The translations under genes and the position numbers were made by a program. Shown here in pieces: positions 1 to 40,059 of a DNA stretch of 40,059 nt (position 1 is its first letter; the number at the start of each line of letters is the position of its first letter). Origin of the DNA: Oscillospiraceae bacterium. Its GTDB lineage: Bacteria; Bacillota; Clostridia; Oscillospirales; CAG-272. The stretch covers positions 1 through 40,059 of the forward strand of contig SVQN01000021.1 in assembly GCA_015065295.1 (NCBI GenBank), read 5' to 3'. A model generated the notes under the pieces. The model made no database searches and had not been told where the DNA came from. It saw nothing but the letters and a program-made list of their open reading frames with translations.

Positions 1-339
1 ATGCCGCACGACTACTTCGAAGAATGCTACCGCTACTGCCTGACCGAAATCAAGGAAAAGACGAACGCGAAGATCATCATCCTCGAGCAGTTCCTTCTCC
101 CGACCGCCGACAAGGACTCCTTCCGCGTTGACCTCGACCCGAAAATCCAGGTCACCCGCAAGCTCGCGCGCGAATTCGCCGACGCCTTCCTCCCCCTCGA
201 CGGTCTCTTCGCCTCCCACTCCATCGGCGTCGCTCCCACCCTCTGGGCTGCCGACGGCGTTCACCCCACCGAAGCCGGTGCCCGTCTCATCGCCGGGTAC
301 TATGCCGATGCGTTTGACAAGCTGTTCGCTGGTATGTAA
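1..339 (+). CDS. SGNH/GDSL-type hydrolase, C-terminal fragment
   Basis: This is the last part of an SGNH/GDSL esterase/lipase-like protein, cut by the window edge. The in-frame ATG at position 1 is probably an internal Met, because the GDS nucleophile block and the G and N blocks are absent and must lie upstream. What is visible is block V, DGVHPTEAG (residues 85-93 of this fragment), which supplies the catalytic Asp and His of the family, followed by a C-terminal helix. The stop is TAA at 337-339. Related enzymes deacylate acetylated sugars or lipids; the substrate cannot be read here. The gene is convergent with spoIVA, and a long inverted-repeat element fills the space between them. Confidence 0.75.
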   Translation: MPHDYFEECYRYCLTEIKEKTNAKIIILEQFLLPTADKDSFRVDLDPKIQVTRKLAREFADAFLPLDGLFASHSIGVAPTLWAADGVHPTEAGARLIAGYYADAFDKLFAGM

Positions 340-364
340 TTTGATGTTTCGGGGATGCGTTCTT

Positions 365-885
365 GGGGGAAACTTTTTGGAAAAAGTTTCCCCCAAACCC
401 CTTTCAAAAACTTTTCATCTGTGGTAGCCATTTGGTGACTGCGGATTTTTTCTTTTTGGGGTTGTAGAGATAAGTTGCGTTCGTTCAGCTGACAGCGGGG
501 ACTGTCTCCAATTCCTGAGAAAGGGTGAAGACGGAAGTCAGGGGCCACCGAGACCCTGACTTCCCACGCCATGAGGAAAACCTTCGATTTAAACCCGCCA
601 TATAGATTTCCTTTATGTCAGGCCGACCCCGTCGCTGAATTCAAAATTCTTTAGAGATCACAAAACGTACTCCACGGCTACGGCGAGCAGGGTCTCGGTG
701 GCCCCTGCGAGCTCGCTCCACCATATTCGTATGTATTGTAGCCGTGTCCCCCTGTCAGCTGCACGAACGCGCCTTATCTCTTCCCCCAAAAAACGAACAA
801 TCCGCACCCAACAAACCGTCAGCCACCGCCGAAAAGTTTTTGAGGAGGGGTTTGGGGAGGAACTTTTTCCAAAAAGTTCCTCCCC
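365..885. repeat. 521-bp foldback element between convergent genes
   Basis: This element fills most of the gap between the SGNH hydrolase and spoIVA. Arms of about 136 bp (365-500) and 138 bp (748-885) are imperfect inverted copies of each other. Each arm ends in an A/T-centred hairpin: 365-394 (GGGGGAAAC.../...GTTTCCCCC) and 854-885 (GGGGAGGAAC.../...GTTCCTCCCC). Next to the hairpins lie ACCCCTTTCAAAAACTTTT and its inverted counterpart. An inner inverted repeat (541-558 with 688-705, GGGGCCACCGAGACCCTG) closes the middle. There is no credible coding sequence: short frames on the two arms translate alike only because the arms are copies. The termini match the hairpin family seen at 8583, 12576, 18061, 19506, 24861 and 28932. 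Confidence 0.8.
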
Positions 886-904
886 ATCGTTCCCCCGTCC
901 CCCA

Positions 905-2431
905 TCACAAAATAATACAGATCAACCCCTGACTGCCCTCGTTGATGATCTTCGAGAGCGTCTCGCCGAACTTCTGGCGCGCATCCGGGGGGAGACGATC
1001 CAGCTTCACGCGGAGACCGTCGCCGACCAGCTCGTAGAGGGACTTGCCGAAAAGGTTCGACTGCCAGATCGCCTGCGGGTCGCCCGAGAAGTCCTGCATC
1101 AGGGACGTCATCATCGCCTCCGATTGCTGCTCCGTGCCCACGATCGGGTTGATTTCTGTCTCGATCAACGTTTTTATCATGTGGATCGACGAGGCCGACG
1201 CGCGCAGACGAACGCCGTAGCCGCCCGACTGCCGCACGATTTCCGGCTCCTCCAGACGAAGGTCGTCGATTCCCGGCATCACGATCCCGTAGCCGCTCTC
1301 GTTTACCTGCATGAGCGCGTCATGATATTTGTCAAACTCCCGCTTTGCCGCCGACAGACCTTCCAATGCCTCCAGTAAGTCCGTCTCGTTCTTCATCGGA
1401 ATGCCCGTGATTTCCGAGATCACATCGTAGTACAGTCCGTCCGGCAGACGTACCCGCAGAACCGCCGTGCCGCTCCCTGCGTCTGTTTTTTCAATGTCCG
1501 CCGCCGCTTCGTCTCCGTACTCGCCAATCGTAGACACCGCTTTCCGGATGCCCGCCGTCAGGACTTCCGCGAATTCTCCCCGGATGTCCCGCAGACGCTT
1601 CATCTTCTTCGATGCCGCAACCGCCGCCTCCGTGATTCCCCGCTTCAGACGGTGGTCGTCCGGAAGTACCGCCATCCACGCCGGAAGGTGAATGTCCGCC
1701 TCCTTCACCGGAAATTCGTCCAGCAGCATCTCCAGAATGTGCGCGATGTCCTCCGCGTCCAGCTCGAGGCAGTTCACCAACGCCACCGGCGCACGGTATG
1801 CTTCCTCCAGCGACATCGCCAGCCGCACCGACTCCTCCGCCTCCGGATGCGACGAATTCAGAATCACCGCAAACGGCTTTCCCAACGCCGTCAGCTCCTT
1901 TGCCGCGCGTTCCTCCGCCGGACGGTAGCTTTCTCTGGGGAAATCCCCGACCGAGCCGTCCGATGTCACAAGCATCCCGATGGTCGCGTGGTCGGTGATG
2001 ACCTTCCGCGTCCCGTATTCCGCCGCCTCTTCAAATGTCACAGGTTCACTGTGCCACGGAGTCCGAACCATGCGGGAACCGCCGTTTTCGCCGCCGTCCT
2101 GCGCTTCCGGGATCATGTAGCCCACGCAGTCCACCAGCTTCACGCGCAGAGCCGCGCCGTCGTCCCCGGTACCGCCCACGCGGATGCTCACGCCGTCGTC
2201 GGGGATGAACTTCGGCTCGGTTGTCATCACCGCGCGTCCGCCCGCGCTCTGGGGCAGTTCGTCGCGGGAACGTTCGCGTTCGAAATCGTCCGCGATGTTC
2301 GGGAGGACGACGGTTTCCATAAACCGTTTGATGAAGGTACTTTTGCCGCTGCGTACCGGTCCGACCACGCCGATGTACACGTCGCCGCGGGTACGTCCCG
2401 CGATATCCTTATAGATTGCCGTATCAGTCAC
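905..2431 (-). CDS. spoIVA: Stage IV sporulation protein A, spore-coat morphogenetic ATPase
   Basis: SpoIVA is made in the mother cell, hydrolyses ATP and polymerises on the outer forespore membrane to form the coat basement layer. The 508-aa length is close to the usual ~490. The N-terminus carries a Walker A, GPVRSGKST (about residues 24-32), in a TRAFAC-like domain, and the protein ends in GLICIIL, as is typical of the family. The start is GTG at 2431, chosen because GGAGG lies 10 nt upstream; no ATG is as well placed. Upstream, CATAGGAT (2469-2476 on the minus strand) resembles a mother-cell sigma -10, but no -35 is clear. The 514-bp repeat element at 2479-2992 lies directly upstream and isolates the gene from polC. 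Confidence 0.95.
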   Translation of the reverse strand: MTDTAIYKDIAGRTRGDVYIGVVGPVRSGKSTFIKRFMETVVLPNIADDFERERSRDELPQSAGGRAVMTTEPKFIPDDGVSIRVGGTGDDGAALRVKLVDCVGYMIPEAQDGGENGGSRMVRTPWHSEPVTFEEAAEYGTRKVITDHATIGMLVTSDGSVGDFPRESYRPAEERAAKELTALGKPFAVILNSSHPEAEESVRLAMSLEEAYRAPVALVNCLELDAEDIAHILEMLLDEFPVKEADIHLPAWMAVLPDDHRLKRGITEAAVAASKKMKRLRDIRGEFAEVLTAGIRKAVSTIGEYGDEAAADIEKTDAGSGTAVLRVRLPDGLYYDVISEITGIPMKNETDLLEALEGLSAAKREFDKYHDALMQVNESGYGIVMPGIDDLRLEEPEIVRQSGGYGVRLRASASSIHMIKTLIETEINPIVGTEQQSEAMMTSLMQDFSGDPQAIWQSNLFGKSLYELVGDGLRVKLDRLPPDARQKFGETLSKIINEGSQGLICIIL

Positions 2432-2478
2432 TGAATATAATCCTCCGGTTTGGGTTTGGTTTTGCTAAATCCTATGAT

Positions 2479-2992
2479 TAGAAGGAAGAAAAAAGTACCG
2501 TTCCGGTACTTTTTTAATTTTATGTCCTGCGCGGACGGCGGGTTGTTAATTGTCTGCGAGTGCAGACTTGACATTGTCCTACGCGGACGGCGCATAAGAG
2601 GACTTCCGGGGCGAAGCCCTCTTATGAATCACCCCGCCCTGCGTTTGTGGGACTCGGCCTTGAGGCCTCGGACATACAGCGGTTTGCCCGCATTCAAATT
2701 GTTAGGAAGAAACAAAGTACTGTGCAAATCTGTCCAAATTGTTCGTTCAGTAGAAATAGCCATGAGGGAAAACTAAATTTTTAGGTTCCACCTTTGGTTG
2801 AACAAAACCCCTGTTCTTCCGTGCGATCTGCTGAGTGAACACTGCTGTTTGTCTGAGCCCTCAAGGGCGAGTCCCCCGAACGCCAAGCCCGGAATTCACA
2901 AAGGGGCGGCGTCTGAGCCCCTTTGTGCGCCGTCCCGCGTAGGGACATAAAATTGAAAAAAGTACCGGAACGGTACTTTTTTCTTCCTTCTA
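2479..2992. repeat. 514-bp inverted-repeat element with nested hairpins (MITE/BIME-like)
   Basis: The ends are perfect inverted repeats (TAGAAGGAAGAAAAAAGTAC...), and the similarity continues inward with gaps for about 200 bp on the left and 150 bp on the right. Each terminus contains its own hairpin, AAAAAAGTACCG/CGGTACTTTTTT (2489-2515 and 2956-2982). Further in are stem-loops at matching places: CATAAGAGG/CCTCTTATG (2593-2626) and CACAAAGGGG/CCCCTTTGTG (2897-2927). Their sequences differ but pairing is kept in both. The left arm has about 50 bp extra, with a repeat of TCCTNCGCGGACGGCG. No ORF worth calling and no target-site duplication is visible. The centre holds AAGTACTGTGCAAATC (2715-2730), shared with other repeats in the window. 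Confidence 0.8.
2953..2985 (-). terminator. Bidirectional-type terminator after polC
   Basis: A 12-bp perfect stem AAAAAAGTACCG / CGGTACTTTTTT with a GAA loop sits about 35 nt past the polC stop. It has T-tracts on both strands. It is also the right terminal hairpin of the 514-bp repeat element, so the element appears to supply polC's terminator. Confidence 0.7.
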
Positions 2993-3017
2993 TCCCAAAC
3001 GAGCAGTTTGGTATTCC

Positions 3018-6000
3018 TCACCCAAACAGCGATAGCTGATTCGTCTTCGACATTCCCTTCATCGCGCCGTGCTTCTCCAGAAGCTCCAGCACCGACTTCG
3101 ATACCTTCGCCGTCGTCCGAAGCTCCTCAATCGAGAAAATGTCCCCCGATTTCATCGCTTCCATGATGTGTATCGCCGCCGTTTCGCCAAGCCCCGGCAA
3201 GGACGTGAACGGCAGACGGATCTTCCCATGTTCCGGCACATATTTCGTCGCGTGTGACTTGTGAATGTCTACCGGCAGGAAGTCGTACCCCCGCTGGAAG
3301 CATTCGTTCACCAGCATCAGCGCGTTCAGCACCGCCGCTTCCGTCGGGGACAGCTCGTTCTTCCGGCGCAGCATATCCGTGAGCGTCTCGCGGACGTGTT
3401 CCTTCCCGCCCATGACGATCTCCCCGTCGAATCCGTCCGGTGCCGCCGAGAAGTACGCCGCGTAGAATTCCACCGGGTAGTAAATCTTGTACCACATCAG
3501 TCGGATCGCGTCGATAACGTACGCCGCCGCGTGCGCTTTCGGGAACATATACCGGATTTTCTGCAGCGAGTCGATGTACCACTGCGGAACCCCCGCTTCC
3601 CGCATCGCGTTCTGCATATCGTCCGGGATAATCACGCCTTTTTTGTTCTTCCGGACGAATTCCATGATCTTGAACGACAGGCTCTTGTCCATGCCGTATT
3701 TGTGAATCAGCGTCATCATGATGTCGTCACGGCATCCGATAACGTCCGAAATCGTGCAGATTTTGTTATTGATGAGTTCGTCCGCGTTCCCCAGCCAGCA
3801 GCCGGTGCCGTGGGTCAGACCCGAAATCTGGAGAAGGTCGGTGAAATTCTTCGGCTGCGCGGACATCAGTACCCCGCGGATGAACGGGGTTCCCATTTCC
3901 GGCAGACCGAGCGTCGCCGTTTTGGATTCGATCTGTTCCGGCGAAACGCCGATCGGTTCGGTCGATGTAAAGCTCCTGTACACCGCCGGGTCACTCATCG
4001 GCACGTCGAGAACGCTGTAACCGGAATATTCTTCCAGTCGTTTGTATTTTGTCGGAATATCATGCCCGAGAATATCGAGCTTGAGAATCGTATCGTGGAG
4101 GTATTTGAACTCGAAATGCGTCGTGATAATGTCGGAATTCGGGTCGTCCGCCGGATGCTGTACCGGACAGAAGTCGTACACGTCGTATTCCTGCGGCACG
4201 ACGATGATCCCGCCCGGATGCTGACCGGTCGTCCGCTTCGTCCCGACACACCCCGCGATCAGACGGTCCATTTCCGCGCGGTTCACAGAAATCCCCTTGG
4301 CTTCGAGGAACTTCGCCGCAAAGCCGTACGCGGTCTTGTCCGCCAGCGTACCGATCGTCCCCGCCTTGAACGCCTTTCCCGCACCGAACAGAACTTCGGT
4401 AAACTTGTGTGCGTCGCCCTGCACGTCGCCGGAGAAGTTCAGGTCGATGTCCGGTGTTTTGTCCCCCTTGAATCCGAGGAAGGTTTCAAACGGAATGTCG
4501 TGGCCGTCGCGGTAGAGATCGGTTCCGCATTCCGGACATTTCCGGTCGGGCAGGTCAAAGCCGGAGCCGTACGCGCCGCCTTCGTAGAATTCCGACCAGC
4601 GGCACTTCGGACAGCGGTAATGCGGCGGAAGCGGGTTGACCTTCGTGATTCCCGCCATCGTCGCGGCAAAGGACGATCCGACCGATCCGCGCGAACCGAC
4701 CTGATACCCTTTTTCTTCGCTGTTTTCCACAAGTTTCCGGGCGATGATATACATGATCGCAAAACCGTTCTTGATGATCGCGTCCAGTTCGCGTTCAAGA
4801 CGCGCGGAAACGATCTCCGGCAGCGGATCGCCGTACCAGTCCTTGGCAAGTTCCCAGCACTTGGTCGTCAGTTCCTCTTCCGCGCCGTCGATGTGCGGCG
4901 GATAGTTCCCTTTCGGAATCGGGCGGCACGGTTCGATCATCTCCGCAATTTTGTTCGGGTTCTCGATGACCACTTCCCTTGCAACGTCCTCACCAAGATA
5001 GGCGAATTCCTCCAGCATTTCTTCCGTGGTACGGAAATAGAGCTTGGTTTCCTGATCGGCGTCCTTGAATCCGAGACCGGTCAGGATGATGCGGCGGTAA
5101 ATTTCGTCTTCGGGATTTTTATAATGCGCGTCGCAGGTCGCACAGACCGGACGCTTTGCCTTCCGCCCGATTTCGACAATCCGTCGGTTGAGATTCCGGA
5201 GAGCTTCTTCGTCCGGCACCTTCCCCTCGCGGATCATGAATTCGTTGTTGGCAATCGGCTGAATCTCAAGGTAATCGTAGTATTCCGCGATTTCGATGAG
5301 GTCGGCTTCCGGCTTCCCTTCCATCATCGCGGTGAACAGTTCCCCGGCTTCACACGCGGAGCCGAGAATCAGCCCTTCGCGGTGTTCGTCCAGATTGGTT
5401 CGCGGAATGCGGGGATTCCGGTGATAATATTTCAGATACGAATCGGAAATCAGCCGGTAGAGGTTCTTCATGCCGGTCTGATTTTTCACGAGAATGATCT
5501 GGTGGTACGTCTTGAGCTTGAGCGGGTCGGCCTTTTCCGACATGACGTAGTTCATGCGGGCGATGGTATCGACCCCTTCCTCCTTCAGGCGTTCGACCAT
5601 ACAGGTGAAAATCGCCGCCAGCATTTCCGCGTCGTCGGAGGCACGGTGATGATTGAAGTCGCCCAGCTCGTAATATTTGGCAATCGTATCCAGTTTATGA
5701 TTTTTCAGTCCCGGGTTCATGTAGCGGGACATCGCCACAGTATCGAGGTAGGGATTTTCAAACGGCAGTCCCGCTTCGGCCGCCGCCTGACGGATGAAGC
5801 CCGTATCGAACGCCGCGTTGTGCGCGACGAGCATCCGGTCGCCGATGAACGCGAAAAAGTCCTTTAAAACCTCGGCAGCGGGCGGCGCGTCGGCAACCAT
5901 TTCGTCCGTGATGCCGGTCAGTTCGACGATATTTTCGGGAATCGGTACGCCCGGATTGACAAACGAGTTGAATTTTCCGAGAATCTCGCCGTTTTTCACG

Positions 6001-7454
6001 ATGACCGCGCCGATTTCCGTGATCTTGCACGTCGCCGCCGACAAACCGGTCGTCTCGATGTCAAACACCGCGAATTCGTCGCTGAACGAAACGTTTTCGC
6101 CGCGGTAAGCCGCCCGGGCAGTGTCGTCCACATAGTAGGCTTCCACGCCGTAGAGAACCTTGATTTCGTCGTTCAGCTTGTCCGCCGTTTCCATCGCCAC
6201 AGGGAAACTCTGGAGGTTGCCGTGGTCGGTGATGGCGATTGCCTTGTGACCCCATTTGTGCGCCGTCTTGACGATATCGTCCGCCTTGGTCGTCGCATCC
6301 ATGGAGGACATACAGGTATGCAGATGCAGTTCCACGCGCTTTTCGGGAGCCTTGTCCTTGCGCGGAACCACGGACACCTGTAAAATATCGTTGAACTGCA
6401 TATACAGGTCGTTGTCGAACGTGTCGCGCTTGATGTTCCCGCGGATCGCGTACGCCTTGCCCTTGCCGAACAGTTCTTCCGTTTCGGCGGCACTTTCGGC
6501 GGGAACGGTCGTCTTTATGTAAATGGACGTATCGCGGTCGGTTGCGGCAATGGTGAACATGATCTTGTCCTTGCGGCGCGTTTCCTTCTGCTGAATGTCG
6601 AACACTTCGCACAGGATGACCGCATTTTTCATCGTCCCCTTGACCGAGCGGAGCGTTGTCACATTCGCAATGTCAAAGAGTTCGCCGAACACGACCTTCG
6701 GTTCCGACACATCGAACACCGTCTTCCCGCATTTGATGAGGGTTTCGGACAGCACTTCCGCGTCGCCGCTTCCCTCGAACAGGGATGCCACGCGCGGCAG
6801 GACGACTTTTTCTTCCTCGACAGCCGCTTCTTCCGCCGCACGCGCCGCTTCGGCATTCCGTGCCTGCGTTTCGAGACGTTCATGCTCCGCCGCGATGATC
6901 GCGGACTGGCTGTTGAGCCGTTCGAGCTGGCGCGCCATGAATTCCGCGTATTCTTCCTCCGCGTCACGGCTCTGCTTGATCTCGACCTTGTAGTTCAAGC
7001 CGAATTCGCTGCGGATGATCCCCGCGATGACCTCGGCTGTCTGTGCGAGCTGGAGCAGAGTCAGTCCGCCGTGGGTGAACGGAATGAACATGGTGATGGT
7101 GCTGTCCGTCATCTGGAGTTCGTATTTGTTGAAAAATCCGTTGATAACGATGCCGACTCTCGCCGCTTCCGCCAGAACGTCGCCCATGTAGGTCTCGCTG
7201 AACAGAGATGCGTCGTAATGCGTGAGAATCCGGACATGGTTCAGCTCGTAGGTTTCTTTGATGAGAGCTTCAAGGGAATAAATGTCTTTTTTGGCAAACA
7301 GGCGCGGCAGAAAACAGCCCACTTCCGCCATGCGCTGTTCGCGGTTGATTTTTACGGTAATATTCGAGGCACTGTCGAAAATCTCCCGGTGAATCCCGGT
7401 CACGAGCGGTGCCGTTTTCTTGAAAATATCGTATAAGGTTCGGCTTTCTGCCAT
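3018..7454 (-). CDS. polC: DNA polymerase III subunit alpha, Gram-positive PolC type
   Basis: This is the replicative polymerase with built-in 3'-5' proofreading. The 1478-aa length fits PolC (~1440). Domains in order: an N-terminal PolC region and OB-fold; PHP start ELHLHTC (~res 375); an inserted DnaQ-type exonuclease with FDIETTG (~463), HNAAFDTGF and HRASDDAEM; a zinc-binding CPKC...CPECG (~949-980) in the polymerase region; the catalytic PDIDLNFSG (~1000); and a C-terminal QLSLFG resembling a clamp-binding peptide. The start ATG at 7454 has AGAGGT upstream. It is 10 nt after ispG, so the two are probably co-transcribed, as in many Clostridia (rseP-ispG-polC). The antisense frames across this gene are shadows. 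Confidence 0.97.
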   Translation of the reverse strand: MAESRTLYDIFKKTAPLVTGIHREIFDSASNITVKINREQRMAEVGCFLPRLFAKKDIYSLEALIKETYELNHVRILTHYDASLFSETYMGDVLAEAARVGIVINGFFNKYELQMTDSTITMFIPFTHGGLTLLQLAQTAEVIAGIIRSEFGLNYKVEIKQSRDAEEEYAEFMARQLERLNSQSAIIAAEHERLETQARNAEAARAAEEAAVEEEKVVLPRVASLFEGSGDAEVLSETLIKCGKTVFDVSEPKVVFGELFDIANVTTLRSVKGTMKNAVILCEVFDIQQKETRRKDKIMFTIAATDRDTSIYIKTTVPAESAAETEELFGKGKAYAIRGNIKRDTFDNDLYMQFNDILQVSVVPRKDKAPEKRVELHLHTCMSSMDATTKADDIVKTAHKWGHKAIAITDHGNLQSFPVAMETADKLNDEIKVLYGVEAYYVDDTARAAYRGENVSFSDEFAVFDIETTGLSAATCKITEIGAVIVKNGEILGKFNSFVNPGVPIPENIVELTGITDEMVADAPPAAEVLKDFFAFIGDRMLVAHNAAFDTGFIRQAAAEAGLPFENPYLDTVAMSRYMNPGLKNHKLDTIAKYYELGDFNHHRASDDAEMLAAIFTCMVERLKEEGVDTIARMNYVMSEKADPLKLKTYHQIILVKNQTGMKNLYRLISDSYLKYYHRNPRIPRTNLDEHREGLILGSACEAGELFTAMMEGKPEADLIEIAEYYDYLEIQPIANNEFMIREGKVPDEEALRNLNRRIVEIGRKAKRPVCATCDAHYKNPEDEIYRRIILTGLGFKDADQETKLYFRTTEEMLEEFAYLGEDVAREVVIENPNKIAEMIEPCRPIPKGNYPPHIDGAEEELTTKCWELAKDWYGDPLPEIVSARLERELDAIIKNGFAIMYIIARKLVENSEEKGYQVGSRGSVGSSFAATMAGITKVNPLPPHYRCPKCRWSEFYEGGAYGSGFDLPDRKCPECGTDLYRDGHDIPFETFLGFKGDKTPDIDLNFSGDVQGDAHKFTEVLFGAGKAFKAGTIGTLADKTAYGFAAKFLEAKGISVNRAEMDRLIAGCVGTKRTTGQHPGGIIVVPQEYDVYDFCPVQHPADDPNSDIITTHFEFKYLHDTILKLDILGHDIPTKYKRLEEYSGYSVLDVPMSDPAVYRSFTSTEPIGVSPEQIESKTATLGLPEMGTPFIRGVLMSAQPKNFTDLLQISGLTHGTGCWLGNADELINNKICTISDVIGCRDDIMMTLIHKYGMDKSLSFKIMEFVRKNKKGVIIPDDMQNAMREAGVPQWYIDSLQKIRYMFPKAHAAAYVIDAIRLMWYKIYYPVEFYAAYFSAAPDGFDGEIVMGGKEHVRETLTDMLRRKNELSPTEAAVLNALMLVNECFQRGYDFLPVDIHKSHATKYVPEHGKIRLPFTSLPGLGETAAIHIMEAMKSGDIFSIEELRTTAKVSKSVLELLEKHGAMKGMSKTNQLSLFG

Positions 7455-7464
7455 AGTGTACCTC

Positions 7465-8544
7465 TTATTTCAGCGCATTGTACGTTTCTTCCATCAGCGT
7501 TTCGATGACTTTGTCTTCGTCCACCTTCCGCACGGTCTCGCCGTGACGGAACAGGAGGGCATATCCGTCCCCGCCGGCAATGCCGAAGTCCGCTTCTCTC
7601 GCTTCTCCGGGGCCGTTGACCGCGCATCCCATGATTGCCACGGTCAGGCGTTTGCCGTTCGTCCGGATGTTCTCCGTTGCCGCACGGTATTTTTTACTGA
7701 TGTCAATCAAATCAATTTTCGTCCGTCCGCAGGTCGGGCAGGAAACGATGTCGATGCCGCCCGCTTCGTACAGTCCGAGCGACTTGAGGATTTCCTTCCC
7801 CGCGCTGACTTCGGTCACGGGATCGGCGGTCAGCGAAACACGGATGGTATCGCCGATGCCGCGCAGAAGAAGCGCACCGATGCCCATGGAATTCTTGATA
7901 AGCCCCGCGAAATCGTCCCCCGCTTCGGTCACGCCGAGATGAAGGGGATAATCGCTCTGCGCGGATACCAGTTCCGCCGCCGCCGTCATTTCGGAAATGT
8001 CGGACGACTTGATCGAGATCACGATATCGGAAAATCCGCAGGCTTCGAGCTGTTCGGCTTCCATCATCGCGGATTCCGCCAACGCTTCCGCGCACGGTCT
8101 GCCGTATTTTGCAAGCAGTTTTTTGTCCAGCGAACCGCCGTTCACGCCGATCCGGATGGGCACGCCCGCGTCACGGCAGGCATTCGCCACTTCGCGCACC
8201 TTCCATGCGTCGCCGATGTTGCCGGGATTGATGCGGATTTTGTCCGCGCCGCATTTCAGCGATTCGAGCGCGATCCGGTAGTCGAAATGGATGTCGGCCA
8301 CCAGCGGACAGGTCACGCCGCGGCGTTTCGCTTCCGTGAAAATCGCCGCCGCTTCCACATCCGGCACCGCCATACGGACGATGTCGCATCCCGCATTCGC
8401 CAGACGTTCGATCTGTGCGGCGGTCGCGGCGATGTCGTGCGCGGGCGTATTGGTCATCGACTGCACGGAAATCGGATTCCCGCCGCCGATTCTGATGTTC
8501 CCCGCCGTCACCGTGCGGGTGAGTTTTCTCTGTATGTCTTTCAT
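7465..8544 (-). CDS. ispG: 4-hydroxy-3-methylbut-2-enyl diphosphate synthase (flavodoxin)
   Basis: IspG (GcpE) converts methylerythritol cyclodiphosphate to HMBPP in the MEP isoprenoid pathway using a [4Fe-4S] cluster. At 359 aa it has the bacterial two-domain length. The N-terminal TIM barrel begins with GNIRIGGGNPISVQSMTNT. The C-terminal iron-sulfur domain has the ligand motifs SCPTCGR and MGCAVNGPGEA. It sits with dxr and uppS in one isoprenoid-rich cluster, consistent with making undecaprenyl carrier. The ATG at 8544 is the only plausible start, but no Shine-Dalgarno sequence is visible just upstream, where the DNA is A/T-rich, unlike most neighbours. polC follows after 10 nt. Confidence 0.96.
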   Translation of the reverse strand: MKDIQRKLTRTVTAGNIRIGGGNPISVQSMTNTPAHDIAATAAQIERLANAGCDIVRMAVPDVEAAAIFTEAKRRGVTCPLVADIHFDYRIALESLKCGADKIRINPGNIGDAWKVREVANACRDAGVPIRIGVNGGSLDKKLLAKYGRPCAEALAESAMMEAEQLEACGFSDIVISIKSSDISEMTAAAELVSAQSDYPLHLGVTEAGDDFAGLIKNSMGIGALLLRGIGDTIRVSLTADPVTEVSAGKEILKSLGLYEAGGIDIVSCPTCGRTKIDLIDISKKYRAATENIRTNGKRLTVAIMGCAVNGPGEAREADFGIAGGDGYALLFRHGETVRKVDEDKVIETLMEETYNALK

Positions 8545-8582
8545 GATGGTATGTTTATTTTGAAATATTCTTTTCCCAGATT

Positions 8583-8638
8583 GAAGGTTTTTGGATGGGG
8601 TTTGGGGAAACCTTTTTCCTCAAAAAAGGTTTCCCCAA
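8583..8638. repeat. Hairpin repeat family, single right-half copy, after rseP
   Basis: GAAGGTTTTTGGATGGGGTT leads into a long stem-loop TTGGGGAAACC.../...GGTTTCCCCAA (8602-8638). The hairpin ends 10 nt past the rseP stop codon (minus strand), the same placement as other right-half copies. No inverted partner is seen toward ispG, so this is a solo half. It may serve as a terminator or mRNA 3'-end structure, but the downstream T-tract is poor. Confidence 0.7.
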
Positions 8639-8648
8639 GAAACTCCTC

Positions 8649-9692
8649 TCATATCAACGTAAAAATATCCTTGACCGCCACGACGACCATCAGGATCATC
8701 AGCATGACCATGCCCGCGAAATGGACATAGCCTTCGATTTCCGGTCGCACCGGCTTTCTCCGGAACAGTTCGATGATCTGGAACAGCAGACGTCCGCCGT
8801 CCAGTGCGGGAAGCGGAAGCAGGTTCATCACGCCGAGGTTCATGCTGATGACCACCGCCAGATAAATCAGATCGTCAAAGCCCGATTCCGCCGCTTCGCC
8901 GAGTGCTTTCGTCACGCCGACCGGCCCCGATACGCTTTCCACGCCGTACCGTCCGTTTACAAGGTCATACAGCGATTCCCAGATCATTTTGATCGTCGAG
9001 GTCGAACGGAATACCGCGTGCTTCAGAATCACCGCCGGGGTCTTCACCTCCGGAGTCACCTTGAAATCGACCGTCCCGTACCGGATCCCATGATCGACAA
9101 TTGTCGGGAAGATAACATCCTCCATCGTGATCCGTTCGCCGTTCCGGAGAACCGTCACATCCAGCGGCTCGATCCCGCGGCGCATGACTTCATACACCAA
9201 CTCGTTGGCAATGCGGACGCGGGTTCCTTCGATCTCGACAATTTTGTCGCCGACCTGGAATCCCGCCGCCTGCGTGTAGTTCGGCGTCCCGTCCTCATGC
9301 TGAACGAACGCGCCGATTTCCGTGGACGGAAGAATGTCCTGCGTCATCACCAGCAGGGACATCACGATCACACCGACGGCAAGATTCATGAACGCCCCCG
9401 CCGCCGTGACAATAATCCGCTGCCATACCGGCTTGCGGTGGAATGCGTTTTCGTCCTCCGACTCCTCGTCCTCGCCGACCATGCTGACAAATCCGCCGAT
9501 GGGCAGCGCACGGAGCGAGTACCGGATTCCCGTTTTTTGGGAACAATGCGAGAACAGCTTCGGCCCCATCCCGATCGCAAATTCGCGGATGCTGACGCCG
9601 AACGCACGCGCCGTCAGATAATGGCCGAGCTCATGAATGAAAATCAGAAACCCGAAAATAAAGAGGGCAATCACTATGGTTCCGAGATTCAT
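8649..9692 (-). CDS. rseP: Site-2 protease family intramembrane zinc metalloprotease (RIP)
   Basis: A membrane-embedded metalloprotease of the RseP/RasP (M50B) type; relatives cleave anti-sigma factors and signal-peptide remnants within the membrane. Length is 347 aa from the ATG at 9692. The first transmembrane helix carries HELGH (His20, Glu21, His24), a PDZ domain lies in the middle, and the C-terminal helix has LPALDGGR, whose Asp completes the zinc site. A frame extends upstream to 9818 but lies inside dxr. Another possible start is TTG at 9701, which has AAAGGTAG at better spacing. Its dxr-rseP-ispG-polC position matches Firmicutes gene order. dxr ends 13 nt upstream. Confidence 0.93.
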   Translation of the reverse strand: MNLGTIVIALFIFGFLIFIHELGHYLTARAFGVSIREFAIGMGPKLFSHCSQKTGIRYSLRALPIGGFVSMVGEDEESEDENAFHRKPVWQRIIVTAAGAFMNLAVGVIVMSLLVMTQDILPSTEIGAFVQHEDGTPNYTQAAGFQVGDKIVEIEGTRVRIANELVYEVMRRGIEPLDVTVLRNGERITMEDVIFPTIVDHGIRYGTVDFKVTPEVKTPAVILKHAVFRSTSTIKMIWESLYDLVNGRYGVESVSGPVGVTKALGEAAESGFDDLIYLAVVISMNLGVMNLLPLPALDGGRLLFQIIELFRRKPVRPEIEGYVHFAGMVMLMILMVVVAVKDIFTLI

Positions 9693-9705
9693 GGAATGCA
9701 AATCA

Positions 9706-10884
9706 CTACCTTTTGAGTAAATTTCCGCAGACGGCTCTTGCCTGCCGCGCGGCTTCGGAGATACTTTCCTCCGATATGGTATAGGATACCTCAACTGCCC
9801 CCAGCGTTTCAAGCACAAGGGATGAAATTTCTGTGAATCCTATTTTTTTTGACAAAAATGCCGCCACGGCTTCTTCGTCCGCCGCAATCAGGGACACCGG
9901 AGCCGTTCCGCCCGTCCGGATCGCCTGACGCGCAATGTCGAGCAGCGGGAACGCCTTCATATCCGGCGCAGCAAACGTCAGACTGCCCAGCGCGGCAAAA
10001 TCCAGCCCGGGCGACATTACCGGAGCGGTGTTCGGCGCGGTCGCGGCATAACGGATGCAGTCGCGCATATCGGGATGGCTCAGTTCGGCAAGTACGGTAT
10101 GATCAGTATATTCCACCATCGAGTGAATTATACTCTGCCGGTGCACAACCACGTCCACGCGATCCTCCGGCACGCCGAACAGACGCACCGCTTCGATGAT
10201 CTCGAACCCCTTGTTCATGAGCGTCGCCGAGTCGATCGTGATCTTCGGCCCCATTTTCCACGTCGGATGCGCGAGTGCTTCCTCCGGCGTGACATTCTTC
10301 AGTTCCTCCGCCGAACGTCCGAAAAAGGGACCGCCGGACGCGGTCAGCAGGATTCGGTTCAGATTTTCCGCCCCGTGACGACCTTCCAGACAGCGGAAAA
10401 CCGCGCTGTGTTCGCTGTCCACGGGAATCAGATCGCCGCCGGACGCGCGGATGCGGTCAAAAATCCGATCTCCCGCCGCGATGATCGCTTCCTTGTTCGC
10501 CATCGCCACGCGCTTTCCGGAATCCGCCGCCGCAAATGCCGCCGCCGTTCCTTCGAGACCGCCGATGGAATGGAAAATAATGTCGGAATCCGTCGTGCGT
10601 ACCGCGTCGAGCAGTTCGTCCGGCGAACAGAGGATTTCGGGCGCGTCGTTTCCGAGAAGTTTCCGCAGTTCCGCCGCCGTCGCTTCATCGGCAACCGAAA
10701 CGGTCTTCGGACGGAATTCCCGAATCTGCTCCGTCAGAAGGCGGACGTTTCGTCCGGCGGCAAGAAAGGTCACGTCCAGCCCGAGTTCGCGGATCACATC
10801 CAGCGTCTGCGTACCGACGGAACCGGTGGAACCGAGAACCATCGCGGTCTGTATGTTTCGTTTGTTTACAGTTAAATCAATCAT
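9706..10884 (-). CDS. dxr: 1-deoxy-D-xylulose-5-phosphate reductoisomerase
   Basis: Dxr isomerises and reduces DXP to MEP with NADPH, the committed step of the MEP pathway. The 392-aa length is normal. Seen: the nucleotide-binding GSTGSVGTQTL (res 18-28); the metal/substrate motif PVDSEHSA; the loop region SGGPFFG; and TWKMGPKITIDSATLMNKG, a family signature. The start ATG at 10884 has only a weak upstream GGA; the next Met is inside the Rossmann strand, so 10884 is kept. It lies 28 nt after cdsA and 13 nt before rseP, in one apparent operon. Confidence 0.96.
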   Translation of the reverse strand: MIDLTVNKRNIQTAMVLGSTGSVGTQTLDVIRELGLDVTFLAAGRNVRLLTEQIREFRPKTVSVADEATAAELRKLLGNDAPEILCSPDELLDAVRTTDSDIIFHSIGGLEGTAAAFAAADSGKRVAMANKEAIIAAGDRIFDRIRASGGDLIPVDSEHSAVFRCLEGRHGAENLNRILLTASGGPFFGRSAEELKNVTPEEALAHPTWKMGPKITIDSATLMNKGFEIIEAVRLFGVPEDRVDVVVHRQSIIHSMVEYTDHTVLAELSHPDMRDCIRYAATAPNTAPVMSPGLDFAALGSLTFAAPDMKAFPLLDIARQAIRTGGTAPVSLIAADEEAVAAFLSKKIGFTEISSLVLETLGAVEVSYTISEESISEAARQARAVCGNLLKR

Positions 10885-10912
10885 TTACAGTTTTACATCC
10901 AAAGTCAAATTT

Positions 10913-11737
10913 TTACAGCAGAATCCCCGAGAATGCGGGAATCTGCGAAAGAATGTAGAGAACCGGCGCGGTCAGCAGTACGCTGTCAAAGCGGTCGAGA
11001 ACGCCGCCGTGTCCGGGGAAGACCCAGCCGTAGTCCTTGATGCCGAACCGCCGCTTGATGACGGACGCGATCAGGTCGCCGATCTGTGAAATCACGGAAA
11101 CGATCATCCCCGCGATCATCATGACGATGTAATTCGGCGCAACGGAAGAATCGAAGAAATTCTTGATAATCAGTGCGTAGACAATGTAGGAAATTCCGGC
11201 GAAGATCACCCCGCCAATCGCCCCTTCCACGGTCTTCTTCGGAGAAACCTCCGGAATAAGCTTGTGCTTCCCGAACAGACGTCCGCAGATATAGGCAAAC
11301 GTATCACTGCTCCACGGGCCGACGAAGACAAGGAGATAGAAATACTTGCCGATATCCCGCAGAAAAACAATGGACGTGAAGGCAACGGTCACATAAAATA
11401 CCCCCGTAAATGCGGAGGACGCAATGGTGTAATCCAGCGTTCCGCGCGAGAAAACCGTCGCGGCAAACACCAGAATCATGTACACAATACAGACCGCGAA
11501 CACCAGCGGCAGCGGGTCTTCACTGATCCGTACAAGCTGCGGCAGAACGATCGCCAGAAGATACGACGGAACCGCGATCCAGACGTTTTTCCGCAGTCCC
11601 ACACAGCCGACCATTTCGTAAGCGGCTGCCAGTCCGAGAATCGACATTGCCAGCGGCAGCATGAACGTGTCGGAAAAATAAAGAAACGGGAAGAATACCG
11701 CAATCGCAACGATGGCGGTGATGGTACGTTTTAACAT
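10913..11737 (-). CDS. cdsA: Phosphatidate cytidylyltransferase (CDP-diacylglycerol synthase)
   Basis: CdsA makes CDP-diacylglycerol from phosphatidate and CTP at the membrane. The 274-aa protein is highly hydrophobic with about seven to eight membrane segments. The C-terminal signature region reads RFGIKDYGWVFPGHGGVLDR, close to the family's S-x-x-K-R-x-x-x-I-K-D...PGHGG-x-x-D-R pattern. GGAG lies at a good distance before the ATG at 11737. The gene is between uppS (24 nt) and dxr (28 nt), the conserved Firmicutes arrangement joining phospholipid and undecaprenyl synthesis. Confidence 0.95.
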   Translation of the reverse strand: MLKRTITAIVAIAVFFPFLYFSDTFMLPLAMSILGLAAAYEMVGCVGLRKNVWIAVPSYLLAIVLPQLVRISEDPLPLVFAVCIVYMILVFAATVFSRGTLDYTIASSAFTGVFYVTVAFTSIVFLRDIGKYFYLLVFVGPWSSDTFAYICGRLFGKHKLIPEVSPKKTVEGAIGGVIFAGISYIVYALIIKNFFDSSVAPNYIVMMIAGMIVSVISQIGDLIASVIKRRFGIKDYGWVFPGHGGVLDRFDSVLLTAPVLYILSQIPAFSGILL

Positions 11738-11761
11738 AACAAGTCTCCTTCGGAATGATCG

Positions 11762-12472
11762 TTATACTCCGCCCCACCGTCGTCCGCGCCCCGCAAAATC
11801 GCGTACGGCAAGATCAACGTCGGCGGTGGTGTAGTCGGGCCACATCTTCTGTGAGAAATGGAACTCGGAATACGTACTCTGCCATGTGAGGAAGTTGGAA
11901 ATCCGCTGTTCGTTCCCGGTACGGACAATCAGGTCCGGCTCCGGACATCCGGCGGTGTAAAGGTGCGAGGAGATGTCCTCCTCGGTGATGAACGCTTTTT
12001 TCTCGAGGATCAGACGATTGACCGCCTGTACAATTTCGGCACGGCCGCCGTAGTTCAGCGCAATGTTCAAACGGTACGGACGTCCTTCCGTCTCTTTTTC
12101 CAGTCCGGCGCACTTCTTTCCGATGTTCTCGCCGAGACCGTATGCGTCGCCGATGAACCGGAATTCGATATCCCGTTCGTCGCCGGCTTCCGCAATATAG
12201 TTGATGAGAAGGGTCATGATTGCTTCCACTTCCCTCTTCGGACGCTTGATGTTCTCCGTGGAGAACGCGTAAACCGTGCAGCATTCGATGCCGATCTTCT
12301 TGCAGTAGCGGACGATTGTCTTGAAGTTCGCCGCACCCGCACGGTGTCCGAACTCTCTGGGCTGTCCCTTCGCGGTCGCCCAGCGTCCGTTGCCGTCCAT
12401 AATGAACGCAATGTGACGCAGTCCGCTCTTCTTCACGACCTCCTCGATCGGAATCCCTGTTAAATCTACCAT
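11762..12472 (-). CDS. uppS: Isoprenyl transferase (undecaprenyl diphosphate synthase type)
   Basis: A cis-prenyltransferase that extends farnesyl-PP with isopentenyl-PP units to the C55 lipid carrier for cell wall synthesis. The 236-aa length is typical. Visible family motifs: IAFIMDGNGRWA (catalytic Asp and pyrophosphate-binding residues, ~res 22-33), FGHRAGA, YAFSTENIKRP, and near the C-terminus DLIVRTGNEQRISNF and a YSEFHFS-type segment. The ATG at 12472 has GAGAAG upstream. The upstream gap (12473-12809) is filled by an inverted pair of hairpin repeats that separates it from frr. Confidence 0.96.
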   Translation of the reverse strand: MVDLTGIPIEEVVKKSGLRHIAFIMDGNGRWATAKGQPREFGHRAGAANFKTIVRYCKKIGIECCTVYAFSTENIKRPKREVEAIMTLLINYIAEAGDERDIEFRFIGDAYGLGENIGKKCAGLEKETEGRPYRLNIALNYGGRAEIVQAVNRLILEKKAFITEEDISSHLYTAGCPEPDLIVRTGNEQRISNFLTWQSTYSEFHFSQKMWPDYTTADVDLAVRDFAGRGRRWGGV

Positions 12473-12575
12473 AATCTTCTCATTTCTATGTCAATATTTT
12501 TAGGAAAAACCGTTTACAAGAAGTACGCCCAGAGATCACTTCCCCGGGCGCAGATATTTCTTTTGAGATTTTCCC

Positions 12576-12797
12576 GGGGAAACTTTTTTGAAAAAAAGGT
12601 TTCCCCGAACCCCTTCCAAAAACTTTATGCAAAAAGATATAACAAAGATAGTGCAAATTGCCAGCAAATAAAATTTTGTACACTGTGCTTACATATTGGT
12701 ACGCTCAATCTGCACTGAACTTTGCCTTTTATATTTGTCTTAAAGTTTTTGAGGATGGGGTTTGGGGAAGGAACTTTTTCCAAAAAGTTCCTTCCCC
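12576..12797. repeat. Inverted pair of hairpin repeats between frr and uppS
   Basis: Left hairpin 12576-12606 (GGGGAAAC.../...GGTTTCCCC) is followed by GAACCCCTTCCAAAAACTTT. The right part, AAAGTTTTTGAGGATGGGGT, leads into a hairpin at 12764-12797 (GGGGAAGGAAC.../...GTTCCTTCCCC). The two halves point inward at each other around a 110-bp A/T-rich spacer that holds CAAAGATAGTGCAAATT (12643-12659). The right hairpin ends 12 nt past the frr stop. The 337-bp gap shows no gene. Confidence 0.78.
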
Positions 12798-12809
12798 AAG
12801 AACCTCCCC

Positions 12810-13364
12810 TCAGATAGACATAATTTCCTTTTCCTTGGCAGCGGTGAGGGTGTCGATTTCCTTGATGAACTTGTCGGTCATGTCCTGAATGGTCTTGTCG
12901 GACTGCTTCTGTTCGTCTTCGGTCATTTCGCTGTTCTTCTTCATCGCCTTGCTCTTGTCGTTTGCTTCGCGGCGGATGTTGCGGATCGCAACCTTTGCTT
13001 CTTCCGCGTACTTTACAAGAGACTTCTTGATTTCCTTACGGCGTTCTTCGGTGAGCTGCGGGAATACGAGGCGGATGATCTTACCGTCGTTCTGCGGATT
13101 GATGCCGATGTCGGACGCGAGGATCGCCTTTTCGATGTTCTTGAGGGTAGAAGCATCCCACGGCTGGATGGTCAGGGTCTTGGGGTCAGCAACCTTGACT
13201 TCTGCCATCTGGGTGATCGCGGTGGGAGAGCCGTAGTAGTCTACGGTGATCTTGGATACTACAGCGGTGTTTGCACGGCCTGCGCGGATAACCGAAAGAG
13301 ATTCTTCGTAAACCTCAATCGACTTTTTCATTTTTCTTTCGTATTCTTTGGTATCGAGCTTCAT
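12810..13364 (-). CDS. frr: Ribosome recycling factor
   Basis: RRF splits post-termination ribosomes together with EF-G. The 184-aa length is exactly the family's. The sequence is collinear with RRF: the N-terminal helix with SLSVIRAGRANTAVV, the domain II beta region, then the long C-terminal helices rich in Lys/Glu. AAAGGAGAA precedes the ATG at 13364 at good spacing. It follows pyrH by 57 nt; the pair pyrH-frr is conserved. The repeat pair just beyond its stop codon may end or weaken read-through into uppS. Confidence 0.97.
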   Translation of the reverse strand: MKLDTKEYERKMKKSIEVYEESLSVIRAGRANTAVVSKITVDYYGSPTAITQMAEVKVADPKTLTIQPWDASTLKNIEKAILASDIGINPQNDGKIIRLVFPQLTEERRKEIKKSLVKYAEEAKVAIRNIRREANDKSKAMKKNSEMTEDEQKQSDKTIQDMTDKFIKEIDTLTAAKEKEIMSI

Positions 13365-13421
13365 GGTGTGTTCTCCTTTATGGTTCGTGATTTATTTGAA
13401 TTTAATGGATTTCAGAGCAAA

Positions 13422-14174
13422 TCAATACAGTTCCGCAGCCGTTGCGCGGTCACTGGAAACAAACGTGCCGATTTCTTCCCCGTTCACTACCTTCAGAATG
13501 TTGTCCGGAGAAGACAGAGCGAAGACGTACATATCAATCTTCTGCTGTTCCGCCAGCGCAGACGCCGCAACGTCGGTCGCGTGGAGGTCGTCCTTCAGAC
13601 ACTTGTCGTAGGAAATGGTCTTGTACTTCTTGGCAATTCCCTTATTTTCGGGCTTGTTCGGGTCGCAGGTGTAGATGCCGTCGATGTTCTTCGCCATGAG
13701 AATGACATCCGCGTCGATTTCCGCCGCACGGACAACCGCGGTCGTGTCGGTGCTGACAAACGGAATACCGGTGCCCGCGCCGAAGATCACAACAGTGCCT
13801 TCCTTGAGGTGAGCGACTGCCTTGCTGAAGTCATACGCTTCCGCAAAGCCGTTCATCGTGATGGGGGTCATGACGGTCGCCTTGCAGTCCTTCTTTTCGA
13901 TGGCGTCTTCCAGACGGAGGCAGTTAATCATGGTCGCCAGCATTCCCATGTGGTCCGCACGCGCACGGGTGACACCCTTGCCGAGCGCACCGCGCCAGAT
14001 GTTGCCCGCACCGATGACGATGCCGACCTGCACACCGTCGTCCACCATCTTCTTGATGACGTCGGTGATTTTATCAATAATTTCACAGTCGAAGATTTCC
14101 TCGGTTTCGCCGTTCGCGCCTTTTTTGGCGATGGCTTCGCCGGAAAGTTTCAGAAGCACTCTTTTGAATCTCAT
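13422..14174 (-). CDS. pyrH: UMP kinase
   Basis: Bacterial-type UMP kinase of the amino-acid-kinase fold, making UDP for nucleotide and wall precursor synthesis. The 250-aa length is slightly above the usual ~240. Motifs: LLKLSGEAI (res 7-15), VIGAGNIWRG in the nucleotide-binding loop, FGAGTGIPFVSTDTTAVVRA, and the ILMAKNIDGIYTCDP segment. GGAGG sits before the ATG at 14174. A consensus-like promoter (TTTACA-17-TAAAAT) and the rpsB-tsf terminator lie immediately upstream, so pyrH-frr can be transcribed on its own. Confidence 0.97.
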   Translation of the reverse strand: MRFKRVLLKLSGEAIAKKGANGETEEIFDCEIIDKITDVIKKMVDDGVQVGIVIGAGNIWRGALGKGVTRARADHMGMLATMINCLRLEDAIEKKDCKATVMTPITMNGFAEAYDFSKAVAHLKEGTVVIFGAGTGIPFVSTDTTAVVRAAEIDADVILMAKNIDGIYTCDPNKPENKGIAKKYKTISYDKCLKDDLHATDVAASALAEQQKIDMYVFALSSPDNILKVVNGEEIGTFVSSDRATAAELY

Positions 14175-14215
14175 GTCTGTCTTCCTCCGAAATGTACTTA
14201 TATTTTATCTATAAT

Positions 14216-14244
14216 ATTTTACAATATCCGGCGGGATTTGTAAA
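14216..14244 (-). promoter_or_regulatory. Sigma-A-type promoter for pyrH
   Basis: On the minus strand TTTACA (14239-14244) and TAAAAT (14216-14221) are separated by exactly 17 bp, about 40 nt before the pyrH start and just beyond the tsf terminator. Confidence 0.6.
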
Positions 14245-14261
14245 GACCTATTTTGTAAACT

Positions 14262-14298
14262 AATAAAAAATCCCGTCATATTTCAGACGGGATTTTCT
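14262..14298 (-). terminator. Rho-independent terminator of rpsB-tsf
   Basis: The stem AAATCCCGTC (14268-14277) pairs with GACGGGATTT (14286-14295) around an 8-nt loop. On the minus strand it runs into a T-tract. It lies about 70 nt past the tsf stop. Confidence 0.8.
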
Positions 14299-14368
14299 CA
14301 TATCGCGGTACGATAAGGTTACGTGAGTATCGTATTGGATATTTTTAATTAAAATGTGGGGGTAAGAC

Positions 14369-15301
14369 TTACGCCTTGCCGGTGAGCTTTGCGATTTCTT
14401 CTGCGAAATCGTCTTCTCTCTTTTCGAGACCTTCGCCCTTTTCGTAGAGAACGAAGCTGTCGATCTTGATGGAGCCGCCGAGTTCCTTCGCGGTAGCTGC
14501 AACGTACTTGCCGATGGTCAGGCTGTCGTCCTTAACGTAAAGCTGGTCAACAAGGCATGCTCTTTCGTAGAACTTGCCGATACGGCCTTCTACCATCTTT
14601 GCGATGATCTGTTCGGGCTTGTTTGCGTTCTTTTCATCGTTCTTGATCTGAGCCATAAGGATTTCCTTTTCTTCAGCGAGAACGGATGCGGGAACGTCTT
14701 CTCTGTTTACATAGGTCGGAGGAGTACCTGCTGCGATCTGGAGGCAGATGTTCTTTGCGAATTCAGCGAATTCAGCCTTTGCTGCAACTGCTTCGTCAAC
14801 GTCGAACTTAACGATAACGCCAGCCATGCCGCCGCCGTGGATGTAGGTGGAGGTGATGCCGTCAACGAGAACGAAACGGCGGATGTTCATGTTTTCACCG
14901 ATGGTGAAGATCATGTCCTTGAGCTTTGCTTCAACGGTTTCGAAGTCTGCGTCGTAAGGAAGAGCCTTGAGTTCTTCAACGGTTGCGGGCTTCTTGTCAA
15001 CGAGAACCTTGAGGATGCCCTTAACGAATGCCTTGAAGGTATCGTTCTTTGCAACGAAGTCGGTTTCTGCGTTAACTTCGATCATAGCGGAGGTAGTGCC
15101 TTCGGTGTAGATATCAACAACGCCTTCAGCTGCGATTCTGCCGGCCTTCTTGTCAGCCTTGCCGAGACCCTTTTCACGGAGAACCTTGATAGCTTCGTCG
15201 AAGTTACCGTCGGTTTCAACGAGTGCCTTCTTGCATTCCATCATGCCGGCACCGGTCTTAGCTCTGAGTTCATTTACCATCTTAGCGGTGATTGCTGCCA
15301 T
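14369..15301 (-). CDS. tsf: Translation elongation factor Ts
   Basis: EF-Ts is the nucleotide-exchange factor for EF-Tu. The 310-aa length is in range. The N-terminal UBA-like domain reads VNELRAKTGAGMMECKKAL, the family signature; the TDFVAKN segment (~res 80-86) follows and the C-terminal core is complete. GGAG precedes the ATG at 15301. It is 55 nt behind rpsB and shares its promoter; the operon ends at the hairpin at 14262-14298. Codon use on this and rpsB is more biased than the neighbours, as expected for highly expressed genes. Confidence 0.97.
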   Translation of the reverse strand: MAAITAKMVNELRAKTGAGMMECKKALVETDGNFDEAIKVLREKGLGKADKKAGRIAAEGVVDIYTEGTTSAMIEVNAETDFVAKNDTFKAFVKGILKVLVDKKPATVEELKALPYDADFETVEAKLKDMIFTIGENMNIRRFVLVDGITSTYIHGGGMAGVIVKFDVDEAVAAKAEFAEFAKNICLQIAAGTPPTYVNREDVPASVLAEEKEILMAQIKNDEKNANKPEQIIAKMVEGRIGKFYERACLVDQLYVKDDSLTIGKYVAATAKELGGSIKIDSFVLYEKGEGLEKREDDFAEEIAKLTGKA

Positions 15302-15356
15302 AATATGAATCTCCTTATCTTATTACTAAAATCTATATCCTGTGGAAAAGTGCAGA

Positions 15357-16100
15357 TTATTCAGCGTCTTCTTCAGCTTCTGCAGCGGTGATTTCTGCTT
15401 CAGCTTCTGCGAGCTGTTCGCCCTGCTTGCCTTCGATAACAGCGTCAGCGATTACGGAGGTGATGAGGCGGATACCGCGGATTGCGTCGTCGTTGCCGGG
15501 GATTACATAGTCAGCGTCGTCGGGGTCGCAGTTGGTGTCAACGATTGCAACAACCGGAATACCGAGCTTCTTGCATTCGAGAACTGCGTTGTGTTCCTTG
15601 CGGGGGTCAACAATGAACACAGCGGCCGGGAGACCCTTCATGTTCTTGATACCGCCGAGGTTCTTGTTGAGGTTGTCCATTTCCTTAACGAGAGCAGCGA
15701 CTTCCTTCTTGGGGAGCATATCGAACACGCCGTCTTCCTTCATCTTTTCGAGGGAACGGAGTCTTTCGATGGAGGTACGGATGGTACGGTAGTTGGTGAG
15801 CATACCGCCGAGCCAACGGATGTTTACATAGTACATGCCGCAGCGTTCTGCTTCTTCGTGAATGGTGTCAGCAGCCTGCTTCTTGGTACCGACGAAGAGG
15901 ATGTTGCCGCCTTCTTCAACGGTCTGACGAACGAACATATAAGCTTCTTCGAACTTCTTGATGGTCTTCTGAAGGTCGATGATGTATACGCCGTTTCTTT
16001 CGGTGAAGATGTATTCTGCCATCTTCGGGTTCCAGCGTCTGGTGTGGTGACCAAAGTGTACGCCTGCTTCGAGAAGCTGCTTAATAGAAACGATAGACAT
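15357..16100 (-). CDS. rpsB: 30S ribosomal protein S2
   Basis: S2 binds the back of the 30S subunit and helps recruit S1-like factors. The chosen start, ATG 16100 (247 aa), has GGAGG at ideal spacing and begins [18 protein letters not shown], the conserved S2 N-terminus. The longer open frame up to 16244 runs through the untranslated leader and is rejected. Signatures: [38 protein letters not shown], and the C-terminal [10 protein letters not shown]. An acidic Glu/Ala-rich tail ends the protein. tsf follows after 55 nt. Confidence 0.97.
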
Positions 16101-16308
16101 AGAAATGTCCTCCTTCGGTTTTTTCCACCATGCCGCTCTTCGTCCTGCCGCCGTGTATTTTCGCGGAACTTTGTCAGGAGAGCCATCGGCTTGTCCTTTG
16201 CCGCGCCATGACCCGCAACTTTCTCTTGCGGGCGTATTTGGCACCGGGCAGTCACTTCTTCCGGCATGTGTGTTCTGTCGTGTGCCTGAGTCTGCTCAAT
16301 TCACACGC
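16101..16308 (-). promoter_or_regulatory. Long structured 5' leader of rpsB
   Basis: About 200 nt separate the predicted transcription start from the rpsB ATG. The leader holds a stable hairpin, CCCGCAA / TTGCGGG with an 8-nt loop region (plus-strand 16212-16232), flanked by GGTGCC and GGCGC segments that could pair around it, and several smaller inverted repeats. A long leader before rpsB suggests autogenous control by S2, as known for ribosomal protein leaders in other bacteria. I do not recognise it as a named leader family. Confidence 0.45.
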
Positions 16309-16314
16309 CTGATT

Positions 16315-16343
16315 ATTATATCATACAGCCGTACAAATAGCAA
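16315..16343 (-). promoter_or_regulatory. Sigma-A promoter of rpsB-tsf
   Basis: Minus-strand TTGCTA (16338-16343), 17-bp spacer, perfect TATAAT (16315-16320). It lies about 215 nt upstream of the rpsB ATG, defining a long leader. Confidence 0.75.
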
Positions 16344-16384
16344 TAGCGCATCCGGTTATTCACACAAAATTTACAATTTCACTT

Positions 16385-16699
16385 TTATCCGAACAGCCAA
16401 CTGCCCTTTTTCCGTTTTCCGTGCATTTCCGGCTTCCCGTCGCACGGTTCGCAGTGACAGGATTCCGGAAGCTGAACCAATACGGTATCCTCACCGATGC
16501 ACACGATGTCCTCCCACGCGATGCGGAGTGCGTTTTTGCAGCAGAACAGTCCGAACATCATCGGCTGACCGGTCACATACACCGCGCAGATTTTCCCGCA
16601 GTCCCCGTCGATCTGATAATCGCAGATATACCCGAGACGGCGTCCGCCGCAGGTGTTGATGACGTCCTTTTCGCGCAGGTCCGAAGCGTTGATGAGCAT
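16385..16699 (-). CDS. YlmC/YmxH family PRC-barrel sporulation-associated protein
   Basis: A 104-aa protein with a PRC-barrel-like N-terminal half (INASDLREKDVINTCGGRRL, a typical YlmC/YmxH opening) followed by a Cys-rich, basic tail (ESCHCEPCDG). Members are common in endospore formers and their role is not well defined. The ATG at 16699 has GGAGG upstream. It is not closely coupled to a neighbour: rpsB's promoter lies downstream and a terminator (16758-16797) upstream. The family call rests on the N-terminal pattern and length. Confidence 0.75.
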   Translation of the reverse strand: MLINASDLREKDVINTCGGRRLGYICDYQIDGDCGKICAVYVTGQPMMFGLFCCKNALRIAWEDIVCIGEDTVLVQLPESCHCEPCDGKPEMHGKRKKGSWLFG

Positions 16700-16757
16700 A
16701 AAATTCCTCCGTTTATACCGAAATCTACCTTATATATATGCGCGCTTCCCTCCAAGT

Positions 16758-16797
16758 ATGAAAAAGGTCCGCCCTCTCCGGACAGACCTTTTTCATA
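16758..16797 (-). terminator. Rho-independent terminator after the 16810-18039 gene
   Basis: GAAAAAGGTC (16758-16767) pairs with GACCTTTTTC around a GC-rich loop, giving T-tracts on both strands. It lies 13 nt past the stop of the glycosidase-like gene. Confidence 0.75.
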
Positions 16798-16809
16798 TTC
16801 GTTTTCTTC

Positions 16810-18039
16810 TTATTTTGCCGTAATCAGCACGCCGCCGCTCGACTTCATCGTGAACGCATAGCTGCCATCCTCACGTTTCGTGAGTGCAAGTTCACCTTCG
16901 TTCGAGATCGCCTTCACGTCACGGTCATCCGCGCGGAAGGTAACGGTGTATTCCTTCGGAGCCTTGTCCTTCGGATCGTCCGCGCCGCAGATAAACAGCG
17001 CGTAATCCTCGGTTTCCTTCCGGTAGACCATCTGACCGATCACGAGTTCCTCGCCGTTTTCCGCACAAACATCAGCGAATACGCCGGTATTCAGCGCAGT
17101 GATCGGCTCCTGCTTGACCGCCTTCATCCATTCCGAGCCTTCAAAGCCGACGAAATGGGTAGCAACGCGGCGGTACTTCATGTATTCGTCCGCGAGAATG
17201 CGGATTTCTTCGTTGATCTTCTTCAGTTTGTCATACTGTTCGGTCTTTTCGCCCTTATCGTCGAGCACCTGATTGTGCCACCATCCGGCAGTGTAGCACG
17301 CCCATGTGATATTTTCCGCGCCGAACGCCATCGAGGAGAACGCCTGGAAGCGGAGCTGATTTTCGCTGATCCATTCTTCCGGACGGTTGGAGTTGACCTG
17401 AAGAACGATCCACATACTCCGTCCGGTACGCAGAGCCGCATCCGCGACGATCCGCAGATTTTCGTACGCGCCGGTGACAGAAGCGGAGTACATATAGAAG
17501 TCGTAGCAGATGTAGTCCGAGCCGACGTATTCACAGTATTTGTCGATGTGTTCCGCGTAGGTCGGTGTACCGAGCTGGTTGACCGTTTCCACCGCGTTGT
17601 TCTGCGAAACGGACGCATAGTTCGGGTAGAGATTCAGGTACGCAAACTGGTTCGGGAAATGCTGATCCATATACCGCATCACCTTGCCGTAGTGCGGGAA
17701 ATCGAGCGCGGACGGTTCGTCACCGGCGTCAATCGCCCAGATTGCCGGATGATCGACAAACTTCTCTACAGCTTCCGCGTACTTTTCAATGGGATTGTTC
17801 GCCGCCATCTGACCGGCGTTGTGACCGTCGCCGCCCCACCATCCGGGAACGATGCCGCTGACAATCGCGCCGACGTTGTATTTTTCAAACAGATCGAGAG
17901 TCGGCTTGTCGTAATCCATGCAGATCACAAAGTCGATGCCGCAGTCGCGGAGGTCTTTGACGTGCTGCTCCGTGCGGGCGTACGGTTTGAGGTGATACAC
18001 GCCGATATTCAGGCGTTCACGGTTCATGCGTTTGTTCAT
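16810..18039 (-). CDS. TIM-barrel glycoside hydrolase-like protein, substrate unknown
   Basis: 409 aa with no signal peptide. The N-terminal two-thirds looks like a (beta/alpha)8 barrel of the GH42-like/clan GH-A kind: strand ends FVICMDYD and WAIDAGDEPS (res 101-110, Asp107-Glu108-Pro, a plausible acid/base position), followed by LYPNYAS, YICYDFYMYS and a WIVLQVNSN strand. A small C-terminal beta domain starts near residue 310. Start ATG 18039 is chosen because AGGAGG lies 7 nt upstream; a frame extending to 18147 is only the translated 94-bp repeat. The neighbour at 18198 is a distant relative with the same DEP motif. Enzyme activity is inferred. Confidence 0.65.
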   Translation of the reverse strand: MNKRMNRERLNIGVYHLKPYARTEQHVKDLRDCGIDFVICMDYDKPTLDLFEKYNVGAIVSGIVPGWWGGDGHNAGQMAANNPIEKYAEAVEKFVDHPAIWAIDAGDEPSALDFPHYGKVMRYMDQHFPNQFAYLNLYPNYASVSQNNAVETVNQLGTPTYAEHIDKYCEYVGSDYICYDFYMYSASVTGAYENLRIVADAALRTGRSMWIVLQVNSNRPEEWISENQLRFQAFSSMAFGAENITWACYTAGWWHNQVLDDKGEKTEQYDKLKKINEEIRILADEYMKYRRVATHFVGFEGSEWMKAVKQEPITALNTGVFADVCAENGEELVIGQMVYRKETEDYALFICGADDPKDKAPKEYTVTFRADDRDVKAISNEGELALTKREDGSYAFTMKSSGGVLITAK

Positions 18040-18060
18040 AGCGTCCTCCTCATAGGAATG

Positions 18061-18154
18061 GATTCTCGGGGAAAACCGGAGATTCGCACGAGTTGCAATG
18101 CAACTCAGGCGAACTCCGAAAAAAAGTTTTCCCCGAACCCCTTTCAAAAAACTT
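18061..18154. repeat. 94-bp hairpin-in-hairpin repeat, copy 1
   Basis: Outer stem CGGGGAAAAC/GTTTTCCCCG (18067-18076 / 18126-18135). Its loop is replaced by a second cruciform: GGAGATTCGC...GCGAACTCC, with AGTTGCA/TGCAACT at the tip. It then continues as GAACCCCTTTCAAAAAACTT, the family tail. A copy with 2 differences lies at 28932-29025. Both sit just upstream of a minus-strand start codon. The repeat reads as an open frame and creates false N-terminal extensions. Confidence 0.85.
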
Positions 18155-18197
18155 CAAATAAATGTATTATGACAAAGTATATTCAAAGCGTTCGTAT

Positions 18198-19475
18198 TTA
18201 AAGATTCTTCTCCAAACGGTATTCAATCGTATATGCTTCTTCGGCTGCCGGCTGAACGCGGATCAGTGCCGCATCGCCCGCCGCAAGTTCGATTGTCGTC
18301 GTATCAACTTCGCCGTCCATGGGAATCTGCCGTCCGGTTTCGCGGCTGACGCTGTAGAGACGGACGGTTTCCTTGAAATTCAGCGTAACGGTCTTTGCCG
18401 CCGCAAAATCGCGGTTGAGAACCATCAGATAGGTATTGCCGTACGCGTCTTCCAATTCGCCGACGGACACACGATCCGCAAGTTCGCCCGTGAGAACCGC
18501 GCTGTCCGCAATGTTGTCGCGGAATTCGTCATAATACGGATAATCCGCCAGAAGGTCGGCACTGTGGAAAACATACCGGTTTTCGAGTGCCATCAGCGTA
18601 TTGCCGAGATGACGGAATTCGCCGTGAATCTGCTTCTGTTCCTCGAAGAACTGTCCGCGGCTGCCGTCGCCGTTGATGACCGAGCCGACCGCCGTGTACT
18701 GCTGGAGTCCCTTGAAGCCGTACATCGCCGCCGCATACATCATCATGCGGACCATCGGGAATTCAAAGGTTTTGTATTTGTAAAGATTGACACCCTGATA
18801 ATAGAACCAGACGGGCATTTTGTATTCCCTGCCGAGCTTCCGCATCAGGCCGATGTCGCACCACATGAACGAGTCGTCGAGCTGTTTTTCGTCGGTGTAC
18901 CAGCGGAGTCCGATGGGATAATAGTCGAGCGAGAGCTGCGGCGGGTCGATGATTTCGACGTACCGGCGGAGATATGCCGCAAATTCGCCGTTTTCCCATG
19001 TGTACTTGCTGTTGTAGCTGGGAATTGCCACAGTGAACGGCAGTCTCGCGGGGTCTTCGTTCTGGAACAAATCCATCTGATACCGCGTTTCGTGAAGCTG
19101 ATCCTCGACGTACGGTTCGTCCCAGACGTAATACCCGACGACACACTTCCACGGACGAATCTCATCCGCCAGTTTCCGTGCCACGGACGGCGCGATGTGG
19201 CGTTCGAGATTGCGTTCCTGCATTCCGCCGAACACGGAGAAATCCTGATACAGCAGCGGCAGGCTCAGTTCTTCGCATATCCGGAGAGCTTCCTGTGCCT
19301 GTTCGTGCCCCGCCCAGCCGAGTTCGACCATATTGAATCCGGCGGCGGCGCAGTTTTCGAGCGTATCGCGCATATTGTCCCCGCGCGCCGAGAACGTAGA
19401 GAGGATGAAATTGTCCTGCTTCCACAGCCGGTGCGGATTCCCAACCGGATACCGCTTCAAAATCCGATGTTCCAT
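18198..19475 (-). CDS. TIM-barrel glycosidase-like protein with C-terminal beta domain
   Basis: 425 aa, no signal peptide. It begins with strands FILSTFSARGD and FNMVELGW, has VVGYYVWDEPYVED (Asp119-Glu120-Pro) at the position used for the acid/base in clan GH-A-like barrels, then SLDYYPIG and VWFYYQGVNLY. Roughly residues 330-420 form a beta-rich C-terminal domain (AYGNTYLMVLNRD...), like the trailing domain of GH42-type and related glycosidases. GGAG lies before the ATG at 19475. Together with the paralogue downstream, the dehydrogenase and the binding lipoprotein, it suggests carbohydrate breakdown in the cytosol. Family assignment and substrate are inference. Confidence 0.6.
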   Translation of the reverse strand: MEHRILKRYPVGNPHRLWKQDNFILSTFSARGDNMRDTLENCAAAGFNMVELGWAGHEQAQEALRICEELSLPLLYQDFSVFGGMQERNLERHIAPSVARKLADEIRPWKCVVGYYVWDEPYVEDQLHETRYQMDLFQNEDPARLPFTVAIPSYNSKYTWENGEFAAYLRRYVEIIDPPQLSLDYYPIGLRWYTDEKQLDDSFMWCDIGLMRKLGREYKMPVWFYYQGVNLYKYKTFEFPMVRMMMYAAAMYGFKGLQQYTAVGSVINGDGSRGQFFEEQKQIHGEFRHLGNTLMALENRYVFHSADLLADYPYYDEFRDNIADSAVLTGELADRVSVGELEDAYGNTYLMVLNRDFAAAKTVTLNFKETVRLYSVSRETGRQIPMDGEVDTTTIELAAGDAALIRVQPAAEEAYTIEYRLEKNL

Positions 19476-19505
19476 AAGTTGCTCCTTTCATTTATTAAAG
19501 GAAAT

Positions 19506-19691
19506 GTGGGGAAAAACTTTTTGAAAAAAGTTTTTCCCCACACCCCTTTTCAAAAACTTTTAACAAATAGATTGACTAAGTTTTGTGCAGATTATTAGAA
19601 TTTAAGCCGTACGAAATCCAATTTCACAGATGGAAAGTTTTTGAAAGTGGGGTCCGGGGAGAAAACTTTTTTTAAAAAGTTTTCTCCCCGG
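19506..19691. repeat. Inverted pair of hairpin repeats between the dehydrogenase and glycosidase-like genes
   Basis: Left hairpin GTGGGGAAAAAC.../...GTTTTTCCCCAC (19506-19541) plus ACCCCTTTTCAAAAACTTTT. Right half CAGATGGAAAGTTTTTGAAA leads into CCGGGGAGAAAAC.../...GTTTTCTCCCCGG (19654-19691). The ~70-bp core contains AAGTTTTGTGCAGATT (19578-19593). The right hairpin ends 13 nt after the dehydrogenase stop; the left begins 30 nt before the next gene's ATG. Confidence 0.8.
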
Positions 19692-19704
19692 GAACTTCAT
19701 TCCC

Positions 19705-20796
19705 TCAAAAATCTGCCTTGATTTCGGTCGGAACTACAGCGGGCTGGCGTTCGTAGGAGGATTCGATCGCTACGGGCGCATTGCTGCGGCTACTCTTCTG
19801 GAAGGACAGCATGATTTCGAGAACGTGGAGCTGCTGCATATAGTTTGCACGGTGCAGACGGCCTTCTTCCAGCGCGTCCACCATTTCGGACAGACCGAGC
19901 GCACGGCTGTTGACCGTAAAGCCGGGATCGAGTTCGACCTTTTCATAGGGAGCGTTACCGCGCTTGATGAGTACGTCGCCGCCGAAGGTATTCGGGTCGG
20001 GAACGTGGATCGAGCCGGTTTCGCCGTAAATTTCGATGAATTCGTTGCGGTCGGTATAGCTGTCGAACGATACGGTCAGCGATGCAACCGCGCCGGACGT
20101 GAACCGGATCGCGCCGGTCGAGAAGGTATCGACTTCCACGTCGATCACGTCGCCCTTATGCGGTTCGCTGCCGATCACACGCTGCGGGAACGAAATCCGT
20201 CCGTATGCCATAACGGAATCCGCTTCACCGAGAAGGTTGACAAGGGTCGTTACATAGTACGGACCCATATCGAGCATGGGACCGCCGCCCTTCTTGTAGA
20301 AGAATTCCGGGTCGGGATGCCATCCTTCGGGGCCTCTGCCGAGGAAGAATACATTCGCGCCGACGATTTTGCCGATCGCGCCTTCGTCGATGAGACGGCG
20401 TGCCGTCTGGATGCCCGCACCCATGAACGTATCCGGTGCGCCGCCGAGGTACAATCCCTTTTCCTTCGCAAGCGCAACGAGTTCCTTCGCCTTGTCAAGG
20501 TCGGTCGCCAGCGGCTTTTCGGAATAAACGTGCTTGCCCGCAAGAAGAGCCGCCTTGGTTACGCCGTAGTGATCGTTCGGACGGGTGATATTCAGCACGA
20601 TATCCACTTCCGGATCGGCGAACAGTTCGTACATATCCTTGTAAATCTTCGTTACGCCGTACGCTTTCGCCTGGTTCTCCGCCTTTTCACGAACAAGGTC
20701 GCAGACCCCGGCTACTTCCAGATTGCGGAACGTTCCTGTGATATTCGACAGATAAATGCCGCTGATGTTCCCGCATCCAACAAATCCGATTTTCAT
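19705..20796 (-). CDS. Gfo/Idh/MocA family oxidoreductase
   Basis: An NAD(P)-dependent sugar or polyol dehydrogenase of 363 aa. The Rossmann part starts MKIGFVGCGNISG (G-x-G-x-x-S variant), and the family's EKP motif is SEKPLA (Glu93-Lys94-Pro95), with Lys94 as catalytic lysine. The C-terminal alpha/beta domain follows from GAIGKIVGANVFF, with GGGPMLDMGPYYV carrying the conserved Asp and substrate-facing residues. Start ATG 20796 has GGAGG; a longer frame to 20895 has no start signal. The substrate is not determined; neighbours point to sugar use. A 9-bp inverted repeat upstream may be an operator. Confidence 0.88.
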   Translation of the reverse strand: MKIGFVGCGNISGIYLSNITGTFRNLEVAGVCDLVREKAENQAKAYGVTKIYKDMYELFADPEVDIVLNITRPNDHYGVTKAALLAGKHVYSEKPLATDLDKAKELVALAKEKGLYLGGAPDTFMGAGIQTARRLIDEGAIGKIVGANVFFLGRGPEGWHPDPEFFYKKGGGPMLDMGPYYVTTLVNLLGEADSVMAYGRISFPQRVIGSEPHKGDVIDVEVDTFSTGAIRFTSGAVASLTVSFDSYTDRNEFIEIYGETGSIHVPDPNTFGGDVLIKRGNAPYEKVELDPGFTVNSRALGLSEMVDALEEGRLHRANYMQQLHVLEIMLSFQKSSRSNAPVAIESSYERQPAVVPTEIKADF

Positions 20797-20834
20797 AATG
20801 GTATTACCTCCGGGTAAATTTATAAATATAGACA

Positions 20835-20870
20835 TACAAATTAAGAGAACTTCCGTTCCCGTAATTTGTA
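20835..20870. promoter_or_regulatory. Inverted repeat upstream of the oxidoreductase, possible operator
   Basis: TACAAATTA (20835-20843) and TAATTTGTA (20862-20870) form a perfect 9-bp inverted repeat with an 18-bp gap, 39 nt before the oxidoreductase ATG. It is not followed by a T-tract. It could bind a dimeric regulator; no regulator gene is adjacent. Confidence 0.35.
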
Positions 20871-20892
20871 CGGCTGTATTTCTGCCCCCTAC

Positions 20893-20934
20893 CAAAACAG
20901 ACCCGCACTGTACTGGTACGGGTCTGTGGTTTTA
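20893..20934 (-). terminator. Terminator after the binding-lipoprotein gene
   Basis: ACAGACCCG (20897-20905) pairs with CGGGTCTGT (20919-20927) around a 13-nt loop, with short T-runs on both sides, 35 nt beyond the lipoprotein stop. Confidence 0.65.
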
Positions 20935-20968
20935 TGGAGCAAAGTATATTCGATACCGTTACGGGGAA

Positions 20969-22663
20969 TTAACCGCCGTAGTTTTCTGCGTACCAGTCGT
21001 TGTAGACGGTAGCGATGGAATTTTCGTTTTCTTCGCCGTCAAGGAGAGAGGTAATCAGTTCGTTATCCTTGAGTTCCTTCTTGATTGCGGAGATTTCTGC
21101 ATCCCATTCTGCATAGGTCAGAGCGTCGATGCGATCCTTGTACTGCTTGGAGAGAGCAGCAAGTTCTTCGATCTGTGCCTTGTTTGCGTCGGTTACAAAG
21201 CCTTCGAACTTCATGAACGGGTCAGACGTGGAATCGAGGTTCTGCTGCTTTGCATAGTCCCAGTGAGACATCGGGATACCTTCGCCCGGGTAAGTCATGT
21301 ATACGTTACCGGTGTTGACGATATCCATCTGATAATCGTCGCTGAGGATGGAGATGGTTTCCTTGGTATCTTCATCATCATATTCCCAGTGTACGCCCTG
21401 TGCACCGTACTGGAGAATGGTGCGGATGTCGGAGTTGGTGTTCAGATAGGTGATGATTTCCATGGAACGTGCAAGGCTCTTGGAGTAGGAGCTTACTGCA
21501 AACATGGAGCCGTAAACGTCTTCTTCGGTCATCATCGGCTTGGTGTGGATGTTTACATAGTATTCGTCTTCGTACTGAGCAGCAACGGAACCGTCACCCG
21601 CTACTACGCCGACTGCAAACTTTTCGCCTTCGTCAACCTTGCCGTCGCCGACATAGCCGAGTTCCTTGAGTTCCTTCATCATACCGAGGGTATTGATGTA
21701 TGCGTTCTGCGTGAAGGTGCTCTTGGGAAGAGCCTTTACGTTGTACGCGGAGCTGTTGGAAAGGAGAGCGGAGATCAGAGAGAATTCGGTCGGGTCTTCG
21801 CCGCAGAATACGATATTCTTGTAGTCAACATCGCCGAGAAGGGGAGTAACGCCTTCCAGATTCTGGGACGCGATATCCTTGATGAAGTCTGCACACTTTA
21901 CGAGAGTGGAGAGATCCTTCGGATTGTAGTCGTACTGTTCAACGAGTTCCTTGTTGACAAGGAGGTATTCGTATTCGCCGACGGGATGGTTGTTCGGGAT
22001 CGCGTAGGTACCGCTGACGTTTGCGAGGCTGAGGTAGGTGGGATAAATATAGGTCTTCAGAATCTTGGAGGTGCCGCTGAGTTCACCGTCAAGCTGCTGA
22101 ATGTATTCGTTTTCGATGTAGCGCAGGTAGTTGTCGTAGCCCTGAACAAGGAAAATATCGAGCTGGTTTGCGCCGACTTCGGGATACTTGATAACGCTGA
22201 TACCGAGTTCGTTGACGATGGTTTCTTCTTCAGCGGCTTCGGTTTCGCCTTCTTCGGTTTCGGGTTCGGTTTCAACTTCGATACCCTGAGCCTTCAGCTC
22301 CTTGAGTTCTTTTCTCTTGCGTTCCGCTTCTTCTTCTTCTGCGATCAGAGCAGCGGCGATGCGTTCAAGTTCGCCGTCGATGGTCTTCTGGTAATCCGCT
22401 TCCGGGATTGCCTTGAGTTCGATGGCGGTGTCAAACTTTGCCTGAGTCAGACGGTTGATCTGTGCTTCTGCGAGTTCGATTGCTTCTTCGGTGGTATTCT
22501 TGCTGGTAGGCAGCCACAGGGAAAGAGTCATGGAAATACGAGCGGCTTCTTCGGTATCCGCCGTTGCTTCAACATCTTCTTCCGTTGCCTGAGACGAACA
22601 TCCGGTGAAGGAACCGAGAGCGAGCATCATGGCAAGCAGCAGGGTTGTGAGCTTTTTATTCAT
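20969..22663 (-). CDS. Extracellular solute-binding lipoprotein (carbohydrate ABC type)
   Basis: 564 aa. The N-terminus is a lipoprotein signal: MNKK, a hydrophobic stretch, then SFTGC with Cys22 as lipidation site. The rest resembles family-1 type solute-binding proteins (SLWLPTSKN..., NYLRYIENEYIQQLDGEL, the C-terminal DWYAENYGG helix). Residues ~108-149 are a Glu/Lys-rich insert (EEEEAERKRKELKELKAQG... then a Glu/Thr-rich stretch), unusual for this family and probably a surface helix or linker. No ABC permease or ATPase is nearby, so it is an orphan or uses a remote transporter. GGAGG precedes the ATG at 22663, and a near-consensus promoter lies 68-96 nt upstream. Confidence 0.82.
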   Translation of the reverse strand: MNKKLTTLLLAMMLALGSFTGCSSQATEEDVEATADTEEAARISMTLSLWLPTSKNTTEEAIELAEAQINRLTQAKFDTAIELKAIPEADYQKTIDGELERIAAALIAEEEEAERKRKELKELKAQGIEVETEPETEEGETEAAEEETIVNELGISVIKYPEVGANQLDIFLVQGYDNYLRYIENEYIQQLDGELSGTSKILKTYIYPTYLSLANVSGTYAIPNNHPVGEYEYLLVNKELVEQYDYNPKDLSTLVKCADFIKDIASQNLEGVTPLLGDVDYKNIVFCGEDPTEFSLISALLSNSSAYNVKALPKSTFTQNAYINTLGMMKELKELGYVGDGKVDEGEKFAVGVVAGDGSVAAQYEDEYYVNIHTKPMMTEEDVYGSMFAVSSYSKSLARSMEIITYLNTNSDIRTILQYGAQGVHWEYDDEDTKETISILSDDYQMDIVNTGNVYMTYPGEGIPMSHWDYAKQQNLDSTSDPFMKFEGFVTDANKAQIEELAALSKQYKDRIDALTYAEWDAEISAIKKELKDNELITSLLDGEENENSIATVYNDWYAENYGG

Positions 22664-22730
22664 TAGGGAATCCTCCTCATCAATTCTTTGGGTTCAATGC
22701 CAAAAAAATTGCCCATAAAATTCTTACATT

Positions 22731-22759
22731 ATTGTACACGAAAATCTCCGATATGTCAA
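22731..22759 (-). promoter_or_regulatory. Strong sigma-A promoter of the binding-lipoprotein gene
   Basis: Minus-strand TTGACA (22754-22759), 17 bp, TACAAT (22731-22736). The 22664-22943 gap is A/T-rich and otherwise shows nothing recognisable. Confidence 0.8.
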
Positions 22760-22943
22760 GCATTTTTTGATGGAATCGCTCCCGAAAAAATACATTTTTC
22801 GTTCAGGCAATCGTTTTCAGGGTTATTTTTTTGTGCATCAAATCCAATTATATTTTTGTGTTTTTGTGGAAATTGACTTTTTTCTTGTATGTTTGCTACA
22901 AATGCAAAGAATATAAAATAGTCAAATAATCTATTTTTATTTT

Positions 22944-23696
22944 TCAGCTGTGAAAATGATGTCCCGGATCGTAGTGATGATGTCCCTCACAGTCCGGATC
23001 ATCGCATTCATGCTCTCCGTGATCGTGGTGGTGGGAATGCTCTTCCTCTGCCTGCATTTCTTCGGCTTCATGGGAGGCAATTTCCTCCATGATTTCCATC
23101 ACGGCTGTGACCTCGTCGAGATCAAGACCGGTGTCGGCGGCAATTTCCTCGGGCGTCGCTTCCCTGCCGAGACGTTCTTCCAGCACCATGTCGCTTTTCG
23201 AGATGACGTTCAGCAGTTCCGTGAGATGCGCGGGAATTCCGCGGATTTCTTCGGTTTCGCGGACAGCGTCTTCGAGTGCCTCCAGAATACGTCCTGCCGC
23301 ATACAGCCGGAAATCGCCGGAAGTATAGCTTTCGACCGCATCCACAAGCCCCAGACTTCCCTCCTGAAGCAGGTCAAGGAAGATCATGCCGCGTCCGGTA
23401 AAACGCTTCGCCGCGCAGACGACGAGACGCAGATTTCCTTCAATCAGTCCGGACTTGACCGACGGATCGCCGTCCGCGAGACGCCGAGCCAGACGGTCGG
23501 TTTCTGCGGCATCCGCTGCCGGGAGAGAGGCGATTTCGGAGAGATACGTTTTTGCGTGGCGGTTGAGCCGGATGCCTTCCTGTTCGAGCATCATTTCCAT
23601 TTCGCCGTAGGTCGGGATCAGTTCCGATTCAAAGACAACATCTTCCGCAGCCGATGCAGCCGCGTCAAACGGTGTCGGATTGTATTCGCTGTTCAT
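22944..23696 (-). CDS. Sigma-70-like RpoD paralogue lacking region 4, with His-rich tail
   Basis: 250 aa. Residues ~41-128 align by eye with RpoD regions 1.2-2.3 (EGNLRLVVCAAKRF, GRGMIFLDLLQEGSLGLVDA), including the part that binds the RNA polymerase clamp. Region 2.4 is degenerate: RpoD's [12 protein letters not shown] is replaced by FRLYAAGRILEA, so the tandem Trp needed to melt -10 DNA are gone. A region-3-like helix set follows (HLTELLNVISK...LGREATPEEIA). Region 4 is missing; residues 220-250 instead hold 12 His and 2 Cys (SHHHDHGEHECDDPDCEG...). It starts 20 nt after rpoD with an AGGGGA site, so it is probably co-expressed. It is likely an RNA polymerase-binding regulator or metal-responsive factor rather than a normal sigma. 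Confidence 0.8.
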   Translation of the reverse strand: MNSEYNPTPFDAAASAAEDVVFESELIPTYGEMEMMLEQEGIRLNRHAKTYLSEIASLPAADAAETDRLARRLADGDPSVKSGLIEGNLRLVVCAAKRFTGRGMIFLDLLQEGSLGLVDAVESYTSGDFRLYAAGRILEALEDAVRETEEIRGIPAHLTELLNVISKSDMVLEERLGREATPEEIAADTGLDLDEVTAVMEIMEEIASHEAEEMQAEEEHSHHHDHGEHECDDPDCEGHHHYDPGHHFHS

Positions 23697-23716
23697 TGTT
23701 TTTCCCCTGTTTCCCG

Positions 23717-24823
23717 TCAGGTCATGTCGTTGAGGAAGCCCTTGAGAATCTTGGAACGGCTCTGGTGACGGAGCTTGCGGAGAGCCTTCGCTTCAATCTG
23801 ACGGATACGTTCACGGGTGATATTGAATTCACGGCCGACTTCTTCGAGGGTGCGGGTACGTCCGTCTTCAAGACCGAAACGGAGCTTGATGACCATTTCT
23901 TCGCGGGGCGTGAGGGTATGGAGAACCTTGTTGAGCTGTTCGCGGAGGAGCTGATAGGAAACGGCTTCCGCAGGGGTCGGGGAGGAATCGTCGGGGATGA
24001 AGTCGCCGAGATGGCTGTCGTCTTCTTCGCCGATCGGGGTTTCGAGGGATACCGGGTCCTGCGCCGCCTTCATGATTTCACGGACCTTGTCCGCGCTCAT
24101 GCCGAGCTTTTCCGCGATTTCGTCAATGGTGGGTTCGCGGCCGAATTCCTGAAGGAGCTGACGGGAGGTGCGGGAAACGCGGTGAATGGTTTCGACCATG
24201 TGAACGGGGATACGGATGGTTCTCGCCTGATCCGCGATGGCACGGGTGATCGCCTGACGGATCCACCAGGTTGCGTAGGTGGAGAACTTGTAGCCCTTGG
24301 TGTGGTCGAACTTTTCAACAGCCTTGATGAGACCGAGGTTGCCTTCCTGAATGAGGTCGAGGAAGTACATCCCCTTGCCGACGTACTTCTTGGCGATGCT
24401 GACAACGAGACGGAGGTTGGCTTCCACCAGTTCGTTCTTTGCGGCTTCATCGCCTTCCGCGATCTTTTCGGCGAGATACGCTTCCCGGTCGGGATCGAGC
24501 AGCGGAATTTTCCCGATGTCCTTGAGATACATACGAACCGGGTCGTCCACGGCAACGCCTTCGTCGGCGAGGAGCTTGTCGATGTCTTCGTTTTCATCAA
24601 CCTCCGGCGTGGGTTCGGCGGTGACATCGTAGGTGTCGTCGTTTTCCAGATAGTTGGTGACTTCGATGCCGCTGTTTTCGAGAACTTCGTAGATTTTCTC
24701 GATCTGGTCGACATCGTAGCCGGAGAATTCTACGGCTTCCATGATATCGTTGTTCGAGAGTGAGCCCTGAGACTTTCCTTTTTCAATCAGTCCCTGCACA
24801 TCGACTTTCTTTTCGTTATCCAT
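23717..24823 (-). CDS. rpoD: Primary RNA polymerase sigma factor (sigma-A/RpoD)
   Basis: The housekeeping sigma factor, 368 aa, typical for Clostridia. Acidic region 1.1 (res 1-90), region 1.2 [11 protein letters not shown], region 2 with [24 protein letters not shown] and [17 protein letters not shown] (Trp186-Trp187 for -10 melting), region 3 [14 protein letters not shown], and region 4 LRFGLEDG...[19 protein letters not shown], the -35 recognition helix. GAGG lies before the ATG at 24823. dnaG is upstream, as in the classical macromolecular-synthesis operon, but a repeat pair separates them. The truncated paralogue follows 20 nt later. Confidence 0.97.
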
Positions 24824-24860
24824 GATTACCTCACATTTTGTTTTTCTTTTGGGGATAATC

Positions 24861-25073
24861 GGGGAAGGAACTTTTTAGAAAAAGTTCCTTCCCCGAACCC
24901 CATCTTCAAAAACTTTCAAAATGAATTGGATTGCCAAAGTTTGGGTGCAGATTTGGAATACCTTATCCGCCGTACAGTTGATAAAATCTGTATTTTCTTT
25001 GTTATCTTTTTTCAGATGGAAGCTTTTTGAAAGGGGTTCGGGGAAAAGCTTTTTCTCGAAAAAGTTTTCCCCG
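24861..25073. repeat. Inverted pair of hairpin repeats between dnaG and rpoD
   Basis: Left hairpin GGGGAAGGAAC.../...GTTCCTTCCCC (24861-24894), then GAACCCCATCTTCAAAAACT. Right half CAGATGGAAGCTTTTTGAAA leads to CGGGGAAAAGC.../...GTTTTCCCCG (25039-25073). The core contains AAGTTTGGGTGCAGATT (24937-24953). The right hairpin ends 10 nt past the dnaG stop; the left starts 37 nt before the rpoD ATG. Confidence 0.8.
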
Positions 25074-25083
25074 AGAACTTTAT

Positions 25084-26823
25084 TTATGATAATTCTCCGC
25101 GTTTCCTGCGAAGGATATCTTCGAGGGAATCGGAGGAATTTCCTTGTTTGACGGTTTCTTTCCGGAGCGAACGGACAAATGTATCGTACGCCGCTTCGCT
25201 GTTGTCGGACAGTTCGTTCCGCGCGGCAACCATTCCTCCCGCACGTGAGACTTCCTCCGGCGTAAAATCCTCGCCGAGAAGTCCGAGTGTGAAATGTCCG
25301 TTGGCTTCCGCCACTTTTGCGAACAGCCGCCGTCCCAACTCCGTCGTGAAGTCCGCCGTACTCAGCGGGACATTGTCCACCGGCCGCATACAGTATTCCG
25401 GATGGATGAACAGAATCCCGAGAAGGGATTCCTCGATCCGCGCCGCTTTCGGCTGTTTCGCGTAGTCGGGATTGACCCGGTCGGCCAGTCCGGACGTAAT
25501 GCGGATCAGCTCGCCGCGCCGTTTTTTGTCATACTCACGCGAGAGCTTCCGGATGCGCGCGTTCACGTCGGTTTCCAGACTTTTCCTGTCCACCGAAAAC
25601 GCTTTCGCGGTGCGGTCACTATAAATATCCCTCTCGACGGACGAATGTATTCCGGCGATGTAGGTACAGATTTCGGACAGCGCGCGAATCTTTTCCGCAT
25701 CGTTCGCAAGATCGTATTTTTTCATCGTATTTTCGAGGACGTAGTCGAATTTCGACCGGCTTTCCTCGATCAGGGAGCGGAATTTTTCCTTGCCGAATTT
25801 TTTTATGTATTCGTCGGGGTCTTTCGCGCCTTCCATGTGCAGGACTTTCGTTTCCAGTCCCGCCTTTTCCAGAAGATCAATCGCACGCGCCGTCGCCTTC
25901 TGTCCCGCTTCGTCGCTGTCGTAGGAGATGACGACCTTGCCCGTGTATTTCTTGATCGTCCGCGCCTGATCGTCCGTCAGAGCGGTGCCGAGCGTCGCAA
26001 CCGCCATCCCGAATCCGGCGTCGTGGAGCGCGATAACGTCCATGTAGCCTTCGCAGAGGATGAAATAACCCGCGTCGGTATTCTTCGCGTAGTTGAGGGC
26101 AAAGAGGTTCCGGCTTTTCTTGAACGCGGGCGTATCGGACGTATTGAGGTACTTCGGCTTTGTATCGTCGAGAACTCGTCCGCCGAACGCGATGACATTT
26201 CCCGACACGTCAATGATCGGGAACATGACCCGTCCGCGGAAGTAGTCGTAGTAGCCGCGTTCGCTTTTTCCGGCGAAATAGGCGGTCTGGATTTCCTGCG
26301 GCTTGAAGCCGAGCGAGGTCAGATGATTCAGCATCCGGTTTCCCGACGGCGGCGAATACCCCAGCCCGAACCGCTTGATTGCCATCATACTCAGACCGCG
26401 GTCGATAAAATACCGCCGTCCCGCCGCGCCCATGTTGTCGTCAAACAGCATTTTCCGGTAAAATTTCGCGGCTTCGAGGTTCATCTGAAGAACGCGGGTG
26501 CGTGTCACGCCGTCACTGCGCTGGTATTCGCCATCATCCGGAAGGGTGATCCCGGCGCGCTTGGCAAGTGTTTCGATTGCCGCACGGTAGTCGAGATTTT
26601 CCGTCCGCATGACGAAATTGATTACGTCGCCGCCCGCCCCGCAGCCAAAGCAGTAGAAACTCTGCGTTTCCGGATACACGGTGAACGACGGCGTTTTTTC
26701 GCTGTGGAACGGACACAGCCCCTTGAGATTGGAACCTGCCCGCTTCAGGGAAACATACGAAGAAATCACGCTTTCGATATCGCAGCGATACCGCAGATCT
26801 TCGATTACACTTGCCGGAATCAT
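25084..26823 (-). CDS. dnaG: DNA primase
   Basis: DnaG lays RNA primers at the fork. 579 aa. The N-terminal CHC2 zinc finger is CPFHSEKTPSF...FYCFGCG (res ~37-64). The TOPRIM polymerase core has FGGRVL, ILCEGYMDVIALH (catalytic Glu), GTALTDDQ and SYDSDEAGQKA (metal-binding DxD). A C-terminal helicase-binding region follows but is weakly conserved, as usual. The ATG at 26823 has GGAGGA in front. Order dnaG-rpoD is the classical arrangement. The antisense frame covering it is a shadow. Confidence 0.97.
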   Translation of the reverse strand: MIPASVIEDLRYRCDIESVISSYVSLKRAGSNLKGLCPFHSEKTPSFTVYPETQSFYCFGCGAGGDVINFVMRTENLDYRAAIETLAKRAGITLPDDGEYQRSDGVTRTRVLQMNLEAAKFYRKMLFDDNMGAAGRRYFIDRGLSMMAIKRFGLGYSPPSGNRMLNHLTSLGFKPQEIQTAYFAGKSERGYYDYFRGRVMFPIIDVSGNVIAFGGRVLDDTKPKYLNTSDTPAFKKSRNLFALNYAKNTDAGYFILCEGYMDVIALHDAGFGMAVATLGTALTDDQARTIKKYTGKVVISYDSDEAGQKATARAIDLLEKAGLETKVLHMEGAKDPDEYIKKFGKEKFRSLIEESRSKFDYVLENTMKKYDLANDAEKIRALSEICTYIAGIHSSVERDIYSDRTAKAFSVDRKSLETDVNARIRKLSREYDKKRRGELIRITSGLADRVNPDYAKQPKAARIEESLLGILFIHPEYCMRPVDNVPLSTADFTTELGRRLFAKVAEANGHFTLGLLGEDFTPEEVSRAGGMVAARNELSDNSEAAYDTFVRSLRKETVKQGNSSDSLEDILRRKRGELS

Positions 26824-26938
26824 GCGCGTTCCTCCTCCGTTTCCTCTGTTCTGACGGTTTTTATACCGTTATTAATAATATACGCCGGAAATTTCTTTTT
26901 TACTTTTTTTCGACGAATTCTTTTTCAAAAACTTTGTC

Positions 26939-27616
26939 TCAGACTCTGGATGCCCGTTCTTCGTAGCCGGTGATTGTGAATTTCCCCTTGCCGTAGGTCA
27001 TTTCCGAAACCGTTTTTGCCACTTCGTCCGCACGTCCGGCTTCGATTGCCGCCATCACCGTCACGTTTTCGCCGAAATCGCAGAGATCCTCCGATGCGCC
27101 CAGTTTGGCGAGCGCAATCGTCAGCCGCTGATAGTCCGAATAGGTCACGACGATCTTCATGAGCGCGTACTGCTCGAACACCGCCAGTCCCGCCGCGTCA
27201 ACGGCATTTTTTGCCGCCGCACCGTACGCGCGAACCAGTCCGCCCGCACCGAGCAGAATCCCGCCGAAATACCGCGTCACCACCACGCACAGGTCGCACG
27301 CTCCCGACATTTTCAGGACGTTCAGCACCGGCATCCCGGCGGTTCCCTGCGGCTCGCCGTCGTCGTAATACCGCGCGATGGCACCGCCGTTCAGCATATA
27401 GGCGTACACATTGTGCGTCGCGTCGTGGTATTCCTTCCGCTTTGCCTCGATGAACATCCGCGCTTCCTCTTCACTCCGGATCGGCGCGGCATGACCGATG
27501 AAGATCGACTTGCGCTCCTCCATTTCACAGGAGACATTCTGGGCGATGGTCACGCGCTTTTTCAGACTGACTTCCGGTTCGGCAGGCTTTGCCGCCTTCG
27601 TTTCCTTTTTTTTCAT
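26939..27616 (-). CDS. YigZ/IMPACT family protein (UPF0029)
   Basis: 225 aa from the ATG at 27616. The family core is clear: ERKSIFIGHAAPIRSEEEA, HNVYAYML...YYDDGEPQGTAGMPVL (family signature) and VVVTRYFGGILLGAGGLVRA, followed by a C-terminal ferredoxin-like domain. Members relate to IMPACT/Gcn1-type translation regulators or proteolysis helpers; the bacterial role is poorly known. The ORF extends upstream inside hflX; 27616 starts 19 nt after the hflX stop. The ribosome site is weak, and TTG 27631 is an alternative. A lysine-rich N-terminal extension (MKKKETKAAKPAEP) precedes the core. Confidence 0.88.
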   Translation of the reverse strand: MKKKETKAAKPAEPEVSLKKRVTIAQNVSCEMEERKSIFIGHAAPIRSEEEARMFIEAKRKEYHDATHNVYAYMLNGGAIARYYDDGEPQGTAGMPVLNVLKMSGACDLCVVVTRYFGGILLGAGGLVRAYGAAAKNAVDAAGLAVFEQYALMKIVVTYSDYQRLTIALAKLGASEDLCDFGENVTVMAAIEAGRADEVAKTVSEMTYGKGKFTITGYEERASRV

Positions 27617-27635
27617 GATCTTTACTTTCAATCCG

Positions 27636-28922
27636 TTACTCTTCCACAATATATTTTTTGATCTTTGCGTACAGTTTGTCATCCACCACACAGCGGACAA
27701 GAATGCCGTCTTCCTGATAGTCCATTTCCACGTCGTCCGCATCTTTGTAAAGAAGTCCCGTGACCGCGCCGTCCGACGGCGGAATCTTCAATGTCACACG
27801 ATGCTTTCCGTTTGACGCAATCCGTTCGATGGTTGAAACAAGCGTGTCGCATCCCGCGCCGGTGACTGCCGAAATGAAGACCACATCCGTGTTCGTTCCG
27901 GCCGCGAGGGACTTCATGTGAATCAGCGCGTCCCGGTCGGCACAGATATCGCACTTGTTGAAAACGTAGATCGTCGGCTTTCCCGCCGCACCGAGTTCTT
28001 CCAGAAGTTCGGACGTGACCTGCGTCTGCGCGATGAATTCCGGGTCGGAAGAGTCGATCACGATCAGGAGAATATCGGAATAGACCGCTTCGTCCAGCGT
28101 CGATTTGAACGCCTTGATGAGATGGTGCGGCAGATTCCGGATGAAGCCGACCGTGTCGGTCAGAAGGAGCTTCGTCCCGTTCGGCGTGACAAACTGGCGC
28201 GTCGTCGGGTCGAGGGTCGCAAATAACTTGTTTTCCGCAAGAATGCCCGCGCCGGTCAGATAATTCAGCAGTGTACTCTTCCCTGCGTTCGTGTAGCCGA
28301 CAATGCCGCACTTCGTCAGGCCGGACTTGTCCCGCTGACGGCGCATGACCAGACGGTTCTGCTCGACCTTGCGGAGTTCTTCTTCCAGAGACGCGATTTT
28401 TTCCTTCACGCGGCGGCGGTCGATCTCGAGCTTGGTTTCCCCGGGACCTCTCGCGCCGACGGAACCGGACGACGCCGTACCGCCCTGCCGGGATAATTCT
28501 TTCCCGCGCCCGGTCAGACGGGGCGATGTGTAGCGGAGCTGTGCCAGTTCGACCTGCAAACGCCCCTCACTCGTCCGCGCATGATCGGCAAAAATATCGA
28601 GAATCAGCATACTGCGGTCAATCACCGTCACCTCCGCCGCGATATCGTCCTCGATGGACTTGATCTGCGACGGGGTCAGTTCCCGGTCAAAAATCACGAG
28701 CGACGCCCCCTGAGACTCGCATAAATCGGATAACTCCTTCACCTTCCCGCTGCCGAGAACGGTCCGCACGTCGGGCGTTTCGCGGCACTGGGTCACGATT
28801 CCGACGCACTCGCAGTCCGCCGTATCGCAGAGCCGTTCCAGTTCGCCGAGCGAAACGAGACACTCCCGCTCCCCGTTCTGCGGATGTATCGCACAAAGAA
28901 TAACCTTCTGTTTTTCTTCCAT
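27636..28922 (-). CDS. hflX: GTPase HflX
   Basis: A ribosome-associated GTPase (Obg/HflX superfamily) that splits stalled 70S ribosomes after stress. 428 aa. The N-terminal HflX domain contains GSGKVKEL and QVELAQLRYTSPRLTGRG, then a helical hairpin, then the G domain: GYTNAGKST (G1, ~res 208), DTVGFIRNLPHHL (G3) and NKCD (G4). The start ATG at 28922 is kept because the longer frame from 29018 is the translated 94-bp repeat, although the ribosome-binding site here is poor. The next gene, the YigZ-like one, starts 19 nt later. Confidence 0.93.
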   Translation of the reverse strand: MEEKQKVILCAIHPQNGERECLVSLGELERLCDTADCECVGIVTQCRETPDVRTVLGSGKVKELSDLCESQGASLVIFDRELTPSQIKSIEDDIAAEVTVIDRSMLILDIFADHARTSEGRLQVELAQLRYTSPRLTGRGKELSRQGGTASSGSVGARGPGETKLEIDRRRVKEKIASLEEELRKVEQNRLVMRRQRDKSGLTKCGIVGYTNAGKSTLLNYLTGAGILAENKLFATLDPTTRQFVTPNGTKLLLTDTVGFIRNLPHHLIKAFKSTLDEAVYSDILLIVIDSSDPEFIAQTQVTSELLEELGAAGKPTIYVFNKCDICADRDALIHMKSLAAGTNTDVVFISAVTGAGCDTLVSTIERIASNGKHRVTLKIPPSDGAVTGLLYKDADDVEMDYQEDGILVRCVVDDKLYAKIKKYIVEE

Positions 28923-28931
28923 AATCAATGA

Positions 28932-29025
28932 GATTCTCGGGGAAAACTGGAGATTCGCACGAGTTGCAATGCAACTCAGGCGAACTCCGAAAAAAAATTT
29001 TCCCCGAACCCCTTTCAAAAAACTT
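28932..29025. repeat. 94-bp hairpin-in-hairpin repeat, copy 2
   Basis: Almost identical to 18061-18154, with two substitutions. The shared central stems are GGAGATTCGC/GCGAACTCC and AGTTGCA/TGCAACT inside a GGGGAAAA/TTTTCCCC outer stem. It begins 10 nt before the hflX ATG, the same relation to a minus-strand start as copy 1. The 3' flank ends in the family tail CCCCTTTCAAAAAACTT. Confidence 0.85.
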
Positions 29026-29104
29026 TATATATACAAATATGCTCATGAAAATACAAAACCAAAGTAAAAACTCTCCCCGTCCGGTTCAGACCAGAGAACA
29101 GAAA

Positions 29105-29151
29105 AAGTCGGGCAGGACAAAAAAGCATTGCTTCGCTGTCCTGTCCGACGG
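29105..29151 (-). terminator. Terminator of rpmE
   Basis: GTCGGGCAGGACA (29107-29119) pairs with TGTCCTGTCCGAC (29137-29149) with one mismatch/wobble; on the minus strand it ends in TTTTTC. It lies 26 nt past the rpmE stop. Confidence 0.8.
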
Positions 29152-29176
29152 TTCTGCCAGACGAATGTATATTGGC

Positions 29177-29395
29177 TTACTTGGTACGCATTTCGAGACG
29201 CTTCTTGAACTTGTCTACACGACCGCCAGCGTCAACAAACTTCTGCTTACCGGTGAAGAAAGGATGGCACTTGGAGCAGATGTCCACGCGAAGCTCACCG
29301 TTTGCATCACCCTTCGTGGAGCGAGTGGTTACAGTTTCACCGCAAGCGCAACGAATGGTTACTTCTTCATACTTGGGATGGATTCCGTTTTTCAT
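29177..29395 (-). CDS. rpmE: 50S ribosomal protein L31, zinc-binding type
   Basis: 72 aa, standard for L31. It starts [19 protein letters not shown] and carries the zinc ligands CAC (first pair) and CSKC (second pair), then [18 protein letters not shown], a family hallmark. The start ATG at 29395 has GAGGTG 7 nt upstream; a GTG three codons earlier overlaps that site. It is monocistronic: own promoter (29434-29462) and own terminator (29105-29151). Confidence 0.97.
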
Positions 29396-29433
29396 TGTTT
29401 TCACCTCTATATACAGATACTCACGTAGAACAG

Positions 29434-29462
29434 ATTATATCACAGCATCCGATAAAATGCAA
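29434..29462 (-). promoter_or_regulatory. Sigma-A promoter of rpmE
   Basis: Minus-strand TTGCAT (29457-29462), 17 bp, TATAAT (29434-29439), 39 nt before the ATG. Confidence 0.7.
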
Positions 29463-29587
29463 TAGGTTTTTCAAAAAAATTTTCAATATTTTCAAAAGAC
29501 TTTTCCACAGGTTTTTTGTGGATTTTTATGTTCCATCCGTGCGTTGGGATTCCAACCAAGCGTTTCAGCTGTGAGAAAATGGGTTGC

Positions 29588-29616
29588 TTTACATTCCGCC
29601 CGGACTGTGATATACT
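29588..29616 (+). promoter_or_regulatory. Sigma-A promoter of the XRE regulator gene
   Basis: TTTACA (29588-29593), 17 bp, TATACT (29611-29616), 38 nt before the ATG at 29655. Confidence 0.7.
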
Positions 29617-29654
29617 GAATCTGCCCGGGTAATCAAATGACAGGAGGATCGACT

Positions 29655-30791
29655 ATGGAACCGATCGCCAATATTCTTCGCACACTCCGAAACGAACGCG
29701 GCTATACCCAGACCGAAGTGGCTGCCGCCCTGAACCTGACCTCGCAGGCGGTTTCCAAATGGGAAAACGGAAGCGGTCTGCCCGATGTGACACAACTCGT
29801 CCCGCTGGCGGATTTCTACGGCGTGACGGTAGACCGTCTGCTCGGCAGAAAAGATCATGCGGCGGAACAGGAAGTCACGGATTTTATCGAGAAGTACAGA
29901 GACATTCTATGCTTTGCACGGGAATATTCCCAAGAACATTCCGTTTCTCTGCGCGAAGCCTTTGACGCCGGACTGGACGAAGGCCGTGCCATGATGAAGA
30001 AATATCCGGACGATTACCGTCTGAAAAGCCATGTCTGCTATATGCTGGACATCGCCCCGAAGGAAAGTGACTGCGACGAAAGTTACTGGAACGCCCGGAA
30101 CAGCGAACTGATCGATCTTGCGGAAACCATTCTCGCAGAATGCACGGACAGCAGGTATCGGAACAGAGCCATCTGGCAGCTTGCCGTGACTTATCCGTAT
30201 CAGAACCGTTACGATAAGGTAAAAGAACTGGCGGAACTGGCACCGGATATGTACGGCTGTAAGGAAGCACTCCTGTGCCACGCGTCCGAATACGGGACTC
30301 AAGAAAACCGGACAGCCTACGAACTGCATCTGAAACGAAGCATGATGAATGTGCATTTTGATTTGAGTATGCACTACCACAATCGCAAACTCCCGCCGGA
30401 AGACATCCTTGCCTTGACGGAAATGGAGTGGAACATTTTCCATGCATACCACGATCACGGCGATTTCGATACATGGCGGACGTGCGATCTGTTTGAAAAC
30501 CGGATGACCGCCGCCTGTGCCGCGCTGATTCTTGGAAAAGACTCCAATGCGGTACGTTTGATCGGCGAAGGACTGGATATGCTCGCCGCATCCATCGCCA
30601 ATACCGACGAAGCCTTTACATCTTCCTTCCTGACACATACCGGGAAACGGGTGCCGTACAGCAAATGCCGTTTTGACAATGGCATCCGAAATTGTTTTGA
30701 AAAAATTCAGAAAAACAGAGATGCACAGGAATTCTGCAAAACTGAAGAGTATGCTGCTCTCCGCCGCCGGCTTGACGAAATCCTGGCATAA
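29655..30791 (+). CDS. XRE-family transcriptional regulator with large C-terminal domain
   Basis: 378 aa. Residues 1-65 are a Cro/C1-type helix-turn-helix: LRTLRNERGYTQTEVAAALN, then TSQAVSKWENGSGLPDV, as in many Clostridia XRE regulators. The remaining ~310 residues are alpha-helical (LIDLAETILAEC, YQNRYDKVKELAELAPD) and TPR-like in style; no enzyme motif is seen. The ATG at 29655 is preferred because AGGAGG lies 7 nt before it; ATG 29637 overlaps that site. It has its own promoter. Its TAA stop (30789-30791) lies in the TAATA that flanks a MITE-like element, so the element sits right at the gene end. Confidence 0.85.
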   Translation: MEPIANILRTLRNERGYTQTEVAAALNLTSQAVSKWENGSGLPDVTQLVPLADFYGVTVDRLLGRKDHAAEQEVTDFIEKYRDILCFAREYSQEHSVSLREAFDAGLDEGRAMMKKYPDDYRLKSHVCYMLDIAPKESDCDESYWNARNSELIDLAETILAECTDSRYRNRAIWQLAVTYPYQNRYDKVKELAELAPDMYGCKEALLCHASEYGTQENRTAYELHLKRSMMNVHFDLSMHYHNRKLPPEDILALTEMEWNIFHAYHDHGDFDTWRTCDLFENRMTAACAALILGKDSNAVRLIGEGLDMLAASIANTDEAFTSSFLTHTGKRVPYSKCRFDNGIRNCFEKIQKNRDAQEFCKTEEYAALRRRLDEILA

Positions 30792-30793
30792 TA

Positions 30794-30987
30794 GAGGTGT
30801 TCGATAACCAAATAACCTCTTGTAGGGACACGGCGTGCCGTGTCCGCTGAACGATTCGAACAGAGAATATTTTGTGCTAAAAACATCCAGTTCGGATGAA
30901 TTTCCGACAAAATATTGTTCGCCCAAATTGATCGACGGACACGGCACGCCGTGTCCCTACGAATGACGTAAGGTTATCGAACACGTC
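30794..30987. mobile_element. MITE-like element flanked by TAATA
   Basis: Terminal inverted repeats GAGGTGTTCGATAACC (left) and GGTTATCGAACACGTC (right) match at 15 of 16 positions. Inside, GTAGGGACACGGCGTGCCGT and its mirror near 30935-30960 continue the symmetry, and GAATATTTTGT/ACAAAATATTGTTC pair near the centre, so the whole 194 bp folds back. TAATA flanks both ends (30789-30793 and 30988-30992), a probable 5-bp target duplication. The left TAATA includes the XRE stop codon. There is no ORF, so it would be non-autonomous. Confidence 0.8.
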
Positions 30988-31031
30988 TAATATTTACAGC
31001 GGAACTCCCAAAATCCCGGAGTTCCGCTGTT

Positions 31032-31427
31032 TCATCTATTCTCAAATTTTTGCCGTACCGCTTTTTCCGTCGCCCAAAACAGCGCACATCCTGCCGCATA
31101 GCACAGCATATCCGCCCACGAAAACGTACTGCCGAGCAGAATCCGGAAAAACGCAATCTCCCCCAGTCCCATGAGCGAGACAAAATCGAACGCCTGCCCG
31201 ATTTCCACTGCCGCCGCGAACAGGAACACCCACACCGGCAGAAGCCGCACACCTTCCGGTAAAAGAATCCGCACAAAACAGCAGATCAGCACCGTCACGA
31301 GAATGTCCCCGCCGTACGGTCGGATAAAATTGTCGCGGACAAACAGCGCAATCAGCACTTCGGTCAGAAAAATTCCCGTAAAGCACAGCGCGTACCCCGC
31401 GCGCGGATGACGTTTGAAGAAATCCAT
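31032..31427 (-). CDS. DUF2809-like small integral membrane protein
   Basis: 131 aa with about four membrane helices, e.g. ALCFTGIFLTEVLIALFV, a GGDILVTVLICCFVRILLP stretch, LLPVWVFLFAAAVEIGQ and SWADMLCYAAGCALFW. The pattern (Arg-Asp near helix 1, GGDxLV, VExGQ, DMLxYxxG) matches the DUF2809/VanZ-like group, function unknown. Start ATG 31427 has GGAGGG upstream; the longer frame reaching 31577 runs backward through the tRNA-Pro gene and is false. The MITE-like element lies downstream. Confidence 0.78.
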   Translation of the reverse strand: MDFFKRHPRAGYALCFTGIFLTEVLIALFVRDNFIRPYGGDILVTVLICCFVRILLPEGVRLLPVWVFLFAAAVEIGQAFDFVSLMGLGEIAFFRILLGSTFSWADMLCYAAGCALFWATEKAVRQKFENR

Positions 31428-31465
31428 GGCGTTTCCCTCCGGTTTCGTAAACATCGGATAAGCAA

Positions 31466-31504
31466 GAAAAAAGTCGGCACACCTTTCGGTATCCCGACAT
31501 TTTT
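31466..31504 (-). terminator. Terminator after tRNA-Pro
   Basis: GTCGG (31473-31477) pairs with CCGAC (31494-31498) and is extended by an AAAAAA/TTTTTT stretch outside. It lies 7-40 nt past the tRNA 3' end on the minus strand. Confidence 0.6.
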
Positions 31505-31510
31505 TCGTTA

Positions 31511-31583
31511 TCTGAGTGACAAGACTTGAACTTGCGGCCTCTACCACCCCAAGGTAGCGCGCTCCCAACTGCGCCACACCCAG
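31511..31583 (-). tRNA. tRNA-Pro, anticodon GGG
   Basis: 73 nt, complete cloverleaf read on the minus strand: acceptor CTGGGTG/CACTCAG with one G-U pair, D stem GCGC/GCGC, anticodon stem CTACC/GGTAG with loop TTGGGGT (anticodon GGG), T stem GCAAG/CTTGT with loop TTCAAGT, discriminator A. CCA is not encoded. A consensus promoter lies about 25 nt upstream and a terminator follows. Confidence 0.93.
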
Positions 31584-31607
31584 ATGCTATTCCCTGACAG
31601 CCCCTAT

Positions 31608-31636
31608 ATTATAGCACTGCCGTTTTGATTTGTCAA
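31608..31636 (-). promoter_or_regulatory. Sigma-A promoter of tRNA-Pro
   Basis: Minus-strand TTGACA (31631-31636), 17 bp, TATAAT (31608-31613): full consensus. Confidence 0.85.
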
Positions 31637-31735
31637 CCCCTTTTTAAAACTTTTTTTGAAAAATTTCGATTTTTTTATTCCGTCCGTTTCAGCCGTATTT
31701 CCGGGCGTTCCGGGAAATCGTTCGCGTTCCCCGCA

Positions 31736-31770
31736 TACGACAGAAAACGGCCGCATAGATGTTCTATAAT
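31736..31770 (+). promoter_or_regulatory. spoIIGA promoter region with possible Spo0A box
   Basis: TATAAT at 31765-31770 lies 26 nt before the spoIIGA ATG. No good -35 is found at 17 bp. TACGACA at 31736-31742 matches the 0A box TTCGACA in 6 of 7 positions. In Bacillus this operon uses a sigma-A promoter with unusual spacing activated by Spo0A, so the arrangement is suggestive only. Confidence 0.4.
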
Positions 31771-31796
31771 CTATGGCAGACCAAGGAGGTACGGGC

Positions 31797-32579
31797 ATGA
31801 CGGTTTACGCGGACATCCTGTTTCTTATCAATTTCAGCATGGATTTTCTCTCCCTCTGTCTCACCGGACGGCTGACCGCACACCGGTTGTCCCGCCGCCG
31901 TCTGATGCTTGCCGCCGCGTTCGGCTCTCTTGCCGGATGTGCCGCGATGGTTCTTCCTTTGAACGGCATCCCGTTTGTCCTCACCGGACTTCTCACGGCT
32001 CTTGCCGTCGTCCGGATTGCCTTCGGGAAAGCCGGTTCCCTGCGGCAGCTCGTCCGCGACACGCTGATTCTCTGGGGAACAGGAACTCTTCTCGGCGGAA
32101 TCCTGACCTCCGTCCTGTCCCTCGGAAACGCCGTCTGGCAGGATGGCGGAAACGGTTCCTTTGCACCGCTGGTTCTGCTCGGATTCACGGCGGCATCGGC
32201 GTTTCTGCGGCTTGCCGGGCATTCCTCCGGAAAACGTTCGGCGGACGTGACCGTGACGGCGGCAGGAACATCGGTTTCGTTTGCCGCGCTGTGCGATTCC
32301 GGCTGTCTGCTGACCGAACCGATTTCGGGAATGCCGGTAATCGTCGTGTCGGAAGCGGCACTCGGTACGCTGTCGGAACTTCTTGCGGCGGATGACACCC
32401 CGCTGCGGCTGCGGATGATCCCGGCGGAAGGAATCGGCGGGCATCGTCTGCTGCGCGGATTTGTTCCGGATACGGTCACGGTAAACGGGCGGACGGTATC
32501 GGCGGTCATCGCGTGCAATCCCACAGGGAACGATTACGGCGGGTTCGTGGGGATTGTTCCTTCGAAAATCGTCCGGTGA
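31797..32579 (+). CDS. spoIIGA: Sigma-E processing peptidase SpoIIGA
   Basis: The membrane aspartic protease that matures pro-sigma-E in the mother cell. 260 aa, shorter than the ~309 of Bacillus. The N-terminal half has about five hydrophobic segments (VYADILFLINFSMDFLSL, IPFVLTGLLTALAVV...). The C-terminal protease domain carries CDSGCLLTEP: Asp167-Ser-Gly-Cys170 replaces the family's usual D-T-G-N. It is followed by ISGMPVIVV and RMIPAEGIGGHRLLRGFVPD. AAGGAGGT sits before the ATG at 31797. sigE follows after 30 nt, the classical spoIIG operon, which supports the call. Confidence 0.88.
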   Translation: MTVYADILFLINFSMDFLSLCLTGRLTAHRLSRRRLMLAAAFGSLAGCAAMVLPLNGIPFVLTGLLTALAVVRIAFGKAGSLRQLVRDTLILWGTGTLLGGILTSVLSLGNAVWQDGGNGSFAPLVLLGFTAASAFLRLAGHSSGKRSADVTVTAAGTSVSFAALCDSGCLLTEPISGMPVIVVSEAALGTLSELLAADDTPLRLRMIPAEGIGGHRLLRGFVPDTVTVNGRTVSAVIACNPTGNDYGGFVGIVPSKIVR

Positions 32580-32609
32580 TTTTTCATTTATCATACATAG
32601 GAGGCTTTT

Positions 32610-33359
32610 ATGACGACCTGTTCCACTCTGCTCGATGAACTGAAATCGACCGCAGACCGGCTGCATTCCCGGTATCAGAACCGTCTGCTCGCCTTTTTCG
32701 GCGAAGGCGGATGCTATTACATCAACGGCGCGGACGTTCTCCCGCCCCCGCTGACCGCCGAGGAGGAAAGTACCCTTCTCGAACAGTTTGAAACCGACCG
32801 CGATCTGGCGGACGTTCTGATCCGGCACAATCTGCGTCTGGTGGTCTACATTGCGAAAAAATTCGAGGGAAGCGGCATGGGTGCGGGAATCGAAGACCTG
32901 ATTTCCATCGGAACGATCGGACTGATTAAGGCGATCCACACCTACAAAACCGACCGCGGAATCAAGCTGGCGACCTACGCTTCGCGCTGTATCGAAAACG
33001 AAATCCTGATGTATCTCCGGAAAAATGCGCCGCACAAGGGAGATATCTCCATCGACGAGCCGCTGAACACGGACTGGGACGGAAACGAGCTTCTGCTGTC
33101 GGACATCCTCGATTCGGGCGACGGACCGGTCGGTCAGGAAATCGAGCGTTCGGAAGACGAGCGGACGGTGCGGGAAGCGGTCGCCGGACTGGAATCACGG
33201 GAGCGGGAGATCATCGAACTGCGCTACGGTCTGGGCGGTCACAAAGAAATGACGCAGAAAGAAGTTGCGGATCGTCTGGGAATCTCGCAGTCGTACATCT
33301 CCCGTCTGGAAAAGCGGATCATCAGCCGCCTTCGGAAGCAGATCGCAAAAAAAATTTAG
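32610..33359 (+). CDS. sigE: Sporulation sigma factor sigma-E
   Basis: The early mother-cell sigma factor, 249 aa. The N-terminal pro-region (res ~1-40) ends in YYINGADVLPPPL, like the cleavage zone (YYIGG...LPPPL) of pro-sigma-E. Region 2 is HNLRLVVYIAKKF, DLISIGTIGLIKA and TYASRCIENEILMYLR; region 4 is LRYGLGGHKEMTQKEVADRLGISQSYISRLEK. GGAGG precedes the ATG at 32610. It follows spoIIGA as in other spore formers; sigG is not next to it here. Its TAG stop lies in the stem of a terminator (33350-33377). Confidence 0.95.
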   Translation: MTTCSTLLDELKSTADRLHSRYQNRLLAFFGEGGCYYINGADVLPPPLTAEEESTLLEQFETDRDLADVLIRHNLRLVVYIAKKFEGSGMGAGIEDLISIGTIGLIKAIHTYKTDRGIKLATYASRCIENEILMYLRKNAPHKGDISIDEPLNTDWDGNELLLSDILDSGDGPVGQEIERSEDERTVREAVAGLESREREIIELRYGLGGHKEMTQKEVADRLGISQSYISRLEKRIISRLRKQIAKKI

Positions 33360-33377
33360 CCGGAGGCTAAATTTTTT
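33350..33377 (+). terminator. Terminator of spoIIGA-sigE
   Basis: ATTTAGCC (33354-33361) pairs with GGCTAAAT (33365-33372), extended by A/T pairs, and is followed by TTTTT. The sigE TAG stop is inside the left stem. Confidence 0.8.
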
Positions 33378-33484
33378 GACTAAGGGCTAAAAACGAATGG
33401 TGAATGGCTAAGCGGAACTTTCCGTCAGCGGACAAACGGAAGGTTCGGGATAGCCATTCACCATTAGCTCTTAGTCCTTAGTCA
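33377..33484. repeat. 108-bp foldback element between sigE and the URO-D-like gene
   Basis: TGACTAAGGGCTAA...GAATGGTGAATGGCTA on the left is mirrored by TAGCCATTCACCATTAGCTC... on the right, with GGAAC...TTTCCG and CGGAAGGTTC in the centre. The right end contains the TAA stop (33478-33480) of the minus-strand URO-D-like gene. It may act as a shared terminator. It looks like a small non-autonomous repeat, unrelated to the GGGGAAAC family. Confidence 0.7.
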
Positions 33485-34482
33485 ATTTTGCTGTTTTCGG
33501 TAATTACGTCTCTTGCCCACTTCGCCCATTCGACGTCTACGCCGATATCGTGGTAGGTCGGGTAGTCCTTGGCAATCCAGCCGCCGCCTGCTTCGCGGAA
33601 GAGGCCGCACATGGTCTTCGTGCGGGTTTCGATGAATTCGCGGTCGCCGGTCGGGAGAACCTTCTGGATGTCCACCGGGGAGTGGAAGACCACGCGGGGA
33701 GCAAATTCCTTCGCCAGAACTTCGGACGGGTATGCGTCCGGCTGGTCGAACTGGAACACGTCGATGCCTGCGTCGATGAAGTCTTCCATGAAAGCGTAAA
33801 TGTAGCCGCAGGAGTGGAGGAACACGCTCATTCCGGCTTCGTGCGCCGCGTCGGCGACCTTCTTGTAGGCGGGCTTGAACAGTTCGCGGAAGGATGCGGG
33901 GGAAATGAAGGTACGGTCCTGCGTTCCCCAGTCGTCGCCCATAAACCAGCCGTCGATGCCGCATCCGGCGATGCTCTTGATAATGGCAACTTCGTGTTCG
34001 GCGAGACGGTCAACGAATTCAAAGACCGCATCGGGATCGGTGATGGTGTCGGCGAGGGCGTTGCTCATGAGACGCGCGTCGCGGAGAACGGAGAACAGGG
34101 AGTTTCCCGAAGTGAGGATGTATTTTTCGTGGGAAGCGAGGTTCTGTTCAAGAAGTTTTTCGCGGTGGTTCGGGTCGAATTCGGGAATGTAATAATTGTA
34201 GTCTTCCCAATCTTCGATGGCACCGCGGATGCATTCGCCCTTGGTTTTGCCGTTGAAGCGGCCGTAGATGTTGCCGTAGATATCGCGGCGGACTTCGCCA
34301 TTGAAGCCGGTGAGCTTCTTGAGTTCGGGATAATCGCCCCACGCATCGTAGGGATTGGCGGGAACGTTGATGTAGCGGCGGGAGCCGACGTGAGCGAAAT
34401 CGGACAGACCGTGGAAGTCGTAGCCGAAGCGTGGCGGTGCGTCGTGCGCGACAAGACGGCGGATAATTTCCTTGGAAGTCAT
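33478..34482 (-). CDS. Uroporphyrinogen decarboxylase-like (URO-D/MtaA superfamily) protein
   Basis: 334 aa with the URO-D barrel in methyltransferase style: FGYDFHGLSDF near the N-terminus, WFMGDDWGTQ (res ~179-188), SPASFRELFKPAYKK and FLHSCGYI (His223, Cys225, zinc-ligand type as in MtaA/corrinoid methyltransferases). It lacks the haem-biosynthesis N-terminal signature (Arg/Lys-rich PxWxMRQAG), so true HemE activity is unlikely. No corrinoid protein is next door. GGAG lies before the ATG at 34482, and a near-perfect promoter sits upstream. A methyl-transfer or related role is inferred from superfamily only. Confidence 0.78.
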   Translation of the reverse strand: MTSKEIIRRLVAHDAPPRFGYDFHGLSDFAHVGSRRYINVPANPYDAWGDYPELKKLTGFNGEVRRDIYGNIYGRFNGKTKGECIRGAIEDWEDYNYYIPEFDPNHREKLLEQNLASHEKYILTSGNSLFSVLRDARLMSNALADTITDPDAVFEFVDRLAEHEVAIIKSIAGCGIDGWFMGDDWGTQDRTFISPASFRELFKPAYKKVADAAHEAGMSVFLHSCGYIYAFMEDFIDAGIDVFQFDQPDAYPSEVLAKEFAPRVVFHSPVDIQKVLPTGDREFIETRTKTMCGLFREAGGGWIAKDYPTYHDIGVDVEWAKWARDVITENSKID

Positions 34483-34520
34483 GGTAAATCTCCTTTGATG
34501 AGAGAAATTTGGATGAGTTC

Positions 34521-34549
34521 ATTTTACCAGAGAACACGGAAGTTGTCAA
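34521..34549 (-). promoter_or_regulatory. Sigma-A promoter of the URO-D-like gene
   Basis: Minus-strand TTGACA (34544-34549), 17 bp, TAAAAT (34521-34526), 38 nt before the ATG. Confidence 0.75.
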
Positions 34550-34597
34550 GGCGGAGAACGGATATCGTCACGGCGGCAGCATTTACTTTTTTGCGGC

Positions 34598-36034
34598 TTA
34601 TGGCAGACATTCGATCAGCTTTACCAGAAGCTCGTACATCCGGTTGAAGGAAACCAGCTCCATTTTTTCTGAGGGAGAATGCAGTCCCGTCATCGCACAC
34701 TGCATCTCGATGATATCCATTCCGGGCACACCTCCGGCAAAGAAACCTGCCTCCAGGCCGCCGGCCGCAAACGACTCCTGCATACCGTGCCCGAACAGCT
34801 CCTGTACTGTCTCAAAATACAGGCGGCGCAGTGCCGAATCCGGATCGTATTCCCAGCCGGTATAGTCGCTGTCTACGGTATATCGTGCCCCATACGCCTC
34901 AGCCGCCGCGATCAGCTGCTCCGAAAGAAGCTCCTTCCACTCCTCCGTTGTGCTGCGGATCATACTGCGGACGGTCAGAATTCCATCGTCGATCGCCAGA
35001 ACGCCCATATTACTGCTCAGTGCAGAACGCGGCGGATGCTCCAGATCCCGTGCAAATACGCCGTCACGCAGAGCGACCAGCATTCGGATGCCGTGCAGGG
35101 AATAGGCTGCCTTTGCCTCTCCGTTCCCGGGATTCAGGGTGACCGTCAGCTTCGGATCGGTGAGCCGGTAGGATTTCGTATAGCTTCTTGTATATTCTTC
35201 CACGATCTTCCGCGCCTGTGCGTACTGCTCATCCGGGATGCACAGCACGGCCGAGGCTGCCCGTGGGATTGCATTGTCCGCCTCACCGCCTTCAGCACGG
35301 ATCAGCGCCGCACCGGTCTTCTCTAACGCGCTCAGGATATGGGCCAGAAGTTTGATGGCGTTGCCGCGTGCATCGGCAATATCACTGGCGGAATGGCCGC
35401 CGGTAAGCCCCTCGACCGACAGACGGTACTGTTTTCCGCAGACGTCCGCCTTTTCGAGAGGAAGCGTAAAGATCATCCGTCGGCTGCCGCAGGAGGACAC
35501 AGCGGTGAAGTACTCTCCGCCGCAGTCCAGACCGACCATACGGCGGCCGCGCAGAAGAGAATAGTCAAACGCGCGGGCACCGCCCATCCCCGCTTCCTCC
35601 TGTACCGTAAACAGAAGCTCCAGTTCCGGGAGGGGGATATCCTTCCGCAGCATCAGATCCATCATATATGCCACGCCAATGCCGTCGTCCGCACCCAGCG
35701 AGGTCTCATGGGCGTGCAGCCAGCCCTCCTCATCCACGAACAGCTTCAGCGGATCGGTCAGAAAATCGTGACGGCTTCCGGGAATCTTCGTGCAGACCAT
35801 ATCCATATGCGCCTGCAGGATCAGCGGGGCTTTGTGTTCACAGCCGGGCGTGGCCGGACGGCGCACCAGCAGATTGCTGACTTCGTCCTGATAGGTCCAC
35901 AGGCCCGCTTTTTCGGCGATCTCCCGGACAGCACAACTCAGAGTATGCTCATTGAAGGAGCCATGCGGGATCGCGGAGAGCCACGCAAAGTATTTTTCAA
36001 TTTGTGTTGAAGGTACAAACGGTGTACAGGACAT
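34598..36034 (-). CDS. pepD: Aminoacyl-histidine dipeptidase (PepD, M20 family)
   Basis: A cytosolic zinc dipeptidase that splits Xaa-His and related dipeptides. 478 aa, standard for PepD. The metal motifs are LQAHMDMVC (His/Asp, ~res 74-82), LGADDGIGVAYMM (bridging Asp), TVQEEAGMGGARAFD (catalytic Glu pair) and GLDCGGE; the C-terminus has HSPSEKMEL with the last His ligand. The lid domain lies between ~res 190 and 390. The ATG at 36034 follows GGAAAGG at a rather long spacing. Codon choice looks different by eye from neighbours, which may mean transfer, but this is not measured. Its own promoter lies upstream. Confidence 0.93.
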   Translation of the reverse strand: MSCTPFVPSTQIEKYFAWLSAIPHGSFNEHTLSCAVREIAEKAGLWTYQDEVSNLLVRRPATPGCEHKAPLILQAHMDMVCTKIPGSRHDFLTDPLKLFVDEEGWLHAHETSLGADDGIGVAYMMDLMLRKDIPLPELELLFTVQEEAGMGGARAFDYSLLRGRRMVGLDCGGEYFTAVSSCGSRRMIFTLPLEKADVCGKQYRLSVEGLTGGHSASDIADARGNAIKLLAHILSALEKTGAALIRAEGGEADNAIPRAASAVLCIPDEQYAQARKIVEEYTRSYTKSYRLTDPKLTVTLNPGNGEAKAAYSLHGIRMLVALRDGVFARDLEHPPRSALSSNMGVLAIDDGILTVRSMIRSTTEEWKELLSEQLIAAAEAYGARYTVDSDYTGWEYDPDSALRRLYFETVQELFGHGMQESFAAGGLEAGFFAGGVPGMDIIEMQCAMTGLHSPSEKMELVSFNRMYELLVKLIECLP

Positions 36035-36069
36035 AGAATGTACATCCTTTCCTTATCAGACTGCAAACA

Positions 36070-36098
36070 ATTATAGCACAGTTCCGGAGCCGTTTCAA
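36070..36098 (-). promoter_or_regulatory. Sigma-A promoter of pepD
   Basis: Minus-strand TTGAAA (36093-36098), 17 bp, TATAAT (36070-36075). Confidence 0.75.
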
Positions 36099-36178
36099 TT
36101 CTTTTGCGGAAATCCCGAAGCGGAATGCCGCTGCCGTGCATATACTGTAGAGGAATGCTCATCCAAAGGAGATTTTTC

Positions 36179-37273
36179 ATGCAAGATATCCTCACCGAAA
36201 TCGGCAGACAGTTCTGCCTTCCCGGAACGTTTTCCTCTTACGATACCGTCAAAAACGGCAACATCAACCAGACCTACAAAGTCACATACCGGACGGACAG
36301 CGGCGAAAAAACCTACATTTTCCAGAAAGTCAATACTCATGTTTTCAGAAACCCCGAAGAAATCATGGAAAACATCGGCCGTGTAACCGCGCACATCCGC
36401 CGGAAATGTCCCGAACGTCCGACGCTGTTCTTCCACCGGACATTCCTTTCGGGAAGTCCCGACGGCGGCGTGAATTTCGTCCATGATGCAGACGGCGGCT
36501 TCTGGCGGGTGATGGATTATCTGGATTCCGTGGTTTTTGATTCCTGCGACGATCCGTCCGTCATCCGCGCGGCAGGAAAAGCGTTCGGCGAATTCCAGCG
36601 GCAGCTTTCCGATTTCGACGGTTCCCTGCTCCACGAGACGATTCCGGATTTCCACAATACCCGCCGCCGTCTGGATACCCTTTTTGCGGATGCACGCCGG
36701 GACATTGCCGGGAGAACCTCGGACGTTCTGCCCGAACTGCGCCGGTTCCGGACATATTATAAGGAAGCAACCGACCTCTGCGACCGGTTTGCGGCAGGGA
36801 AATTCCCTCCCCGGGTGACGCACAACGACACCAAGGCAAACAACGTCCTCTTTGACCGGAAAACGCTGCGTCCGCTCGCCGTGATTGATCTGGACACGGT
36901 CATGCCGGGAATGGCGATGTACGATTTCGGGGACGCCGTCCGTTTTCTGGCAAACACCGCCGCCGAAGATGAGCCGGACACGGAAAAAGTCTCGCTGGAT
37001 GTCGGAAAATTCACGGCATTCGCGGAAGGATTCATCGGCGAGGTGAAGGATTCCCTGACATCCGAAGAAATTGACGGAATGGTGCAGGGGGCATTCAGCG
37101 TGACCGTAGAACTGGCGGCGCGGTTTCTGGACGACTACCTGACGGGCGATCCGTATTTCCGGACGGACTATCCGGAACACAATCTCGTCCGGGCGCACTG
37201 TCAGCTCCGTCTGGCGGAGGATATTCTCAGCAAAACACCGCTGCTTCAGCAGATCGTCCGAAAAATCGGCTGA
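36179..37273 (+). CDS. Aminoglycoside-phosphotransferase-fold sugar kinase (NahK-like)
   Basis: 364 aa in the APH/choline-kinase fold. The nucleotide loop region has VKNGNINQTYKV and YIFQKVNTHVF; the catalytic loop is THNDTKANNVLFD (Asp acts as base, Asn binds metal), followed by VIDLDTVMPG, where Asp binds metal. This combination resembles N-acetylhexosamine 1-kinases, which make GlcNAc/GalNAc-1-P for salvage of host or wall amino sugars. AAAGGAGA precedes the ATG at 36179; the earlier ATG at 36104 is not supported. A terminator follows. The exact sugar is uncertain. Confidence 0.82.
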   Translation: MQDILTEIGRQFCLPGTFSSYDTVKNGNINQTYKVTYRTDSGEKTYIFQKVNTHVFRNPEEIMENIGRVTAHIRRKCPERPTLFFHRTFLSGSPDGGVNFVHDADGGFWRVMDYLDSVVFDSCDDPSVIRAAGKAFGEFQRQLSDFDGSLLHETIPDFHNTRRRLDTLFADARRDIAGRTSDVLPELRRFRTYYKEATDLCDRFAAGKFPPRVTHNDTKANNVLFDRKTLRPLAVIDLDTVMPGMAMYDFGDAVRFLANTAAEDEPDTEKVSLDVGKFTAFAEGFIGEVKDSLTSEEIDGMVQGAFSVTVELAARFLDDYLTGDPYFRTDYPEHNLVRAHCQLRLAEDILSKTPLLQQIVRKIG

Positions 37274-37283
37274 TCGTTCCGAA

Positions 37284-37330
37284 AACCGCAGGGACACGGC
37301 AAGTACCATGCCCCTGCGGATCGTTTTTAT
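37284..37330 (+). terminator. Terminator of the NahK-like gene
   Basis: CCGCAGGG (37286-37293) pairs with CCCTGCGG (37312-37319) and GTTTTTAT follows. The inner GACACGGCA resembles part of the MITE at 30794. Confidence 0.75.
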
Positions 37331-37335
37331 CTTCC

Positions 37336-38190
37336 TCAGATGGTTCCGGTGACGGTCAGGATAGCGACTCCGGGAGTTACGGTGACGGCTCCGGTCACGG
37401 AATCGCGGGTATAGGTGGCTGCGGGTACGGTGATGGTTCCGGCGACGGTGGTGAACAGACCGGTCTCCGCGTTGTAGTTGTAGCTGTCCGGTTCTGTCAG
37501 GACATCCCCGTTGAAGGTGACGGTGATATTCTCAAGACGCGGATCGAAGAGGTCGGTGATGCTCACATTGTCGGTCGCATCCGCCATACGGTTGCCGTAG
37601 TTTTCGATCACGAACGTGTAGGTGATCTGACCGTTTTCCGCAACGGACGTGGGGTTCAGGGATTTGGTGATCGCAAGAAGCGGCTTTGTCTCCGCCGTAA
37701 CGGTCGCTTCCGCCGTGATAGGAGTTCCCAGACCGCCGCCGCTCACACTGACTTCGTTGGTGATGGTACCGGCAGTGTCCAGCGGGGCAAAGCGGTTCAC
37801 GTCCGCCGCATAGACCAGCGTCACATTGCCACCCGCGGGAACGGTGATCCCCGTGATCGTCAGCGGAGATTCTGCGGTCACAGACGGAGCCGCCTGCGGA
37901 ACGCCGTTCACGAAATAGCGGAGCGAACCTTCCTTGTAGGTGAGCGGAACGAGCGTCAGCGTACCGTCGGTGAATTCGCCGAGGTTATCGGTCACGGTCA
38001 GGCCGGTGAACGGAACCGTGCCGCTGTTCACAAGACTGACGATATAGGTGACGCAGCAGTCCGCCGCATAACCGTCCGCAACAGCGGTTTTTGTCACGGA
38101 CAGAACGTCGAGAATCTCGCCTGTGGTGATATTGGATGTGGTCGTTGTTCCGTTATAGGTGAGGGTCGCCTGATTGTAGAAAGATGCCAT
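37336..38190 (-). CDS. DUF11-repeat beta-sandwich protein without signal peptide
   Basis: 284 aa, Thr/Val-rich, acidic, with no positively charged or hydrophobic N-terminal signal. It begins MASFYNQATLTYNGTTTTSN. Two DUF11-like repeats are visible: VLSVTKTAVADGYAADCCVT and LLAITKSLNPTSVAENGQIT, each followed by a VxNxG turn (VSLVNSGT, VIENYGN). Such repeats usually occur on cell-surface or spore-surface proteins. With no export signal, mother-cell assembly onto the spore is one possibility, not shown. The ATG at 38190 has GGAGG upstream; a longer frame to 38280 runs through leader hairpins. Not secure in function. Confidence 0.7.
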   Translation of the reverse strand: MASFYNQATLTYNGTTTTSNITTGEILDVLSVTKTAVADGYAADCCVTYIVSLVNSGTVPFTGLTVTDNLGEFTDGTLTLVPLTYKEGSLRYFVNGVPQAAPSVTAESPLTITGITVPAGGNVTLVYAADVNRFAPLDTAGTITNEVSVSGGGLGTPITAEATVTAETKPLLAITKSLNPTSVAENGQITYTFVIENYGNRMADATDNVSITDLFDPRLENITVTFNGDVLTEPDSYNYNAETGLFTTVAGTITVPAATYTRDSVTGAVTVTPGVAILTVTGTI

Positions 38191-38220
38191 GGTTTGTACC
38201 TCCGAGATTTTTGTTTTTTC

Positions 38221-38279
38221 GGAAAGGCTCTGTCCGCCTTTCCTTTGCCATGGTATGCACCCGGTTCCGGAATGGTGCA
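38221..38279 (-). promoter_or_regulatory. Two hairpins in the leader of the DUF11 gene
   Basis: GGAAAGGC/GCCTTTCC (38221-38243) and ATGCACC/GGTGCAT (38254-38279) stand 30-90 nt before the ATG at 38190. They lack T-tracts, so they are not terminators. They could be leader RNA or operator sites. The divergent promoter at 38305 lies beyond them. Confidence 0.4.
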
Positions 38280-38304
38280 TATTTTTTCGACAGAGACGGA
38301 CACC

Positions 38305-38333
38305 TTGACTTTGCCGGAGGTATCTGCTATAAT
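38305..38333 (+). promoter_or_regulatory. Sigma-A promoter of the GH36-like gene
   Basis: TTGACT (38305-38310), 17 bp, TATAAT (38328-38333), 36 nt before the ATG at 38370. Confidence 0.8.
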
Positions 38334-38369
38334 GAAAAGGAAAAATCTGTACGAAACAGGAGAATATCC

Positions 38370-39992
38370 ATGAAACTCAGACTCCCCGACCGGTATACGA
38401 TCTATACCGAAAACGAACCCGGTCAGATCACCTGTGCGTATGAACCGGACATTCCGCTGGAGGACATCCGTCTTTCCGTGACCGAAAACGGAGATGCGCT
38501 GACTCTGCGTATCACGGCGGACACAACGCCTCTCAAATACATCCGGCTCCGCTGGAACTTCACCGACAGCGAAAAGCGCAGCGACAGCTTCCGTATTCTC
38601 GGCGACGATTACGAGCGCGGCTACTCCAACCTCCGCTGGGCTGGCATCGAACCCGAACGCACCATGCCGTGGTATATGCTCGTCTCGAACGGCAGTGACC
38701 GTAATTATGACGTAAACGGCCGCTTCACCGAAGGCTTCGGTGTGCGTGTACAGTGCAGTGCGATCGTTACATGGCAGTACGACGGCGCGGGCATCACCAT
38801 GTGGGCGGACATCCGCAACGGCGGTTCCGGCGTTCTTCTCGGCGGACGTACCCTCGATGTGTGCGACATCGTCTTCGGCGAATACCGCGATATGACCGCC
38901 TTTGACGCCGGACGTGCCTTCTGCCGCCTCATGTGTCCCACCACAAAAACGGCGGATCACAAGGTATACGGTTCCAATAACTGGTACTACGCGTACGGCA
39001 ACAGCTCCCACGACGAAATCCACGCGGACACCAAGATTGTCGCCGACCAGTGCGCGGGACTCGAAAATATCCCCTACATGGTCATCGACGACGGCTGGCA
39101 GAAGCACAACTGCGACGCTCCGTGGACGGAAACCAACGAACGTTTCCCCGATATGAAGAAGCTGGCGGACGAAATGCGCGCCGCCGGTGTCCGTCCGGGC
39201 ATCTGGATCCGTTATCTCATCGACGGTCACAACGAAATTGCGGAAGCCAAGCCGGAATGGCGGCTTGAAAAGGAACCCGCCTGCCTCGACCCGTCGCACC
39301 CGGAAGTCATCGACTACGTCAAGCGCATCACGAAGATGCTCCGCGAATGGGGCTACGACCTCATCAAGCACGACTACTCGACCCGCGACGTTTTCGGTCA
39401 GTACGGCAATTCGATGCGCCAGCAGATGACGAAGGACGGCTGGCATTTCTACGACCGCAGCCGCACCTCCGCGGAAATCATCGTGGACTTCTATCAGGCT
39501 GTCCGTGACGCGGCGGGCGACGACTGCGTTATCATCGGCTGCAACACGATCTCTCACCTCTGCGCGGGTATGTACGAACTGAACCGTACCGGCGACGATA
39601 CCTCCGGCTTCGACTGGTCGAGAACGCGCTGCATGGGCGTGAACACGCTTGCGTTCCGCCTGATCCAGAACGGCATTTTCTACATGGCAGACGCGGACTG
39701 CGTCGGGATCACGGGTGCGATTCCGTGGAAACTGAACCGTCTGTGGCTCGACGTACTGGCAAAGAGCGGTTCCCCGCTGTTCGTATCGTGCAAGCCGGGC
39801 GTTCTGAACGACGATGAACTCGCCGAACTGAAAGCGGCATGGGCGATCAACTCCGTTCAGACCAACGAAACCCGTCCGCTCGACTGGATGGAAAACGAAT
39901 ACCCGGAACTCTGGCTCATCGACGGCGAAGAAATCCGCTACAACTGGTACGAGGACGACGGCATCACCTCGTTCAACCCGAACCGGAAATAA
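38370..39992 (+). CDS. GH36-like alpha-galactosidase family glycosidase
   Basis: 540 aa, no signal peptide. The N-terminal beta domain (~1-195) is followed by a barrel of GH36/clan GH-D type: NNWYYAYG, YMVIDDGWQ (strand 2), RPGIWIRYL, YDLIKHDYST (Asp335 as nucleophile in the K-x-D motif) and RTGDDTSGFDW (Asp409/410 as acid/base). It is shorter than classical ~720-aa GH36 enzymes and ends soon after the barrel (GITSFNPNRK), so the usual C-terminal beta domain is missing or reduced. AGGAG precedes the ATG at 38370; a longer frame to 38184 overlaps promoter and hairpins. The stop TAA overlaps the ATG of the next gene. Confidence 0.85.
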   Translation: MKLRLPDRYTIYTENEPGQITCAYEPDIPLEDIRLSVTENGDALTLRITADTTPLKYIRLRWNFTDSEKRSDSFRILGDDYERGYSNLRWAGIEPERTMPWYMLVSNGSDRNYDVNGRFTEGFGVRVQCSAIVTWQYDGAGITMWADIRNGGSGVLLGGRTLDVCDIVFGEYRDMTAFDAGRAFCRLMCPTTKTADHKVYGSNNWYYAYGNSSHDEIHADTKIVADQCAGLENIPYMVIDDGWQKHNCDAPWTETNERFPDMKKLADEMRAAGVRPGIWIRYLIDGHNEIAEAKPEWRLEKEPACLDPSHPEVIDYVKRITKMLREWGYDLIKHDYSTRDVFGQYGNSMRQQMTKDGWHFYDRSRTSAEIIVDFYQAVRDAAGDDCVIIGCNTISHLCAGMYELNRTGDDTSGFDWSRTRCMGVNTLAFRLIQNGIFYMADADCVGITGAIPWKLNRLWLDVLAKSGSPLFVSCKPGVLNDDELAELKAAWAINSVQTNETRPLDWMENEYPELWLIDGEEIRYNWYEDDGITSFNPNRK

Positions 39993-40059
39993 TGTCAAAA
40001 AAACACGAACTCACGATGACCAGCCTGCTCTATATGCTGCTGGTCATCTTCATCCATAT
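39992..40059 (+). CDS. N-terminal fragment of a probable membrane protein (acyltransferase-like?)
   Basis: ATG at 39992 overlaps the previous stop (TAATG), so it is translationally coupled. The first 22 residues are MSKKHELTMTSLLYMLLVIF followed by IH, a charged start then a hydrophobic helix with a terminal His. This resembles the first helix of membrane acyltransferase 3 family proteins, but the window ends here. The coding call is fair; the family guess is weak. Confidence 0.5.
   Translation, partial: MSKKHELTMTSLLYMLLVIFIH

Follow-up and report, generated by a model that had tools for sequence, protein, structure and literature searches.

A short sigma gene, probably rpoD2, lacking region 4 directly downstream of rpoD in three genomes of an Oscillospiraceae genus: a possible non-initiating binder of the RNA polymerase clamp

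Results

Locus and domain content of the short sigma gene

The window, by which we mean the whole stretch of 40,059 nucleotides analysed here, carries two sigma-A-type genes in tandem on the minus strand. The first is rpoD (23717..24823), encoding the principal sigma factor with regions 1.1, 1.2, 2, 3 and 4 all present, and the second is an open reading frame of 250 aa (22944..23696) that begins 20 nt downstream of the rpoD stop (gap 23697..23716, minus strand), with the sequence AGGGGA ahead of its ATG. The pair is flanked on the same strand by dnaG upstream (25084..26823), in a conserved order, and by a large lipoprotein-like ORF downstream (20969..22663), a conserved neighbour without any Pfam match. 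This ORF has a promoter-like site of its own (TTGACA-17-TACAAT, 22759-22731) and contains an acidic insert, and it adjoins the rpoD pair across the genus. No promoter-like or terminator-like site was found inside the 20-nt gap. From these features of the gap we infer that the short gene is co-transcribed with rpoD, as a first-pass annotation of this DNA had proposed.

That annotation had also described the short ORF as an RpoD paralogue without region 4, and the ORF is real in the form described. Its product matches the Pfam families Sigma70_r2 (37.3 bits) and Sigma70_r3 (41.1 bits), both above the cut-off; Pfam gives no region 4, 1.1 or 1.2. Among NCBIfam models, RpoD (PRK09210) scores highest, but its 129 bits fall far short of the 572 bits required. 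The same content is found in two orthologs, from genomes G012 and G022: PF04542 (region 2) is above the cut-off in all three short forms, and matches to PF04545 (region 4) and PF00140 (region 1.2) are absent from all three. No remnant of region 4 was detected 3' of the stop in any of the three genomes, the best tblastn match having an E value of 0.038 with 25% over 32 residues. The loss of the two Trp of region 2.4, where the rpoD segment is replaced by FRLYAAGRILEA, proved exact. By contrast, the claim that regions 1.2 to 2.3 are kept stood in part: region 2 is recognised by Pfam, but region 1.2 is weak, with 7/26 residues identical to the window rpoD and without a Pfam match, and changes are present in region 2.3 too.

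An assembly error that produced a gene fragment was considered and excluded, as the short form is present with differing sequence in three separate genomes. Nor is it a product of chance, given that two further species of the genus have the ortholog in the same slot.

A tandem rpoD2 gene across the genus

The neighbourhood of rpoD was compared in a sample of 25 genomes of the genus. Of these, 22 have a pair of adjacent sigma-A-type genes, the first of which is cut by a contig end in G010, G014, G020 and G023. No rpoD-like pair was found in G005 and G015, and G018 has only a copy of the second type, at a contig end. A tandem second sigma-A-type gene, here called rpoD2, is thus standard in the genus. 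Among the 22 genomes, rpoD2 has region 4 and the Trp pair (WW) in 18, is truncated in G019, where the contig stops, and takes the short form in the other three, namely the window, G012 (locus L045, 1362-2096, with the start probably at the second Met) and G022 (L055, 5209-5937). The 18 copies complete at that end all carry region 4 and WW; 17 of them are 352-378 aa long, and the frame of the eighteenth (L043) runs on from the contig start. The lipoprotein-like ORF lies 3' of rpoD2 in all of the 22 genomes but G019, which ends there (21/22), and also in G018. The dnaG gene, whole or partial, is upstream of rpoD in 16/22, and in the remaining six the contig ends too near rpoD. Since the short gene lies between rpoD and the lipoprotein-like ORF, it occupies the slot that belongs to rpoD2.

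A search of relatives for this domain order and rpoD neighbourhood, as the first-pass annotation had suggested, thus returned orthologs of the short form in G012 and G022 in the same slot, so that it is present in 3/25 genomes of the genus. A profile built from the three short forms was then run against 394 genomes of the order, where the window gave 456 bits and the next among the matches listed was a 413-aa frame at 163 bits. No further short form appeared among these matches, all other frames being at least 332 aa long, with no other genus genome.

Sigma-A-type pairs were also seen side by side in other genera of the family and order (L058, L060, L061, L062, L063, L064 and L065; genomes G025, G058, G066, G047, G075, G044 and G090). 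In a tree, the two copies of L058, L060, L063 and L064 pair with one another as sisters, which suggests a recurrent duplication. In addition, G020, an assembly with 6% contamination, has a further and more distant rpoD-like gene on contig C302 (L068:3475-4608), which is perhaps foreign.

Descent of the short form

In a maximum likelihood tree the three short forms group together, within the rpoD2 clade of the genus. A sigma-like sequence from G048 (L066) was omitted from this tree, and from the counts of kept residues and charges below, because of its long branch. An AU test over 178 columns did not reject the grouping of the short forms with rpoD (p 0.29), so that affinity with rpoD is left standing against an rpoD2 origin; such a result is expected from a long branch over so few columns. 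Identities to the copies themselves were compared in two regions, in which the window short form shares 10 of 26 residues of region 1.2 and 17-18 of 41 residues of region 3.1 with the two rpoD2 copies tried, L036 and L037, versus 7 and 13, respectively, with its own rpoD.

A phage origin was also considered, and no source was indicated. A tblastn search of 50,697 phage records matched 49 of them, all below 60% identity, and in no record did 80% of the query align at a single site. The best 12 of the 49 had 34-43% identity, 10 of these being 'Bacteriophage sp.' from faecal samples. A scan of genome contigs gave one match, 41 residues at 44%, on a Rubripirellula contig. PHROGs and PADLOC gave only sigma-factor models for the short protein, the PADLOC model being MzaA.

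The omitted sequence (L066:3482-4522) is a separate degenerate case, in which region 2.4 is replaced and Pfam finds no region 2, with regions 3 and 4 kept. It adjoins a cytidylate-kinase-like ORF (cmk, named by eye) in G048. A 54% match to it, L105 (G166), was found in 1 of 147 genomes, the others among the matches listed being at 26-35%.

Sigma regions that survive

Residues were taken as near-invariant when present in 95% of 62 other sigma sequences, and as kept when kept in all three short forms. By this measure 17/29 near-invariant residues are kept in regions 2.1-2.2 versus 7/29 in regions 2.3-3.0 (Fisher p 0.016, though the positions share one history); the corresponding counts are 2/7 in region 1.2, 2/5 in the link between 1.2 and 2.1, and 2/4 in region 3.1. 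The region 2.2 helix (residues 106-123, FLDLLQEGSLGLVDAVES; 23328..23381, minus strand), which is also a helix in the predicted model and would be the putative grip on the beta' clamp, has its first 13 residues, FLDLLQEGSLGLV, identical in all three short forms, and its last five vary. D156, Q159 and E160, in the numbering of the window rpoD, are among the residues it keeps; N162, K167 and K171, among others, are lost in 2.1-2.2, and N136 survives in the window copy alone.

The altered segment of regions 2.3-2.4 (residues 129-150; 23247..23312, minus strand) is acidic and keeps 4/18 near-invariant residues in all three, with WW lost in 3/3. The net charge of regions 2.3-3.0 is -4, -9 and -8 in the short forms, versus a mean of +2.8 and a range of +1 to +4 in 61 other sequences (L066, left out of this comparison, has +3). 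Further on, a region 3.1-like segment (residues 161-210; 23067..23216, minus strand) is present, and the finger motif of region 3.2 is absent. Between pairs of short forms, identity is 31-38/44 in regions 2.1-2.2, 13-15 of 22-23 in 2.3-2.4 and 33-36/41 in 3.1. The segment N-terminal of region 1.2 (FESELIP) is likewise conserved among them. As region 3.1 is conserved to the same degree as 2.1-2.2, the selected function may lie elsewhere than in the region 2.2 grip.

An AlphaFold model of the window protein (mean pLDDT 78.1, pTM 0.61) predicts that the sigma-2 fold is kept: its sigma-2 part superposes on solved sigma chains with an rmsd of 2.1 over 105 residues (7xya_F) and 2.1 over 93 (5h6x_B). 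The alignment behind the model consisted of window proteins in 3 rows, with rpoD included, which may pull the prediction toward a sigma fold. Longer structure matches have an rmsd of 7-9, which makes the arrangement of the parts with respect to one another unreliable.

The His/Cys-rich tail

The C-terminal tail of the window protein (residues 220-250; 22947..23039, minus strand) holds 12 His and 2 Cys, the count given in the first-pass annotation, which had proposed a metal-linked brake from it. This link did not hold up across the orthologs, where the last 40 residues contain 2 His and 0 Cys (G012) or 0 and 0 (G022), in comparison with 12 and 2 in the window, all three tails being acidic. The tips share only G245 and S250 (window numbering). 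Most of the tail is predicted with pLDDT below 50 (residues 221-232 and 236-250). By eye, the window tail holds two similar DPGHH-like tips, DPDCEGHHHYDPGHHFHS, and this repetition points to a local expansion. We regard the tail as an extension specific to one species that lies outside any conserved mechanism, and a metal switch as a conserved property was rejected because its ligands are not conserved.

Selection and constraint

All indels among the three short forms are in frame, no internal stop is found, and the stop position is conserved. Measured by its own dS, the short gene has dN/dS of 0.17, 0.17 and 0.19 (0.18, 0.17 and 0.19 with pairwise alignments), whereas for these species pairs its dN is 22-, 17.8- and 9.6-fold the rpoD value. 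Its dS is 0.93-1.51, versus 0.29-0.45 for rpoD and 0.32-0.58 for the next gene in these pairs. If dS is taken from the downstream gene instead (0.56, 0.58 and 0.32), the ratio becomes about 0.46, 0.45 and 0.55. The low own-dS ratio together with the high dN relative to rpoD and to the neighbour's dS supports that the short gene is constrained, but loosely. The first-pass annotation had named, as signs of a decaying gene, a tail and region loss not conserved in relatives and a high dN/dS; the region loss is common to three species and the tail is not shared.

In rpoD2 copies that bear region 4, own-dS dN/dS is 0.05-0.16 in seven pairs (one with dS above 4) and 0.32-0.33 in two pairs with G002, one more pair being saturated. 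A second fast lineage of rpoD2 comprises L051:4239-5096 (G018) and L035:6011-7138 (G002), and the G018 copy retains WW and region 4 and has lost the region 3.2 finger motif.

From the ORF end to the next gene, the DNA of the three species has a mean column identity of 84%. Just past the short-gene stop lies a 23-bp A/T-rich dyad, AAAATAGATTATTTGACTATTTT (22915..22937), identical in the three short-form species and found in one place per genome in each. In the two other genomes tried, G003 and G004, its gapped pattern does not occur. As RNA, the stretch is no more stable than its shuffles in the window and G022 and somewhat more stable in G012 (z -2.2). The dyad may serve as an operator or as a signal at the 3' end.

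Discussion

A non-initiating clamp binder as a tentative role

NusG and sigma share a site on the clamp helices, and the roles of the sigma-70 residues discussed here are general knowledge. The short form may be an rpoD2 that no longer recognises promoters and is retained to bind the polymerase beta' clamp without initiating transcription, a tentative reading of sequence and model to which we give somewhat less than an even chance. In it, the gene is the ortholog of the tandem rpoD2; in the three-species group it is now without region 4, the finger of region 3.2 and the surface of 2.3-3.0 that reads DNA, and has retained the sigma-2 fold with the region 2.2 helix and the region 3.1-like segment. 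According to the review excerpt of PMC4598750, the main contact between sigma-2 and polymerase is made by the region 2.2 helix with the beta' coiled-coil, and 2.3-2.4 read the -10 element. The short form would therefore be incapable of melting the -10 element and could still bind the clamp helices, in such a way that, produced beside rpoD, it would act as a non-initiating occupant of the clamp site. Without starting transcription itself, it would work against sigma-A, or against NusG and similar elongation factors that use the clamp helices; it may also leave core available to other sigmas. The shared loss of regions, the coding constraint, the identical FLDLLQEGSLGLV and the predicted sigma-2 fold make a core-binding protein unable to open promoters plausible. 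That such a DNA-blind duplicated sigma, encoded directly after rpoD, goes on to hinder sigma-A rebinding or to compete with NusG-type factors as a sigma-derived transcription inhibitor is rather doubtful. With regions 3.2 and 4 gone, the protein should bind core much less tightly than sigma-A does, and the contacts lost with them put simple competition in doubt; such competition may also be weak because the protein is presumably translated from the rpoD message. The looser constraint indicated by the neighbour's dS also speaks against a clamp binder.

This last value is shared with a reading in which the gene is a relaxed, slowly decaying rpoD2 with little or no function after its C-terminal loss, its residual constraint coming from translation beside rpoD. 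A dN 9.6-22 times that of rpoD and a ratio of about 0.45-0.55 by neighbour dS are consistent with decay, as are the fast rpoD2 of G002 (0.32-0.33 in two pairs), the G018 copy without its finger motif and surroundings that are otherwise well conserved, down to the 84% identity past the ORF. Nevertheless, random decay does not predict a directed reversal of charge, and the own-dS ratio of 0.17-0.19, the reading frames free of frameshifts and internal stops in three species, the identical core-grip block and the conserved stop position all argue for a kept gene, so we regard decay as unlikely, while taking it seriously. The retained sigma-2 fold with its DNA surface lost would equally suit a sigma mimic that binds an anti-sigma factor or adaptor instead of polymerase and thereby frees the true sigma, for which the conserved FESELIP segment and region 3.1 could form a binding surface. 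PhyR, acting on NepR, is the precedent (PMC4598750, in the excerpt); it is built, however, of sigma-2, sigma-4 and a receiver domain, and Pfam, run on six genes of the window, finds only regions 2 and 3 in the short protein and reveals no neighbour that resembles an anti-sigma factor. We consider a mimic quite improbable.

Having only sigma-2 and sigma-3 parts, the short form could also be half of a split sigma in which another protein supplies region 4, as in the SigO-RsoA pair of Bacillus subtilis, whose domains are listed as 'sigma2, sigma3; sigma4' in the portion of PMC10141391 consulted. Yet the -10 melting residues that a split sigma needs are lost here, and no region-4-only partner is adjacent. 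Five short region-4 matches (up to 141 aa) were found in G000, G012 and G022, genomes 71-74% complete, and the four inspected included none that was partner-like; the fifth is a 54-aa frame near a contig end, below the cut-off. The four we take to be a short HTH protein, the end of a LuxR-type regulator, a DUF134-like protein and a YlxM-like protein. A split sigma is thus very improbable. Least credible is the brake in which Zn or Ni on the tail switches core binding: the 12 His and 2 Cys within 31 residues of the window copy would suit it, but the orthologs hold next to none of these residues, the tail is mostly predicted at low confidence, and it repeats its own tip as a local expansion would.

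If the core is bound, the clamp binder would exemplify a sigma factor that evolution has set in competition with sigma itself, and would reveal how far the protein can be reduced while the core grip stays. Sigma competition could then become directly testable with one small protein. The short form also draws attention to the second sigma-A-type gene that, in tandem with rpoD, is the rule in this genus.

Comparison with known systems

In the portions of the open-access literature covered, neither a region-4-less rpoD paralogue beside rpoD nor the tandem rpoD2 of this group is described; sigma mimics (PhyR) and split sigmas (SigO-RsoA) are already known. In lowering sigma-70-type transcription, the short form would resemble Rsd/AlgQ, which to our knowledge are not themselves sigma-derived. 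These proteins bind and sequester sigma-70 (PMC4598750, excerpt). Like PhyR, the short form is sigma-like, PhyR itself not being a sigma factor, but it has neither a sigma-4-like part nor a receiver domain. With SigO-RsoA it shares one protein without region 4 (excerpt of PMC10141391), whereas a split sigma must open promoters and acts with a partner, of which none was found here beside the gene or among the four short region-4 matches inspected. Compared with group 1/2 sigma-70 factors (RpoD/SigA, RpoS), the short form has Pfam regions 2 and 3, RpoD as its best NCBIfam model and a predicted sigma-2 fold, but differs in lacking region 1.1, region 4, the region 3.2 finger and the 2.4 Trp pair, and in the acidic character of its DNA-facing surface. 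Its likeness to the full-length rpoD2 of the genus lies in the slot between rpoD and the lipoprotein-like ORF and in its position in the maximum likelihood tree, the difference being that the latter proteins, at 352-378 aa versus 250 aa, retain region 4 and the Trp pair.
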